The notes under the pieces were generated by a model that saw only the letters and a program-made list of their open reading frames with translations, was not told the origin of the DNA and ran no database searches. From Symmachiella macrocystis (GTDB lineage Bacteria; Planctomycetota; Planctomycetia; Planctomycetales; Planctomycetaceae), in assembly GCF_007860075.1 (NCBI RefSeq), contig NZ_SJPP01000001.1:372001-436000 (forward strand): DNA of 64,000 nt. Reading direction: 5' to 3'. The position numbers and the translations under genes were made by a program. Below, one piece after another: positions 1 to 64,000 of this stretch; the first letter of the stretch is position 1, and each line of letters starts with the position of its first letter.

Positions 1-105
1 GTCTCCACAAGCGCCCAGCGGAGCCAACAGAACCAGGGCCGACAACAATAAAGCTAGGGTGAGCGGAGAGGGCGGAAAATTGAGTTGTCGTGTCGGTCGA
101 TTCAT
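1..105 (-). CDS. Lipoprotein N-terminus (partial, runs off left edge)
   Basis: Only the first 35 codons are in the window. From the ATG at 105 they encode a basic N-region, a hydrophobic stretch rich in Leu and Ala, and a lipobox ending Pro-Leu-Gly-Ala-Cys with Cys at residue 33. This is a type II (lipoprotein) signal peptide, so the mature protein should be lipid-anchored. A GTG at 114 is an in-frame alternative start. The rest of the protein lies outside the window, so its function cannot be given. It is divergent from mreB across a 360-base spacer. Confidence 0.6.
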   Translation of the reverse strand, partial: MNRPTRQLNFPPSPLTLALLLSALVLLAPLGACGD

Positions 106-464
106 CGTACTCACAGTTGATTGCCGGGAAGGCGGCCTTATCTCGAAACGAATTGGCCGCAGTTTCTAATAACAATTAGACCTGCGCCGCCGTTTTAGGG
201 CAATGTCCGTTTGCCTGTGACCGCTTGCGAGTTTTGAGATACCGGTGCTGTTCAAAGTGCATCTTGCGAGAATTCGAGACAAGCGGTACAAATTGCGGAC
301 TTGCAAGTCACGTGACGGCTTTGATTTACAGATTAGACAGTACAAAGTGCACAGGTTGCGGACATCGTCGGTTCGTAACCTTCCAATTTTAATGTGGCGA
401 CTCGCGGGAATCCCCCTTCTCTGCCCGCAAGTCACGCCGCTCCTGACCCCGCCTAAGAGTACGG
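106..464. other. Divergent intergenic spacer upstream of mreB with short direct repeats
   Basis: No convincing gene is seen in these 359 bases; the overlapping ORFs on both strands resemble no family. Short repeated words occur: CTTGCGAG near 225 and 264, CAAAGTGCA/C near 253 and 342, and TTGCGGAC at 293 and 355, plus the palindrome TCACGTGA at 308-315. The spacer must hold the promoters of the leftward lipoprotein and the rightward mre operon. No consensus promoter was recognised. Confidence 0.4.
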
Positions 465-1508
465 ATGCTCGATAGATTTCGCAGATGGGCCTGCCCAGAC
501 CTGGCCATTGATCTCGGCACGGTCAATACATTGGTGGCAGTGCCCGGTGAAGGGATCGTCGTCAACGAACCGTCCGTTGTTGCCCTGCAAAAGGGAACAC
601 GCCGCGTTCTGGGGCAAGGTACGGCTGTTGGGAAACTCGCGCGACAGATGTTGGGGCGGACCCCCGATTCGATCGTGGCCGCCCGCCCGTTGCAAGATGG
701 TGTGATCACCGATTTTGAACTGTGCGAAGCGATGATGCGGTATTTCATGCGCAAGGCGAGTCGACAACGCCGTGGGTTGCGTCCCCGCGTGGTGATTGCG
801 GTTCCCGCGGGAATTACCCCGGTCGAACGCCGCGCGGTTTTTAACAGCGCCGAACGCGCCGGTGCGGGGCGCGTGTATGTGATTCCAGAACCGACGGCCG
901 CTTGTATCGGCGCGGGACTGCCCATTGCCGAACCGATGGCCAGCATGATTTGTGACATCGGCGGCGGAACGACCGAAGTTGCCGTGATGAGCCTGTCCGA
1001 CATCGTAGCAGGAACGTCGCTCAAAGTGGCCGGCGATGAAATGGATGCGGCGATTGTCGACTATATGAAACGAAATTTTTCCCTCAAAATTGGGATGCAG
1101 ACCGCTGAGAAACTCAAAATTGGTCTGGGAAATGCTTATCCGCTCGAACAAGAATTGACGCACGACGTGCGTGGGTTGGACACGATTAGCGGCGTCCCCC
1201 GTAAGGCGATGGTGACCAGTGAAGAGATCCGGCAGGCCTTGCTCGATCCGTTGGAGAAAATCATTGCCGGCGTGAAAAACGTGATTGAACAATGCGATCC
1301 GGAATTGGTTTCGGATCTGGTGGATAATGGATTGGTTCTCACCGGCGGCGGCGCGTTGCTGCGGGGTATTGATTCGTTGATGAACGAACAATTGGGAATC
1401 CCCGTACGGGTGATAGACGACCCGCTGACGACCGTTGCCCGCGGGACGGCAATTTGCGTCGAGCACCTGGCAAAATGGCGTGAAAGCCTGGACGCCGGTG
1501 ACGAGTAA
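465..1508 (+). CDS. mreB: Rod shape-determining protein MreB
   Basis: Bacterial actin homologue that forms membrane-associated filaments guiding the cell elongation machinery. The 347-aa length matches the family. The nucleotide-binding signatures are visible: phosphate-1 motif DLGT at residues 16-19, phosphate-2 motif DIGGGT at 164-169, and the adenosine-side LTGGG at about 292-296. It starts an operon with mreC (29 bases downstream), mreD and a class B penicillin-binding protein. The ATG at 465 places the DLGT motif at the usual distance from the N-terminus. The ribosome-binding site is weak. Confidence 0.96.
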   Translation: MLDRFRRWACPDLAIDLGTVNTLVAVPGEGIVVNEPSVVALQKGTRRVLGQGTAVGKLARQMLGRTPDSIVAARPLQDGVITDFELCEAMMRYFMRKASRQRRGLRPRVVIAVPAGITPVERRAVFNSAERAGAGRVYVIPEPTAACIGAGLPIAEPMASMICDIGGGTTEVAVMSLSDIVAGTSLKVAGDEMDAAIVDYMKRNFSLKIGMQTAEKLKIGLGNAYPLEQELTHDVRGLDTISGVPRKAMVTSEEIRQALLDPLEKIIAGVKNVIEQCDPELVSDLVDNGLVLTGGGALLRGIDSLMNEQLGIPVRVIDDPLTTVARGTAICVEHLAKWRESLDAGDE

Positions 1509-1537
1509 TCCGGAAGCAAAGGGAGCGGTCTCTAGGC

Positions 1538-2491
1538 GTGCGACAAAAACGTTCACAAATCGCGATTTGGCCAGCCGGTCTGCTCTGCCTGGTCGGGTTG
1601 GTGCTGGCAGCATCACCGGCGTCGACCGCAGCAGCGCTGCGCGTTCCGTTTCGTGATCTGCTCAGACCGGGACAACGCATTCTAGTGGACGTGCAACAGC
1701 GTGTGCGCGATTGGCGATCCGCTCCACAATTCCAAGCCGAGGAATACGCCGAGTTGGAACAGGTGCGGCACGATCTCGCCAGCGCTGAATTGCGCGAAAG
1801 AAAATTGCTGGCTGAGAATGCAACGCTCCAACAGGAACGCGACACATTGCAGGCGGAAATGCGAATTCCCATCGCCAAGCAAGGCAGTCTGCCGTTGGTC
1901 GTCCCCAATTTGTTAAGTGCGAATGTGTTGAGCAAAAAAACGGCCGACCACCTGCGTCAAGCGGTAGCCATCGATGTCGGAAATCGCGATGCCGTGGATC
2001 CGTTGGCGTACGTTTTAGATGGCGAACAACCGTTGTTGGACCAGGGTGCGACGACGGGGATCGAGCCTGGACAGGATGTCTACAGTGCGCGGAATGTGAT
2101 TGGCCGAGTGGACACGGTGGGGCGTTGGACCAGTTCCATTCGTTTGATCACCGATCCAGAATATCAAGCATTAGCGCGGCTGGCGCGCAAATCAGATCGC
2201 GGCATGCTTTGGGGAGCTGCGGGGCGTTTGGAAGGTGACGGAGCGGCGCATTGTCGGCTGCGGTCCATCGAGGCAACGCAGTTGGTCAGCGTGGGCGATT
2301 TGGTTTTTTCCGTGCAGGGAGACGGTGCCCTGCCCCATCCCATGTTTTACGGACGAGTGATTGAAGCGGAACTGCGACCCGGTGCGGTGGAATGGGACAT
2401 CCGCATCGAACCGGCGGGTAATCTTGACGCGCTGCGCAGCGTGCATGTTTTGCGTCAAAGTCTCAACCCGCTGCGAATGATGGCACAATAA
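1538..2491 (+). CDS. mreC: Rod shape-determining protein MreC
   Basis: Bitopic inner-membrane protein that links MreB filaments to periplasmic peptidoglycan synthases. The 317-aa product has an N-terminal membrane segment at about residues 10-32, a charged coiled coil at about 60-110 (Glu/Arg/Leu-rich, with REKLLAENATL-like heptads), then the two-lobed beta domain typical of MreC. It starts with GTG just after mreB; a purine-rich GGGAGCGG stretch lies upstream. The order mreB-mreC-mreD supports the call. Confidence 0.9.
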   Translation: MRQKRSQIAIWPAGLLCLVGLVLAASPASTAAALRVPFRDLLRPGQRILVDVQQRVRDWRSAPQFQAEEYAELEQVRHDLASAELRERKLLAENATLQQERDTLQAEMRIPIAKQGSLPLVVPNLLSANVLSKKTADHLRQAVAIDVGNRDAVDPLAYVLDGEQPLLDQGATTGIEPGQDVYSARNVIGRVDTVGRWTSSIRLITDPEYQALARLARKSDRGMLWGAAGRLEGDGAAHCRLRSIEATQLVSVGDLVFSVQGDGALPHPMFYGRVIEAELRPGAVEWDIRIEPAGNLDALRSVHVLRQSLNPLRMMAQ

Positions 2492-2513
2492 ATTAAGGAA
2501 AAAAGGGATTCGC

Positions 2514-3050
2514 GTGCAGGTACTGTTTTGGGTGATCGGGACATATGTCCTACTGGTTTTGCAAACGACGCTCAGCCCGTCGATCGCTCTTGGACCGTTC
2601 ACACCAAACCTACTCATCGCGCTGTGCGTGCCCTGTTTTTATCGACGTCGATCGCAATGGGCGGTCTGCGGCGCGGCGGTTTGGGGACTGGCGGTCGATG
2701 CGATGGGGACGGGACCTATGGGAATCAACATGATTGGTTTTACGCTGGTGGCCGTGCTGCTCCAACAGACCGAGCCACGGAAAACGATTTCACCCATGCG
2801 AATTCTTCTCACGGCCGCAGCGGCGGTAGTAATGCTCTGCGGGATCGAGATCGCCGCCAATTGGCCGTTGCGGAGGTTGGTCGAGCATGCTCAACAGTTG
2901 GGTGTTTTGTGGGCCGGCAATGCACTCTATACCTTCGCCATTGCGACAGCCTCGATTTTGGCGCACAACATCCTGCTCCGCGGCACGCGACACCTCACTG
3001 GGCATGAGGCTCAGGACCGGCAGTGGAGTCGGCCGGCGATTCCCTGGTAA
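2514..3050 (+). CDS. mreD: Rod shape-determining protein MreD
   Basis: Small polytopic membrane protein of the elongasome. The 178-aa product is almost entirely hydrophobic, with about five predicted membrane segments and a Gly-Pro-Met-Gly-rich loop in the middle. Sequence conservation of MreD is low, so the call rests on size, topology and position between mreC and the PBP2 gene. It starts with GTG 22 bases after mreC, preceded by an AAGGAAAAAAGGGA purine tract. It ends two bases before the PBP2 ATG. Confidence 0.85.
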   Translation: MQVLFWVIGTYVLLVLQTTLSPSIALGPFTPNLLIALCVPCFYRRRSQWAVCGAAVWGLAVDAMGTGPMGINMIGFTLVAVLLQQTEPRKTISPMRILLTAAAAVVMLCGIEIAANWPLRRLVEHAQQLGVLWAGNALYTFAIATASILAHNILLRGTRHLTGHEAQDRQWSRPAIPW

Positions 3051-3052
3051 TC

Positions 3053-5326
3053 ATGTGGAAATCCAAAACACCAACTATGCGGAATCGTGTCACAAGTTTC
3101 GATACGACGAGGTCCACAGCGACCTCCGCCTGGACGCCTGACGAAAATCCCCGGGGGAGATTGTGGGGTCTGTTCGCCGGGGTCTTGGTGTTGTTGTCAA
3201 TTGTGATCGTCCGCGTGGCCTATTTGCAGGTTCACTTGGCCGATGGATATCAACAAGATTTCGCCACGATCAGCGAAACCGTCGAATCGATGCCCAGTCG
3301 GGATGCGCGGATTGTCAGCGCGGATGGACTGGTTTTGGCCCAAGATGTGGGCTATTTCCAAGTGGCGGCATATTATCGCTGGCTGGAATCTCCTCCCGAC
3401 CCAAAATGGTTGCGGATGAAGGCCCGCGAACGGCTCACGCGTGGACAGCGTCGCGACGCGCAACTTGTGGAAGCCGCCGAGTTGGAAGTCCTTGCACAGC
3501 AAAAACGCATGTGGAAGGAATTGGCTGCGCTGAGTGGAATGGATGAAAAGGAGCTCACCCAGCGCAGAGGCGACATCCAGCGACGTGTGGAACGGATCGT
3601 TGAGTTGGTTGAAAAACGGCGCGAGGAACGATTTGAGGAGGAACAGTCGTCGGAGACTGCTTCGTCGTCGGATCAATCTGGTCAATCCGCTTGGCAACGT
3701 GGCTGGAACGCCTTTGTGAAGGCATTGACTACTGCTCCGGATCGTGGACGGCTCGATCCGATTGTTGTGCGGGAACAACAGGACTACCACACGATCCTGT
3801 TTGAAATCGATCTCAAACGTGGAATGCATATCGAAGCGCATCCGGAACGGTTTCCCGGACTGAAGCTGGTCGAATCGACGCGGCGACGTTATCCGCACGG
3901 GGAATTGGCGGCACACGTCATCGGCTATCGCCAACCAATCAGCGGCGAGGCATTGGCGGAGCGGCAAGCGCGCTTCGGCTCGGCGGATCCGTTGGACTAT
4001 CGGGCGGGAGACCGAATCGGCAAGACGGGAATCGAGCGGGCTTATGAACGGCAATTGCACGGTTTGCGGGGACAGCGGCGGAGGTTTCTAAGCCACCGCG
4101 GGGAAATCATTCGCACCGAAATTGAACGCAAACCGATGGTACGCCCCGACGTCAACTTGACGTTGGACACGCGGTTGCAACGTCATGCGGAACAACTGTT
4201 GGACGCGGCACTGAATCGTCGCCCTGCAGTAACTGAGGAAGCGGAAAAGGATGAGTTGCCGATTCCAGCCGGCGGCGCGATCGTGGCGTTGGACGTGCAT
4301 TCTGGAGCCATCCTGGCAGCGGCCTCGGCGCCAAGGTTTGATTTGGACCTGTTGGCCCAAGGCGATCAAGAGGTGTTTGAAGCCGCACGAAAGGATCAGC
4401 GCAGTCCCTTTTTACCACGGGTGACCCGCATGACGCTGCCCCCCGGATCGGTTTTTAAAACATTGACTGCCGCGGCGGTGCTAGAAAGTGGTGCGATCGG
4501 TGTGCATCAGGATTTCTTTTGCCAAGGGTATCTGGATGATCCGGAGCATCATCGTTGCTATATCTTCCGGCATTACGGTGTGGGGCATGGTCACATCGAT
4601 TTACAGGCGGCGCTGGAGCAATCGTGCAACGTTTATTTCTATTCCGCTGCGCGGCGGAGCGGACCGCAGCCGATTGTGGACTGGGCCGCCCGGTTGGGCT
4701 TCGGGCAACCAACGGGGATTGATTTGCCGGGCGAACGGGGCGGCAATGTCCCCACGTTGAAGTCAGGCAGCGGACGTAATGGACGTTGGCAAATCGCCGA
4801 CACCTTGGGACTGGCCATCGGTCAATCGTCGTTGACGGTCACACCGCTACAGATTGCCCGCTTGATGGCGGTCGTGGCCAACGGTGGATATCTGGTCACA
4901 CCACATCTGGTCAGCCATGTTGGGGCGATACATGCGGCGGGCAATGAGTCTGAAACCGAGTACGATTGGGCAGTCAGAAATCCGCACCGCGTGGCGGGGC
5001 TGTCGGGTGAAACGTTGGAGCAAATTCACGCCGGTCTGGTGCGTGTCGTCGAGGAATCGCATGGAACGGGATATAAAACCGTCCGCCTGCCGGGTGTAGC
5101 GATTGCCGGAAAAACGGGGACGGCTGAAGTCGGAGCCAATCGCGCGGACCACGCGTGGTTTGCCGGATACGCACCAGCTGAGCAACCACAAGTTGCGTTT
5201 GTGGTTGTATTGCAACACGCTGGATCAGGCGGCCATGCTGCGGGACCATTGGCGCGCGAATTCGTGCGCAAACTGGTGGAATTAGATTTCGTCGAAGGCA
5301 AACTCGAATTGGCCTCAGGCGAATAA
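3053..5326 (+). CDS. mrdA: Penicillin-binding protein 2 (class B transpeptidase), with an unusual charged insert
   Basis: D,D-transpeptidase of the elongation complex. The catalytic motifs are intact: SVFK at residues 466-469 (nucleophile Ser466), SCN at 524-526 and KTG at 687-689 within KTGT. One membrane segment lies at about residues 35-60, followed by the dimerisation domain. At 757 aa it is longer than the usual 600-650 aa. The excess is a strongly charged, coiled-coil-like stretch with a Ser/Gln-rich end at about residues 122-243. The ATG at 3053 directly follows the mreD stop; a GTG at 3023 would overlap mreD and is less likely. No rodA follows in this cluster. Confidence 0.93.
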   Translation: MWKSKTPTMRNRVTSFDTTRSTATSAWTPDENPRGRLWGLFAGVLVLLSIVIVRVAYLQVHLADGYQQDFATISETVESMPSRDARIVSADGLVLAQDVGYFQVAAYYRWLESPPDPKWLRMKARERLTRGQRRDAQLVEAAELEVLAQQKRMWKELAALSGMDEKELTQRRGDIQRRVERIVELVEKRREERFEEEQSSETASSSDQSGQSAWQRGWNAFVKALTTAPDRGRLDPIVVREQQDYHTILFEIDLKRGMHIEAHPERFPGLKLVESTRRRYPHGELAAHVIGYRQPISGEALAERQARFGSADPLDYRAGDRIGKTGIERAYERQLHGLRGQRRRFLSHRGEIIRTEIERKPMVRPDVNLTLDTRLQRHAEQLLDAALNRRPAVTEEAEKDELPIPAGGAIVALDVHSGAILAAASAPRFDLDLLAQGDQEVFEAARKDQRSPFLPRVTRMTLPPGSVFKTLTAAAVLESGAIGVHQDFFCQGYLDDPEHHRCYIFRHYGVGHGHIDLQAALEQSCNVYFYSAARRSGPQPIVDWAARLGFGQPTGIDLPGERGGNVPTLKSGSGRNGRWQIADTLGLAIGQSSLTVTPLQIARLMAVVANGGYLVTPHLVSHVGAIHAAGNESETEYDWAVRNPHRVAGLSGETLEQIHAGLVRVVEESHGTGYKTVRLPGVAIAGKTGTAEVGANRADHAWFAGYAPAEQPQVAFVVVLQHAGSGGHAAGPLAREFVRKLVELDFVEGKLELASGE

Positions 5327-5338
5327 CACTCCCTCCCC

Positions 5339-5773
5339 TTAGGCGCAGTTCACGCAATGCCCTTTGAGTAGTACTTCGCTAATGTCGGCAATGCCGGCCC
5401 ATTCTTTTTTCTTGGTGGGCGTGATTTTCACATCGCCCAAACAGGTGACTGACCCGCAAGAGACGCAGACGAAGTGCGGATGTTCGCCATCGTGCCCGGC
5501 TCCCTCGCCGCGGACCTCAAATCGCCAAACGTGATCGCCCAATTCGGACCGCGACACAATGCCCGCATCGGTGAGGTCGATCAGGTTGCGATAGACGGTC
5601 GCTTTATCAAAGCCTTGCGGAACAAGTTCTGTGGCAATTTCCGCGTGCGTCAACGGTGCAGAGGCGGCTTGCATATGTTGCAATACGGCAATCCGCGCGG
5701 AAGTGCTCCGCAACCCGGTTCCACGAATCCGGGCACGTATAGCAGCGACTTCATCGGCATGCGAATCAGCCAT
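5339..5773 (-). CDS. Fur-family metal-responsive transcriptional regulator
   Basis: DNA-binding repressor of the Fur/Zur/PerR superfamily, 144 aa. The N-terminal winged helix covers about residues 12-85, including a recognition-helix region resembling FDKATVYRNL. The C-terminal metal/dimer domain has a His-rich stretch followed by two CxxC pairs (CVSC and CVNC), which would bind structural zinc. The metal or peroxide sensed cannot be told from the sequence. It converges with the PBP2 gene, the two stops lying 12 bases apart. The porin gene is the next gene on the same strand, but a common regulon is only a guess. Confidence 0.9.
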   Translation of the reverse strand: MADSHADEVAAIRARIRGTGLRSTSARIAVLQHMQAASAPLTHAEIATELVPQGFDKATVYRNLIDLTDAGIVSRSELGDHVWRFEVRGEGAGHDGEHPHFVCVSCGSVTCLGDVKITPTKKKEWAGIADISEVLLKGHCVNCA

Positions 5774-6098
5774 GGTAGGCGGGGTTCCTGAACGAATAAT
5801 TAATAATTGGAAAACGGGCAGCAGAGGACATTGGCCCTTACGGTATCAGATTGCGGCGCTGATTCCGAGCGAGAATTCTTTGCGGCGAGAGGTAAACCGT
5901 CCCTTACATTGCTCCCTTCGTTACCAGGCTTCGCTTTACCTGAGAAGATCCTTGACTTGGCGTGCTGGGTTCGAATACGCAAGGGCGTTGGCAGCGATAA
6001 TCATGCAGCTACCATAGCACGTGTACCTGTGCACCACTAACGTAATCTCGTCATGCACGGCACGACCTACGGAACTTCGAGGGGAAGTTTTGGACTTC
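5774..6098. other. Intergenic region between fur-type gene and porin gene
   Basis: About 325 bases with no supported gene. Several ORFs cross it in different frames but none resembles a protein family. A GGTTCGAA word at 5968-5975 recalls a tRNA T-loop, but no cloverleaf can be drawn. The region should contain the promoter of the Fur-type gene, and the 3' end of the porin transcript. Confidence 0.4.
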
Positions 6099-7598
6099 CT
6101 ATGGCAAATAGAACCCGAAACTCGATTGGATGCGATTCGCCTCACCCCGGCTTCCATCAGCGTCTTCTCGGGTTCCAAATAGATATTCGACGCCCACAAA
6201 AAATCGCTCCGTCGGATTCCAAATTACATTTGCAGCCAGATACGTCGTCTCTCGTAAGGAATCGGCCGACTGGAAGTCGGAGGGGTACAAGCGACTTTGG
6301 CTGTAAATGAAGTTCGACATTAGATCCTCAGTCCAGTTGTGCTTGTAGCCCACCAGCCAACCGAACGTGGGCAACAAAAAGGCGGACGTGGGACCGGTCG
6401 GGGCAACATCGGGCAGGCCGCGATAACTTCCGATGCCGTCGCCGAACAAGATTTGATAATAGGCGGCGTCGCTTTCGGTCGGTTGGATGTAACCGGTGAA
6501 GTTGAATCCCCAGGCGGTTTCCGAACTCACGCGTTCGCCGACCGGTTGAAAGCCAATTTGGCGAACAACACCGGCTGCCTGCAGTTGCACATCATCGGTC
6601 GTGTACCGCAAATGAGTAACCAGATCCGGAGACTCGGTCCGCTGTTCCCCTTGTACCATTTCCGGCAGTTCAAAGATAACTTGCGGATTTTCCAGAGCTG
6701 TGGCCCATGTGAGCTCTTCGATAAAAATCGATTCCGTCCAGCGAATCTGCGCCTGTCTGCGCGAGACTCCCGAGACCGGACCTTCGAAATCGAGTGTCTG
6801 TGGCAATGACCGCATGTCGGTAAACGTCGTCCAGGTTTGGCCGACAATGATCCTGCCCATCTCGCCGTAGGCATGGCGGAGGCGGAAGCGATTTCCTTCG
6901 CTGAAGAAGTCCCCTTCGATGTACGCCCGTGCCGTCCCATATTCGGTCGGCCACCGCGTATCAAAACTCAGCCGCGACGTGTTGGCCTGAAAATGCGTGT
7001 TCTGTCGTGGGGGGGCTCCGATGGGAATCGTGGACGGATTAAAGGTGTCTTGCGAGTCGATCGGATCAAAGTCGTGAATCAAGTCGACTTTGACAAAACC
7101 GCCAATCTTCATCGCGGCCCCCTCGCCTTCGATGATGATTCCTTCGTCAAAATCCGGTGAGCGATAAAACCGCGCTCCGCGACTATCAAAGGGGACTTCC
7201 CCCTCGAATTCCTGGTTGGTGAAGCGCGGATCAAGATTCTGACCGTCGACAACTTGAAGCGAATCCATGAACGAAGACCCCTGTTGCCAGGAACGCCGAA
7301 CAAAACTCGTTTGCAGCGTGGATTCTTCCTCCGGGAGAGTCGCTTCCCCAATTTGAACAACGCCCGCCTCTCCGGCAGCCTCAACCGATTGGGACGTTCC
7401 CAATTCCTCGAGTCGTCGCCTGAGACCGCGCAGTTCCGATTCTGCCGTATCGATTCGTTCTGAGAGAGCCGAGACCGAATCACGCTCGGAATTTTGAGAT
7501 CGGTCATCACCAAGCGCAAATGCGCATTGCCCCAACAACACTCCGGCAAGCAGCATTGTTCGCAGAATGAAAGTCGTTGCGCGGCTGATGTACGGCAT
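6099..7598 (-). CDS. DcaP-like outer-membrane porin
   Basis: Probable outer-membrane beta-barrel of the DcaP-like trimeric porin family. The 499-aa product starts with a signal peptide ending near ALG-DD, then a short coiled-coil segment (about residues 35-65, SALSERIDTAESELRGLRRR-like), an N-terminal plug region, and a barrel that begins near KIGGFVKVDLIHDF, a stretch typical of the family. It ends in Phe-Gly-Phe-Tyr-Leu-Pro rather than in a plain aromatic residue. The ATG at 7598 is chosen because it puts the hydrophobic signal at the N-terminus; the longer frame to 7682 adds an unlikely extension. The substrate is unknown. Confidence 0.85.
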   Translation of the reverse strand: MPYISRATTFILRTMLLAGVLLGQCAFALGDDRSQNSERDSVSALSERIDTAESELRGLRRRLEELGTSQSVEAAGEAGVVQIGEATLPEEESTLQTSFVRRSWQQGSSFMDSLQVVDGQNLDPRFTNQEFEGEVPFDSRGARFYRSPDFDEGIIIEGEGAAMKIGGFVKVDLIHDFDPIDSQDTFNPSTIPIGAPPRQNTHFQANTSRLSFDTRWPTEYGTARAYIEGDFFSEGNRFRLRHAYGEMGRIIVGQTWTTFTDMRSLPQTLDFEGPVSGVSRRQAQIRWTESIFIEELTWATALENPQVIFELPEMVQGEQRTESPDLVTHLRYTTDDVQLQAAGVVRQIGFQPVGERVSSETAWGFNFTGYIQPTESDAAYYQILFGDGIGSYRGLPDVAPTGPTSAFLLPTFGWLVGYKHNWTEDLMSNFIYSQSRLYPSDFQSADSLRETTYLAANVIWNPTERFFVGVEYLFGTREDADGSRGEANRIQSSFGFYLP

Positions 7599-7813
7599 TG
7601 CGCAGTAATTTATTGAAAGTATTGAGATGCAGCGAGGCAAATCGCGCTGAAGTGGAGAGGACGTCACTTCCAATCTCGACACTTAACGATGTTTGACTTT
7701 AACGGTTATAGCGGTTAGGCGGACGATGATCTCATGTGCCGCCGGGTGCTGACATTTGCAGTCATGACAACCCGTGGGGAGTTTCGTCATGAAACAGAAT
7801 GGCCGAAGCGGTA

Positions 7814-9487
7814 TCACCGAGTGCGATACCGGCGGTAATACTCCCACCCCGGTAAAAAGAAGCAGGCCGCTGAGACCACGCCGAAAATTGAGATGCTGTA
7901 GGTCGGGAACTGTGCCATCACTGCTGCCGTGGCGAACAGTGCGGCGGACTGCACATAGAAGCGGCCGGAGAGGATCCCCGCTTTGACGGCGAAGACCATG
8001 CCGGTGATCAGGCCCAACACCGGTGAGAGTTCCAGCACCGTGAGCCCCATCAAATATTCGACCAGATACAACAGCGTGCTAGCGACCATGCTCGAACCCC
8101 AGACGTGGGCAACTTGGCGTTCGACAAAGGTGATCGGTCCGGAGCGGCGGCGGAGATTCCAGAAGACGGCAGCCCATGTTCCCAGTCCGAAGACCCAGGC
8201 CGCCAAATAGGGCAGCCGCGATTCGATGCCGCTCAGTTGCATCCAATTGGTGAGCAAACAGAGCACCAGCAGCACCAGGCTATGCCACATCCACAGCACG
8301 CCCCAGTTTTCCAGCACCGAAGCATGGTGCGTCTCGCGAAACAATCGGCCCACGATTTGTGTGATGTGCGAGGAGCGGGCGGAGATCGGTTCGTGACGTA
8401 GGTACGCCTGTAGGTCGTCGGCCAATTCGTCAGCCATTGAATAACGCAGGTCAATCGGCTTTTGCAGACATTTGAGCGCAATCAATTCCAAGTCGGGATC
8501 GACTGCCGGATTCAAGACGCGGGGCGGCAATGGGTCTTGTTCGAGGACCAGCAATAACGTATCGACGGGCGTTGCTGCCTGAAACGGTGGGCGACCGGTG
8601 AGCATGTGATACAGCACCGCTCCCAGGCTATAGACGTCGCCAGCCGGGCCGATGTCCCCGCGATTCCCGGCAGCCTGTTCGGGGGCCATGTAACTCGGAC
8701 TGCCGACGATCGCGCCGCTGTGGGTGAGGCTTTGAGCCATCGTCCGCGGGTCATCAGTAGCGCGCATCTGTTTGGCCAAGCCGAAGTCGGTGACGTGTGG
8801 CCGGCCATCGGTATCGATGAGGATGTTCGCCGGTTTTAAATCGCGATGTAGCACTCCGCCGGCGTGAGCGGCAGCGATGGCGCGACAGACGGGGAGTAAC
8901 AATTCCGCTGCCGCTTTTGAGGAAAGCGGCCCGGCAACAAGTCGTTGCGACAGGGTTTCGCCCGGGATGTACTTCATGCTGAAGTAGGGCCGACCCTCGT
9001 GTTCGCCGACTTCTAAGAGCGGAACGATGTGCGGATGATCGAGCCGCGCCGCCGCTTCGGCTTCGCCGCGAAACCGCGCCAGGTCGATGGCGGAAGCCAT
9101 GTCGCCGCGGAGAATCATCTTCAAAGCGACTGTTCGGCCTAAACTGTTTTGCCGGGCCTTATAAACGACCCCCATTCCGCCGCGCCCCAATTCGGACAAC
9201 AATTCGTAATCACCGATCGTCTTGCCGATTTGTGACGGGAGAGGCGATGGATTGTCGCCGTTCTCGGGACTGTCGACCGTCAGCGACAGGTCCGCTTCGA
9301 GCAAGGCCGCTGCGACGGAGCCCAGGTCGTCGGCGATCATGGCGGTCGTCCAGAGCTCGCGCAACTCATCGGCTAGATCGGGATATTCAGCGGCAACCTG
9401 TTCGATGTCGACCTGCCCGCCATCGCGGGTGCGCAGCAATAGCTCATCGATCAGTTGCGCCAAACGGGCTTCGCGGTCGTCGGACAT
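7814..9487 (-). CDS. Membrane-anchored Ser/Thr protein kinase (Hanks type)
   Basis: Cytoplasmic protein kinase joined to a membrane domain, 557 aa. Kinase motifs are complete: Gly-rich loop GRGGMG near residue 101, ATP-binding Lys123 in VALK, catalytic HRDLKPAN with Asp216, and DFG with Asp234. Residues 1-80 form an acidic helical leader, as in many planctomycete kinases. After about residue 385 come several hydrophobic segments (roughly six). This multi-pass C-terminus without an obvious sensor domain suggests membrane tethering. It follows the antiporter gene on the same strand with a 105-base gap that contains a dispersed repeat. A functional link between the two is possible but not shown. 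Confidence 0.93.
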   Translation of the reverse strand: MSDDREARLAQLIDELLLRTRDGGQVDIEQVAAEYPDLADELRELWTTAMIADDLGSVAAALLEADLSLTVDSPENGDNPSPLPSQIGKTIGDYELLSELGRGGMGVVYKARQNSLGRTVALKMILRGDMASAIDLARFRGEAEAAARLDHPHIVPLLEVGEHEGRPYFSMKYIPGETLSQRLVAGPLSSKAAAELLLPVCRAIAAAHAGGVLHRDLKPANILIDTDGRPHVTDFGLAKQMRATDDPRTMAQSLTHSGAIVGSPSYMAPEQAAGNRGDIGPAGDVYSLGAVLYHMLTGRPPFQAATPVDTLLLVLEQDPLPPRVLNPAVDPDLELIALKCLQKPIDLRYSMADELADDLQAYLRHEPISARSSHITQIVGRLFRETHHASVLENWGVLWMWHSLVLLVLCLLTNWMQLSGIESRLPYLAAWVFGLGTWAAVFWNLRRRSGPITFVERQVAHVWGSSMVASTLLYLVEYLMGLTVLELSPVLGLITGMVFAVKAGILSGRFYVQSAALFATAAVMAQFPTYSISIFGVVSAACFFLPGWEYYRRYRTR

Positions 9488-9495
9488 GTTTTAGG

Positions 9496-9603
9496 GAGTG
9501 GCCAGTGGTGAGTGGCCGGTGGCCAGAGAATGGGGGGGGCCGGACGATCATTACGTCTCAACCCTACTCCCTCACGCCTCACCGCTCAAGCCTCATACCT
9601 CCG
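9496..9603. repeat. Composite dispersed repeat (GTGGCCAGTGG block plus CTCAAGCCT block)
   Basis: A degenerate tandem of GTGGCCAGTGG-like words (9496-9528) is followed by CTCACGCCTCACCGCTCAAGCCTC-like words (about 9570-9597). The same two blocks in the same order occur at 28853-28940. Single blocks occur near 23475, 26108, 30195 and 53735. Here the second block includes the TGA stop codon of the antiporter gene (9593-9595, minus strand). Confidence 0.6.
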
Positions 9604-11197
9604 AAGGAGGTGGAGGCGCGCTCTGTTTGCGGGTCAATTGCCATTTGAGTGCGGGTGGGGTGATCATGGTGGTGACCATCACCATCACCACCACGGCGGA
9701 GTATGTACCGTCGTCAATGATCGCTTCGCCGGTGCCGGGGGCTTTGAGTCCGCGGCCGATAGAGGCGAAGATCAGACCGACTTCGCCGCGGGGGATCATT
9801 CCCAAACCAACAGCGGGACGATTCAGCCCTTTTTCAAGTACGCCGAATGAACAGACCTGTTTGCCGATGATCGCCACAATCGTGATGCCGGCCGCCAAGG
9901 TTAGAACATCGGTATTGGCAAAGCTCCGCAAATCGACCTGGATGCCCATTTGCACGAAGAAAATGGGGACGAGCAAAGCGGTCAGCGGTTCCAAGGCTTC
10001 TTCGAGTTCGAAGTGTTCCTTCTGACCGAGTTCCTTGTAATGCGCCCGTTCGAGGATCAACCCAGCCGCAAAGGCGCCGACAATCGGAGCCAGACCGACC
10101 ACGTTCGCCAGCCACGAGAATCCGAAACAGATCACCAGTGCTGTCGCTACAAGTAGCCCGTGCCCGCGGAGAACACTGGCCAGTTTGAAGAGCGGGCGGG
10201 TGATCAGTACGGTCCCCAACAGCACAGCTCCCCCCAAAAACGCCATCGTCAGGCCGATGGTTTTGGTGAGCGCCATTGGATCGACGCTGCCATGTTCGAT
10301 GATTCCGGTCACAACTGCCAAAATCACCAAACCTAGCACGTCGTCAATCACGGCAGCGCCGAGAATGATCTGGCCTTCTTTATCTTGATGCTTTCCTAAG
10401 TCCTTGAGCACGCGGGCGGTAATGCCCACGCTGGTGGCGCACAATGTGGCGCCGATGAATAAGTGTGCGTTGCTACCGGCGGCGGGGATGATCATTCTGG
10501 AGACGATGTAACCCAAGGCGAAGGGGACGATCACCCCCAGCACGGCGACAAACAAAGACGATTTGCCGACCGAAAGCATCTGCTTCACGCTGGTTTCGAG
10601 GCCGACTTCGAACAGCAACAGAATCACGCCGACGCGGGCCAGCATGTCGAGCGTCGCGCCCGGTTCCATCCGCTCTGCGACAAACTCGCCGATTTTTTCC
10701 TGCGGCCCGAACACCAAATTCCCCATCAGGAGTTCGGCGTTGGGTGGTTTGAGGAATTCTAGTACGTCGGAGCCGGTGAGTAGCAAGAAATTTCCCATCA
10801 GCACGCCGACCAGCAGTTCGCCCAAGACGGCCGGCATTTTGGCCCGCTCGGCGAGATCGCCGCCCACTTTGGCCAAAAACAGGATGATGCAAATTCCGGC
10901 CAATAGCGGCGCAACTGGATCGGAGTGTCCCCCGCTATGCCCTTCTTCGTGACCTTCTTCATGGCCTTCCACAGCGCCTTCTGCATGGGCTGCGTCGCCT
11001 TCGGCCTGTTCCCCGGCAGCTGGGGGATGGTCCGTAGTGGTCGCCTGCGCCCAGACGGAATTAAGTCGACCGCCGGAAATCATCAAAGCGGCGAACAGCA
11101 ACAGGGCCATCCATCGCCAAGTCCAGGCGCCACGACGGTTGCGCGGATGTTTGGCCAGTTTCAGTGGTTCGATTGTCTGCGATAGCTTCCCGGACAC
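9593..11197 (-). CDS. Kef-type cation:proton antiporter (CPA2 family)
   Basis: Inner-membrane monovalent cation/H+ antiporter of 534 aa from the GTG at 11197. That start follows an AGGAG ribosome-binding site 10 bases away and gives a signal-like segment at residues 29-50. After it comes a His/Glu/Gly-rich stretch (residues 71-92, repeating EEGH) that may bind metal, then about 12 membrane segments of the Na/H-exchanger fold with an LLLFEVGLE motif and a GAAVIDDVLG motif (the Asp pair expected for CPA2 transport). No C-terminal TrkA-N/RCK domain is present; the protein ends soon after the last segment with a Pro-rich tail. The open frame extends upstream to 11518, but that part is not protein-like. 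Confidence 0.88.
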   Translation of the reverse strand: MSGKLSQTIEPLKLAKHPRNRRGAWTWRWMALLLFAALMISGGRLNSVWAQATTTDHPPAAGEQAEGDAAHAEGAVEGHEEGHEEGHSGGHSDPVAPLLAGICIILFLAKVGGDLAERAKMPAVLGELLVGVLMGNFLLLTGSDVLEFLKPPNAELLMGNLVFGPQEKIGEFVAERMEPGATLDMLARVGVILLLFEVGLETSVKQMLSVGKSSLFVAVLGVIVPFALGYIVSRMIIPAAGSNAHLFIGATLCATSVGITARVLKDLGKHQDKEGQIILGAAVIDDVLGLVILAVVTGIIEHGSVDPMALTKTIGLTMAFLGGAVLLGTVLITRPLFKLASVLRGHGLLVATALVICFGFSWLANVVGLAPIVGAFAAGLILERAHYKELGQKEHFELEEALEPLTALLVPIFFVQMGIQVDLRSFANTDVLTLAAGITIVAIIGKQVCSFGVLEKGLNRPAVGLGMIPRGEVGLIFASIGRGLKAPGTGEAIIDDGTYSAVVVMVMVTTMITPPALKWQLTRKQSAPPPPSEV

Positions 11198-11506
11198 GAA
11201 GCGTTCACTCCTAGTAATGTCTGCGGACGTCAAAGCAGCCAACCGCGTCCCCCGCGGTCTTTCGCCGATTCCTGTTGGTCCATGCTTAGCAAATCCAGCG
11301 GCCGAAGAAAAGCAACTTGGCAGCGGAAATGGCTGTGTGCGGCGAGTTTGGCAGTGTATACGCTGCGGGGGTGGCAATCGTGGCCGGGACGGAGAATTGC
11401 AGCCGAGGGTGGCATGGGTGATGGAAATTTCGTGACTTGGTGGTGCGGAGGGGGTAGGATGTCGCCTTCTGCGCGCCCTGCGGACTTTTTCATGCGACGA
11501 TAACAA
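11198..11506. other. Divergent spacer between antiporter gene and hypothetical gene
   Basis: About 309 bases. The minus-strand frame stays open through it but encodes a Pro/Arg/Ser-rich sequence with no family features, so it is treated as non-coding. The CTAGGAG ribosome-binding site of the antiporter lies at about 11208-11214. Promoters for both directions must lie here; none matches a consensus. Confidence 0.4.
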
Positions 11507-11554
11507 TTGAAAAAACACTGGATTGATTATTGCGATCGCTGGAAACCTGGACCG

Positions 11555-11920
11555 ATGACATTTTGGGTCCTCGTTGAGACGAATGCGGCTTCAGGTCGAA
11601 GGGTTTCGACCTTTGAACCACCCCTCCCAGCACCGGTGCCTGGCGAAGGATATCCTCGATTTTTCATAGAGTTTGACGGATGTACCTTTGAGTTCGCATC
11701 GCTCGACGAACTTCGAACCTGCATTCGAACGCTATCACTAAAACTACTTCCCACGACGATAAGATTGTCCCAAGAACGCGGGACCAGCCAGGGCCCCAAT
11801 TCCCATTGGCTGAGCCGGTTGCCGCCTAAAACGAAACCTTGGCGATACCGGAAACGAGCGGTTGCGTACATGGAACGATGTTTAATTCAGTTCCAAGATG
11901 AAATGCGCGACAAACATTAG
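11555..11920 (+). CDS. Hypothetical protein, 121 aa
   Basis: I do not recognise the family. From the ATG at 11555 the protein starts MTFWVLVETN and has alternating hydrophobic residues and a Pro-rich turn, then a FIEFDGCTFEFASLDEL stretch suggesting a small alpha/beta domain. The C-terminal third is Lys/Arg-rich with a W-R-Y-R-K-R-A segment. There is no signal peptide or membrane segment. An in-frame TTG at 11507 would add 16 residues. It lies 150 bases upstream of the HicA-like/HTH pair in the same direction, in a small accessory-looking patch. Whether they belong together is unknown. Confidence 0.55.
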   Translation: MTFWVLVETNAASGRRVSTFEPPLPAPVPGEGYPRFFIEFDGCTFEFASLDELRTCIRTLSLKLLPTTIRLSQERGTSQGPNSHWLSRLPPKTKPWRYRKRAVAYMERCLIQFQDEMRDKH

Positions 11921-12034
11921 CAATCGATGGCGTATCATCGGGCAGGCCCCTCAGATGTGAGAATCGGTGGACACGAATATACACTAGCAGCCAGCGTGAA
12001 CCAGCATTGTCGCGTAATCCTGAAAACAAACTGA

Positions 12035-12048
12035 TTGACATTCGTCAA
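12035..12048. promoter_or_regulatory. Candidate operator: inverted repeat over the -35 box
   Basis: TTGAC-ATTC-GTCAA is a perfect five-base inverted repeat with a four-base centre. It overlaps the -35 hexamer. A repressor bound here would block RNA polymerase. The HTH protein encoded at 12306-12839 is the natural candidate for autoregulation, which is inference. Confidence 0.45.
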
Positions 12049-12062
12049 GCAACAAGTATAAT
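12035..12062 (+). promoter_or_regulatory. Perfect sigma-70 consensus promoter for the HicA-like/HTH pair
   Basis: TTGACA at 12035-12040 and TATAAT at 12057-12062 are both exact consensus hexamers separated by 16 bases. Transcription should begin near 12069, only about five bases before the ATG at 12074. The first gene would then have almost no leader, and no Shine-Dalgarno sequence is visible upstream of that ATG. Confidence 0.75.
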
Positions 12063-12073
12063 TCAAAATACAC

Positions 12074-12271
12074 ATGAGCCGACCGCGACATCCCAGTCAG
12101 CACATCGAAGAAGCCGTCCAGTACGCGGAACGAAACGGTTGGATGATTGTGATGTCGCACGGGCATGCATGGGGGAGAATGTTTTGCCCGCACAATGAAC
12201 GAGGCGGCTGCATCGAAAATATTTACTCAACACCGCGCAATGCACAGAACCATGCGCGACGACTGATGTGA
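12074..12271 (+). CDS. HicA-like small protein (candidate toxin component)
   Basis: A 65-aa basic protein. Its layout matches the HicA/dsRBD-like mini-fold: an N-terminal helix (HIEEAVQYAERNGW, residues 10-23), a first strand, then a conserved SHGHAWGR turn with His31 where HicA toxins carry their catalytic His. A CPH pair at 38-40 and a Cys at 46 follow, then an STPRNAQNHARRL helix. Known HicA proteins cleave mRNA; that activity here is inference from shape and motif. It is followed after 34 bases by an HTH-protein gene, the arrangement expected for a toxin-antitoxin operon. Confidence 0.6.
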   Translation: MSRPRHPSQHIEEAVQYAERNGWMIVMSHGHAWGRMFCPHNERGGCIENIYSTPRNAQNHARRLM

Positions 12272-12305
12272 GCCATAGATCGTTGCCCGCACTAAAGGGG
12301 GATTT

Positions 12306-12839
12306 TTGAAAACCTACGAATTCACCTTGTTCATTGATGGCATGACCGAGTCCACGGACGAATTTGCCAACGCGATGTTTGAGGCGGGCTGCGATGATGG
12401 GACGTGCGGCTCAAGTTGCGGTCGTGTCTTCATCGCCTTCGATCGAGAAGCGGATTCGTTTCTTGAAGCTGTGCTGTCGGCCATCTCTGACGTGCATCGG
12501 GGGGGATACCAAGTGTGGCGGATTGATGAGGCTGACCAAGTCACACAATCGGACATCGCCCGCCGTCTATCCGTTTCCCGCCAAATGGTGCACCAATATG
12601 TCTCGGGCCAACGCGGCCCGGGGGATTTCCCGCCTCCTATGAGCGATACAAAATCGGGCCAGAAGCTATGGAGTTGGGGAGAAGTCGCGGAATGGCTCCA
12701 CGTTAACAACTTCCTGGACGAGGAAATTGTGGAGCAATCGTCAATCATCAACGTCATCAATTCCTTTCTGTCAATTCGACGAGAAGAAGGCTTAAAACCA
12801 CAATTGGTGAAAACAATCCGCAAAGCAGTGCTCTCCTAA
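12306..12839 (+). CDS. HTH DNA-binding protein with N-terminal alpha/beta domain (candidate antitoxin/regulator)
   Basis: A 177-aa protein. Residues 1-75 look like a small ferredoxin-like domain (strand KTYEFTLFIDG, then helices) and contain a Cys cluster CDDGTCGSSC at 29-38. Residues 79-102 form a clear helix-turn-helix (VTQSDIARRLSVSRQMVHQYV). It is followed by a GDFPPP wing and a W-S-W-x-E-V-x-x-W-L helix as in AlpA/MerR-like winged helices. The start is TTG at 12306 because the first strand begins there and an AAGGGGGA Shine-Dalgarno lies just upstream; the first ATG would delete that strand. It pairs with the HicA-like gene 34 bases upstream. Confidence 0.65.
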   Translation: MKTYEFTLFIDGMTESTDEFANAMFEAGCDDGTCGSSCGRVFIAFDREADSFLEAVLSAISDVHRGGYQVWRIDEADQVTQSDIARRLSVSRQMVHQYVSGQRGPGDFPPPMSDTKSGQKLWSWGEVAEWLHVNNFLDEEIVEQSSIINVINSFLSIRREEGLKPQLVKTIRKAVLS

Positions 12840-13209
<370 letters not shown>

Positions 13210-16200
13210 ATGCCGAGACTTGCCTCGCGATGCCATTTGCTTTTTCTCGCCGTTACTGCTTTCCTGCCCGCTGCATTGCCGGCCGACGAACCGGTTTCGT
13301 TGACTGTTCCTGAAGGATTTACCGCCACGCTGTTTGCCGATGATGATTTGGCGCACGACGTGTTCTCGATGACGTTCGATTCGCAGGGACGGTTGGTCGT
13401 TTCGGGGCGCGGGTATGTCAAACGGTTGATCGATCGTGACGGAGATGGCCGAGCGGATGAGGCTCAGCAATTTGTCGACGGTCCCGAGAGCGGCGCGCAG
13501 GGGATGTATTTTCATGGCGATGATTTGTTGTGCGTCGATGCCAAAGGCTTGTTGCGTTATCGCGACCAAGATGCTGACGGAGTCGCCGACGGACCGCCGG
13601 ATCGGTTTTTGAAGACGGAAGTCGGTGGCGAGCACGGTCCGCATGCGATCCGCAAAGGCCCCGATGGTTGGTGGTATCTGATTGCCGGCAATATGAGCGG
13701 GGTGAACGACGAATATGTGACGTTGCCCCGTTCGCCGGTGAAACATCCGCGGGCGGGAGTGGTGATGCGGCTCAAACCGGATCTGACCGGGGGCGAGGTC
13801 TTCGCCGATGGTTTTCGCAACGCGTATGACTTTGACTTCAACGAAGCGGGAGATCTCTTCACCTTCGACAGCGACGGTGAACGCGAGGTTTCGCTTCCTT
13901 GGTATCGGCCGACGCGGGTGTTTCACGTTGTACCGGGAGGCGATGCGGGTTGGGTCAGCCGGAATTGGAAATTTCCCGATTATTTTCTGGACATGCCACC
14001 CGTGGTGGGAGCATTCGGCCGGGGTTCGCCCTCGGGAGTCGTCTGTTATCGCCACACGCAGTTTCCGGAACAGTATCGCGGCGCGATGTTCGTCGAGGAT
14101 TGGACCTTCGGCCGGGTGATCGCGCTGCCGTTGGCGGCAGAAGGCTCGACGTATTCCAGTGCGCCGCAGGAGTTCATTTCGGGCAAAGGAGAATTTGGTT
14201 TCGCGCCGACCGATATCGAGGTGGGCCCGGACGGCAGTTTGTACGTCAGCGTGGGCGGACGGGGAACGCGCGGCGGGCTTTATCGGATTCAATATGACGG
14301 CGACGAACCGAAACCAGAGACAGCGGCGGCGGAAACCGATGCTCAGCCTGAAGCGGAGACTGTTGCGGAGAAGCCTGAAAAGCCAAACGCCGAAGCCCCT
14401 ACGGATCAAAAGGAACTGTTGGCCTGCCTGGATGCGCCGCAGCCCTTGAGCAGTTGGTCGCGCAAGGCGTGGATGCCGGTGGCGGAGAAACTGGGGGTCG
14501 GACCGTTTGAGAAAGCGGTGCTCGACACGCAGTTGTCTGACTCGCAGCGGATTCGCGCGGTGCAGATTTTGACGGAAGTTTATACGGGAATTTCGGGGGA
14601 ATTGGCGAGCGAGGTCTCGTCGACTGCGTCGCCAGCGGTCCGCGCTGCCGTGGCTTGGTCGTTGGGACGCAAGCCGGATGCGGAATTGGATGCGGAGGTG
14701 CTGCAGGTTTACTTGATCGATCCCGACGCCACCGTGCGGCGGTTTGCGGTCGAGTCGTTTGCCAGCGGAGCCGGTGCTGCGAATGCCGGGGACCTGTTGC
14801 CGGCGATGTCGTTATCGCTGGTGGACCGGGATCGGTTTGTACGGCATGCGGCAATGCGGGCTGTGGGTGAGTTGGACGATGCCACGTTTCGCGCGCTGGG
14901 GAAAGCGGTCCCGCAATTGGGATGGTCGGGCATTATTTCCAACACGGCTGGCTTTTTGTTTCGCCGTGATCCGGCGCAAACTCGGATTAGTCTGTATGCG
15001 GTCCGGGCGGCGCAACTGGCGCTCAAAGGCGACCACCCGGCAGAATTAAAAATCCGCGCGACACGGCTTATGCAACTTGGTTTGGGTGGATTGGCGCAAC
15101 GCCGTGGTGTGCCGGCAGCGATGTCGGGTTATACCGCCGCTGAGGACATCGAGCCGCTAGAACGGCAACTCGACGACGCCCGCACGGTGTTGGCCGAACT
15201 TTTTCCTACGGGGGATAAAGTATTGGACCACGAGTTGGGCCGGTTGATTGCCGTATTGACCTCCTACAATCCCGACGTGCTCAACAAGGTGCTCGCGCAG
15301 ATTACGGATGAGTCGAGCCCGACGGATGATATTCATCATTTGCTCATCGCCGGCCGTATTCCGGTCGCGCGAAATTCTACACAGCGGGCCGCCATTGCCA
15401 AGGCGCTGGTGGAGATTGAGCCGAAGATGACCGCGCGCGATTGGAAAGAAGACACGAACTGGACCGATCGTATACGCGAGATGTATCTGCAATTGGTGGA
15501 ACTCGATACGGAATTGCCGGCCGAGTTGATCGAGCAAGACAAATTTGGGCATCCGGGGCATATGGTGTTCATGAACGGTTTGAGTAAAAAAGAAATACCG
15601 CGGGCGGTCGAGCGGTTGCTACAGGCTGTCAACGCGGATGAGGATTATGCCTGGAACAACGACGTGGTCTTCGCCATCGCGAATGTGATGAACGATGAAA
15701 CGCGGAGTTATCTGCGGGAGTTGTACGAACAGATGCCGCTCAGTGAAGCGGTGACGATGGCCTTGTCCCAAGATCCACAGGCCGAAGATCGTTCGAAGTT
15801 TCTGATCGGATTGGAGTCGCCGCAATTTGAGGTGATCAGTTCTTCGCTGGCAGCACTGGAGCAATTGCCGGCGGAATTATCGGCCGATGAAGTGGTGCCT
15901 TTAGTGCGTGTGCTGCGACGCTTGCAGGGCACGAAGCAAGATTATCGCCTGCGAGAACGAGCGATCCGTTTGTTGCGGCGTGATACGAAGCAGGACTTTG
16001 GTTTTGCATTTGGTGATAGCGGTGCGATCCCTCAGCAGGGGGTGATCGATCAATGGACGCAATGGGCGGCCAATACATTTCCTGATCGCGCCACCGAATT
16101 GACCGGCGGCAACGAAGAAGATGCGGCGCAGCTTCGTGAGCGCCTCGCTGCGGTGGATTGGGAGGCGGGGGATGCCGCTCGAGGTGCTGAGATCTTTAAG

Positions 16201-16611
16201 GCACGTTCGTGCAGCCAATGCCACAGCGGAGCTAAATCGGTTGGTCCCGACTTGGCAGGCGTGGCGCGGCGTTTTTCCCGCGACGATTTGTTTGTGGCGA
16301 TCACACAACCCAATCGTGACGTATCGTCCCGCTATCAGACGACTGTGGTGGAGACCAAATCCGGCAAACTCTTCACCGGATTGGTTGTCTACCATTCCGT
16401 GGATGGCGTCACACTGCGTAACGGTCTGAATCAGACGTATCGGATCGAAGCGACGGATATCGAGTCGCAACGTCTGGTGAATACATCGCTGATGCCGGCG
16501 GGGTTGCTCAAGGATTTGCAGCCAGGGGAATTGGCGGATTTGTACCGGTATTTACAGAGCCTGGGACAACCGCGGGTTGAAGCGACAGCGGCCGGTGGGG
16601 AGCAGAAATAG
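13210..16611 (+). CDS. Secreted propeller/HEAT/cytochrome c protein (PVC-type membrane-bound dehydrogenase)
   Basis: Large exported protein of 1133 aa. A signal peptide covers residues 1-25 (ending LPADE). Next comes a glucose/sorbosone-dehydrogenase-like beta-propeller (about 30-400) with repeated Asp/Gly-rich blade motifs such as DRDGDGRADE. A Glu/Ala/Pro linker (about 365-400) leads to a long HEAT-like helical region and a C-terminal cytochrome c domain with heme site CSQCH at 1001-1005. The architecture is typical of Planctomycetes and Verrucomicrobia and suggests periplasmic oxidation, perhaps of sugars, but the substrate is unknown. The ATG at 13210 is chosen because the signal peptide starts there; the frame is open from 13111. 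Confidence 0.88.
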   Translation: MPRLASRCHLLFLAVTAFLPAALPADEPVSLTVPEGFTATLFADDDLAHDVFSMTFDSQGRLVVSGRGYVKRLIDRDGDGRADEAQQFVDGPESGAQGMYFHGDDLLCVDAKGLLRYRDQDADGVADGPPDRFLKTEVGGEHGPHAIRKGPDGWWYLIAGNMSGVNDEYVTLPRSPVKHPRAGVVMRLKPDLTGGEVFADGFRNAYDFDFNEAGDLFTFDSDGEREVSLPWYRPTRVFHVVPGGDAGWVSRNWKFPDYFLDMPPVVGAFGRGSPSGVVCYRHTQFPEQYRGAMFVEDWTFGRVIALPLAAEGSTYSSAPQEFISGKGEFGFAPTDIEVGPDGSLYVSVGGRGTRGGLYRIQYDGDEPKPETAAAETDAQPEAETVAEKPEKPNAEAPTDQKELLACLDAPQPLSSWSRKAWMPVAEKLGVGPFEKAVLDTQLSDSQRIRAVQILTEVYTGISGELASEVSSTASPAVRAAVAWSLGRKPDAELDAEVLQVYLIDPDATVRRFAVESFASGAGAANAGDLLPAMSLSLVDRDRFVRHAAMRAVGELDDATFRALGKAVPQLGWSGIISNTAGFLFRRDPAQTRISLYAVRAAQLALKGDHPAELKIRATRLMQLGLGGLAQRRGVPAAMSGYTAAEDIEPLERQLDDARTVLAELFPTGDKVLDHELGRLIAVLTSYNPDVLNKVLAQITDESSPTDDIHHLLIAGRIPVARNSTQRAAIAKALVEIEPKMTARDWKEDTNWTDRIREMYLQLVELDTELPAELIEQDKFGHPGHMVFMNGLSKKEIPRAVERLLQAVNADEDYAWNNDVVFAIANVMNDETRSYLRELYEQMPLSEAVTMALSQDPQAEDRSKFLIGLESPQFEVISSSLAALEQLPAELSADEVVPLVRVLRRLQGTKQDYRLRERAIRLLRRDTKQDFGFAFGDSGAIPQQGVIDQWTQWAANTFPDRATELTGGNEEDAAQLRERLAAVDWEAGDAARGAEIFKARSCSQCHSGAKSVGPDLAGVARRFSRDDLFVAITQPNRDVSSRYQTTVVETKSGKLFTGLVVYHSVDGVTLRNGLNQTYRIEATDIESQRLVNTSLMPAGLLKDLQPGELADLYRYLQSLGQPRVEATAAGGEQK

Positions 16612-16709
16612 AGCGGGAAGACTGTGGCCAGAGTCGGGGGGAGCCCCAGGCGCACGTCAATGGTTGAGACGGTCGGCGGTGAAACACAAAGGTCTACGGT
16701 GTGTTCCCG

Positions 16710-17996
16710 TTAAGGCCCTAGCTTCCAACCGTCGGCAAGGACGGTATTTTTGGCGCAAACGACGATGCCGTCACAGATTGTCACGTTATCTCGCTCTTTT
16801 TGTTCGGTGACAGAGTCGTTGATGATGCGGACGTCCCGACCGATGCGGCAATTTTTATCGATGATGGCCCCTTGAATGACACTCCGTTCGCCGATACCGA
16901 CGGCGGGTGTAGTCGGCGATTTTCGCTGAAACTCTTGGTCGGATTCATAGTAGTCCGCGCCGATGACTACGGAATCGCGGATGGTCACATCCCGTCCGAT
17001 ACGGCAACGGACGCCGATGACGGAGTTTTCGATAACGGTTCCTGAACCGATCGTGCAGCCGTCGGCGATCAGGCTGTCTGTGATCATTGCACCCGCCATT
17101 CGCGTGGGGGGCAGGTAGCGCGGCCGCGTAAAAATGCGGAACTCTTCAGTGTCGAGCGCCATGGGCGGGTTTTCAGTGGTGAGATCCAGGTTGGCTTTCA
17201 TGAAGGAGCGAATGGTTCCAACATCTTCCCAATAACCGTCAAAGAGGTGCGATTGCACGTGGTGACTGGCGATAGAACTGGGGAAGACCTCTTTGCCGAA
17301 ATCGGTATGTTCGTATCGAGTCAGCAAGTCGACGAGGACGTCGCGGCGGAAAAGATAGATGCCCATGCTGGCGAGATGTTCGCGTCCGCGCGGTTCTAAT
17401 CCACGGCTGCGCAACCATTCCGGCGAAGTCCGATAATGATTGATATCTTCTTCGGTTTGAGGTTTCTCGGCGAATTCGACGACTCGGCCGTTTTCATCCA
17501 ACTTCACCACTCCAAAGCCACTCACGTCCTCCCGCGGTACCGGCAACGTGCCGATGGTCACATCGGCATCGTTATCCATATGGGTTTTGATCATGTCACG
17601 GTAATCCATGCGGTACAACTGATCGCCGGAGAGGATGAGCACATATTCGATCCCCCGCTGTTGGATATATCGCAGATTTTGCCGTACTGCGTCGGCGGTT
17701 CCTTGATACCAATCGGTGCTATCCAGGGTTTGTTGCGCGGCCAGGGCTTCGACAAAACCAGCGGCGAATGTGTCGAATTTGTAGGTCGAGGTGATATGGC
17801 GATGCAGACTCACGCTAAGGAATTGCGTGAGGATATAAACCTGATTCAAACCGCTATTGAGGCAATTGGAGATCGGAATATCGATCAGGCGATATTTCGC
17901 AGCGAAGGGGACCGCCGGTTTGGAGCGATATTTGGTCAGGGGAAACAGTCGCGTTCCACGGCCACCGCCGAGGATTAAGGAGATGATGTTTTTCAT
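16710..17996 (-). CDS. glgC: Glucose-1-phosphate adenylyltransferase
   Basis: Makes ADP-glucose from ATP and glucose-1-phosphate, the committing step of bacterial glycogen synthesis. The 428-aa product has the nucleotidyltransferase signature GGGRGTRLFPLT near the N-terminus, the SGDQLYRMDY active-site region, and a C-terminal left-handed beta-helix of hexapeptide repeats with an N-terminal TRPRYLPPT boundary. The length fits the family. The ATG at 17996 is preferred to the TTG one codon upstream. It converges with the large dehydrogenase gene and has no other glycogen gene beside it here. Confidence 0.95.
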   Translation of the reverse strand: MKNIISLILGGGRGTRLFPLTKYRSKPAVPFAAKYRLIDIPISNCLNSGLNQVYILTQFLSVSLHRHITSTYKFDTFAAGFVEALAAQQTLDSTDWYQGTADAVRQNLRYIQQRGIEYVLILSGDQLYRMDYRDMIKTHMDNDADVTIGTLPVPREDVSGFGVVKLDENGRVVEFAEKPQTEEDINHYRTSPEWLRSRGLEPRGREHLASMGIYLFRRDVLVDLLTRYEHTDFGKEVFPSSIASHHVQSHLFDGYWEDVGTIRSFMKANLDLTTENPPMALDTEEFRIFTRPRYLPPTRMAGAMITDSLIADGCTIGSGTVIENSVIGVRCRIGRDVTIRDSVVIGADYYESDQEFQRKSPTTPAVGIGERSVIQGAIIDKNCRIGRDVRIINDSVTEQKERDNVTICDGIVVCAKNTVLADGWKLGP

Positions 17997-17999
17997 CAA

Positions 18000-18565
18000 A
18001 GGGTCTCAAATCTGAAGGGCTTTGTTGTTGCCGGCTGATTCATTTGTCGCTGCACCGGCTGACACGCCTCGCAACCTCGCGTTCTAACAAACCAAGGCAT
18101 TCTGGCGCTGAATCCCCCTCGTCACGACGTCTAAGTTGCTGGCCTACTCCTTGACCGACCGCGTGTCTCCGTGTGCTCAATTACCATTTTTCTACCAGAT
18201 TTTAATGTCGGTCGATATGCCGTTGAGAAATTCAATTCGCGGCGCAGGGACGATCCGTCCTGAAGAATCGTCAATTGCCGCCTATTTTCACTCGTAATCA
18301 CACCGGAATTTCTCTGCCGTTTTACCAAGGCTGCAGCTGCGATCAGGGCCGAATGGGGGCTGGGTTACTGTAGGTTTTGACCGTAGCGGCCACGCTGTGC
18401 AGGGCGGCGCTCGTGGTTTATGATGGTGGCTAATGGTTAATCGACCAAGCCAGTGCCGAGGATTCGCCCGACCACGATTTTGCCAACGATCAGGCGGAAT
18501 ATTGCGTAGTCAGTTTGAATACCCGACCCAAGTTCTCACGGTGATCTAGTTTTAGGAATCAAGTG
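18000..18565. other. Intergenic region, no gene recognised
   Basis: About 565 bases between the divergent glgC and the secreted-protein gene. A minus-strand ORF at 18131-18328 encodes a basic peptide with no family features and is not supported. A TTTTAGGAA ribosome-binding stretch for the next gene lies at about 18550-18558. No RNA gene or consensus promoter was recognised. Confidence 0.4.
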
Positions 18566-21004
18566 ATGTTTTCACGATTGTTGTTTTCGCTGTTTGTCGC
18601 GATGGTTACGCTTGGCAACTTTGCGGATCTATTGCATGGCAGTGAACCCCCATTGGCCGATTTGTTGCCACGCGCTAAGCGAGTTCTCATCGCCACCGCC
18701 CAGGAGACGGCAGATCTGCGGGAGGCAGGCAGCGTGACGGTATCAATCGATCGCGCGTTGCGGGGCCGAGGACGAAAAGAGGAAACGGTCGTCGTGGACC
18801 ACGATGGAGCGTTGAGCACTGTGCTGTTTGACGAGGGACAACAATATCTGATTTTGTTGCAACCGAGCCTCGATGACGCAGCTGGATGGACTTACGTCGG
18901 AAGTTCCGTTCTGCCCTACAAATCAGGCGAGGTGGTCCTGCCGGTTGAGGAGGACCAACCAGCCGACACGGTTCTACTGACCGACTTAATCGGATTGGTC
19001 GACCGCTATCCCTCCTCCCCAGATGCCATGATTGCCAACCGGACCTCGCTGAACGGTCGTTGGGTCGCAATGGTTTCGATCCAAGGGCGCGATATTCCCT
19101 TTTGGGTTTTGGACATCAGAGATCAAGATGGCAAAGTGTCAGCCGAAGTGGTGGATTTCAACAACCAAAACCAGTCGGTGCACGTTGAATCAATCGCAGT
19201 CACCGACGGAATCTTAACTCTAAGAGTCGTAGTGTTGCCTGTGAACTCCTCCTTTGAACACACCTATGTATTTACAGGTAGATTGCGTGACGGAAAAGTG
19301 ATCGGAAATTTCATCGCCGATAAGAATGCGGCACGTCCCGGCAAGTTGCGAGCTACAGCAGCAAAAGCGATGGCCCAAACCGGCGGAGTGAAACCCTCCT
19401 TAGGATTGAATGAATTTAGCCAGTCAACCATCGCCGAAGACGAATTTGCAGCGAACAAACAATTCACCAAGGATTTTCCGGAGAGTCCATTGGCGATGGA
19501 CACTTTTATGAGGATGTTGAAGTCCGAAACCGGTCGAGGTTTGAAGGAAGAAGAAATCGATGCGCTGGCAAAATCTTACATCGACAACGCCGAATATTGG
19601 GGTGAACTGATGCGGCGACAAGCGGTTGTCGATGCCGGCGTCTCAATCGCCGAACAGAAGAAACATCCACAGTTGGCGTTGAAGTACCTCCTTGAGGCCG
19701 AAGCGTTTTTGTCCGACACGTCTCCGCAGACTTGGACGATATTGGTTCCGTTTCATGCAGCATTGATGTACCAAGAAATGGGCGAATTGGATGAGGCTTC
19801 GCAGCGAATGAACGCATTTCATAAATTGCATCCGTTCGAACCGCTCGGCGCCTACTACGCAGCCGAGATGCTGGAGTCTCGCGGAGAGTTTGCCGGCGCA
19901 CTACAGATCTATTCGGAACTGGCCTGCTTGCCCAATATGAAGCAATCGCTGGATCAAACTTTTGAAGGGCAGCCCGGATACACTCCTGTGACTAAAAAAT
20001 TGCAGGAATTATGGGATAAGCATAGCTCAGACGCCGGCGATCAAGCTGCGTTTGTCGGACACATTCTCAAAGCCTATCACAATGGCATTCGTAGTTTTGT
20101 GAGCGATCAAATGGAACCGCGGCCGCCGAAACCAGGGACTCAAAACCGCGTGGTGTTATTGGAATTTTTCACCACGGCCGATGCTCCTCTCGGTGTGGGA
20201 ATTGATGTTGCTGTGACGGGTTTGACACACGCTTTTGGCCCGTCAGAACTCGTGGCACTACGTTACCATTTGCCCACGGAAGAGCCAGACCCCATGGCTG
20301 GTCCGCAATGTAAGGAGCGACTCAACTATTACAATTCAAGAGTCGTGCCTTTGATGTATATCGATGGCAAGCAGGTGAATGTGGAGCCTGGGCGTTTGAC
20401 ACATGCTGCAACAATCTATAAATACCTGCGTGAATTGGTGGAACCGATCTTGGTAGAGACCGTCGACATCGAATTAAAACTCAACACAACGGTCGAAGAA
20501 GACAGGATGAAGATTGACGTCCAGGCATTGTCGGCTTCAGAATTTGAAGACGACATTCGATTGCGGTTGGTGTTGGTGGAGGAAGAGGTCGCAGTCGAGA
20601 CACCCAGCGGTGTGCTGTTGCATGAAAATCTCGTGCGTATTATGCCGGGCGGAGCCGAGGGCATTGCTCCCCAAGATGGGAAATTGGCATTTCAAACGGA
20701 GCTCTTGCTGGAAGACTACCGTCAACAATTGCTTGACGAACTGCAATCGTACGAAGAGATGCGTAGCAACCTGCTTGGAGAAGAATTCAAGTATGGTATT
20801 TATCCCATCGGACCGGTGAGACTGAAACTCGCTGCTTTTGTGCAGAACAACAAGACCAAAGAGGTGCTGCAATCAGCCATCGTCGACCTAAAATTTCTGG
20901 ATGAGATCGAGGAACCGGCGAAAGAAGAAAAACCGGACGACGAAGCGAAACCTGCTGAGGAGCCCAAACCGGCTGCGGCCGATGCCACTCAAGAGCAGGA
21001 GTAA
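18566..21004 (+). CDS. Secreted protein with TPR-like and Cys-less thioredoxin-like regions
   Basis: An exported 812-aa protein of unrecognised function. A signal peptide covers about residues 1-26. A beta-rich region (about 50-280) includes a repeated VTVSIDRAL-type strand. Helical TPR-like repeats follow (about 330-490; phrases such as LKYLLEAEAFL and YQEMGELDEASQRM). Then comes a DUF1223/thioredoxin-like stretch (about 525-640; VVLLEFFTTAD, then VVPLMYIDGKQV) in which the expected cysteines are absent. The acidic tail is Glu/Lys/Pro-rich. The ATG at 18566 follows TAGGAA; a GTG one codon earlier is possible. Confidence 0.75.
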   Translation: MFSRLLFSLFVAMVTLGNFADLLHGSEPPLADLLPRAKRVLIATAQETADLREAGSVTVSIDRALRGRGRKEETVVVDHDGALSTVLFDEGQQYLILLQPSLDDAAGWTYVGSSVLPYKSGEVVLPVEEDQPADTVLLTDLIGLVDRYPSSPDAMIANRTSLNGRWVAMVSIQGRDIPFWVLDIRDQDGKVSAEVVDFNNQNQSVHVESIAVTDGILTLRVVVLPVNSSFEHTYVFTGRLRDGKVIGNFIADKNAARPGKLRATAAKAMAQTGGVKPSLGLNEFSQSTIAEDEFAANKQFTKDFPESPLAMDTFMRMLKSETGRGLKEEEIDALAKSYIDNAEYWGELMRRQAVVDAGVSIAEQKKHPQLALKYLLEAEAFLSDTSPQTWTILVPFHAALMYQEMGELDEASQRMNAFHKLHPFEPLGAYYAAEMLESRGEFAGALQIYSELACLPNMKQSLDQTFEGQPGYTPVTKKLQELWDKHSSDAGDQAAFVGHILKAYHNGIRSFVSDQMEPRPPKPGTQNRVVLLEFFTTADAPLGVGIDVAVTGLTHAFGPSELVALRYHLPTEEPDPMAGPQCKERLNYYNSRVVPLMYIDGKQVNVEPGRLTHAATIYKYLRELVEPILVETVDIELKLNTTVEEDRMKIDVQALSASEFEDDIRLRLVLVEEEVAVETPSGVLLHENLVRIMPGGAEGIAPQDGKLAFQTELLLEDYRQQLLDELQSYEEMRSNLLGEEFKYGIYPIGPVRLKLAAFVQNNKTKEVLQSAIVDLKFLDEIEEPAKEEKPDDEAKPAEEPKPAAADATQEQE

Positions 21005-21136
21005 GGTTTCCTACTCCCGGCCGGATTTGCTGGAATTTCCGGGGAAGTTCGCACAAGTCACCTTGGCCGGTCGCTCGAAATTTGTCATGATGTCTAACAC
21101 GGCAACGATTGCTCGTGTTCCTGGAGAAGCCTGATC

Positions 21137-21646
21137 ATGACAGACCCCTCGACTTTGACGGTGGCGCGATCGGATGCTGGCTACGTCGTGTTTTTAGAGG
21201 GTCGGGCGACGATGAACGAAGGCCCCGCCTTTCACACGTTCGTAACACAACTGCTCGATCATGCGGAAGAACCGGCGTTGGTCGTCTGCACCGATGGCTG
21301 CGAATACATGGACAGTACGTTTTTGGGCGGCCTGATTTCGCTGCACAAAAAGTATTCTGTGACGGAGCGGCCACGATTCATCGTAGCAGCATCACGAGAA
21401 TCGCGCGCTCGGCTACTGGTTTCGGCACGATTGGATTTGATTCTCAAACTGACCGACCGCGCGCCGGAGTGTTCAGGAAACCGCTCACCGATCCCCACGC
21501 CTCCGGCCAGTTCGCGCGACTTCACCTTGCACGCCATCGAATGCCACCGCCTGTTGGCCGAAATCGGTGGCCCACAGGCGGCGGTGTTTCAATTGGTCGC
21601 TGACCAATTGTCCAAAGAATTGGCCGACGAGGATGTGACGGAATAA
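21137..21646 (+). CDS. STAS-domain protein (anti-sigma factor antagonist-like)
   Basis: A 169-aa cytoplasmic protein with an N-terminal STAS domain (about residues 5-110). The phosphorylatable position is in EYMDSTFLGG (Ser60), matching the conserved D-S-T/S turn of SpoIIAA-type antagonists. A second, helical part (110-169) is of unknown role. No anti-sigma kinase or sigma factor is adjacent, so the partner is not known. It is convergent with the cyclophilin gene. Confidence 0.8.
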   Translation: MTDPSTLTVARSDAGYVVFLEGRATMNEGPAFHTFVTQLLDHAEEPALVVCTDGCEYMDSTFLGGLISLHKKYSVTERPRFIVAASRESRARLLVSARLDLILKLTDRAPECSGNRSPIPTPPASSRDFTLHAIECHRLLAEIGGPQAAVFQLVADQLSKELADEDVTE

Positions 21647-21665
21647 ACGTCGTCCACAGTTGGGA

Positions 21666-22091
21666 CTACGCGACGGAGACCTTCTCCATTTTGTCCCCTT
21701 GTTCAATCGAGTTCACAACATCCTGCCCCTCCGTCACGCGGCCAAAGACAGAGTGCTTGCCGTCCAACCATGAGGTCTCGACGTGGGTGATGAAGAATTG
21801 AGAACCGTTCGTGTTCGGACCGGCATTGGCCATCGACAGGACGCCGGGACCGTCGTGTTTGAGATCGGCGTGAAATTCATCGTCGAATTTGTATCCGGCG
21901 TCGCCGGTGCCCGTGCCTTGCGGACACCCGGTTTGGATCATGAAATCCTCGATCACACGATGGAATTTCAAGCCGTCGTAGAACCCTTCGCCGGCTAGTT
22001 TTTCAAAGTTAGCGACGGTGTTGGGAACCTTGTCGTCGTACAGTTCCAACGTGATGGTGCCTTTGTTTGTGACGATGGTCGCGGTTTTCAT
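21666..22091 (-). CDS. Peptidyl-prolyl cis-trans isomerase, cyclophilin type
   Basis: Catalyses proline isomerisation during folding. The 141-aa protein covers the cyclophilin core with the motifs [19 protein letters not shown] (catalytic Arg and Gln), [17 protein letters not shown] and GKHSVFGRV. There is no signal peptide, so it should be cytoplasmic. The length is a little short, as for bacterial PpiB-type proteins. It starts with an ATG after the GGGAAGACTC purine stretch and stands alone between the STAS and sulfatase genes. Confidence 0.93.
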
Positions 22092-22139
22092 GAGTCTTCC
22101 CTTGTGAGGATAAGTTTTAGTGTTGTGGTCCGTCGCCCA

Positions 22140-23387
22140 TTATTGGGCCGCCCACCAATCATTGATGTTCGCAGTCAGTTCGCGAACTTTGTCGGCGTGA
22201 TCCGCCGCGAGATTTTTTGTTTCATGCGGATCAGCATCCAGATCGTAGAGTTCAACCCCGGCGGACTCGTCCGCGGGAACGATCAATTTCCAGTGCCCTT
22301 GAATGACCCAACGGTATAGCAAACTCGCGCGGGGGCTGTCGATGTCGGCGATGTCATGTGCGAAGATTTCGCCGTGAATCGCAGTTCTTTTCGTCGGATG
22401 GCCCGCCGCGACCGAGACCAAATCGATTCCCGGCATTGACGTTGGCGGATCGATGCCGCACGCTTTGAGGATTGTGGGCGCCAAGTCAATGCTGCTGGCC
22501 AAGGTGGTATTCTCACCAGGAGCGATTTTCCCCGGCCAACACAACATGATCGGCGTGCGAACTCCTCCGTCGTACTGCGAGCGTTTGCTTTTGGGTGCGT
22601 AGCGCCGCGAATCGGTGCTCTGGATCCAACCGTTATCGGTGACGAAGACGACCAGCGTGTCGTCGGCAAGATTGTTCTTATCGAGGAAATCCAACAGCTC
22701 TCCGCAAGTTTCGTCGAACCATTCACACATTGCGTAATAGCGAGCAACGTGTATTGAGCGGCCTGGTTTTTCGTATTTCTTGAGCAGCCTCTCGGGAGGA
22801 TTGTGGGGGCTGTGCGGCAAGAATGGGGCGTACCATAAAAAAAACGGTTCGTCATTCGATTCGCGAATGAAATCAAATATCGGCTCCATCCCCTGCCGAC
22901 CGATTTTCAGTCCATCATCGCCGTGCCGCCCACCATGTTTGGGGTCGCCATGCGTCATGCCGGCGGTGAATCCGCCCAACCGGTAATTGCCTTCCCACCA
23001 TTTGCCGCTCTGGTGGCTGCGGTACCCTTGTTTTCCCAACAGCCGCGGCAATGTGGGGGCGTTTTGAATATGCTTGAGCATCAACTGGCGATCGGTCCCT
23101 TTGGGGGGATCGTTGCCGGAGATTTTGTGTTGATGCGGATACAGCCCGGTGATCATTGTCGCTAGTGAAGGCCGGCACAAACTGGCCGGGACGTAACCGC
23201 GAGTGAAGACCGCACTTTCGCGCGCCAGTTGGTCCAAATTGGGCGTTTTGATGTCCCGGTGCCCCATGAATCCAAAATCGGTCCAGGCCTGGTCGTCGGA
23301 GATGATCATCACGACATTGGGCGGCTTGGCCTGGGCATTAACCGGCAATGCAAATAGGGCGAGCAAGCACAGGGCGAGTGGTTTCAT
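22140..23387 (-). CDS. Secreted sulfatase (arylsulfatase family)
   Basis: Exported sulfate-ester hydrolase, 415 aa, with a signal peptide ending near NAQA. N-terminal metal ligands are seen in SDDQAWTDFG (Asp31, Asp32). The formylglycine site is LCRPSLATMITG with Cys71. The canonical site is C-x-P-S-R, but here Leu75 replaces the Arg. The C-terminal part has the usual DLDADPHETKNLA motif. The ATG at 23387 begins the signal peptide; a TTG five codons upstream is less likely. Planctomycetes carry many such genes for sulfated polysaccharides; the substrate is unknown. Confidence 0.9.
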   Translation of the reverse strand: MKPLALCLLALFALPVNAQAKPPNVVMIISDDQAWTDFGFMGHRDIKTPNLDQLARESAVFTRGYVPASLCRPSLATMITGLYPHQHKISGNDPPKGTDRQLMLKHIQNAPTLPRLLGKQGYRSHQSGKWWEGNYRLGGFTAGMTHGDPKHGGRHGDDGLKIGRQGMEPIFDFIRESNDEPFFLWYAPFLPHSPHNPPERLLKKYEKPGRSIHVARYYAMCEWFDETCGELLDFLDKNNLADDTLVVFVTDNGWIQSTDSRRYAPKSKRSQYDGGVRTPIMLCWPGKIAPGENTTLASSIDLAPTILKACGIDPPTSMPGIDLVSVAAGHPTKRTAIHGEIFAHDIADIDSPRASLLYRWVIQGHWKLIVPADESAGVELYDLDADPHETKNLAADHADKVRELTANINDWWAAQ

Positions 23388-23474
23388 CGAGAATCTCCGC
23401 AATAAATGGGTCTTCGTGCATGCTAACGAGTCGCTGAAGTGATTGCGACCGATGTGGTGGTGAGGTACAACAGC

Positions 23475-23517
23475 GGCAGGCAGTGGCGAGTGGCCGGTAG
23501 ATCAGTTGCCAGAGAAC
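23475..23517. repeat. Degenerate GTGGCCAGTGG-type block
   Basis: A short block of GGCAGTGGCGAGTGGCCGG-like words followed by GCCAGAGAA resembles the first half of the composite repeat at 9496 and 28853. It lies between the divergent sulfatase and reductase genes. Confidence 0.45.
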
Positions 23518-23606
23518 ATGGCCCGTACGTTGGACAAGCCACACTGAACACGAGCCAAATATGACAGTCCTTCGCCCTCAGCTTATAAACGTATCGGAGC
23601 CAACCC

Positions 23607-24605
23607 ATGTCGACCGAACAATTCGCCTGTTATCTTGTGGAAAAAGACGAAGACGGTACCGTCCGTGCTGGGATGACGCGGCGGCCGTTGGCGGCTTTGC
23701 CGGAGGGAGAGGTGTTGATCCGCGTGCAATGGTCCTCTTTGAATTTCAAAGATGGGCTGGCGGCGACGGGGCAGCCGGGGGTGGCGAAGAAATATCCGCA
23801 CGTGCCGGGGATCGATGCGGCCGGGACAGTCGCCGAAAGCAGCCATGCCGATTTTCAGGCCGGACAACCGGTGATTGTCACCGGCTATGACCTGGGCGCC
23901 GGCCAATGGGGCGGCTGGGCGGAGTACATTCGCGTGCCGGCCGAGTGGGTGATTCCGTTACCGGACGGACTCACGTTGGAATCAGCAATGCACTACGGCA
24001 CGGCGGGGTTCACTGCGGCGATGTCGGTGCAAGCGATCGTTGATCACGGTATCGAACCGGCGAGCGGAAAGATTGTAGTTACCGGAGCGACGGGCGGCGT
24101 GGGCTGCATTGCTGTGATGCTGTTGGCCCAACTGGGCTATCAAGTCGTGGCTGTTACCGGCAAAGAAAGCATGCACGCGCAGCTCAAGGAATTTGGTGCC
24201 ACGGAGGTCGTCGGTCGGGAGGAGATTTTGGATGACAGTTCGCGGCCGCTGTTGTCCGCACGTTGGGCAGGGGCTGTTGATTGTGTTGGAGGCGACATGC
24301 TGACGTCGATCCTGCGAGCGACCGACCTACGCGGCTGCGTGACCTGTTGCGGTTTGGTGGCGGGGCCGAAATTGAATATGACCGTGTTTCCGTTCATTCT
24401 CCGCGGTGCGGTGTTGGTGGGGATCGACTCGGGATGGTATCCGCGAGATTTGCGTTTGAAGTTGTGGGAGAAACTCGGCGGCGAATGGCGGTTGGACAAG
24501 CTAGCGGATTTCACCGAAACGGTACCATTGGCCGACATCGAACCTTCGTTGCAAAAAATCTTGCGCGGCGAAGTCGCTGGCCGGACGTTGGTGGCGGTGG
24601 AGTGA
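23607..24605 (+). CDS. Zinc-less MDR oxidoreductase, acrylyl-CoA reductase (AcuI/YhdH) family
   Basis: NADPH-dependent enoyl reductase of the medium-chain dehydrogenase superfamily, 332 aa. An N-terminal GroES-like domain holds the SLNFKDGLAATG motif characteristic of the YhdH/AcuI group. The Rossmann domain has VTGATGGVGCIAVMLLAQLG, and FILRGAVLVGIDS closes the subunit. No zinc ligands are present. Family members reduce acryloyl-CoA to propionyl-CoA; the in vivo substrate here is inferred. It is the gene before the phosphonate cluster but 250 bases apart, so co-transcription is doubtful. Confidence 0.88.
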   Translation: MSTEQFACYLVEKDEDGTVRAGMTRRPLAALPEGEVLIRVQWSSLNFKDGLAATGQPGVAKKYPHVPGIDAAGTVAESSHADFQAGQPVIVTGYDLGAGQWGGWAEYIRVPAEWVIPLPDGLTLESAMHYGTAGFTAAMSVQAIVDHGIEPASGKIVVTGATGGVGCIAVMLLAQLGYQVVAVTGKESMHAQLKEFGATEVVGREEILDDSSRPLLSARWAGAVDCVGGDMLTSILRATDLRGCVTCCGLVAGPKLNMTVFPFILRGAVLVGIDSGWYPRDLRLKLWEKLGGEWRLDKLADFTETVPLADIEPSLQKILRGEVAGRTLVAVE

Positions 24606-24632
24606 TGCTTGAGTGTTGGGCGCATGGTTTCG

Positions 24633-24687
24633 ATGGATGCAGACGGAAGAACCACGAAAAACGCGAATGACACGAAAAAAAAGAAAA
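24633..24687. repeat. AC-rich ACCACGAAAAACGCGAATGACACGAAA element
   Basis: A stretch of repeated CACGAAA/CGCGAA words in the gap before phnA. Words of this type recur between genes in planctomycete chromosomes, from memory. No function is known to me. Confidence 0.35.
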
Positions 24688-24803
24688 TGATGGAACGTTG
24701 TAAATCTCATACATAGAACCGGGTGGCGAAGGACTTAGGGCGAGGATTGCCTTGATCGGCGGGGGGCGTTAGGGTGGTGGTTTGTGTTTGAGATTTGATT
24801 TTG

Positions 24804-24818
24804 GTGGCGAATCGCCAC
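24804..24818. promoter_or_regulatory. Palindrome upstream of phnA (possible operator)
   Basis: GTGGCGA-A-TCGCCAC is a perfect seven-base inverted repeat about 40 bases before the phnA start. It follows a G/T-rich stretch. It could be a regulator binding site or a small hairpin; no regulator gene lies in the cluster. Confidence 0.3.
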
Positions 24819-24858
24819 TGAAATATGCTTGTGATTGAATGGAAAACGACAGGGACAC

Positions 24859-26118
24859 ATGACCACATCCGGCGACATCTCCACCCAAGAATTTACCATC
24901 AATGACCGCACCTATCGCCCGCCTGCGCGGCCGATCGTGGTGATTTGTATCGACGGCTGTGCGGACGAATATCTCAGTATCTCGATCGCCAAAGGCCGCA
25001 TGCCAAACGTGGCGCGGATTGCCGGTGAGGGATATCGCGGGCTGGCCCGCGGGGCGTTGCCGTCGTTCACAAACGTGAATAACTCATCCATCTGCACTGG
25101 CGTGACGCCGGCGGTGCATGGGATTTGCGGCAACTTCTTCCTCGATCCCGATACCGGTGAAGAGGTGATGATGAATTCGGCCAAATATCTACGGGCCGAA
25201 ACGATTCTGGCCGCTGCGGCCAACGCCGGACGCAAGGTCGCGATGGTCACGGCCAAAGAGAAACTGCGGGACATACTGTCGCACAACTTAACGGGCATCG
25301 CTTTTTCGGCGGAGAAGGCAAACGAAGCCCAAATGGCCACGCACGGCATCGACGACGTCGAAGAACTGGTTGGTGCCCCCACGCCGGAGATTTATAGCGG
25401 CGACGCCAGTTTATATGTGCTCCAAGCAGGAGCGGCATTGGTCGAACAGGGGCGGGCGGATTTTTTGTATCTGTCGCTGACTGACTTTATGCAACACAAG
25501 TTTGATCCCTGGCAAGAAGAATCATTGGAGTTCCATGCGGGGATCGACCGGGAGATCGGACGGCTACTCGACGCCGGGGCGATCGTAGCGGCGACCGCCG
25601 ATCATGGTATGAACGCCAAACAAAAAACCGACGGCAGCCCGAATGTGATTTACCTCGAACCGCTGTTGACCGAAGAATTCGATGCAAACATCAAGGTCAT
25701 TCTACCGATCACCGATCCCTACGTCGCGCATCACGGGGCGTTGGGGTCATTGGCCATGGTACATCTGCCCGATTCGGTGCGGACTGATCCGGTAATTTCT
25801 CGCCTGATGGAAATCGATGGAATTACGGAAGTCCATTGCCGGGCTTCGGCGGTCCGAAAATTGGAACTGGCCCCCGACCGGATCGGCGATTTAGTTGTGT
25901 TGTCGGGACGGGACGTTGTGTTGGGCCGCTCACCGGGGCACCATGACCTCAAAGCGGTGGCCAGCGGACTCCGCTCGCATGGCGGCCGGTACGAGGAGAT
26001 GGTCCCGCTGCTGGTCTCGGAGCCATTGAACGATACGTACCGCCGCAAGGCGAGTGGCGATCCGCGAAATTTCGACGTGTTCGATTTTGCCGTCAATGGG
26101 ACGGGGGCTGAGGCTTGA
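24859..26118 (+). CDS. phnA: Phosphonoacetate hydrolase
   Basis: Zinc-dependent C-P bond hydrolase of the alkaline phosphatase superfamily that turns phosphonoacetate into acetate and phosphate. The 419-aa protein shows the metal site VICIDGC (Asp32) and the nucleophile region LPSFTNVNNSSICTG with Thr71 at the position of the family's nucleophilic Thr. It also has TDFMQHKFDP, TADHGMNAK and SPGHHDL for the remaining metal ligands. The ATG at 24859 follows AGGGACAC; the frame opens at 24835 but lacks a ribosome-binding site there. With phnY and phnW downstream it completes 2-aminoethylphosphonate degradation. Confidence 0.93.
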   Translation: MTTSGDISTQEFTINDRTYRPPARPIVVICIDGCADEYLSISIAKGRMPNVARIAGEGYRGLARGALPSFTNVNNSSICTGVTPAVHGICGNFFLDPDTGEEVMMNSAKYLRAETILAAAANAGRKVAMVTAKEKLRDILSHNLTGIAFSAEKANEAQMATHGIDDVEELVGAPTPEIYSGDASLYVLQAGAALVEQGRADFLYLSLTDFMQHKFDPWQEESLEFHAGIDREIGRLLDAGAIVAATADHGMNAKQKTDGSPNVIYLEPLLTEEFDANIKVILPITDPYVAHHGALGSLAMVHLPDSVRTDPVISRLMEIDGITEVHCRASAVRKLELAPDRIGDLVVLSGRDVVLGRSPGHHDLKAVASGLRSHGGRYEEMVPLLVSEPLNDTYRRKASGDPRNFDVFDFAVNGTGAEA

Positions 26119-26134
26119 GACGACAGGCTTGAGA
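26108..26134. repeat. Inverted copy of the CTCAAGCCT block at the phnA stop
   Basis: GAGGCTTGAGACGACAGGCTTGAG contains two copies of the word AGGCTTGAG, the reverse complement of CTCAAGCCT. The phnA TGA stop (26116-26118) lies inside the first copy. Confidence 0.5.
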
Positions 26135-26303
26135 TGTGGCGGATTGAAGAGACCAATGATCTGACGGTGAAATACCGGTGAAACCCGCCCGAGCCTAGAT
26201 ACGTAGGTTGCGTGGGCTGTTACAATTGTGGGTTGCCGGTTTGATGTCCGGTGTGTGACTTTTTTACGCTGTGAAGAGTTTGCAAGCGAGGAACTTGGGA
26301 TCG

Positions 26304-27314
26304 ATGAGCACGCGACTTATTCGAATGAGCAGCTTAATCTTGCCGGTGATCATGCTGACCTTGGGCGGGGCGATCACGAGCGTTGCTGCGCCGCCGTCGG
26401 AAATCAAAATCGACGGCAAATTTCTGGACTGGGCCAAATTGCCCAAATACACGGATCCAGCGTATGACTGCCACGATACCGATGGAGAAACCAAAGACTA
26501 CAAACCCAAGACGGTGCGGAATCCTGGCGCGGATTTGATCGAATTCAAATTCACGCACGATGCGGAGAATCTGTATGCCTATTTCAAAACAACCGGAAAA
26601 TTCGGCCGGACGCAGCGCGGTGCGACCGGACCGGTCAACACGCGTCGCCGACGCGGTCGCGGGAGGGGCAAAGGCCAGAAGGTACGCGTTGCCGGGCGGT
26701 TTTATGCCATCTTGACGATCGACGTCGACAACAACGACGAAACTGGATATTGGCTGCACGAGGGGGGCTACTATCCCACGTCGCGGGGCTACGATGTGAA
26801 TTGCGAAGTCGAATGGTACAACGGCGAATTCAATGCGGCTCCCTATTTAAATCACTGTTGCCTCGACGATGCCGAGTTGCAGGAAGCATTTTTGGAGCAA
26901 TCGTCGGGGAAATACGTGAAGGGCAAGGATGGGCCGTATCCCGCGGGATTCATGCGGCTGAAACCGGGGACCTACAAAAAATACACGCAGTGGGTCTACC
27001 ACAAGGACGACACGATTACCTTTGTGCTCGATAAAGGACCGATCGTGCACGGGATTGTGACCGGAGCGATTTCTAGAGACGAGCATGAAGCCGAGATCTG
27101 TTTTCCGATGAAGGGATTCCTGGTCGACGAAAATGGCAAGCCAATCGTCGAGTTGGGCAAGACGCTCGACATTTCCTTCTCCTTGGAAACCAGCGGTGAG
27201 TTAGGACCGGACGGCGAATGGTCCTCCGACACGGCTGATCCGATTGAAGGTTACGTACTGGAACCGGCCGCGGAAGCAGCAGTTGAATCAACCGCCGAAT
27301 CAAAGGCGGAATAG
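26304..27314 (+). CDS. Secreted CBM9-like protein inside the phosphonate cluster
   Basis: A 336-aa exported protein. After a signal peptide ending near SVAAPP, the phrase IKIDGKFLDWAKLPKYTDP matches the start of family 9 carbohydrate-binding (DOMON-like) domains. Paired strands such as FKFTHDAENLYAYFKTTG and AILTIDVDNNDETGYW continue the domain. An Arg/Gly/Lys-rich segment (about residues 118-136) interrupts it, which is odd for a secreted protein. The C-terminus is Glu/Ala-rich. The ATG at 26304 is chosen for the signal peptide; a GTG at 26271 is possible. It lies between phnA and phnY, but no role in phosphonate use can be deduced. Confidence 0.7.
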   Translation: MSTRLIRMSSLILPVIMLTLGGAITSVAAPPSEIKIDGKFLDWAKLPKYTDPAYDCHDTDGETKDYKPKTVRNPGADLIEFKFTHDAENLYAYFKTTGKFGRTQRGATGPVNTRRRRGRGRGKGQKVRVAGRFYAILTIDVDNNDETGYWLHEGGYYPTSRGYDVNCEVEWYNGEFNAAPYLNHCCLDDAELQEAFLEQSSGKYVKGKDGPYPAGFMRLKPGTYKKYTQWVYHKDDTITFVLDKGPIVHGIVTGAISRDEHEAEICFPMKGFLVDENGKPIVELGKTLDISFSLETSGELGPDGEWSSDTADPIEGYVLEPAAEAAVESTAESKAE

Positions 27315-27317
27315 TTT

Positions 27318-27345
27318 TACCGAGTGGTAAGATTTTATTTTTATA
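27318..27345 (+). terminator. Weak hairpin plus T-rich tail after the CBM9-like gene
   Basis: TTACC-GAGT-GGTAA can form a five-base stem, followed by the T-rich GATTTTATTTTTAT. The stem is short, so termination would be partial. Confidence 0.3.
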
Positions 27346-27418
27346 TACGGTGCGCGTGAATCCTGTACCGTCATCGAATCCATAGCCGACTGGCTTCATC
27401 CAAGCTGAATTCTGATAG

Positions 27419-28849
27419 GTGCGCAGTATTTTGGACGATATATTCCCCTGCTTCGTCGCCGGCAAGGCCGTTGCATCAAGCACGACTTTTGACGTTACGA
27501 ATCCCTACAACAACGAAGTCATCGCCCAGGTTGCACAGGTCACACCTGCTGAGACAGAGCAGGCGATCCAAGCGGCACTGGAGGGGGGCGAGCCGTTGTC
27601 ACGGTATCGGCGGTACGAGATTCTCAACGCGGCCCGCGATCTGCTGCTGGAACGCAGCGATGCCTTTGCGCGGTTGATCTGTGCCGAATCGGGAATCTGC
27701 CTGCAGGAAACACGCTACGAAGTGGGCCGGGCGAGCGATGTGTTTCAATTCGCCGCCATGGAAGCGCTGAAGGATGACGGGCAAATTTTCTCCTGCGACG
27801 TCTCGCCGACCGGCAAGGCAAGGAAGATATTTACGCTGCGCGAACCGGTGAAATTGATCTCAGCGATCACGCCTTTTAATCATCCACTGAATCAGGTCGT
27901 CCACAAATTGGCACCGGCAATTGCCGCCGGCGCACCGGTCTTGCTCAAGCCATCGGAAAAAACCCCACTGACCGCCATTCGCTGCGCGGAGCTGCTCTAC
28001 GAGGCGGGGTTACCCGGCTGGATGTTGAGCGTGCTGCTGGGTCCGTTGGACGAAGTGGCGAAAACCATGGTGACTGATCCCCGCGTGGAGTTGGTCACCT
28101 TCACCGGTAGCGTCAACATTGGTAAACAGATCGCCCACGAAGCCGGATACAAAAAGGTCGTTTTAGAATTGGGCGGAAACTCGCCGCTGATCATTCTTGA
28201 TGATGCCGACATGGACTTGGCCGTTCATTTGGCGGCCGAGGGCTGTTTCCGCAATTCCGGCCAACGGTGCACAGCCGTCAAACGGTTGTTGGTGCACGAG
28301 AATATCCTTGCCGAATTCACACAGCGATTCGTGGAACGGGCGGCGGAGTATGTTGTCGGCGATCCCGCCGAGGAACAGACGCGTGTGGGGACGGTGATTG
28401 ACGAAGCGGCGGCAATGCGATTGGAGTCGGTCGTCAACGATGCGGTCGCTGCCGGGGCCAAGGTGCTGCTGGGTGGCGAGCGGCGCGGTGCTCAGTTATC
28501 GCCAACGGTCATTGCTGACGTGCCTCGCGATGCGGAGATGGTGGTCTGTGAATCGTTCGGCCCCTTGGCGCCAATCATGTCGGTCCGTGACATCGATGAT
28601 GCGATCGAATTGGCCAACGCGACCGATTTCGGTTTGTCCTCGGGCGTCGTCACCGACAGCCTGGACCATGCGCTGCGAGCCGTTAAAGGCATTCGTACCG
28701 GCACGGTCAACATCAACGAAGTCCCCGGCTATCGTATCGAGTGCTCTCCCTTCGGCGGCGTCAAAGATTCCGGCCTGGGCATTAAAGAGGGGGTTATCGA
28801 GGCGATGAAGTGTATGTCGAACGTGAAGACGTTTTCGCTGCCCTTTTAG
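27419..28849 (+). CDS. phnY: Phosphonoacetaldehyde dehydrogenase
   Basis: NAD-dependent oxidation of phosphonoacetaldehyde to phosphonoacetate. The 476-aa aldehyde dehydrogenase shows the NAD-binding ITPFNHPLN and TFTGSVNIGK motifs, the catalytic Glu region VVLELGGNSPLI and the catalytic Cys in NSGQRCTAVKR. General aldehyde dehydrogenases share these motifs; the assignment to PhnY rests on its position between phnA and phnW. The start is GTG at 27419. The gene is 104 bases after the CBM9-like gene. Confidence 0.88.
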   Translation: MRSILDDIFPCFVAGKAVASSTTFDVTNPYNNEVIAQVAQVTPAETEQAIQAALEGGEPLSRYRRYEILNAARDLLLERSDAFARLICAESGICLQETRYEVGRASDVFQFAAMEALKDDGQIFSCDVSPTGKARKIFTLREPVKLISAITPFNHPLNQVVHKLAPAIAAGAPVLLKPSEKTPLTAIRCAELLYEAGLPGWMLSVLLGPLDEVAKTMVTDPRVELVTFTGSVNIGKQIAHEAGYKKVVLELGGNSPLIILDDADMDLAVHLAAEGCFRNSGQRCTAVKRLLVHENILAEFTQRFVERAAEYVVGDPAEEQTRVGTVIDEAAAMRLESVVNDAVAAGAKVLLGGERRGAQLSPTVIADVPRDAEMVVCESFGPLAPIMSVRDIDDAIELANATDFGLSSGVVTDSLDHALRAVKGIRTGTVNINEVPGYRIECSPFGGVKDSGLGIKEGVIEAMKCMSNVKTFSLPF

Positions 28850-28852
28850 GCT

Positions 28853-28940
28853 AAGTGGCCAGTGGCCAGAGAGACGTTCGCACCGTTCCTGGCTCTCCCA
28901 CCACAACCTCACGCCTGTCCCCTCAAGCCTCAAGCCTCTT
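28853..28940. repeat. Composite dispersed repeat, second full copy
   Basis: AGTGGCCAGTGGCCAGAG (28854-28871) is followed by CTCACGCCTGTCCCCTCAAG and two AAGCCTC words (to about 28938). This is the same order and orientation as at 9496-9603. It fills the gap between phnY and phnW. Confidence 0.6.
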
Positions 28941-29047
28941 TTGAACGGCTGAAGTTTTCCCAAACTGACCGCTTGCGGTCGTAATTGGCAAGCGATTTAG
29001 ACAAAATGTCCGGTGGTCAGGATCACTCTTCTTGGAAAACTAGATTC

Positions 29048-30193
29048 ATGAATTCAACACCAACCTCCCCTCCCGATAAAGTCCTCTTTACGCCCGGGCC
29101 GTTGTCAACGAGTCCGACGGTTAAGCAGGCGATGTTGCGCGATGTGGGGTCGTGGGACCAGGAATTTATTGACATTGTGCAGCGGATTCGAAACCAACTG
29201 CTGACGCTCGCCGGTGTCTCGAAAGTAGCGGGTTACGAAGCGATTCCTCTCCAGGGAAGCGGCTCGTTTGGCGTCGAAGCGGCGATCGGGAGCAGCGTTC
29301 CGCCCGGCGGAAAAATGTTATCGCTGGTCAACGGGGCCTATGGCGAGCGGATTGCCAAAATGGCGCAGCATTTGAAAATCGATCAAGTGGTGCTGCATTC
29401 TGAGGAAAATGAAATTCCCGATATCGAGCAATTGCGGCAAACCTTGGCCGATGATGCGGATATTACGAACGTGATCGTCGTGCATTGCGAAACGACGACG
29501 GGGATCGTGAATCCGATCGAAGAAATCGGCAAGATCGTCGCTGCGGCGGGGCGGATTTATACCGTCGATGCCATGAGTTCCTTTGGCGCGTTACCAATCG
29601 ATTTACCGGCCTGCCAGATCGACTATTTGATTTCATCGGCCAACAAATGCCTGCAAGGCGTGCCGGGGTTCTCGTTTGTACTAGCGCGGCGCGCGGTCTT
29701 GGAAGCGAGCGAAGGCCATGCCCGCAGTTTGTGTCTGGACTTACTCGACCAATGGCAAGCGTTTGAAACGCATGGTCGGTTTCGCTACTCCCCACCGACA
29801 CATAGTTTTTTGGCGTTAGAACAGGCGTTGGTCGAACTTGAGGCTGAGGGCGGCATGGCGGGTCGTGCGACTCGGTATGAGGAGAATCGCTGCACGCTGA
29901 TCGCCGGTATGCGGCGGCTCGGTTTTCGTGAATACCTGCAGCCGGAACAACAAAGCTGCATCATCTCGACATTTCATTACCCCGCGGATCCAAAGTTCGA
30001 TTTCGACACGTTTTATAATGTGCTCAAAGAACGGGGCAGCATTATCTATCCCGGCAAATTGGGCGACGTCAATTGTTTTCGCATCGGCACCATTGGACAC
30101 ATGTTCCCCGCTGATGTGGAGAATCTGTTGGCAGCCATTGAAGATGCCATTGCAGTAATGGAATTGGACATGACAATGGTGGCTGCGTGTTGA
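29048..30193 (+). CDS. phnW: 2-aminoethylphosphonate--pyruvate transaminase
   Basis: PLP enzyme that moves the amino group of 2-aminoethylphosphonate to pyruvate, giving phosphonoacetaldehyde and alanine. The 381-aa class V aminotransferase starts with the typical VLFTPGPLSTS, has HCETTTGIVNP and the VDAMSSFGALPID region, and binds PLP through Lys in SSANKCLQGVPGF. The ATG at 29048 gives the standard length; the frame opens upstream at 28985. It is the last gene of the phosphonate cluster and acts first in the pathway. Confidence 0.93.
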   Translation: MNSTPTSPPDKVLFTPGPLSTSPTVKQAMLRDVGSWDQEFIDIVQRIRNQLLTLAGVSKVAGYEAIPLQGSGSFGVEAAIGSSVPPGGKMLSLVNGAYGERIAKMAQHLKIDQVVLHSEENEIPDIEQLRQTLADDADITNVIVVHCETTTGIVNPIEEIGKIVAAAGRIYTVDAMSSFGALPIDLPACQIDYLISSANKCLQGVPGFSFVLARRAVLEASEGHARSLCLDLLDQWQAFETHGRFRYSPPTHSFLALEQALVELEAEGGMAGRATRYEENRCTLIAGMRRLGFREYLQPEQQSCIISTFHYPADPKFDFDTFYNVLKERGSIIYPGKLGDVNCFRIGTIGHMFPADVENLLAAIEDAIAVMELDMTMVAAC

Positions 30194-30194
30194 T

Positions 30195-30226
30195 AGGTGG
30201 CTAGTAGCCAGTGGCCGGAAAGTTAG
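30195..30226. repeat. Degenerate GTGGCTAGTAGCCAGTGGCC block
   Basis: A short block at 30195-30217 shares the GGCCAGTGG words of the composite repeat. It lies between phnW and the phosphatase-like gene. Confidence 0.45.
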
Positions 30227-30239
30227 GGAGAGGCGCTCG

Positions 30240-31217
30240 ATGATGATTTCCACGCTTTGGTGCGAGGCCATTTTTGCAAGAAACCGGGCGTGGTTGTGTG
30301 TGCCGGTGATTGGGTTGCTGGTTTGTTTGTTGGGCTATTCTGTGACTTGTCACGGCGAGGAATTCCCCGAGTCCATTCAATCGCCGACCATTGACCGGTT
30401 GCATCGGCTGTCTCCCAAGTTCCTGAGCGGGGCACAACCTGAGGGAGAGGCGGCGTTTCGTGAATTGAAAAAGCTTGGCGTCAAAACCATCATCAGTGTG
30501 GATGGGACAAAGCCGGATGTATCAGCTGCTCGCAAACACGGGCTGCGGTATGTGCATTTGCCGATTGGTTACGATGGCGTCGAATCGCAACGGATGTTGC
30601 AAATTGTCAAAGCGGCGCAAACGCTTGATGGTCCGGTCTTCGTGCATTGTCATCACGGCCGCCACCGTGGTCCCGCTGCCGCAGCAATCTGTTGTCGGGC
30701 AACGGAAAAATGGGATGACGAGACGGCCCTCGCCTGGTTACAGGAGGCGGAGACCTCGCCCAAATATGCGGGACTGTTTCGCGTCGTCCGCGAGTTTCAA
30801 ATGCCCTCCAAAGACGACCTGGCCAAGGTGCCGACTGACTTTCCTGAAACTGCCCAGCTATCCACCACCGTCGAAGCGATGGTGACGATTAATGCCTGTT
30901 GGGAACGGCTTAAGGAAATCCAAAAGCATGGTTTCCGTGCATTACCCAACCATCCCGATGTCGTGCCGGATCAAGAGGCGTTGCAATTGGCCGAACATTT
31001 TCGCGAACTAGCCCGCAACGAAAATAGTAAACAACTATGTGGTGACTATCTGCGTCAATTGTCCGCCGCGAACGAGACAGCCACGACGCTGAGCAGACGT
31101 CTCAGCGCGTTGGCGAAAGACCGTTCCCAGACGTTGATTGAAGATTCAGCCAAACTGATGCAGCGGTTGCAAAACCACTGCTCACAATGCCATGCCGCGT
31201 TTCGGGATGGAATGTAG
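30240..31217 (+). CDS. Secreted PTP/DSP-like phosphatase fused to a CxxCH motif
   Basis: A 325-aa exported protein. A hydrophobic segment covers about residues 14-36. A dual-specificity/tyrosine-phosphatase-like domain follows (about 50-185; SPKFLSGAQPEGEAAF, then LGVKTIISVDGTKPD). Its signature loop is HCHHGRHRGP with Cys137 and Arg143, fitting C-x5-R. The C-terminal part is helical (about 200-325) and ends in CSQCH at 314-318, a heme c attachment motif as in c'-type four-helix cytochromes. The family in planctomycetes is not characterised to my knowledge. It follows phnW by 46 bases in the same direction. Confidence 0.75.
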   Translation: MMISTLWCEAIFARNRAWLCVPVIGLLVCLLGYSVTCHGEEFPESIQSPTIDRLHRLSPKFLSGAQPEGEAAFRELKKLGVKTIISVDGTKPDVSAARKHGLRYVHLPIGYDGVESQRMLQIVKAAQTLDGPVFVHCHHGRHRGPAAAAICCRATEKWDDETALAWLQEAETSPKYAGLFRVVREFQMPSKDDLAKVPTDFPETAQLSTTVEAMVTINACWERLKEIQKHGFRALPNHPDVVPDQEALQLAEHFRELARNENSKQLCGDYLRQLSAANETATTLSRRLSALAKDRSQTLIEDSAKLMQRLQNHCSQCHAAFRDGM

Positions 31218-31335
31218 ACGGCGGCGATTGGTCTTGGCACATTAGGCAGTGGCCGATAGAATCCGCGCTCTCTCAACTCTACATTTCATCTCTCAATTCT
31301 TGTCGCCGGACTTCCTCGGCAAGGAGAAAAATCTC

Positions 31336-31536
31336 ATGCGAATTCGGCAATGTCTGCCTCTCTGCGCGCTTGCAGCGTTGATGTTTGGTTCTGTGGTCGG
31401 ATGTGAATCCGGTCATCTACTCAACCGCGGCGAAGGCCCCAGTAGCGATCACTATCTCTTCTCGGTCGAAGATCCGATCCCTGGCGACGCCTGGAATACG
31501 CGCGGAGACGACGAAAAGCACTCCTACGGCCATTAG
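31336..31536 (+). CDS. Small lipoprotein, 66 aa
   Basis: A short protein with a clear lipobox: MRIRQCLPLC, then a hydrophobic run and GSVVGC with the lipidated Cys at residue 22. The mature part of about 45 residues is polar and Asp/Gly-rich, ending in His. The ATG at 31336 has a strong AAGGAGAAAA ribosome-binding site. Function unknown. Confidence 0.65.
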   Translation: MRIRQCLPLCALAALMFGSVVGCESGHLLNRGEGPSSDHYLFSVEDPIPGDAWNTRGDDEKHSYGH

Positions 31537-31559
31537 CAGCAGTGACGTGCATTTCAAAA

Positions 31560-31731
31560 TCGTGAGGCACGGATTAACACCGATGAAACACGGATAAAGT
31601 TGGCTATTTTAGGTCTCTTAACAGCTGCCAAATCAGCGTCGGTCGACAGACGAATTTTGGAGATAACCAAGAAGCGCCACGGAACCCATCTTTTTTTATC
31701 CGTGTTCGATTCGTGTTAATCTGTGGCTAAG
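31560..31731. repeat. Inverted pair of ATCCGTGTT/AACACGGAT elements
   Basis: The left arm (31565-31598) reads CGGATTAACACCGATGAAACACGGATAAA. The right arm (31694-31726) is nearly its reverse complement: TTATCCGTGTTCGATTCGTGTTAATCTG. About 95 bases separate them. The whole could fold into a long hairpin. It lies between a lipoprotein gene and the end of hisB. Confidence 0.6.
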
Positions 31732-31763
31732 ATCCCTGAACCCAAGCCGCTGAAACTGCGCAG

Positions 31764-32351
31764 CTACAGCGAGCCTTTGGTCGAGGGGACCGAGGTTTCG
31801 CGGGGATCGATGCTGACCGCTTCGCGCAAGGCGCGGGCGGTGGTTTTGAAGATGCCTTCTGAGATGTGGTGGCTGTTGCGGCCGTGGTGCAGGACCAAGT
31901 GCAGGTTCATCTTGGCGTTGGCCGAGACCGCTTGCCAAAAGTCCTCGACCAATTGCGAATCGAACTCGCCGATTTTCTCCGTGGGAAATTCGACCTTGTA
32001 GACAAACCACGCCCGTCCGCTCAAATCGACGGCTGAGGTAATCAACGTCTCTTCCATGGGCAATGTCTTGCCGCCATAGCGGGTGATGCCCTGTTTGTCT
32101 CCCAACGCTTCAGCGATCGCTAGCCCCAAGCAGATGCCCACATCCTCGACCGTGTGGTGTTGGTCGACTTCTAGGTCGCCGTTGCAGTCGATCTCCAAGT
32201 CCAACAAACCGTGCCGTGCGAGCAGCGTCAGCATGTGGTCAAAAAAACCGACGCCGGTTTGAATTTTGGATTGTCCCATGCCGTCGAGATTCAGCGTGAG
32301 CGTGATCTGCGTTTCGGCCGTTTTGCGATCGATGGTGGCGGTGCGACTCAT
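31764..32351 (-). CDS. hisB: Imidazoleglycerol-phosphate dehydratase
   Basis: Sixth step of histidine biosynthesis. The 195-aa single-domain enzyme has both Mn-binding HHxxE-type motifs: [14 protein letters not shown] and [15 protein letters not shown]. The N-terminus [12 protein letters not shown] and the G-V-G-F-F-D-H-M-L motif fit the family. No phosphatase domain is fused. hisC lies about 200 bases upstream on the same strand, so the two may form a small his operon; other his genes are not in the window. Confidence 0.96.
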
Positions 32352-32552
32352 GGTGGACTCATCGTCAAAAGAAAAAATGTCCGGTCGAGAGAGAAACGAC
32401 TTCTAATTAGTATCACAGCGAATTGCGCCGCGGTAGGGGCCTGGGAAATTCGCCCCCGGTTCGCCGGCGATTTGAGCGATATAACCGGAACAAACGTTGT
32501 GGCCGCGTGAATCCAGCGGCCTGCCCCCCGACGAAGCCGAGGGATGGGGTCG

Positions 32553-33626
32553 TCAGACGATTTCGCGTAAGGCGGCCGAGAGTATTTCGTTTTGCTCATT
32601 AGTGCCAATGGTCATCCGCAATCCGGTGAGCGGTTTGTCCTGGTAGGTGACATCGGGGTAGGTCATAAACCGCACCAGAATTTTTCGCTCTTTGAGGGCT
32701 TCAAAGATTTCGCAGTGTTCACGCTGCGGGTGCGTAGCCCAAACGAAATTTGCTTGGCTGTTAACGACATTGAAACCGAGGTCGACCAACGTCGCAGACA
32801 AGGTCGCCCGCGTTTGTTGAATTTTGGCGGTGTTGTCTAGCATCCATTGTTGATCGCGTAGTGCGGCGGTTGCAGCGGCCAAAGCGATGCCATCGCAGTT
32901 GTAGCTGTCCTTGACCTTCCGCATGCCGGTGATGACATCAGGATGAGCGACGGCGAAGCCCATGCGGATGCCGGCCAGTGAATAAGATTTGCTAAACGAC
33001 CGCGTGACGATCACCCGCTCGCCAGCATGACGGGAAAAGATTTCTCCGCAATGCGGCTGGTCGGGAAAATCGCCGTATGCCTCATCGAGGACGAACATCC
33101 CCTGGGGCGGAATGAGTTCCGCGATCTCGTCTAAGCTCCATCGATTGCCCGAAGGGGAATTAGGATTGGGGACCAGCGCCAGCTTGGCTTGTTCAATCAA
33201 CAGCCGGCAAGTCTGCATGTCCCACGACCAATCGGCATTGAGGGGCAACCGCTCATGGCGGCCTCCCTGAATATCAACCAACGTTTCATAGAGGATGTAA
33301 CTCGGATAGGGGGAGACCACTAACTCGCCCGGGTCGACGAAGGAACGGATGATGATCGTCAGATTCTCGTCACTGCCGTTGGCGGGCAAAACCCAATCGG
33401 CATCGACACCGAAAAGCTCCGCCGCCACCGTACGAAACTCCGTGGCGATCGGGTCGGGATAGAGTCGCAAGCGGTCAGTCGCCGCGGCTTGGATGGCTTC
33501 GAAAACCCGCGGCGAGGGGGGATAGGGGTTTTCGTTGGTGTTCAACTTCACCCAATCGGTAGTCTGCGGTTGTTCGCCGGGGACATAGCCGTCAATGCGA
33601 TCGATATTCGGACGGAAAAGGCTCAT
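32553..33626 (-). CDS. hisC: Histidinol-phosphate aminotransferase
   Basis: PLP-dependent transamination in histidine synthesis. The 357-aa class I fold enzyme has PNPNSPSGN, DEAYGDF and the PLP-binding Lys in TRSFSKSYSLAGIRMGF. The ATG at 33626 is chosen over an in-frame TTG at 33656 because family members begin with RPNIDRIDGYVPGEQP-like sequence. Located upstream of hisB on the same strand. Confidence 0.95.
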   Translation of the reverse strand: MSLFRPNIDRIDGYVPGEQPQTTDWVKLNTNENPYPPSPRVFEAIQAAATDRLRLYPDPIATEFRTVAAELFGVDADWVLPANGSDENLTIIIRSFVDPGELVVSPYPSYILYETLVDIQGGRHERLPLNADWSWDMQTCRLLIEQAKLALVPNPNSPSGNRWSLDEIAELIPPQGMFVLDEAYGDFPDQPHCGEIFSRHAGERVIVTRSFSKSYSLAGIRMGFAVAHPDVITGMRKVKDSYNCDGIALAAATAALRDQQWMLDNTAKIQQTRATLSATLVDLGFNVVNSQANFVWATHPQREHCEIFEALKERKILVRFMTYPDVTYQDKPLTGLRMTIGTNEQNEILSAALREIV

Positions 33627-33671
33627 AGGTGGGGAACTCGTGATGTCGTTTAACAAAAAATGTGATGCTCT

Positions 33672-33700
33672 TTTGGGAGGGCGAGGCTCCTGCCGGATAC
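33672..33700. repeat. Partial GGCGAGGCTCCTGCCGG element
   Basis: GGAGGGCGAGGCTCCTGCCGG resembles half of the palindromic element flanking the macrodomain gene. It has an inverted counterpart at 48762-48785. Confidence 0.4.
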
Positions 33701-33704
33701 GTTG

Positions 33705-35030
33705 TTATAGATCCGTAGGCAACCCGTAGGGGGCGCGGTAGGTTTTCGTCAGCAGTTTGGCTGCGGCGGGATTGTCTTGGATCGTTTCGGTCGCCGGGTC
33801 GAAGTTGATTACGTCTTGCGCGCGAAAGGCGATTTCGCCCAGGTGCACTAGCGAACAGGAGAGGTGCGAGATTTCCGGCGTACAGATCGCTGTCTCCCGC
33901 GTGCGGACGCACTTCAGGAAATCGACCATGTGTTCATCGTATCCCCGTCCGGCACCGCCGCGGATTTCCTTGGGGACGGTCGGCCCCTCTTTTTCCTTCG
34001 CTCCCAGATAGACCTGATAGTAACCGCGGCGTGAAAAAATCATATAGCCTTCGGTGCCGTAAAACGTGTTTCCGCTGTCGAAGCCGCGATAGCCATACGG
34101 CGTGAACAACCGGTCCTCATATAACAGCACTTTGTCGTCGTCGTAGTGAAAGGCGACCATCATGTTGTCAGGATAATCGCGGTCTCCCCGTTTGGCGATC
34201 GTGCTGCCGTGTGCTGTGATGCGATTGGGATGCGTGGTCACGCCCAGTCCCCAGCGGGCCATGTCGATATCGTGAATCCCATCGTCGCCGATGTCGCCGT
34301 TGCCGTAATCGCGAAAGACCCGCCAATATTGATGGAAGCGGTTTTCATTGAATGGCCGCTCCGGGGCCGGTCCCAGCCAACGGTCGTAATCGACCCCGGC
34401 CGGCGGTTTTGAGTCAGCGACTGGTTTGCGAACCTCTCGGTTCTGGCAATTCCAAGCCTTGGTCATTTTGACTTCGCCGAGGATTCCCGATGCCAACAGT
34501 TCCCCCGCGCTTTCGGTCACCGGACTGGATCGCATTTGAGAGCCGTGTTGGAACACGACGTTGTATTTCTTGGCGGCGGCAATATACAGCGGGCCTTCGG
34601 CAAAGACGTGCGATCCCGGTTTTTCGAGGTAGATATCTTTACCGGCCTGCATGGCCGGCAGGGCAATTGGCGCATGCTGGTGGTGCGGCGTGGCAACGAT
34701 GACCGCTTGCACGGTTTTGTCGTCCAGCACCTCTTCAAAATTTCGGGTTCGTTGGGGCTCCTGTTTTTGAAACCCGCTGATTGCCTTAGCAATCCCCCGC
34801 CGTTCCGGTTGGTGGTCGTCGACGTCGCACAAGTGGGTAAATTCCACCGGCAGGCCGCGGGCCACGATCCTGCGGACATGGCTGCTCATAATTCCCCCGC
34901 AACCGATTAGTCCGACGCGTATTCGTTCCGGTTGTGGTGCAAATGCCGCTGCTTCCGACGCAGCGGCGATGGCTGCGGCCGTGGTGGCGGTGGTGGCCAA
35001 AAACTTCCGGCGGGTGATTTCGTCGGCCAT
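33705..35030 (-). CDS. Tat-exported Gfo/Idh/MocA-family oxidoreductase
   Basis: NAD(P)-dependent oxidoreductase with a twin-arginine export signal, 441 aa. The signal has RRKFL at residues 7-11 followed by an Ala/Thr-rich hydrophobic stretch. The Rossmann fold begins VGLIGCGGIMSSH, and EKPGSHVFAEG holds the catalytic Lys. The C-terminal alpha/beta domain is complete. This exported form is common in planctomycetes and is thought to act on sugars; the substrate is unknown. The start is the ATG at 35030; the frame opens upstream at a TTG (35072). Confidence 0.9.
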   Translation of the reverse strand: MADEITRRKFLATTATTAAAIAAASEAAAFAPQPERIRVGLIGCGGIMSSHVRRIVARGLPVEFTHLCDVDDHQPERRGIAKAISGFQKQEPQRTRNFEEVLDDKTVQAVIVATPHHQHAPIALPAMQAGKDIYLEKPGSHVFAEGPLYIAAAKKYNVVFQHGSQMRSSPVTESAGELLASGILGEVKMTKAWNCQNREVRKPVADSKPPAGVDYDRWLGPAPERPFNENRFHQYWRVFRDYGNGDIGDDGIHDIDMARWGLGVTTHPNRITAHGSTIAKRGDRDYPDNMMVAFHYDDDKVLLYEDRLFTPYGYRGFDSGNTFYGTEGYMIFSRRGYYQVYLGAKEKEGPTVPKEIRGGAGRGYDEHMVDFLKCVRTRETAICTPEISHLSCSLVHLGEIAFRAQDVINFDPATETIQDNPAAAKLLTKTYRAPYGLPTDL

Positions 35031-35353
35031 AGCATGATTCTCCGGGAAACGGGTTGATTTCGGCAGTGACAACTAGTCTATAGCGTCGCAATCAGGCCCG
35101 TGGTTTGCAAGGAATCCGGGATGTTGTGGATGCATCTGGGGTGATTTTGGCCGTGGAACCGATGCTAGGACACACTGCCGCTGCTGTTTGTTCGGTGGGG
35201 GTTGACCCGTTGGCTCAGGGATTTCTATGATCGCCGACCATTACAAATCGTTTCAAAACCCACTGACGCGTCCCGCTGAGACTGATCTGCAAGTTTCCGG
35301 AACGAGCGCAACCCGGTTTTGAAACTGGCTCTAATTATCCCGTTGAGAACCCC

Positions 35354-36916
35354 ATGTCCGCTGTCCGTACGCGTTTTGCTCCCAGTCCCACCGGTTATAT
35401 GCATATTGGCGGCATGCGGACTGCCTTATTCAATTGGCTGTGGGCACGGCACAATGGGGGGCAATTCATTCTACGAATCGATGATACCGATCAGCAACGC
35501 AATATGGATGCGGCGATCGGGCCGATTCTCCGCGCGTTCCGCTGGTTGGGACTCGATTGGGACGAAGGGGTCGAAGTCGGCGGCCCACACGGTCCTTATT
35601 TCCAGTCCCAACGGGGCGACCTCTACCAAGCAGCTGCGGCACGACTGCTGGAACAGGGTTTGGCCTATCGTTGCTATTCCACCCCGGAAGAAATCGCCGC
35701 CGATCGCGCCGCTGCAGAGGCGGAGAAGCGGCAGTATGTGCATGTACGGCGGTCGTTGGAATTGACTGATGCACAGCTACAGCAATACCACGAAGAAAAC
35801 CGGCCCTACGTCGTACGTTTTTTGATGCCCCGCGACGAGGCGATCGTCATCGACGACCTAATCCGTGGCCGCGTGGAGTTCGACCCGAAGCTAATTTCCG
35901 ATCCGGTGATTATGCGGACCGATCAGACGCCGCTTTATAATTTTGCGACAGTGATTGACGATTCCCACGCAGAAATCTCGCACGTGATCCGCGCCGAAGA
36001 GCATCTTTCCAACACCCCGATTCAACTGCGAATTCACGAAGCGCTCGGCCACACCCCGCCGCAATTCGCCCACGTGCCCTATGTCGCTGCTCCAGGGACC
36101 AAAGAAAAACTCAGCAAACGCAAACTCGATAAATACCGCAACAATCCTCAGTTCAAACGCCTGTTCGAGCGGGGAGACGTGATCCTGCCGAAAATCGGTC
36201 TGGGCGACTCGGCTGGTCTCGACCCGGTGATGGTCGAGTATTACGAACGGATGGGCTATCTGCCCGACGCCATGGTCAACGGCCTCGCGCGGCTGGGGTG
36301 GTCGCTGGACGACAAAACGGAAATCATGTCGCGGAAAACAATCGTCGACAACTTCACGTTGGACCGCGTGATCAAATCCCCGGCGGGGTTGGATCCCGAC
36401 AAATTGCTCAGTTATCAGGCGCACTGGATGGGCGAACTGTCGGACGAGAAAAAGATCGAGGCCTGTTTGCCGTATTTGACCGCTGCCAAGGCTATCGAGG
36501 ACCCTGCCGACGACGAAACACGAGAATTTGTCGGCCGGTTGATCGCCGCGGTGGCGGACCGATTGAAGGTGTTCAGCGACATTCTGGATTATGAAGAGTT
36601 TTTCGTCGCTGACGACGCACTTCAGTACGATGAAAAAGCTTTTGCCAAGCGAATCACCAAGCCCGAGGACGCCGTAAACCTCTTGACAAAATTCCAGCCG
36701 ATTTTGGAAACTGTGGAGCCGTTTGACGCAGCAAACTTAGAGACGGCGCTGAAGACGTTTGTCGAAGAACAGGACACAAAGATCGGCCGGATCATCCATG
36801 CACTGCGGATCGCTGTCACCGGCAAGCCGGCCGGTCCGGGGATGTTTGATTGTTTGGAACTGCTGGGCCGCGAGCGGTGCGTGTCACGGATTACATTGGC
36901 GCTGTCTCGCGTTTAA
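35354..36916 (+). CDS. gltX: Glutamyl-tRNA synthetase
   Basis: Charges tRNA with glutamate. The 520-aa class I synthetase has the HIGH-equivalent HIGG in [19 protein letters not shown] and the KMSKS-equivalent KLSKRK. A stem-contact and anticodon-binding helical C-terminus follows. Start ATG at 35354, with the N-terminus [13 protein letters not shown] typical of the family. It is followed 73 bases downstream by glnS in the same direction. Confidence 0.96.
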
Positions 36917-36924
36917 TGAAGGGT

Positions 36925-36943
36925 CCGAAACCGACGGTTTTGG
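36925..36943 (+). promoter_or_regulatory. Hairpin between gltX and glnS
   Basis: CCGAAACC-GAC-GGTTTTGG forms an eight-pair stem with one G-T wobble and a three-base loop, nine bases after the gltX stop. No T-tract follows, so it is not an intrinsic terminator by sequence. It may influence expression of glnS. Confidence 0.35.
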
Positions 36944-36989
36944 TTATAGAATTCAATGGATAATCCACACGCGAACGGAGACGCCGTTA

Positions 36990-38738
36990 ATGGCTGCCGA
37001 TAATACTGAAACAGTTTCTGACTTTGTCCGCGAGAAAGTCGCCGAGGATTGTCGCACCGGCAAATTCGACGGCCGCGTCGTCACCCGGTTTCCTCCCGAG
37101 CCGAACGGCTATTTGCATATCGGCCACGCCAAATCGATTTGCCTGAACTTTGGTATCGCCCAGGAGTTCCCCGACGGCGTCTGTCACTTGCGTTTGGACG
37201 ACACCGACCCGGAGAAGGAAAGTGTCGAATTCGTCGAAGCGATCAAATCCGACGTCCGCTGGCTCGGTTTTGATTGGGGCGAGCACGAATACTATGCCTC
37301 GAATTACTTTGAGCAACTCTACGAGTTCGCGGTGCAATTGATCAAAGCTGATAAGGCCTACGTCTGCGATTTGAGCGCCGATCAGATGCGGGAATACCGA
37401 GGCACGCTGACTGAACCGGGCAAGCCATCGCCGGGCCGCTCGCGGTCGGTGGAAGAAAACCTGGATCTGTTTGAGCGGATGCGAGCGGGCGAATTTCCTG
37501 ATGGGGCTTATGTGTTGCGGGCGAAAATCGATCTGGCCTCTCCCAACATGAACTTGCGTGACCCGACGATTTATCGCATTCGCCACGTAAATCACTACCG
37601 CGCCGGCGACAAGTGGTGTGTCTATCCGCTGTACGACTTTACGCACGGACAATCCGATTCAATCGAACGGATCACACATTCCATCTGCACGTTGGAATTC
37701 GAAGACCACCGCCCGCTCTACAATTGGTTTCTCGATGCGCTCGAGATCTACCATCCTGAGCAAACGGAATTCGCCCGTCTGAACCTGACCTTCACCGTGA
37801 TGAGCAAACGGAAATTGCTCGAATTGGTCGAGGGGGGATTCGTGAATGGCTGGGACGATCCGCGGATGCCGACGGTTGTTGGCTTGCGTCGCCGCGGTTA
37901 TACACCGGCGGCGCTGCGAGCGTTTTGCAAAAAAATCGGCGTCACCAAATTCGACGGCACGACCGATTTTGCCTTGCTCGAGCACTGTCTGCGCGACGAT
38001 TTGAATAAGACGTCGCAACGGGTGATGGCGGTGCTCGATCCGCTCAAGGTTGTGATCACCAACTATCCCGAGGGGCAAGTCGAGGAGATGGACGCCGTCA
38101 ATAACCCCGAAGATGAATCGGCCGGAAGCCGCAAGGTACCGTTTTCGCGCGAGCTGTACATCGAACGGGATGACTTTATGGAAGACCCGCCGAAAAAATT
38201 CTTCCGCCTCGCCCCCGGCCGAGAAGTCCGCATGCGGTATGCGTTCTACATCACCTGTGAGGAAGTCATCAAGGACGAAGCGACCGGCGAAATCGTTGAA
38301 CTTCGCTGCACCTACGATCCCGAAACCCGCGGCGGATCTGCGCCTGACGGACGGAAGGTCAAAGCGACGCTGCATTGGGTCTCGGCCGAAAAAGGCGTGC
38401 CGGCGGAAGTTCGGTTGTACGACCATCTGTTTAGCCTCCCCGACCCCAGCGACGTGGAGGAGGGAGTGGATTACAAAACCAACCTCAACCCGAACTCCTT
38501 GGAAGTTGCGAGCAAAGCCATCGTCGAGCCCTCGGTCGCCACCTTAGAACCGGGCACCCGCGTGCAGTTCGAACGGCTGGGATATTTTTGCATCGATGCC
38601 AAGGACTCAAAACCGGACGCCCTGGTGATTAACCGCACGGTCACGCTGCGGGATGCCTGGGCCAAGATCGCCAAGCAGGGTGGCGGACAGGGAAAGGGCA
38701 AAGGTAAAGGCCAGGGTAAGAATAAAGGCAAGAAGTAA
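36990..38738 (+). CDS. glnS: Glutaminyl-tRNA synthetase with Lys/Gly-rich tail
   Basis: Charges tRNA with glutamine. The 582-aa class I enzyme has [15 protein letters not shown] (HIGH) and VMSKRK (KMSKS equivalent), then the two beta-barrel anticodon domains. The last 20 or so residues are an unusual tail of Gly/Lys repeats after IAKQGG. The ATG at 36990 gives the family N-terminus; the open frame runs upstream into gltX in another frame. Having both GluRS and GlnRS adjacent indicates direct glutamine charging. Confidence 0.95.
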
Positions 38739-38772
38739 GCTTCTGCCTGCACGGCAACTGAGATCCGCAAAT

Positions 38773-39135
38773 TTAAGAATTCGACTTGCTTCGGGGATTG
38801 TTGCTGCGCGGGGGGTGCACGGTCTGATGAATTCGATCAAGCAGCATGCGAATCGTTGCCCGCGATTTGAGATCACGGCCGTGTAGAGTCGTGGTCCCGG
38901 CTGCGAAATAGGCGGGGCGTCGGGCGGTGGTTGCTTGAGGTCGCACGGTGGTTGCTTGGGTACGGGCTGCTTCGATTTTTCGAGGCGGCTGTTTACCGTA
39001 GCGGGAGACAAAGTACTTCAAGATCTTGGCACGAATCTCGAACAGCCATTTCGACCGTGACGGCGCTGCGATCCGTTCGTTCAACTCATCGATCCGTTGT
39101 TGCCATTCAGTCAGCAAAGGATGTGGCGAAGTCAT
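38773..39135 (-). CDS. Hypothetical protein, 120 aa
   Basis: Not recognised. The N-terminal 55 residues form a helical, amphipathic region (LLTEWQQRIDELNERI, then WLFEIRAKILKYFVSRYG). The C-terminal half is basic and Thr/Arg/Pro-rich and may be disordered. No signal or membrane segment. It is convergent with glnS. It may be a small RNA- or protein-binding protein, which is a guess from composition. Confidence 0.5.
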   Translation of the reverse strand: MTSPHPLLTEWQQRIDELNERIAAPSRSKWLFEIRAKILKYFVSRYGKQPPRKIEAARTQATTVRPQATTARRPAYFAAGTTTLHGRDLKSRATIRMLLDRIHQTVHPPRSNNPRSKSNS

Positions 39136-39550
39136 GGTTTGAGCTCAGTTCGAATACGATCGGAGTTTTGAGGCCCTCTGAGGGTATTCTATGCCTCAGC
39201 ACCGCGAAGTGTTAGGGGAATCTTGCTAGGACTAGAGTCAAGACCCGGTTACGCTTGTTCCCAGACTTTGCAGATCAGTGTCAGCCGGACGCATCAGAGG
39301 GTTTTGAAACGACTTGTAGTGGCGGCCCATCCAGTTTTTGCGGATTCGACCCTGACTTGTGCGGCAAACGCGTTGTGATCGAATACGAAGGTTTTGCCAC
39401 ACAGTCTAATGCCAGCTGTTTGATTTGTGACTCCTGGTCGGTAGAATCATGGTTGTCTAGCCGATGTTTGGCTATCACTACTGGCAATGAGAGCTTTTCC
39501 GTGCACACATAGTGCCGGGAGGGCTTTTTTTATGACCGGGAGGCACTGCG
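39136..39550. other. Intergenic region upstream of the glutaredoxin/DsbD-like gene
   Basis: About 415 bases without a supported gene. A plus-strand ORF at 39255-39512 is Cys/Ser-rich but shows no family features. TAGCC-GATGTTT-GGCTA near 39459-39475 can form a small hairpin. A GGGAGGGCTTTTTTT stretch near 39516-39531 recalls a terminator tail without a good stem. GACCGGGAGG is the ribosome-binding site of the next gene. Confidence 0.4.
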
Positions 39551-41446
39551 ATGGCAAGGCCTCTCCACAAGATAATAGTTCGCAGATTCGTCGGAAATGG
39601 TTCAATGAAACGATACGTGCAGCCGACCCCCGAGTTTCCAATCCAAGTGTCTACAAACGAGGCGATACGGCGGCGTATCCGGCGCTACTTCTGGTTAATC
39701 GCTGTGGCTGCAACTGTACTCTGCGCAGGAAGCAGCGACTTACCTGCGCAACCTGCGCGGCAGCTGCAGTGTTTTCCGCTGGACTTTTTCTATGATTCCG
39801 GCGTGGACGAGGCTGCTGAACTCCGGGCCGCTCTTGAGGAGTTTGCTGCAAAGCGTATGGGTCTCCGCATCTATTTCCGCGACCTGCATGAAAACGAAAA
39901 AACGCAAGAAAAAGCTGCGAAGATCGCGAAGTATTTCGGCGTAGCGGAGATGAAGTTGCCGGCCATCTATGGGTTAAATAACCTTCTCGCAGAATTGTCG
40001 TCCAAAGAGCAACAACAAAACCGTTTGGAACGAGTCCTGACTCTCACGGCTTATGTGCGGAGCGGTTGTCCCCACTGCATGGCGGCAAAAGAGTTTTTGG
40101 GCAAGTATGGTTCCCGCTACCCGGCACTCAAGATTGTCTATCGGGAAGTCGTCTCCGATCAGACGGCACGAGATGAGATGGACTCGGTGATTCGCCGCTA
40201 CAAGCAACAGGCGGCGAGTCTGCCGGTCGTGCATTATTGCAACAAGCTGACAATCGGGTTTGATCGCGATGAGACCACAGGACGGCAAATCCTAAAGACG
40301 TTGGATTACTGGTCCAAGGCTTGTCCAGGACCCCAAAATAGGTCCACAGTCGATCGAGCTGGCCGGAAAGTCTCGGCATCCCGATTTTCATCAACGAGAT
40401 CGTCGATGGCGGCTTCAGTTGTTTTGTTCGGCTTACTGTTTGCCGATCCTGATCCGCCCGCAACCACATCCTCAGAGACGGATGAAGATCCGGTGGAATT
40501 GCCATTACCGGGTGAAGCACCGGTCCCTGCGTCGCAGTCGGATGCTCCTCCGATTCCCTCTTCTGATCTCCCGTCTGTGCCTTCAGGTGATGTGCCGCCT
40601 GTGGCAGGTAACGATCTCCCCCTGCCAGGTGACGACGCACCACCGCCGTTTCCTTCCGCAAGTGACGATGCGCCTTTGGATCTACCCATCGAACCGCTCG
40701 ATGACGATTCAGTGGACCTACCTTTTTTCGGTCGAGTGCGTGCCTCTGAAGTTGGCATGCCTGCCTTTACAATATTCGTCGGTTTGGTCGATGGCTTTAA
40801 CCCGTGTGCGATGTGGGTCCTACTGTTTTTGCTGTCGGTGTTGGTGCATCTGAAAAGCCGCAGCCGCATGTTCGCTATTGCGGGCGTGTTCGTATTGATC
40901 AGCGGGATTGCCTATTTTGCATTCATGGCGGCCTGGCTCAACATATTTATGTTCCTGGGCTATTTGAGGGGGGTGCAGATCGCGCTGGGCGTGCTGGCTA
41001 TTGTTGTCGGCAGCATTCATGTCAAGGATTTTTTCGCGTTCAAGAAGGGAATCTCGCTCTCGATTCCTGAATCTGCCAAGCCCGGAATCTACGAACGGAC
41101 GCGTCGGATTGTGACAGCTGAGACTATGTGGGCTGCAATGGCCGGTGCTGTTGTATTGGCGGTGCTCGTCAACATCGTGGAGCTGTTGTGCACCGCCGGA
41201 CTGCCGGCGCTCTACACCAACGTCCTCATGATGCAGGAATATCCCGCCGCAAAAAACTACGCCTATCTTGCTCTGTACAACGTGGCCTATATGTTCGATG
41301 ACAGCCTGATGGTCTTGATCGCGGTAATCACCCTGGGACACCGCAAGCTACAAGAGAAAGAAGGGCGATGGTTGAAACTCGTCAGCGGGGCACTGATTCT
41401 CGCTCTGGGCGTTGTGATGATCTTCAAGCCGGAATGGCTGGTTTAG
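39551..41446 (+). CDS. Glutaredoxin-like domain fused to a CcdA/DsbD-like membrane domain
   Basis: A 631-aa membrane redox protein. A signal/membrane segment covers about residues 45-62. The thioredoxin/glutaredoxin-like part (about 75-265) has the active site SGCPHCMA with Cys173 and Cys176. A Pro/Asp/Ser-rich linker of about 90 residues (305-395) leads to a six- to eight-pass membrane domain that starts VGLVDGFNPCAMWV. Its two intramembrane cysteines, Cys419 (NPCA) and Cys547 (LCTAGLPA), match the redox pair of CcdA/DsbD. It likely moves electrons across the membrane to a periplasmic thiol domain. The ATG at 39551 has a GGGAGG ribosome-binding site. Confidence 0.85.
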   Translation: MARPLHKIIVRRFVGNGSMKRYVQPTPEFPIQVSTNEAIRRRIRRYFWLIAVAATVLCAGSSDLPAQPARQLQCFPLDFFYDSGVDEAAELRAALEEFAAKRMGLRIYFRDLHENEKTQEKAAKIAKYFGVAEMKLPAIYGLNNLLAELSSKEQQQNRLERVLTLTAYVRSGCPHCMAAKEFLGKYGSRYPALKIVYREVVSDQTARDEMDSVIRRYKQQAASLPVVHYCNKLTIGFDRDETTGRQILKTLDYWSKACPGPQNRSTVDRAGRKVSASRFSSTRSSMAASVVLFGLLFADPDPPATTSSETDEDPVELPLPGEAPVPASQSDAPPIPSSDLPSVPSGDVPPVAGNDLPLPGDDAPPPFPSASDDAPLDLPIEPLDDDSVDLPFFGRVRASEVGMPAFTIFVGLVDGFNPCAMWVLLFLLSVLVHLKSRSRMFAIAGVFVLISGIAYFAFMAAWLNIFMFLGYLRGVQIALGVLAIVVGSIHVKDFFAFKKGISLSIPESAKPGIYERTRRIVTAETMWAAMAGAVVLAVLVNIVELLCTAGLPALYTNVLMMQEYPAAKNYAYLALYNVAYMFDDSLMVLIAVITLGHRKLQEKEGRWLKLVSGALILALGVVMIFKPEWLV

Positions 41447-41466
41447 CCGGGGCCTGCGCTACGTTA

Positions 41467-42024
41467 CTATTTGGCACGATTTGCAAATTTGGCCGTCAAT
41501 GGAAGGGTGGCGCCGACGCCGATCTGCCATGACATAAATAGCGGGACGTTCGATATCGGTTCGACCAATCCTGTGTGGAAAAGAATATACATTGCAGCCA
41601 ATTCACACAGTCCGCCAAGTGCTGCTCCGGCAACACTCATTGCGAATAACAATTGCCATGACCGGAGTTGGGGAATAGTGGCGACAGTCGAAAGTGCAAG
41701 GCCGAAGGCACCAGCTCCCCCGGCCAGCGCCCCTTGGACTGCCACTGACCACATCCCAATATTCAATTCCCTCAATGGGAAATTGACAGAGATTATCAAA
41801 GCAATGATGTACGACACTGTCGCAGAGGCGACCAAAGTAGCCACTTGACGGAATTGGAGGGGGTGAATTGTGGTATCAATTGCCCAAGCGAGCCAAAAAC
41901 CGAACAGTGCGCCCGGTGCAAGGGTGCCCAAAAGAGGGATGCTCGCTGCAAAACCGGAAAGAATTCCAGAATATAGGGAAGCGCCAAAAAAGACGATCAA
42001 CTGGTCTTTCGTAGAGACAGTCAT
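41467..42024 (-). CDS. Hypothetical membrane protein, 185 aa
   Basis: Five or so hydrophobic segments (about residues 8-50, 58-80, 90-118, 125-150, 160-180) rich in Gly and Ala mark an integral membrane protein. No catalytic motif is seen and I do not recognise the family. It is convergent with the redox fusion gene (20 bases between stops) and starts with ATG at 42024. Function unknown. Confidence 0.65.
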   Translation of the reverse strand: MTVSTKDQLIVFFGASLYSGILSGFAASIPLLGTLAPGALFGFWLAWAIDTTIHPLQFRQVATLVASATVSYIIALIISVNFPLRELNIGMWSVAVQGALAGGAGAFGLALSTVATIPQLRSWQLLFAMSVAGAALGGLCELAAMYILFHTGLVEPISNVPLFMSWQIGVGATLPLTAKFANRAK

Positions 42025-42108
42025 TACCTACTGACCGTATCAGCGGCCGCGCATTAACTGTCGTCTGAAATGAAACGGTGTTTGACGCCCATCTGCGGCT
42101 ATCCGGCA

Positions 42109-42528
42109 CTATTTTTCGTCCCGAGACTTTTTCTCGGCTTTGGCTAACTCCGCCATGAGCGCTTTCACGTCGGCATTCATTAGCGGCCAAGGCCCGGTTG
42201 TCTCGTGCAGGTGGTCGGCGATGCCGCCGTCGGTCTTGACCCAGGCACGTTGCGCCGCGCGGTCGATGTGTAAGGTGTAACGGCACCCGTCTTGCGCCAG
42301 GTCCTCGGGGGTCGGAATCGCCAGAATCTCCAGACTATCGGGTGGTGTTTGAGGAATCCCCGCATCGGCGGCAACCGGGGTGTCTAACAGGCGGTGCAGG
42401 CAGGCCAACATTGGCAACGATTTGGAAACTGTCTCTTCGAATTGAGCTGTGAGAGAGGTCTGTTCTTGATCCCCCGAGGCACAACCGGCGAGACAGAGCA
42501 GCAGCCCTCCAAGCGTGATTCGCAGCAT
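42109..42528 (-). CDS. Lipoprotein, 139 aa
   Basis: Starts at the ATG at 42528, preceded by a strong GGAGGGG site. The signal MLRITLGGLLLCLAGC ends in a lipobox with Cys16. The mature part contains a two-Cys domain (LACLHRLL and DGCRYTLHIDR), an acidic/Pro linker and a Lys/Glu-rich helical tail. Function is not recognised. It lies upstream of the membrane protein gene on the same strand. Confidence 0.7.
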   Translation of the reverse strand: MLRITLGGLLLCLAGCASGDQEQTSLTAQFEETVSKSLPMLACLHRLLDTPVAADAGIPQTPPDSLEILAIPTPEDLAQDGCRYTLHIDRAAQRAWVKTDGGIADHLHETTGPWPLMNADVKALMAELAKAEKKSRDEK

Positions 42529-42550
42529 GCGTTCCCCTCCGTAGACGAGC

Positions 42551-42628
42551 ATTGAGCGTAGGGCAGGCTCCTGCCTGCCGTGTTCAGTCTAACGTACATC
42601 GATGGCAGGCGGGAGCCTGCCCTACGTG
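42551..42628. repeat. Palindromic GGCAGGC element, copy 1 (downstream of macrodomain gene)
   Basis: TAGGGCAGGCTCCTGCCTGCC at the left and GGCAGGCGGGAGCCTGCCCTA at the right are imperfect inverted arms around an AGTCTAACG/ATCGATGG centre. A second direct copy lies at 43245-43318. The macrodomain stop codon (TAG, 42622-42624 on the minus strand) lies in the last bases of this element. Confidence 0.75.
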
Positions 42629-43146
42629 ACTGCGTTACTTAGTCGCTCGCGGTAGAGCGAGATATCCGGTTCTTCAAAACAGCAGAATACGATAAATTCA
42701 GGAGACTCATGACATTCTAGCCATTTAGTGACCGTGTCGACCGCAATTTCGCAGGCGGCGGCGTTGGGAAATCCATACGTACCAGTGGCGATACAAGGGA
42801 AGGCGATGGATCGAATCGCATTCTCTTCCGCCAAACGCAGTGATGATTCGTAAGCAGAGCGAAGCACGTTTGCTTCGCCGAATGAACCGTCCTCGTAAAC
42901 TGGGCCGACGGTATGAATGATATGTTTCGCGGGCAAGAGATAGCCGCCAGTGAGGCGCGCTTCGCCTTCAGGACAAAGCCCGATGGACCGGCATTCTTCA
43001 AATAATCCAGGGCCAGCTGCAGCGTGTACTGCTCCATCGACCCCACCCCCACCAATAAGAGATTCATTCGCAGCGGTGACAACGGCATCAACCTCTAATG
43101 CGGTAATATCCCCGACGATGAATTGAACGCGATCGCTAGTCGTCAT
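42622..43146 (-). CDS. Macrodomain protein (O-acetyl-ADP-ribose deacetylase-like)
   Basis: A 174-aa single macrodomain that binds ADP-ribose derivatives. Signatures: IVGDITALEVDAVV, TAANESLIGGGGVDGAVH (the Asn/Gly-rich ligand loop), HTVGPVYEDG and the second loop IATGTYGFP. These fit the YmdB/AF1521-type group that hydrolyses O-acetyl-ADP-ribose or mono-ADP-ribosyl groups; which one is not decided. The ATG at 43146 follows AGAAGAG. It is flanked on both sides by copies of a palindromic element. No ADP-ribosyltransferase is adjacent. Confidence 0.9.
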   Translation of the reverse strand: MTTSDRVQFIVGDITALEVDAVVTAANESLIGGGGVDGAVHAAAGPGLFEECRSIGLCPEGEARLTGGYLLPAKHIIHTVGPVYEDGSFGEANVLRSAYESSLRLAEENAIRSIAFPCIATGTYGFPNAAACEIAVDTVTKWLECHESPEFIVFCCFEEPDISLYRERLSNAVT

Positions 43147-43244
43147 CGGCTCTTCTCGCTTTGTAGGAATTTTGGTGTACCCTGACGAAGATTGTCTCAC
43201 ATCTTGCATCGGGTTGCAAAGTCGTGAATCCGTAGTGCAGTCGC

Positions 43245-43318
43245 ATAGGGCAGGCTCCTGCCTGCCGTGGTTAGTCTAACGGAAATCGATGGCCGGTGGG
43301 AGCTTGCCCTGCGTCACG
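43245..43318. repeat. Palindromic GGCAGGC element, copy 2 (upstream of macrodomain gene)
   Basis: TAGGGCAGGCTCCTGCCTGCC at the left and GGTGGGAGCTTGCCCTGCGT at the right, with an AGTCTAACGGAAATCGATGG centre. It is a direct repeat of copy 1 with a few substitutions. Together they bracket the macrodomain gene. Confidence 0.75.
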
Positions 43319-43576
43319 TAGCTGATGCGCATTCGCCAAATTGCTGGAGCATACGGCAAGCACGATCCAATACACACAACAACGAAACGCACTGGCCCGC
43401 AAGAGCCATATCAAAAGATCTCGAAAAAAACTCCGCAAAAAGGGCATTTAGCGAACTCAACTCCCTCGCTGTGTGTGGAATTCAACCTAGCACTGTCGTA
43501 ATAGTATGTACTCCGTTATAGAATTGAGTATTGTACGCCTCTCAATTGAATTTGGCATTGGGGCGACGCTGGTACT

Positions 43577-43598
43577 CTGTGCAGAAGTCGCTGCACAG
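43577..43598. repeat. Inverted repeat CTGTGCAG-N6-CTGCACAG
   Basis: A perfect eight-base inverted repeat with the loop AAGTCG, about 90 bases before the lipoprotein ATG. It could be an operator or an mRNA leader hairpin. No T-run follows. Confidence 0.4.
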
Positions 43599-43685
43599 AT
43601 GGTTTTGAGAAATCCAAACTAACCTGTCGCCAATGGGACTCCGCCAACCTTTTGACGATCATTGCACAACAACGGGAGCGTCATA

Positions 43686-44477
43686 ATGTCCACACCTCAG
43701 CGATGTGCGCAAATGTTTTTGGCTGTCCAGCTGGCATGTCTCCTCCTGATTTGTGGTTGCGAAGAAAAAAAATCGAATGAGCTGGATTGGGGTTGGCGCT
43801 TGCCCTTGTCGGCTAAACCTCCAGCCAAACCGGCAAAAGGTACGCTTGGCGCAACCGACATTCCCGAATTGTTGAGGCGGTACAAGGAAGCACATCAAGC
43901 CAAAGATATTGAGGCGATGCGGGCAATCCACGACTTCTATGTCGCTCCTTGGGAAGACACCGATTCCATTTTTGGAAGCATGGGGCCAGACGAAGGGCTA
44001 ATACCGAAGCTGTTTGAGTTTGATCTGGAGGAGGTAGAACTCGTAACTCTCGATTTCGGCTCAAAAAACCCGCGACTGGACTATATTCGCAGATTCGTTC
44101 CGACCCCAGAGAACAACTTTTCCTTGCTTGGAAACAATTCCGTGATGTTGAACCATCCTTACAAGATCCTGTTGCACGGCCGGCGACCGCAAGAGGCAAA
44201 TGGTCCGTTAGTGGAACTGGACACAGCCTTTGGCATCAGCGAACGGGAAGGCCGTTATTACTTCTTTTCTATGAGCGTGGTCTTACAATGTGCAACGAAC
44301 TGGGTCCAAACGGGGCAATCGCCTGATTGTTATCGACCGGTCGATCACAGAGACGTTGGAAAGGAAGAATCTCGTGCAATGCGTAGGAGAATCGAGCATT
44401 TGAAGAAATGGGAAACTCCACCAGGTTGGGAATCGATCGTTCAGCCACCTGTGCCTGATCTGCTGGAAAAACGATAG
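43686..44477 (+). CDS. Lipoprotein, 263 aa
   Basis: From the ATG at 43686 (with ACGGGAGCG upstream) the signal peptide ends in LLICGC, a lipobox with Cys25. A short helical region (IPELLRRYKEAHQAKDIEAMRAIHDF) resembles the start of SnoaL/NTF2-like 'amount of use' domains. The rest is beta-rich and unrecognised, with a Pro-rich C-terminus. Function unknown; likely periplasmic, membrane-tethered. Confidence 0.7.
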   Translation: MSTPQRCAQMFLAVQLACLLLICGCEEKKSNELDWGWRLPLSAKPPAKPAKGTLGATDIPELLRRYKEAHQAKDIEAMRAIHDFYVAPWEDTDSIFGSMGPDEGLIPKLFEFDLEEVELVTLDFGSKNPRLDYIRRFVPTPENNFSLLGNNSVMLNHPYKILLHGRRPQEANGPLVELDTAFGISEREGRYYFFSMSVVLQCATNWVQTGQSPDCYRPVDHRDVGKEESRAMRRRIEHLKKWETPPGWESIVQPPVPDLLEKR

Positions 44478-44754
44478 TCACCTATTCTCGTAGAGCGCAG
44501 AGGATTTTGCACGCAGTGAATGATACGAATTGCAATTGAGTGATGTTTGCGAATCCCATCAATTCAACCGTTTCTCCTAGGTTGCAAAATACGACCGAAT
44601 GATGGTAATGCTCATCGAGTCCCTAAAGTCCTCCTCCACGAATAAGTTCGTATTGATGAACCAGTGACGGATTCACGCCACCGTTTCGTGGACGCATTCA
44701 ACGAACGATTTTTTCCCGTTCAGTCGCTCTACAGAACTGCCAGCCGCGCTCTGC

Positions 44755-45840
44755 CTACTCTTTCACCCCGCCCCAAAGTTCAAACGGCGTCTTAGCATCG
44801 GTTTCAAAGGGCAGGTCGATGCGGCGGCCTTGGCCGGCGCTGGCGTAGGCGGCGTAGAGGACTTCCATGACGGCGCGGCCGTCGTGGCCAGTGATGCATG
44901 GCTGCTGGTCGTCGCGGACACAGTGGACGAAGTGCTCCATCTCTTGCGGGAAACCGTAGTTCCAAGCCTCCTCGTAGATTGTATAACTCCAGCCTTTGGT
45001 GTCCCCCGCTTTTTCGACAGCGTAGCCGTAACCCTCCTTGGAGTAGGTTTGGATTGATGTGCCTTGCAGAATATCCGCATAGGCGACGCCGCCGGTGCCG
45101 TGGACTTCGGCGCGGTCATCCATGCCGCCCAGCTTGGCCCAGGATTCTTCGATGTAAGCGGTCGCGCCTCCTTCGAAGTCGACAATGAGAATGCTCGTGT
45201 CGTCGCCGCGGGTTTTGTCGGCGTGCATGTTTAGCTTCAGGTCACAATAGACGCTGGTGATCGGCGGGCGGCCTAAAATCCAGCGGGCAAATTCGATGCC
45301 GTGGCAACCCATGTCGAGCATGACCCCACCGCCACTTTTTTCCACGTCCCAAAACCAAGGGGCGTGCGGACCGTCGTGTTTTTCGGATTGCTTGATCAAA
45401 AACAGATCGCCCAGCGCTCCTTCGTCGGCCAGTTTTTTGAGTCGCACGTATTTGGGAGTAAAGCAAAGTTCCTCCGCATACATCAACTTCACGCCGGCGA
45501 TGTGGCAAGCGGCGATCATTTCGTCGCACTCGGCGACATTCATTGCCATCGGTTTTTCGACGACAACATGCTTACCCGCTTGGGCGGCGGCGACGGTAAT
45601 CTCGCAATGCAGATAATTCGGCACGCCAAGCACGACCATGTCGATGTCGTCGCGTTTGAGCAGTTCACGGTAGTCGGTGGTCCAATGGGGGATGCCGCGT
45701 TCCTCGGCGAATTGCCGCACATGCTCTTCGGTCCGCGAAGCAACCGCGCGGACCTCGGCAGCGGCGACGCGCTGCAGCGACTCATAGTGAATACTGGAGA
45801 TGAACTGCGAACCGATTAGAGCGACGCCGACTTGCGACAT
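44755..45840 (-). CDS. Gfo/Idh/MocA-family oxidoreductase (cytoplasmic)
   Basis: A 361-aa NAD(P)-dependent sugar-type dehydrogenase. The Rossmann motif VALIGSQFISSIH starts at residue 6, the EKPMAMNVAECDEM segment has the catalytic Lys, and the C-terminal domain carries DMGCHGIEFARW. There is no Tat signal, unlike the paralogue at 33705-35030. The glycine-rich loop is atypical (GSQFIS instead of GxGxxG). Start is the ATG at 45840. The substrate is unknown; myo-inositol- or deoxysugar-type substrates are typical. Confidence 0.88.
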   Translation of the reverse strand: MSQVGVALIGSQFISSIHYESLQRVAAAEVRAVASRTEEHVRQFAEERGIPHWTTDYRELLKRDDIDMVVLGVPNYLHCEITVAAAQAGKHVVVEKPMAMNVAECDEMIAACHIAGVKLMYAEELCFTPKYVRLKKLADEGALGDLFLIKQSEKHDGPHAPWFWDVEKSGGGVMLDMGCHGIEFARWILGRPPITSVYCDLKLNMHADKTRGDDTSILIVDFEGGATAYIEESWAKLGGMDDRAEVHGTGGVAYADILQGTSIQTYSKEGYGYAVEKAGDTKGWSYTIYEEAWNYGFPQEMEHFVHCVRDDQQPCITGHDGRAVMEVLYAAYASAGQGRRIDLPFETDAKTPFELWGGVKE

Positions 45841-45998
45841 AGCGTGAGATCTCCGCGCGGGTGTGAGGGACTTGTGTACTTCGCAGAACGGCGCGAAGTG
45901 TTGGGACTAGTAAGCAGCAACAGTGCAACTCACACAAAGTCTAAACGGGTTTTGCGCAGTGATGCAAACTTATTCGTCATCGTTTTCGCCCACCCCGA

Positions 45999-48539
45999 CT
46001 AATTGTCATCCCGTTTTTTGTTTTTTCTCTTCTTAGCGAACAACTTTTGGTTGATCTTTTTGACTGGTTCCCCTTCGCGGGCGACGGCAATGGGAACTTT
46101 GAGTTCCAGCTTCGTGGGCCGTAGGCAACGTTTGTCATCGCAGGCTTGGTAATGGATACTCAGCAGCAGTTCTTCCTTTTGACCGGCTGCCGCAGCGGGG
46201 ACTTCCAGTGTGGCGCGTAGGGCCGCGAATTTGGAATACACCGACAGTGGGTTATCGAATCCGGCGACCGCCATTTTTTTACCCTTGGGGTACTGCACCT
46301 TGCCGAGTTTGGTCTTGAGTTTGGAATTCATCGTGAATTCCGTTGCCAAAGCAAACTCGTCGCCGGCGGGATTGGCGTTGATGTGCCAACCGCCGTCGAT
46401 TTTGAGCACGACAATCACCTCACAGGTTTTGCCCGGCGGAAGTTTGTCGACCGACAGGTACGCCTTGCCGGTGACGATTTCCGGCTCCTTCTTTTTCTGT
46501 TGCAGTGCTGAGGCCAGTCGAATCTTCGGCGGTGCGGTGGTGACCGCGCTCTGATCTTGTTTGCCGGATTTGCGAGTGCCCAAGTCCGGCTTGTCGAGGT
46601 ATTCAGCCGCCCCCAAAGCCATGTTGGTCACTCCCAGCGGGGCTTGTTCCAGCAGCGGGGAAAATGTTTGGAGTGCTTGCGCGGCTTTTTCTTGATAGCT
46701 TGCGTCCTGAGTCCGTGCGGCGAGCCGCAACAAATTGCGGATGGTGACACTGTTGCCCGACGGACGGGCGGAGTCGAATGTTTGTTTGCTACGGGCCAAT
46801 AGTTCTTCATGTCCCAGCGAGGTGAAGTAACAGCCTCCCAGCTCTTTGTCCCAGAACAACTCCAACTGTAGATCGGTCAGTCGCTGCGCCACAGCCAGCC
46901 ATTTTTCCTCACCGGTCGCGGCATGCAAGGCTAACAATCCCTCGACGAAAAATGCGTAGTCATCCGCATAGGCCGCGAATTTGGCCTTGCCGTCCCGATA
47001 GGTGTGCAACAGCCCCCCTTGCGGGCCGCGCATGTTGTTGAGGATAAAATCAGCAGCCTTCTCGGCGGATTGGATGTAATCTGGCCGGTTCAGTGCCGCG
47101 CCAGCGTTGGCCAAGGCGCGAATCATCAACCCATTCCAATCGACCATCACCTTATCGTCGGTGAGCGGCGTCTTCCGCTTATCGCGCACTGCCAACAACT
47201 TCGTGCGCGCGTTTTTTAGATATTGCTCGGCTTCTTCAACGGAGATGCCAAATTCCTCGGCCACCGCAGCTGTGTCGGCCACGCGCCGCAGAACGTGCCG
47301 GCCTTCAAGCTCCGGATCGTCGTTGAGTCCATAGGCCATGGCGAACATTTTGGCGTCCGCTTCCGGGAGAACCTCGTTGACTTCCTCGGCCGACCAGAGG
47401 TACGACTTGCCTTCGACCGCATCGGATTCGGCATCGATAGCTGAGTAGAATCCCCCCTCGGCTGCGGTCATGTCGCGTTGAATGAAATCAAAGATCCCTT
47501 CGGCGACCCGGCGATATTTTTCGTTGCCGGTTTGCTCGAATGCCGCGACATAAATATCGGCAAGCTGCGCGTTGTCGTAGAGCATCTTTTCAAAATGCGG
47601 GACGCGCCATAATCGATCCGTGCTGTAACGATGAAACCCACCGCCCAAATGATCCCAGATACCGCCGTCGGCCATGTGATCTAAGGTGTTATTGACCATC
47701 GCTGCCGCAGCCTTGTCGTCGTGCGCAGCCGCTTGATATTGCAAGTAGGCGAGTTTTGTCGGCGTGGGAAACTTCGGCTGTTGATCGTTGTCGGCACTGA
47801 AACCAAATCCGCCGTATTGCTCGTCATAGTCAGCCGTGATCGCCGCGGAGATGCCGTCGAGTAATTCGCGATCCAACGTGACCTTTTTAAGCAGGGGATT
47901 CGGTTTCATCGCACGCTTGAGGTGTGTCGTTAGAAAGTCGGCATTGGCCTGGGCTTGTTTGCGCTGGTCGGTCCAAATCGAAATCACCTTCTCCGTCAAC
48001 TCGGGAAAACTGATTTTCCCCCCTCTGTTGACGGGTGGAAAATAGGTCCCGCCGACCAGCGGTTTTGTGTCGGGAGTCAGAAACATCGAGAGCGGCCAGC
48101 CTCCCGCTTGCGGCGCGCCAAGGGCCTGGTAATAAACACGCAGCGCCGTCATGTACAACTCATCGATATCGGGGCGTTCCTCCCGGTCGACTTTGATATT
48201 CACAAAATGTTCGTTCATGTACTTGGCGATTTCCGGATTGGAAAACACCTCACGTTCCATGACGTGACACCAATAACAACTGCTGTAACCGATCGACAGA
48301 AAGATCGGCTTGTTTTCCTCTTTCGCCTTCGCCAACGCCTCCGGTCCCCACGGGTACCAATCGACGGGATTGTGGGCATGCAACAACAGATAGGGACTGG
48401 TTTCATGGGCCAGGCGGTTTTCATTTTGGGCGTCCGGTTTCTCTTCGGCAGCGGCAGCAATACCCACTCCGCAAGAGACGACCGCGAGGTTAAACGTTAA
48501 CAACAAAACGCGCGCCCGTAACGACATTGGCAACTTCAT
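45999..48539 (-). CDS. DUF255 thioredoxin-like protein fused to a DsbD N-terminal-like domain
   Basis: An 846-aa exported protein. A signal peptide is followed by the DUF255 thioredoxin-like domain (YyaL/spermatogenesis-associated protein 20 type) with NPVDWYPWG and [16 protein letters not shown] long (alpha/alpha) barrel-like region similar to N-acylglucosamine epimerase follows (about 220-680). After a Lys/Gln linker the last part (about 700-825) resembles the DsbD alpha domain, with the redox pair in [13 protein letters not shown]. The family is usually cytoplasmic in other bacteria, so the signal peptide and the extra domain are noteworthy. Start ATG at 48539, preceded by AGGATGCCAGG. Confidence 0.85.
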
Positions 48540-49170
48540 CCTGGCATCCTCTGAGTTTATTTTCTGACCGCACTAACGGCGGCTGAGCGTGACTGACAAT
48601 TTGGGTATTGGAGATCCTAAGAGCGTGTATTCAAAATATATTTTTGCAATCGCCTCTCAGCGTCACGGGAGTGCGAAGCTGTTGCTGAGCCGTATCAAGG
48701 CGTTTCGTGTAGGGAAAGGTCGAAATTCCCATGGCCGAAGCCAGCGCTAGGTTACACCGCGGCCCGGCAGGAGCCTCGCCCTTCCAAGTTGAAGACACGC
48801 TACTCAAGTGACTACGAACTTGGCGGCATTATAACAGGCTAAATTCGCCACGTCCGTATCATTTCTCACTTTTTATTTGCCGAGTCAGCGGCCGGGGGAA
48901 GCCGGGCTGTCAACCTAGCAAATTGTGCGAAGCTTTGACGACAGGTGAATTGAGAGCGCAGGGCGACCTTCGTCCGCAAACAAGCGTGTCAGTTATTCTC
49001 TTCGCCACAGATAGAATACAGTTTATCGGGCGCGACAGTTGAAAATCCAAGCCAAATGCTTGCGATCGCATTGTGCGATCTGTGCCGGACAATGCGCCTT
49101 CGTGATTTCCAACCCCCGGCAATCGCGTCCGCGTGCACAAGTTATTCCTGAGCGGCGTTGTCGACTCCGC
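48540..49170. other. Intergenic region, no gene recognised
   Basis: About 630 bases. It contains a partial palindromic element (48762-48785). Minus-strand ORF 48910-49140 and others lack family features. A stretch of AT-rich sequence at about 48630-48650 and 48835-48880 might hold promoter elements for the DUF255 gene, but no consensus was found. Confidence 0.4.
48762..48785. repeat. Partial CGGCAGGAGCCTCGCCC element
   Basis: GGCCCGGCAGGAGCCTCGCCCTTCC is close to the reverse complement of the stretch at 33672-33700, and shares its core with the elements at 42551 and 43245. Confidence 0.45.
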
Positions 49171-49956
49171 TTAGGCAGCGCGTTTGAGGTCGCTATCTGG
49201 ACGGTCGTTGCGAGCGACGTCCTCGGCAGTTTGCTTGCGGATCCGTTGTGAATACACCGTATTTACAAAGTCCGGGAAGGCGGAAAACGGGCCGGGCTGG
49301 CGATTCCAGGCTGAGGCGATGCGATTGAAGAACTGCATCTCGTATTCGGCGACGATCAGATCCTGCACCGTGTGGATTGCATCAAAATCCTCTTTTTCCC
49401 ACGGCCCGGGGCAGAGTTCATAGATCGGGTCGGTGCTCGGTCGTCCTCGATCGGGAACATCGCAAATGATGGCCAATTCGGACGACGGATTCAGTTTTGT
49501 GGGAAACGCTCGACATGCGGCGGGCCGACTGGAGTAGATACCGCAGCTGGCTGTTCCCAAGGGATGCTCTTTGGTCACGGGCGATTCTTCCAGGAACATG
49601 CATTTCCCGGTGCCGGGCCATGTTTGACTTTCGCCGCGGATCAGGCACATCACAAACGGCATTTCCGGTTCATCTTCAAAATGAAAATGCGGAGCGTACT
49701 TTTGGGCGATTTCCCCGTCGGGATCCTCCCAACGGCAGACGAAGTCCCAAAAGGAGAGTCCCAAATCGGACGTAATCCGAATGATGTCTGCGCCGGAAAT
49801 CGGCACGGCATATGAGCGACAACAGCCGGCATGGCACGAGTCACACATACTCATGGATGGCCCTTTCGGATTCTTGGCAAGCGCCTCGGCAAGTGAGGTG
49901 GACACTAGAAAATCGAGCCACCCTTCAAACGTTGTTATCGAAATAATCGATACCAT
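49171..49956 (-). CDS. YkgJ-family cysteine cluster protein
   Basis: A 261-aa protein of the YkgJ/UPF0153 Fe-S or zinc cluster type. The Cys pattern is CDSCHAGCC near the N-terminus, then single Cys in FVCRW and VMCLIRG, GKCMF, and the SCGIYSSRPAACRAFP signature. These probably bind an Fe-S cluster or zinc; the function of the family is not established. Start ATG at 49956; an internal ATG at 49854 just before the Cys cluster is an alternative. It stands alone. Confidence 0.85.
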   Translation of the reverse strand: MVSIISITTFEGWLDFLVSTSLAEALAKNPKGPSMSMCDSCHAGCCRSYAVPISGADIIRITSDLGLSFWDFVCRWEDPDGEIAQKYAPHFHFEDEPEMPFVMCLIRGESQTWPGTGKCMFLEESPVTKEHPLGTASCGIYSSRPAACRAFPTKLNPSSELAIICDVPDRGRPSTDPIYELCPGPWEKEDFDAIHTVQDLIVAEYEMQFFNRIASAWNRQPGPFSAFPDFVNTVYSQRIRKQTAEDVARNDRPDSDLKRAA

Positions 49957-50059
49957 CGGTTGAGTCGAAGTTGATGATTCGACAACTATTGAGAGGAGCA
50001 GTGCGGCGATCTGGAGACAGCCACAGGAGGCGCGGGCGCTATCTTAAAACCTGTGAGCC

Positions 50060-51370
50060 TCACACCTCTGCGAGGACGCTTTTGACAGCGGCGGCGAGAC
50101 GCTGCATCCCCAGGTCGATCCCGGCTGCATCCTGCACGCCGTAACTGAGCCGCATCTGATGGTTGGGTCGCTCGGCGCGCTCGCCGGCAAAGGAAAACTC
50201 GCCCGGCACGTACATCACGCCGTGGGTTTGCACCGCCTCGCGGAACAGTTGGCCATCGAGCGAAGTATCGGACGACTCGGGTAAGGTCATCCAGACATAC
50301 AACCCGCCATAGGGATGCACCCAGCTCACCCCGGGAATGTTGCCGAAATAAGTTTCCGCAGCCTTCAACATGGCGTCGCGTTTTGCCGTGTACATCTCCC
50401 GTAGGCTTGCCACGTGCGAGTCATAGAGGCCCATGCGGAACACCTGCGATAGCAGATGTTGATTGAAATTCGCCGAACCGAAATCTTCATTGCCTTTGCG
50501 ATCACAAATGGGACGTTCTAATTCGGCCGGCACAACGCCGAAGCCAATTCGCAATCCAGGCGCAAAAGTCTTAGAGAATGTCTTCGCCAATATCACCGTT
50601 TGACGGTCGGTATCAAAACTCCAAATGCTCGGCAATTCCGGGCCGTCATACCGCAATTCCCGATAAGCGGCATCCTCCAAAATGTAAATCCGCTGCGACT
50701 TCGACCATCGTTGGGCAATCGCGACCGCCTCAGCGCGCCGCTGTGCGGACAAGCTGATGCCGCTGGGATTCTCGTAGTAACTGACCAAGTAGATCAATTT
50801 CACACGATCCAGATCCCCGGCAGCTTCGATTTCCTCGAGTTTCGCTGCGAGCGCATCCATCCGCATGCCATCCTCGTCGGTCGCCACGGGGATGATCCGC
50901 GCACCCAGTCCGTTGAGCGTTCCTAAATACACAAAGTACGTCGGAGCAGCCACCAGGACGATGTCATCGGGATCGAGCAGGATTTCTCCCACGATCGACA
51001 ACAATTGCTGCGAGCCGGTTGTCAGGATCACCTGATTGACATCAACGCCCAACGCGTCAACGTCGACATGCTCCAATCGCGCGAGATGCCCAAGCAATTG
51101 CCCGCGCAACTCGGCGTTGCCATGCGTCGTGCCGTATTGCAAAGCGCGTTTGGCAAGATGGTCGTCCGCCAGCATCTCTTGCAGCGCGGCTTGAACTTCG
51201 CTGGCGGGCAAACTACCTTGATCCACCAATCCCGCCGCTAGCGAAATACAGTCGGGATTGGCAACCCCCTGCTGCATCAAAAAGCTAATCGGCTGATCGC
51301 CCCCCCAATGCCGGCGCAAACTGAGCCGCGACGGGGGAGGTGCGTTGGTGTTTTCTTGTTGGGTGCTCAT
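50060..51370 (-). CDS. PLP-dependent class I/II aminotransferase
   Basis: A 436-aa fold-type I aminotransferase similar to 2-aminoadipate/valine-type transaminases (LysN/MocR-catalytic-domain group). Features: YGTTHGNAELRGQLLGHL, TTGSQQLLSIVGEILL, YLVSYYENPSG and the PLP Lys in ILAKTFSKTFAPGLRIGF. The substrate cannot be told. The ATG at 51370 is preferred to the TTG at 51388. It is downstream of a lipoprotein gene on the same strand. Confidence 0.9.
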   Translation of the reverse strand: MSTQQENTNAPPPSRLSLRRHWGGDQPISFLMQQGVANPDCISLAAGLVDQGSLPASEVQAALQEMLADDHLAKRALQYGTTHGNAELRGQLLGHLARLEHVDVDALGVDVNQVILTTGSQQLLSIVGEILLDPDDIVLVAAPTYFVYLGTLNGLGARIIPVATDEDGMRMDALAAKLEEIEAAGDLDRVKLIYLVSYYENPSGISLSAQRRAEAVAIAQRWSKSQRIYILEDAAYRELRYDGPELPSIWSFDTDRQTVILAKTFSKTFAPGLRIGFGVVPAELERPICDRKGNEDFGSANFNQHLLSQVFRMGLYDSHVASLREMYTAKRDAMLKAAETYFGNIPGVSWVHPYGGLYVWMTLPESSDTSLDGQLFREAVQTHGVMYVPGEFSFAGERAERPNHQMRLSYGVQDAAGIDLGMQRLAAAVKSVLAEV

Positions 51371-51507
51371 CGAAAATAGGTCGCTCAACGGTTCATTAAC
51401 TAGCGTAGCCCTGAACTTCCATTGTACGGAGAGGGCGTGCTACGGCAAACCGCGAATATTGGCAGACTACGACAGAGGAGGCCGTTGAGGCTCAAAGGTT
51501 CGCCTGT

Positions 51508-52188
51508 TTATTCACTGAGCGACCGCATGGGGTTATTGCGTTTGATGGTTTCAAATTTGGCGATCTGTCCCCCTTCAAGAATGGATTGCTCAATCGATTT
51601 CTCGAGTTTTAGATAGGCGGCGGCGCGGGGATTCGTCTCTTGAGTTGAAGACTCAACCGCAGTGAGCGCCGCGGCCTGGACCTGCTCAACTTGCTCGTCG
51701 GTGAGCTGCAGTTCTTCGGCGATATCGAAAAACATGTCAGCGACTTGGTGCGCTTGCCACTGTGTTTGCGACTCCGGTGGCAGCACGAGTAGCAATTCCT
51801 GCTTGCGTTGTTTGATCAGTTCCGTGATCTCTTTCCGGAGTGGGCGGGCTGCTGCAGTGGCCGATTTGACGCCGGCTAAGTCGCGCTCCTTGACAGCTTG
51901 TTTGATTTTCGCCTCACGTTTGATCAATTCGTCGCCCTTGTTCGTCCACCACGTTTCGATTTCCTGGCCTGTCGATTCAAAAGCAGCCCGCAATTTCTCA
52001 GCGTCCTCCTTGCCAAGCGCCAATGCCGTTTTCATTTCTTGAAATTCAGCTTCCCAGTCCCAAGAGCCTTTGTCGGGTACCTGGTCCTGTCCTGCAACCT
52101 CCGCCTCCTCAGGCGGGGACGTCGATTCAGTTTCGGTGCAGGAGACCAGCGTTACGACTAGCAGCATGACAATGAGAAATCGGGGCAT
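51508..52188 (-). CDS. Lipoprotein, 226 aa, helical
   Basis: MPRFLIVMLLVVTLVSC is a lipoprotein signal with Cys17. An acidic Pro/Glu linker and a mainly helical, charged domain follow, with Lys/Glu heptads that could form coiled coils. A segment LVLPPESQTQWQAHQVADMFF followed by LQLTDEQVEQVQ recalls CpxP/LTXXQ-like periplasmic proteins, but the match is weak. Function unknown. Confidence 0.7.
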   Translation of the reverse strand: MPRFLIVMLLVVTLVSCTETESTSPPEEAEVAGQDQVPDKGSWDWEAEFQEMKTALALGKEDAEKLRAAFESTGQEIETWWTNKGDELIKREAKIKQAVKERDLAGVKSATAAARPLRKEITELIKQRKQELLLVLPPESQTQWQAHQVADMFFDIAEELQLTDEQVEQVQAAALTAVESSTQETNPRAAAYLKLEKSIEQSILEGGQIAKFETIKRNNPMRSLSE

Positions 52189-52251
52189 CGGTGAATCGTT
52201 TCCTTTTGTGAGATTTGAGCGGGATGTGATCCAGCAACCATCAGCGGCGCT

Positions 52252-52830
52252 CTAAGAATCCTCGGCCCGGAACCACTTGCGTGTGGTTGGCAACTCGTGT
52301 TCCTGTAGACGCTCTAACAGTTCCGTGGGGCTGTTTGCCACGACCAAAAGTTTGCGGTGATCGGGTCGCATAAACGACTCAGCAATCGCGTGTTCGACCA
52401 GACCAATCAAGCCGTCGAAATAGCCGGAGGTGTTGAGAATCCCGATGTTTTTTCGATGGATGCCCAACTGAGCCCAGGTGATGATTTCCAGGAGTTCTTC
52501 CAAAGTGCCGTAACCGCCCGGCAGGGCGACGAAGGCGTTGGAGAGTTGTTCCATTTTGGCCTTCCGCGCGTGCATGCTATCCACGCGATGCATGACGGTG
52601 ACGCCAGTGTGCAGCAGTTCTTTGGTTGCCAGTTGCTCGGGGATAACACCGACGACCTCTCCGCCGGCGGCCAAGACCGCATCAGCGATGATCCCCATCA
52701 AGCCGACCTGCCCTCCGCCATAGACCAGGGAATGTCCTTGTTCGACGAAGAGTCGCCCCAATTCGGCCGCTTGTTGATGATATTCTGGGCGACTACCTGT
52801 TTGGGAGCCGCAAAACACGCAAATTCGCAT
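52252..52830 (-). CDS. LOG-family protein (cytokinin riboside 5'-monophosphate phosphoribohydrolase type)
   Basis: A 192-aa Rossmann-like protein of the TIGR00730/LOG family. It starts RICVFCGSQTGSRPEY, then LVYGGGQVGLMG, and has the catalytic signature ALPGGYGTLEELLE. Family members hydrolyse nucleoside monophosphates (AMP-type) to base and ribose phosphate. The ATG at 52830 gives the standard start; a TTG 18 codons upstream is unlikely. The gene stands alone. Confidence 0.92.
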   Translation of the reverse strand: MRICVFCGSQTGSRPEYHQQAAELGRLFVEQGHSLVYGGGQVGLMGIIADAVLAAGGEVVGVIPEQLATKELLHTGVTVMHRVDSMHARKAKMEQLSNAFVALPGGYGTLEELLEIITWAQLGIHRKNIGILNTSGYFDGLIGLVEHAIAESFMRPDHRKLLVVANSPTELLERLQEHELPTTRKWFRAEDS

Positions 52831-53121
52831 AGCTGGGAATACTGATTCTGTTGAAGGGTCAGAGAATGACGAAACCTGGCTCAATTGGCGAGCTGGCGGT
52901 CGGTTGGGAAATTGGAATGGTTGATTGTTTGGCCATGATTGCGAAAAATCTAGTCCGCTGAAGGGAAATCCGCCACGGCAACAGGATTTTGGCGGTCGCT
53001 GGCCTAGACGAATTGTGTTGAACTCGTCAAGCTAAGTGATTCACCCGAAGTCAGCCGAGGCAGTGCGGTTTCGGGAGACAGAGTTGGCAGTCCGTTCCTT
53101 CCAAAGATAGTCGAGTCATCA

Positions 53122-53718
53122 ATGTTCACCGGGCTGATCGAAGGCCAAGGTGTTGTGCGGGAAATTCGTCAGGAGGACGCGGGTGTGCGCCTGGAGATTC
53201 AGGTTCCCACCGAATTTGCCGGCGAAGGAAAACTGGGCGACAGCATCGCGATTAATGGGTGTTGTTTGACAGTCATCGACCTACGGGACGAGGTCTGGAG
53301 TTTTCAAGCGGGGCCCGAGACCCTGGCAAAAACCACGCTGGGCCAACTTACGGTTGGAAGTCACGTCAACTTGGAACGCTCACTCCCGGCTGACGGACGA
53401 TTGGGCGGGCACTTCGTCCAAGGACATGTCGATGGCGTCGGCCAAGTCGCAAACATCGAATCCGATGGCGAATGGATCACCATTTGGTTCTCCGCGCCGT
53501 CGGCTTTGACCTATCAAATGGTCTCCAAAGGCTCGATCACCGTCGAAGGCGTGAGCCTCACGCTCGTCGAAGTCGAAACCGACCGATTTAGCGTCGCCCT
53601 GATTCCGCACACATTAGAGGTGACAACGCTCGGCGAAAAACAAGTCGGCGATAGCGTGAACCTCGAAACAGATATCATTGGAAAATACATGGATAAAATG
53701 TTGGGTGCGACCCGTTAA
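53122..53718 (+). CDS. ribE: Riboflavin synthase alpha subunit
   Basis: Converts two 6,7-dimethyl-8-ribityllumazine molecules into riboflavin. The 198-aa protein has the two lumazine-binding repeats: the N-terminal MFTGLIEGQG with INGCCLTV, and a second one (DGVGQVANIESDG, VEGVSLTLVEV) after the GHFVQGHVDGVG link. No FMN riboswitch was seen upstream. The gene begins a run of plus-strand genes (ribE, ksgA, guaB). Confidence 0.96.
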   Translation: MFTGLIEGQGVVREIRQEDAGVRLEIQVPTEFAGEGKLGDSIAINGCCLTVIDLRDEVWSFQAGPETLAKTTLGQLTVGSHVNLERSLPADGRLGGHFVQGHVDGVGQVANIESDGEWITIWFSAPSALTYQMVSKGSITVEGVSLTLVEVETDRFSVALIPHTLEVTTLGEKQVGDSVNLETDIIGKYMDKMLGATR

Positions 53719-53731
53719 CCTCGCTGCCACT

Positions 53732-53768
53732 TTCCCTCAAGCCTGAAACCTCAAGCCTCAAGCCTCCC
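53732..53768. repeat. CTCAAGCCT block before ksgA
   Basis: TCCCTCAAGCCTGAAACCTCAAGCCTCAAGCCTC holds three tandem CTCAAGCCT words in the gap between ribE and ksgA and ends four bases before the ksgA ATG region. The same words occur near 9585, 26110 and 28925. Confidence 0.6.
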
Positions 53769-53772
53769 CAGA

Positions 53773-54705
53773 ATGTCCGAAGCCGAGCGGCAAACGCAAA
53801 CACATTTGCGAGATCTCTTTGATTCACGCGGGATCAGTCCGCGCAAAATTCTTGGTCAAAACTTTTTGATCGATTTGAATTTGGTGGAATACATCGTCGA
53901 ACAGGCGCGCTTGACGCCCGACGATTTGGTTCTGGAAATTGGTTCCGGCACAGGCAGCATGACAGCAATGCTGGCAGCCGAAGCGGGGGAGGTGATATCG
54001 GTCGAAGTCGACCCGGTGATGCACAAATTGGCCAGCGAAGCGGTCATGATGTTCGATAATGTAACGTTGCTCAACTGCGACGCGCTGAAGAACAAAAACA
54101 CTTTCGCACCGGAAGTCTTGGCAGCGATTGCGGAGAAACTAGAAGAGCGACCGGGGCGCAAACTGAAGCTTGTCGCCAATTTGCCCTATGTGATTGCCAC
54201 GCCGGTGGTCTCGAATCTGGTCAAGACCGAACTCCCCTGGTCAGCGATTATCGTTACGATACAGTGGGAATTGGGGCAACGCATGGGGGCACGGGTTGGA
54301 TCGTCACACTACGGCGCGTTGTCAGTCTGGCTGCAAGCCCAGGCACGGGTGAAGACGCTCAAACGGTTGCGGCCGTCTGTATTTTGGCCGCGTCCCAAGG
54401 TGACCTCCGCCATTGTGCGACTGCTGCCCGATGCGAAGTTGAAAAAGCGGATTTTGGATCGCGATTTCTTTCAAGATTTCGTCCGCCGGCTCTTTCATCA
54501 TCGTCGCAAATTGCTGCGGAGCGTGTTGGTGGGAATGTACCGTAAACAATTCAGCAAACCAGACATCGACTCCATTCTGGCCCCGTTCCAATTCAAGGAG
54601 ACGGCGCGGGCGGAAGAGTTGGACGTCAAAACCTTGGTGGACTTAGCCGCCGCATTTCGCGCCGCATTAGATGTGCCGGCACGAATCGCAGCGGACCCCA
54701 CATAA
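53773..54705 (+). CDS. rsmA: 16S rRNA dimethyladenosine transferase (RsmA/KsgA)
   Basis: Dimethylates the two adjacent adenosines of the 16S rRNA 3' hairpin using S-adenosylmethionine. The 310-aa protein has ILGQNFLIDLNLVEYIV at the start, the SAM motif VLEIGSGTGSMTAMLA, the acidic VISVEVDP and the catalytic NLPY in VANLPYVIATPV. Length is somewhat above the usual 270-290 aa. No Shine-Dalgarno precedes the ATG; the repeat block lies there instead. Confidence 0.95.
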   Translation: MSEAERQTQTHLRDLFDSRGISPRKILGQNFLIDLNLVEYIVEQARLTPDDLVLEIGSGTGSMTAMLAAEAGEVISVEVDPVMHKLASEAVMMFDNVTLLNCDALKNKNTFAPEVLAAIAEKLEERPGRKLKLVANLPYVIATPVVSNLVKTELPWSAIIVTIQWELGQRMGARVGSSHYGALSVWLQAQARVKTLKRLRPSVFWPRPKVTSAIVRLLPDAKLKKRILDRDFFQDFVRRLFHHRRKLLRSVLVGMYRKQFSKPDIDSILAPFQFKETARAEELDVKTLVDLAAAFRAALDVPARIAADPT

Positions 54706-54822
54706 ACGAAGACTATAAAAACCTGTATCCCACCCCGGTCCCGCTCGAAACGAGCCTCGACCAACGACATCGATGGAATTGTCGCGATCGGGGGAGGGAT
54801 AATTTTTTATCAGGAGAGCGTC

Positions 54823-56305
<1,483 letters not shown>

Positions 56306-56316
<11 letters not shown>

Positions 56317-57535
56317 ATGCGCCGCCATAACCGCCTCGTGCATCCTACTTGTCGCCGCTACGGCCAGCGGGACTCAGGGCCAGGAACAGTCGCAGCGCAG
56401 TGCAGCGCCCGCGAATACAGGCCAACGGCAATATCTATCGCCGTTGGACCGGCTAAAAAATCGTTCGCCCCAGCAACGCTGGGAGAGCCTCAACAACGCA
56501 GCGGACGATGCGACGCTGATCAATCCGCAGCAGCGGCCTTTCGCCGCAAAACCTGATGCGGGTGAGGATGCGGCGATTGGAGTGTTTGAAACACCGCGAC
56601 GCCAACCGTCTCCCAATGCCGATCAGTTCCTCAATGCAGGCCACGAACAACCGGTACTGCCTGCGGAGCGCTCCGATTTAATCGACACCGACGGAGCAGA
56701 CGACGAGATGCTACGCGACTTCCCCGCCTCTGAATTAGTCGAACAGGATGCTGCGACGTTCTCACAAGCTCCGGCCAAAGCAGACGACTCGATTTACCAG
56801 GAAATTGAAGAAGAATTCCCACGTATCCGCATCAATACGACCGCGGCTCCTGAAGTTGAGCAATATGCACCGGTCGAGAATTACTCACCGGGCAATGAAT
56901 ACTTGTCCGTCGAACAGCCCGCAACTGAGCCAACCGATTCGACCTACGCCGAACCGGCACGCGTCGCTCAAGTTCCGAACTTCGACGACCGTCCTGAAGA
57001 CCAACCACTGGGGGAATTGATTAGCAGTCCCCAAGACCTCAAACCGCTATCGGGAATTCAGCCGTACTTCGACTACGAGCCGGACCAGCGAGTTTTGGAA
57101 ACCGATCCCTACCGCAACGTCTTCCCACGTCCAGATGGTATCGTCGAGAGCGAACAAGGCAAACAGTTTCCCGAAGTGGTCGACTTAGGGGATGAGTTGT
57201 ATCAACACCGCAATTTGGCGCACGTCGACTATCAATGGATGGCCACCGACTTTTGGCATTATCCGTTGTATTTCGAGGATGTGAGCTTGGAGCGTTACGG
57301 CCATACTCACAATGCTTTGCTCCAACCCTTTGTCTCCTTTGGGACATTCGGCCTGCAGTTCTTCGGATTGCCCTACCAGATGTCAATCAATCCGATGTGC
57401 GAGGAGCAATACGCTCTGGGCTGGTACCGTCCCGGTACATGTGCCCCGTACTTGTACTATCAAGTGCCGTGGAATACCGATGCCGCCGTCCGCACAGGCG
57501 CCTTTTATACGGGCATGATCTACGCCTTCCCGTAG
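56306..57535 (+). CDS. Secreted protein, 409 aa, unrecognised
   Basis: From the ATG at 56306, which overlaps the guaB stop, the protein has a signal peptide (about residues 1-25, ending GTQGQ). A long low-complexity Gln/Pro/Ala/Glu-rich region (about 30-260) follows. The C-terminal domain (about 280-409) has several Tyr/Trp/Pro motifs ([39 protein letters not shown]) and could be a compact folded domain. The family is not recognised. An in-frame ATG at 56249 would overlap guaB by 68 bases. Translational coupling with guaB is possible. Confidence 0.7.
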
Positions 57536-57576
57536 GTCCGGCTTTCGCGCTTGAATCATAAAATTTGGAAAAGAAT

Positions 57577-57612
57577 CACCCCCGTCGCGGTACCGCGACG
57601 GGGGTGTTTTTG
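57577..57612 (+). terminator. Rho-independent terminator, perfect 30-base palindrome
   Basis: CACCCCCGTCGCGGT joined to ACCGCGACGGGGGTG is a perfect palindrome (57577-57606), directly followed by TTTTT. It lies 42 bases after the secreted-protein gene. This is a strong intrinsic terminator on the plus strand. Confidence 0.9.
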
Positions 57613-57720
57613 TGTATATCTAGTGTATAACTCTAGTGTAGCTCTAAAGAGGCAACCGTCGCAGATTCACACGCACGTTGACCAACCCGTTGACATGCGC
57701 CGGTTCACCGAGTGTGCCTC

Positions 57721-57752
57721 ATCGAATATTTTCGATGCGGTTTTTTGTTTTT
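57721..57752 (+). terminator. Second hairpin with T-rich tail
   Basis: ATCGAA-TATT-TTCGAT forms a perfect six-base stem with a four-base loop, followed by GCGG and TTTTTTGTTTTTT. It could be a backup terminator or part of the TPR gene leader. Confidence 0.35.
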
Positions 57753-57828
57753 TGCGGCAATGCGCCGCCTGAAAACTCGTTTCTACAAATATGCGGCGTT
57801 TTTTGGGTTTCAGGGAGACGAAAACAAA

Positions 57829-58980
57829 ATGACAGACATCAGTTTCACTACCGGGATAAGTCGGCCCACGTCGCAAAAACATCGGGAACAGCTAGTCGCT
57901 TTGACCGCTCTCGCGACCAATGGCCGCGTATTCCGTGCCGGTTTGTGTGCCATGTTCGTCGTGCTGACGGGACAATTATCAACGGTCAACGGGGCCGACA
58001 CGGTTACGATAAAAAGTACCAACAAGACCGTCAGCGGCGATGTTTCTGAAATCACCCGAGATTCGGTGTCGGTGAAATCGCTCTCGCGAACGGTCAAAAT
58101 TCCGGCCAACGACGTGGCTGCAATCAAATGGTCGAAGGAACCGGCGAAACTCAATATCGCGCGCGGCGATGAACGCCGCGGACGATTTGCCGAAGCGTTG
58201 GAAGACTACGAGGAAATTCAAGGTTCGATCAATTCCCCGTCGGCAGAGTTAAAGACCGACCTAGAATTCGGCATCGCGAACTGCACGGCGGAATTGGCAC
58301 TGCAATCCGAGGGGGACGATGCCGATGCGGTCGCTCAACTCGAAGCATTTCTCAAGGCGTACCCGCAAAGCTACCATTACTACAAAAGCCTCGAGCTCTT
58401 GGGCCGGTTGTACACTCAACAACAAGCTTGGGACAATGCGGAACGCAGTTATCAGGAGCTAGCAAAATCCTCGCTGCCCGAATACCAGATGACAGCCAAA
58501 ATCGGCGAAGGGCGTATTCTGCTATCGCAGGGTGGTGATGACACAGCAGCTGCCAAGGCGGCATTCGATGCTGTAATCAAAATGGATGTATCGTCCCCCA
58601 GTGAAAAAAACAAGCAGTTTGAAGCGAAGTTGGGACTGGCCCGCTGCCTGGTTCGCGAACAGAAATATGCCGAATCGCTAGAAATTCTAGACCAAGTTGT
58701 TTCCGATACGAACATTACCGATGAAGAGGTTCTGGCCAACGCCTACATTCAACAAGGCAAATGCCACATGGCGGCCGATCAAAACAAATTAGCCGTCTTG
58801 TCGTTTTTGCACGTCGATACGCTCTTGTTTCAAGCCCAAGGGCCGCATGCCGAAGCACTGTACTATTTAACGCGATTGTGGCCGAAAGTCGGTAAAACAA
58901 AGCGGGGGGAAGATGCCCGCATGAAGCTGGAAACAAAATTTCCGGAGAGCCGGTGGGTCAAGCAATTGAACGACAACTGA
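57829..58980 (+). CDS. Exported TPR protein
   Basis: A 383-aa protein with an N-terminal hydrophobic segment (about residues 35-55, ending VNGAD) that should export it. A small beta region follows (about 57-95; TKTVSGDVSEITRDSVSVKS-like), then tetratricopeptide-type helices across about 110-380 (for example GDERRGRFAEALEDYEEI and LAVLSFLHVDTLLFQAQG). It precedes a TolQ-type and two ExbD-type genes in the same direction, so a role with a Tol/Exb-like complex is possible. The ATG at 57829 has CAGGGAGACG upstream; the frame opens at 57712. Confidence 0.8.
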   Translation: MTDISFTTGISRPTSQKHREQLVALTALATNGRVFRAGLCAMFVVLTGQLSTVNGADTVTIKSTNKTVSGDVSEITRDSVSVKSLSRTVKIPANDVAAIKWSKEPAKLNIARGDERRGRFAEALEDYEEIQGSINSPSAELKTDLEFGIANCTAELALQSEGDDADAVAQLEAFLKAYPQSYHYYKSLELLGRLYTQQQAWDNAERSYQELAKSSLPEYQMTAKIGEGRILLSQGGDDTAAAKAAFDAVIKMDVSSPSEKNKQFEAKLGLARCLVREQKYAESLEILDQVVSDTNITDEEVLANAYIQQGKCHMAADQNKLAVLSFLHVDTLLFQAQGPHAEALYYLTRLWPKVGKTKRGEDARMKLETKFPESRWVKQLNDN

Positions 58981-59138
58981 GGTTTGAAAACACCTTTGCT
59001 GGATTTTGAGTCACCATCAGGTTTACAATGTAAGTCACCAAGTCTTCGCCGTTTCTGCGGTTCGCAAAATCACAAATTCAGAAATTTGCTCTACGCAATG
59101 ACGTCCGGCAATTGGCCGGATCATAAGGGGAACAGAAC

Positions 59139-60032
59139 ATGTTGAACCGCTTTGGTATGCCGGGTGGACGGATTCGCTTTTGGTCATGGTTGGTAATTTC
59201 CGGCATTTTGCTTGGTTTTGCGGCCGCCGACCTACCGGGTATCGGCCCCGCCTCGGTACACGCCCAGGCGGATCCCGCAGCCGCCAACGATAACGCAGAG
59301 CCTGCCGCCGCTCCCGCTCCCGCCGCCGCAGAGCCGCCCGCAGCTGAAGCAGCGACCCCCGCCAAGAAATCAGGCGATCGCAGCTTACTGTTTTGGATGA
59401 TTGAAGCTTCGGGAGTCTTTGGTCTGATCTTGTTATTGCTCTCATTCGTCATGGTGGCGTTGTCCGTGATGAATGCACTGCAGATCCGCCGTGACATTTT
59501 CATCCCCCCCGCCTTCGTCGAAACGTTCGAACAGCAGATCGCGAAAAAGGACTATCAAACGGCTTATGACACAGCACGCAACGACGACTCCTATCTCGCA
59601 CGGGTGATGACAGCCGGATTGGGTAAAATCAGCCGGGGACAAAAAGAGGCCATGGAAGGCATGCAAGAGGCCGGCGAACAAGAGGCGATGGAAATCGAAC
59701 ACAAGCTCAGCTTTTTGGCGTTAATCGGTTCAATCGCTCCCATGTTCGGACTGATGGGAACGGTGTACGGTATGATCGCCTCCTTTCGCGTGATCGCCAA
59801 CAGCGAAACCAGTCCCAAACCGGCGCAACTAGCCGAAGGGATTTCGACGGCGTTGTTCACCACACTCGAAGGGTTGATTGTGGCAATCCCCGCCATGGTG
59901 GCTTATCTGGTACTTCGCAACCGCTTGGCACGGTTGTCAAGCGAAGTCGGCATGGTGAGCGAAAGTTTGATCACCCAGTTGACCCCTTCGCGAAAATCAT
60001 CGGGCGGGTCCTCACAAGCGTCCAAGGAGTAG
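59139..60032 (+). CDS. MotA/TolQ/ExbB proton channel family protein
   Basis: A 297-aa inner-membrane protein. A first hydrophobic segment (about residues 12-30) precedes an Ala/Pro-rich low-complexity stretch (38-75). The TolQ/ExbB core with three membrane segments (about 88-110, 190-215 and 245-270) follows; FLALIGSIAPMFGLMGTVYGMI is the classic motif. It should form the proton channel with the two ExbD-like proteins downstream. The ATG at 59139 is preceded by AAGGGGAAC. Confidence 0.92.
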   Translation: MLNRFGMPGGRIRFWSWLVISGILLGFAAADLPGIGPASVHAQADPAAANDNAEPAAAPAPAAAEPPAAEAATPAKKSGDRSLLFWMIEASGVFGLILLLLSFVMVALSVMNALQIRRDIFIPPAFVETFEQQIAKKDYQTAYDTARNDDSYLARVMTAGLGKISRGQKEAMEGMQEAGEQEAMEIEHKLSFLALIGSIAPMFGLMGTVYGMIASFRVIANSETSPKPAQLAEGISTALFTTLEGLIVAIPAMVAYLVLRNRLARLSSEVGMVSESLITQLTPSRKSSGGSSQASKE

Positions 60033-60113
60033 TGGATCACGAGTGGTTTGTTGCGATTGACCGCACGGTGATCGCGTTTCCACACGAGCGACAAGTGAAT
60101 TCGAGAACACCGC

Positions 60114-60596
60114 ATGCGATTCCATAAACACGATCCCTTTTTGTCTGAAGCCGACATGACGCCGATGATCGACGTCGTGTTTCAGTTGATCGCGTTTTTT
60201 ATGGTGATCATCAACTTCGAAGCGACTCAGGCGGACGAGCGGGTCAAACTCCCCAGTAGCGACTTAGCACGACCGACTAAAGTCAAGCCCGACCAGGAGT
60301 TGGTGCTCAATATCGGTTTCGTACGGGATGAGGATGGGAATCCGCTCGATCCCGAACCGTTTGTCTTCTATGCCGGTGACGAAAAAATTCGCATCTCGGA
60401 CATGGCGGCAAAATTAAATCTCGAAGCGGAGTTCTTTCAACGGAAAAACAAGGTCGCCAACGACAGCATCAAAACAACAGTGATCATCCGTGCCGACGCC
60501 GAAGTCCCCACGGGGATGATTCAAGAATTGATTAAATTGTGTCGCGAAGCCAAGTTCGAAAAATTTCACCTCAAGGCCAAGTCGGAAGAGCCTTGA
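60114..60596 (+). CDS. ExbD/TolR family protein (first copy)
   Basis: A 160-aa bitopic protein. After a short cytoplasmic start, one membrane segment (about residues 15-38, MTPMIDVVFQLIAFFMVI) carries the conserved Asp of the family. The periplasmic domain has the TTVIIRADAEVPTGMIQEL motif. It should work with the TolQ-like protein encoded just upstream to use proton force in the envelope. A second ExbD-type gene follows. Confidence 0.93.
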   Translation: MRFHKHDPFLSEADMTPMIDVVFQLIAFFMVIINFEATQADERVKLPSSDLARPTKVKPDQELVLNIGFVRDEDGNPLDPEPFVFYAGDEKIRISDMAAKLNLEAEFFQRKNKVANDSIKTTVIIRADAEVPTGMIQELIKLCREAKFEKFHLKAKSEEP

Positions 60597-60704
60597 CGAA
60601 ACTCAGCCTCCCACAAAGTCGGTCGCTAGGTCATCGCGCTGTGCTCCCCAACGGAGGCGGCGCACCGCGGTTTTGCAACGATTGGTCGAACGGACGAGAA
60701 TTCC

Positions 60705-61199
60705 ATGCGATTTTCTAAACAGCGCAGCGGTTATCGCCGCATTGAAGCACAGATGGCGCCGATGATCGACGTGGTGTTTCTGCTGCTGATTTTCTTCATG
60801 TTGACGTTGAAGGTCGTTTCCTCTGAGGGGGACTTCAGTATCAATATGCCGATCGGCGCTCCGGCCCCATCAAATGAAGATATCCAAACACTGCCGATCA
60901 AAGTTCGCCTGACGGCCGACGAAAACGGGCAACTGGCCGGAGTCTCATTGAATAACCAACAACTGGGCAACACGGATGTCGCCTTTGAACGGCTCAACAC
61001 CGGAATCCTCAGAGTTATTGGCAAGCCCGGCAATCCGCTGACTAGCGACATGGAGGTCGAGATCGATGCTGATTTTGGTCTGCATTATCGCTACACCGTC
61101 CAAGCGATCAGCGCCTGCACCGGCAAAGTGAACTCCAAAGGCCAACCGGTGAAATACATCGAGAAAATTAAATTCTCGCAACCCCGCAAAGCGGAATGA
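60705..61199 (+). CDS. ExbD/TolR family protein (second copy)
   Basis: A 164-aa bitopic protein with the membrane segment APMIDVVFLLLIFFMLTL containing the conserved Asp, then a periplasmic domain (VEIDADFGLHYRYTVQAISACTG). It resembles the first ExbD in the membrane segment but diverges in the periplasmic part, so the two may form a mixed complex around one TolQ-like channel. It ends the TPR-TolQ-ExbD-ExbD run. Confidence 0.93.
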   Translation: MRFSKQRSGYRRIEAQMAPMIDVVFLLLIFFMLTLKVVSSEGDFSINMPIGAPAPSNEDIQTLPIKVRLTADENGQLAGVSLNNQQLGNTDVAFERLNTGILRVIGKPGNPLTSDMEVEIDADFGLHYRYTVQAISACTGKVNSKGQPVKYIEKIKFSQPRKAE

Positions 61200-61223
61200 C
61201 TGCCGGGTAGAACGTCTCGCCAA

Positions 61224-62174
61224 TTAGCCGCGGGGATGGCAGGCACGGTGGACCGCTTTAAGCCGACTGTGTTCGACTTGCGTATAGATCTGCGTTGTCG
61301 AAATGCTGGCATGCCCCAACAGTTCTTGCACCGCGCGAATATCCGCGCCGCCGGCCAACAGATGTGTGGCAAAGCTGTGGCGCAGTGTGTGGGGACTGAC
61401 TCGCTGGCTGGCGCCGACCCGTGCGGCATAGCGTTTCACCAATCGCCAAATGGAAATCCGTGACAGTCCCCCGCCGCTACGCGACATGAACAACCAATCC
61501 GCATCACGGAACTGGGCCAGTTCGGGGCGTTCCTGTTCCAAATAGGTTTGAATCGCCGCCACAGTGAGCGGATTGAGCGAGACGATCCGTTCCTTATTTC
61601 CCTTGCCGACACAGCGAGCGAAGTTCTCATCCAAATGCAGGTCGGATAACGTCAAATCGGAGACCTCCGAAGCACGGCAACCGGTGGCGTACAAGAGCGA
61701 CAACAACGCACGATCCCGTCGAGGGTACCGGTCGAATTCGCCCTGAGGCGCTGCCAGCAATTTGTCGACCATGTCAGGGCTGAGCACCGTCGGCAAGTAC
61801 TGCCACAGCTTGGGCGAGTTGAGCAGGTCGACCACGTTTTGCAACAAAATGCCTTCCAACACTAAATAGCGGAAGAACATTTTGATCGCCACTAAGTGTC
61901 GAGACACGGTCGTGGGAGCCAACTGCCGTTCATTGAGATGTTGTAGATAACCGGTCAGCAATTTGAGATCAACATCTGCAACCCGCACGGTCCGTTGCGT
62001 TGCGTACCAAGTAAAGAACTGAACCAAATCCGAACGATAAGCGCTCAGTGTGTTGGCGGACATACCGCATTCGACTTCGAGATATTGCAGAAACGATGTG
62101 AGATACTGCGCCGGATTTTGCCCACCCGTCGCCGCCACCGCCGCCGCACTGCGTGGTTTTTTACGTGGTGGCAT
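61224..62174 (-). CDS. Tyrosine recombinase XerC/XerD
   Basis: A 316-aa site-specific recombinase of the Xer type that resolves chromosome dimers. A SAM-like N-terminal domain (about 22-105) and the catalytic domain follow; conserved residues are Arg in TGCRASEVSDL, His-x-x-Arg in HTLRHSFATHLL, His in GHASISTTQIY and the nucleophile Tyr there. XerC and XerD cannot be separated by eye. No phage or integron genes accompany it, so a housekeeping role is likely. It is convergent with the second ExbD gene. Confidence 0.93.
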   Translation of the reverse strand: MPPRKKPRSAAAVAATGGQNPAQYLTSFLQYLEVECGMSANTLSAYRSDLVQFFTWYATQRTVRVADVDLKLLTGYLQHLNERQLAPTTVSRHLVAIKMFFRYLVLEGILLQNVVDLLNSPKLWQYLPTVLSPDMVDKLLAAPQGEFDRYPRRDRALLSLLYATGCRASEVSDLTLSDLHLDENFARCVGKGNKERIVSLNPLTVAAIQTYLEQERPELAQFRDADWLFMSRSGGGLSRISIWRLVKRYAARVGASQRVSPHTLRHSFATHLLAGGADIRAVQELLGHASISTTQIYTQVEHSRLKAVHRACHPRG

Positions 62175-62669
62175 AAATAGCTAACTCCCAATGACGGTTG
62201 CACAAGTTTGTATTGCCGAGATCAGCACAGTGTTCCAATACAACACACCGTTGGTCTGAAAAACATTCTAAAACGGACCACTTGCCGCCAGTGGCACGCA
62301 TTCTTCAACGCGATACTGGTAGTATTAAGATCGGCGAAATCGCATCCCGGCGATGAACGTTTCAATGGCAGCCCAGAAACCTTTTCCGGTAAAGGTTCCC
62401 TCTAGGCCCGCAGCACTGCCGCTGCCGCGTGCACCTGCTGCATTTTGAGGCAATCGAAGCTGCGTGGCGAAATAAATTTGGTGTAGTCCCTCAACTTCTT
62501 CCGGAATCGCGCGAAATATGGCGCCGGTTTTTCGTTGTTCATTATTGAGAGGACGCTGCGCACATTGGTTGGGAAACAAGTATTCCAAAGAAAGTTTCCT
62601 TTCCAGTGCCTGACCTTCTCGCGTATAATCGACCAATGTCGTAACTCGTCACCCGTTGACTTTGAAGAT
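62175..62669. other. Divergent spacer between Xer gene and membrane protein gene
   Basis: About 495 bases. A minus-strand ORF (62325-62636) starts only at a TTG and shows no family features, so it is not called. On the plus strand TATAAT at 62624-62629 has a poor -35 partner (TTTCCA at 62600-62605, 18-base gap) and may be the promoter of the membrane protein gene. Confidence 0.35.
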
Positions 62670-63536
62670 ATGGGGAAACGATTGAACCGAACTCGTCCGA
62701 CTGAACGCCACCGTGTTGATCGCAGCTATGTTGATCACAGTGGAGCGGAATTGGATATTGTCCACCAAACTCGGTGGGTGGCACTGGCGATCCTGCTGTC
62801 GGTTTGTGCGACCGCCTGTGTTGCCGTGTTGTTCATCGTCGACATTCCTGTGACGTGGCATGTCTGGGCGGCGTACCTATTGGTGATCCCTGCTGTCGGC
62901 CTGTTGCTGTTGTCCATGCTGTTTGTTGCCAAGGGGCAAGGCCGCATGACACGACTCCCGTTTTGGATGGGTTTTGGTTTTATCGTCGGCGGGATCGCGT
63001 TCGACGTTTGGGCAACATTGCTGCAATCTCCGGATCTTGCCCTCGAAGGCAATATGGTCATCAGCGCGTTGTTGTATACCGACCACGATCCTGATTTCAT
63101 CTATGTCTATGGGTTGGGACTGCAGTCGATATTGTGCTGCATTATGATCTTGCTCTGGGCTGGATTCCTCCGGCATCGCCACGCATGGTTTGCCGATGTG
63201 ATGAACGATGCACCGCTCACATACGCCGAGTTTCTGAAAGCGACGACCGGCGGCGGAAAACTTTCCTGGCGACAATACATCGTACCGGGAGGGATGTCGG
63301 ATTTTTTATGCGGCTACCACGTGCTGCTGTGGACCCTGCCGCCGATGCTGGTCTACGCCGCCGCCTTTCGTTGGTACGCCGGCTTGGATTGGTTTGAAAT
63401 CGTTCCTGGCCCCTATTCCATCTTGGGCGTGCGGATGATGATTGGCATGGCCGCGGTCATCTTCACCGTCTTCTTCGTTTGGCTGTATCGCGAGTTCAAT
63501 ACGCGCACTACGAATGCCCACGAGACGGTTCAATAA
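62670..63536 (+). CDS. Hypothetical multi-pass membrane protein, 288 aa
   Basis: About six hydrophobic segments (around residues 32-56, 60-80, 90-112, 140-165, 205-235 and 250-280) mark an integral membrane protein. A cytoplasmic loop between the fourth and fifth carries TTGGGKLSWRQYIVPGG. No family is recognised. The ATG at 62670 is chosen because it gives a short charged N-terminus; the frame opens at 62535. Function unknown. Confidence 0.65.
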   Translation: MGKRLNRTRPTERHRVDRSYVDHSGAELDIVHQTRWVALAILLSVCATACVAVLFIVDIPVTWHVWAAYLLVIPAVGLLLLSMLFVAKGQGRMTRLPFWMGFGFIVGGIAFDVWATLLQSPDLALEGNMVISALLYTDHDPDFIYVYGLGLQSILCCIMILLWAGFLRHRHAWFADVMNDAPLTYAEFLKATTGGGKLSWRQYIVPGGMSDFLCGYHVLLWTLPPMLVYAAAFRWYAGLDWFEIVPGPYSILGVRMMIGMAAVIFTVFFVWLYREFNTRTTNAHETVQ

Positions 63537-63716
63537 ACCACCGCCCTCCCCTGCTCAATCGCGTGATATCAAGGCTTATGCTGCGCCCGAAGAATCGCCT
63601 AGGGATTGTGGATCGCAGCGATCGGTTCGATGCTGGTTGACAGCCGCGCTGAAAATCGCGATGACAGGGGGGAATCGCTATCTCCCGAAAACCGCGTACC
63701 GCCGGCCCCGATCGCT

Positions 63717-64000
63717 ATGACCGCCGACTTTTTACCAACCGCCGAATTACGGCTCTTAAAATATCGTGCGGAGTTACTGCTCCGTCTGCGGGAAACCTTC
63801 AACAACCACGGTTATTGGGAAGTGGAGACGCCGCTCCTCTCGCACGAATCGGTCGTCGACGCGCATCTCGATCCCTTTGTGGTCGAACAACGCTATTTTC
63901 TGCAGACGTCTCCCGAACTGGGGATGAAGCGATTATTGACGGCCGGAGCGGACGCGATTTTTCAAATCACCCGCGCCTTCCGTCGCGGCGAATACGGACA
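63717..64000 (+). CDS. epmA: EpmA/GenX-like ligase, class II lysyl-tRNA synthetase paralogue (partial, runs off right edge)
   Basis: The first 94 codons are present from the ATG at 63717. They match the start of the EpmA group, which is a lysyl-tRNA synthetase-like catalytic domain without the anticodon-binding domain: [20 protein letters not shown], then [17 protein letters not shown] and [14 protein letters not shown], the class II motif 1/2 region. Such enzymes attach beta-lysine to elongation factor P. The absence of an N-terminal anticodon domain supports EpmA over LysS. The efp and epmB genes are not in the window. Confidence 0.8.

Follow-up and report, generated by a model that had tools for sequence, protein, structure and literature searches.

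The locus described here raises the question of what two small adjacent genes, called A and B below, do in the chromosome of a planctomycete, and whether they act together as a toxin and its antidote, as an earlier note had suggested. Both genes lie in a 64,000-nucleotide stretch of the Symmachiella macrocystis genome, which is referred to below as the window.

Organization and genomic setting of the locus

A and B are real genes which form a conserved operon. A starts with ATG and encodes 65 aa, B starts with TTG and encodes 177 aa, and 34 bases separate the end of the first ORF from the start of the second (Table 1). The ORFs, their order and their spacing were as the earlier note had given them, but 65 aa turned out not to be the length typical of the family (see below). 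One copy each of A and B was found in the source genome of 7.57 Mb. As judged from their sequences, the flanking genes putatively encode a cation-antiporter-like protein (9593-11518, minus strand) and a large, cytochrome-like protein (13111-16611, plus strand), and in a sister genome of the same genus (G001) the pair was located between the same two genes and was 95% identical in DNA. Upstream of A, the sequence at 11475-12025 of the window was swapped in the sister for about 1.5 kb of other sequence. Two extra ORFs were present upstream of A in the sister (L126, 5545-6847), which by eye appeared membrane-protein-like and macrodomain-protein-like. When an empty site was sought in a third genome of the genus, none could be demonstrated: one flanking gene was found (72% identity) and the other was absent from the stretch compared. 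A GCCCACT array of 17 copies was observed at 12920-13041; dozens of similar arrays were scattered over both the source genome and the sister, and the tandem repeat was therefore rejected as a part of the module.

Table 1. Features of the locus, with positions in the window
Feature	Position	Strand	Basis
Predicted sigma-70-type promoter of the operon	12035..12062	+	TTGACA-16-TATAAT, 12/12 matches to consensus
Palindrome TTGACattcGTCAA over the -35 box, predicted operator for the helix-turn-helix of B	12035..12048	.	Shared with other full-B loci and with sister G001
Gene A (PDC-M06A), basic HicA-fold protein, putative RNase toxin, His31	12074..12271	+	PADLOC match, fold, invariant His
Former tail of A beyond the in-frame stop, reads AIDRCPH then TAA	12272..12295	+	Stops within the family match
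Gene B (PDC-M06B), putative antitoxin and autoregulator	12306..12839	+	PADLOC and PHROG matches, model
N-terminal domain of B (residues 1-76), acidic and ferredoxin-like, predicted to bind A and neutralise it	12306..12533	+	Fold, charge -10.2, occurs alone after A elsewhere
Helix-turn-helix domain of B (residues 77-138), predicted operator-binding part	12534..12719	+	Weak HTH family matches, model
B residues 139-177, C-terminal helical tail	12720..12836	+	Model

Both proteins belong to a family already listed in databases

A matched PADLOC PDC-M06A over residues 1-64 (2.3e-24) and B matched PDC-M06B over residues 1-161 (1.1e-25); with the two proteins adjacent in the window, both genes which PADLOC asks for in PDC-M06 are in place. 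PDC-M06 comprises the same two proteins in the same gene order and is the same family. Matches were also obtained to PHROG 5923 for A (5e-10), which carries no function label, and to PHROG 2620 for B (6e-34), which is labelled excisionase and transcriptional regulator. The search of Pfam and NCBIfam gave no family for A and only weak HTH matches for B. Because of the PADLOC matches, the claim that the system was undescribed falls. A version on the E. coli phage-plasmid Cyrano had likewise been named already, its pair CYRAN_51/CYRAN_50 being deposited as 'HicA toxin protein' and 'putative antitoxin HicB'. The Cyrano and SSU5 pairs are true relatives of both genes and share the same predicted operator; their B is about 37% identical, and their A is full length with a purine-rich stretch ahead of its start. 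The accessible part of the Cyrano report describes expression of both genes above the prophage background, and contains no toxicity test of this 'HicA' or 'HicB' (PMC9928086).

PDC systems appear in papers as untested or unpublished candidates, which were picked for their position inside known defence systems. Our literature search found no paper on PDC-M06, nor any functional test of the pair (growth, RNase, binding or phage). The PADLOC models come without mechanism, fold or regulation; what is new here is a proposed mechanism, a partner B of two forms (with and without HTH), a predicted operator shared across phyla and the truncation of the window's A.

A is predicted to adopt a HicA-like fold

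The structure of A was modelled on a close intact relative which is 58% identical to the window's A (24 sequences, pLDDT 90.5). The order helix-strand-strand-strand-helix (alpha-beta-beta-beta-alpha) was obtained, and Foldseek against the PDB gave HicA 6g26 as the best match (probability 0.91, E 0.18). The six best rows of VIA-align were 5yrz, 6g26, 1whz, 4c26, 4p78 and 6hpb (Z 4.5-5.4 over 54-60 residues), five of which are titled HicA, HicAB or toxin-antitoxin complex and one, 1whz, hypothetical protein; the rows below them were unrelated (Z 4.2 and 3.8). Such Z values are middling for so small a domain, and what counts more is that the top rows agree with one another. In the comparison with viral models, the close matches to A which carry a name were phage proteins called HicA-like toxin. 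With HicA entries leading both the Foldseek and the VIA-align lists, the proposed HicA/dsRBD layout of A was borne out by the predicted fold.

At the level of sequence, none of the 27 A members matched Pfam HicA_toxin (PF07927) at E up to 1, and a PDB search by A sequence returned chance hits only. A profile-profile alignment, in which the probability was low at 7%, placed helix 1, the GW motif and the His of A on helix 1 and the GSH His of HicA; its score was 18.0, against 8.7 +/- 1.7 (maximum 14.4) in 150 column-shuffled controls. Eight residues of A, namely Gly22, Trp23, His31, Cys38, Ser52, Thr53, Pro54 and Ala61, were invariant in the 31 non-redundant proteins. The catalytic His of HicA lies in strand 2 (PMC7180214), and in the A model His31 was found just ahead of strand 2. 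His31, being invariant in 31/31 relatives and aligned to the GSH His, does stand where HicA has its catalytic His, as had been proposed, and its catalytic role is putative. The 'conserved SHGHAWGR turn' of the earlier note could be retained for this His, but no other residue of the turn was invariant.

Across its relatives A is basic (pI 8.5-9.9). Like the HicA toxins (PF07927; 5yrz, 6g26, 4p78, 6hpb), it is small, has the predicted order alpha-beta-beta-beta-alpha and a key His that lies in strand 2 or just ahead of it, and is encoded next to a partner gene for a protein with a DNA-binding domain. It differs from them in the missing sequence match to PF07927, in the motif around the His, in the conserved STP...HA at helix 2, and in the conserved Cys38 and tail Cys, which were unseen in the HicA sequences aligned. 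Going by the model, A appears HicA-like in fold and probably in action, and is not a HicA member by sequence.

B joins an acidic ferredoxin-like domain to an HTH domain and exists in two forms

The model of B (pLDDT 93.8) contained an N-terminal domain, residues 1 to about 76, with the order beta-alpha-beta-beta-alpha-beta, for which ferredoxin-like (HMA-type) domains of metal chaperones were the best structural matches (Z up to 7.9). The HTH region that follows (77-138) matched a domain whose structure comes from work on viral DNA packaging (Z 7.4). The N-terminal domain is strongly acidic, its charge ranging from -10 to -13.5 across relatives. Cys29 of B, which is part of GCDD, was widely kept; Cys35 and Cys38 were not, and a metal site formed by the Cys cluster was rejected for this reason. 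Of the earlier description of B as an alpha/beta domain with a Cys cluster plus an HTH, the two-domain layout was thus recovered in the model, but the Cys cluster is not a feature of the family.

B shares with the HicB antitoxins an N-terminal alpha/beta domain, a DNA-binding domain and a gene position beside the toxin. HicB has a degenerate RNase H fold (PMC7180214), instead of which B has the predicted ferredoxin-like domain, and the HicB family was not among the Pfam families listed for B members. The earlier note was therefore right in holding that this partner differs from HicB.

In many planctomycetes, the B which follows A was only about 65-127 aa long, ended after the N-terminal domain and had no HTH. 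Since A precedes both the full and the HTH-less B, the N-terminal domain, and not the HTH, is the constant partner. One genome (G316) carried four copies of A (L035, L045, L046, L047), three with an HTH-less B and one with a full B.

The pair occurs on chromosomes, plasmids and phage-plasmids

In the survey of 294 genomes of the phylum, A or a remnant of it lay immediately ahead of every full-length B place (9/9), and 14/15 A places were followed immediately by B or by its N-terminal domain. In relatives, the two genes often overlapped by about 4 bases. The distances of A and B co-varied (Mantel r=0.70, p=0.0002, 22 non-redundant pairs). B relatives were also found in about 280 plasmid records and in SSU5-type phages or phage-plasmids; in E. 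coli they were present in 110 of 5,426 genomes, every time on a plasmid. Co-occurrence of the two genes in unrelated genomes, directly adjacent to each other, was thereby confirmed by the planctomycete survey as well as by the plasmids and phage-plasmids. Of the three results by which the earlier note would have had its reading refuted, two, the lack of a HicA-like structure and the lack of co-occurrence, were not obtained.

The pair was seen at scattered chromosomal sites in planctomycetes and amid replication and recombination genes in SSU5-type elements. Ten planctomycete neighbourhoods (up to 20 kb each) gave no sign of a defence island; their flanks contained mostly ordinary genes with only scattered defence hits. 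On the Photobacterium plasmid NZ_CP100427.1, an unannotated A-like frame was noticed ahead of an annotated B (L053, 2584-2838).

A palindrome on the -35 box tracks the HTH form of B

The start given by the earlier note proved to be the first base of a consensus promoter ahead of A; three things had been missed there, namely the predicted operator, the early stop in A and the form of B without an HTH. In the window 11 bases separate the end of the -10 box from the ATG of A, and as this distance is 6-11 bases in the window and in most planctomycete full-B loci, the message of A is predicted to be nearly leaderless. The enterobacterial versions have room for a ribosome-binding site ahead of A.

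A palindrome, TTGAC-N4-GTCAA, lies on the -35 box before A and is kept in the sister. When 39 non-redundant loci were inspected with at most one mismatch allowed, it was present in 16/28 loci with an HTH-bearing B and in 0/11 with an HTH-less B (Fisher p=0.0008), against a shuffled null of 0.46% per locus. The 16 loci include planctomycetes, Acinetobacter, an alphaproteobacterial plasmid and SSU5-type phage-plasmids. The standard palindrome was absent from 12/28 full-B loci, several of which had variant palindromes near the same place; the variants included TTGTC-N4-GACAA (cyanobacterial plasmid) and TTTAC-N4-GTAAA (viral contig). Genome-wide, 13 sites were counted in 7.6 Mb, compared with 2 for the reversed pattern. 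Because the palindrome tracks the HTH of B, autoregulation by B is the simplest reading, and from these sequences B is predicted to autorepress the operon via the palindrome.

A is truncated in the window and appears to decay elsewhere

The window's A stops at an in-frame TGA (12269-12271), 8 codons short, and the codons which follow still spell the tail of the family. This tail, RxVDxCPH, was kept by nearly all relatives, and A of the sister has 73 aa. The tail Cys was present in 30/31 relatives, the window's A being the only one without it. With the last 8 residues, this Cys among them, lost to the in-frame stop, the window's A is probably impaired. On the evidence of the reading frame it is probably weakened or dead, with B left as the intact part.

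We regard it as slightly more probable than the opposite that the module in the window is a decaying remnant, in which the truncated A would be inactive and B would be kept as a repressor or as a shield against an incoming A. Apart from the lost tail Cys, this agrees with the intact A of the sister and with the intact B of the window, which differed from that of the sister by 14 synonymous and 6 changed codons. Against it, the core fold and His31 remain, the promoter is perfect, and the stop could be an assembly error. The remnant reading concerns the window's copy and is compatible with a toxin-antitoxin reading of the family.

A was broken with B intact in six loci (the window, L007, L027, L029, L052 and L076), and was gone from two phage-plasmid loci (L090, L092). 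No clear case of a broken B with an intact A was seen among the loci compared, most of which had been fetched with a B query that hides loss of B. With A 2.4 times shorter than B, the chance by length of six out of six hits in A is about 0.0007 (0.30 to the sixth power), a one-sidedness which is weakened by this B-based fetching and by the possibility that some disruptions are assembly errors in draft genomes. In one of the six, the Mycobacterium plasmid NZ_CP019223.1 (L052, 2789-2995), a frameshifted A precedes an intact B, and a MazEF-type pair was located nearby.

Proposed mechanism and alternatives

We consider it likely that the locus is a type II toxin-antitoxin-like module, in which A would be a HicA-fold RNase and B its masking and repressing partner. 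RNase activity, toxicity, neutralisation and repression are the parts of this reading which we infer. A, as a small basic protein of HicA/dsRBD fold, would most likely bind and cut RNA with His31 as the catalytic residue, and the acidic ferredoxin-like domain of B would bind and cover it. The HTH of B, acting alone or together with A, would bind TTGAC-N4-GTCAA over the -35 box and repress the operon; a fall in B would then set A free and release the promoter. On plasmids and phage-plasmids the module may serve in maintenance, in phage exclusion or in both. As in type II toxin-antitoxin systems, two small adjacent genes are conserved as a pair. The gene order, the two forms of B, the operator, the opposite charges and the one-sided decay of A all fit a toxin and an antidote with repression. 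Against this reading, some genomes and phages have B N-terminal domains in the absence of A.

That toxin-antitoxin pairs frequently serve in defence as well, and that PADLOC lists the pair among candidates chosen for lying inside known defence systems, speaks for a dedicated anti-phage (abortive infection) system, in which B would sense infection or be inactivated by it and A would shut the cell down. This possibility overlaps with the toxin-antitoxin reading, the difference being one of purpose, and we hold it to be rather unlikely. The ten planctomycete neighbourhoods were mostly ordinary, the pair sits with replication and recombination genes in SSU5-type elements, and the PADLOC candidates PDC-M63AB and PDC-S04 gave no defence in tests (PMC12409345).

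It is more doubtful still that A is a regulator which binds RNA and is not toxic, and that B is a transcription factor, the two forming a lysis-lysogeny or copy-number switch of phage-plasmids. Such a switch would suit the PHROG name of the B family, the replication genes adjoining the pair in SSU5-type elements and a B-like protein beside the immunity repressor of a Gordonia phage, but not the invariant His at the HicA position, the one-sided decay of A or the spread over chromosomes across a phylum, outside phages. That the pair is a canonical HicAB system, as the HicA-like fold with its His and the GenBank names for Cyrano would have it, was rejected as highly improbable on the Pfam results (no HicA match in A members, no HicB among the families listed for B) and on the beta-alpha-beta-beta-alpha-beta, ferredoxin-like N-terminal domain of B, to which the two conserved Cys and the tail of A, unseen in aligned HicA sequences, can be added.

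Returning to the toxin-antitoxin reading, a speculative extension of it, to which we give little credence at present, is that PDC-M06 represents a separate toxin-antitoxin class, with a Cys-containing HicA-fold RNase kept in check by an acidic domain of ferredoxin-like fold, for which no role as antitoxin of a HicA-fold protein has been reported. This domain would move about as an independent unit, which on plasmids and part of the chromosomes is joined to an operator-binding HTH and on other chromosomes stands alone; in phages it would occur as A-less orphans and act as a counter-toxin disarming the A of the host.

With the proposed mechanism there is now a concrete and cheaply testable hypothesis for a family which databases carry only under hypothetical proteins or as a defence candidate awaiting tests; the hypothesis names the toxic protein, the acting residue, the neutralising domain and the DNA site expected to be bound. 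As the pair is present on a common group of enterobacterial phage-plasmids, the answer bears on the persistence of those elements.

B domains without A in phages

Lone B N-terminal domains with no A within about 3 kb were observed on viral contigs (L111, 3001-3222; L114, 2995-3246; L115, 3001-3411; L118, 3001-3294; L122, 3001-3243). These lone domains are possible antidotes carried by phages, and they allow the question whether phages bring along antidotes to host modules to be tested directly. In Gordonia phage Horus (L005, 3857-4444), the B-like HTH protein lies near the immunity repressor, and no A was detected. In L124 (625-894), an ORF just ahead of an HTH-less B domain ends with NPGSHAKQIRRWADSC, which is like the last helix and tail of A, and has a different front.
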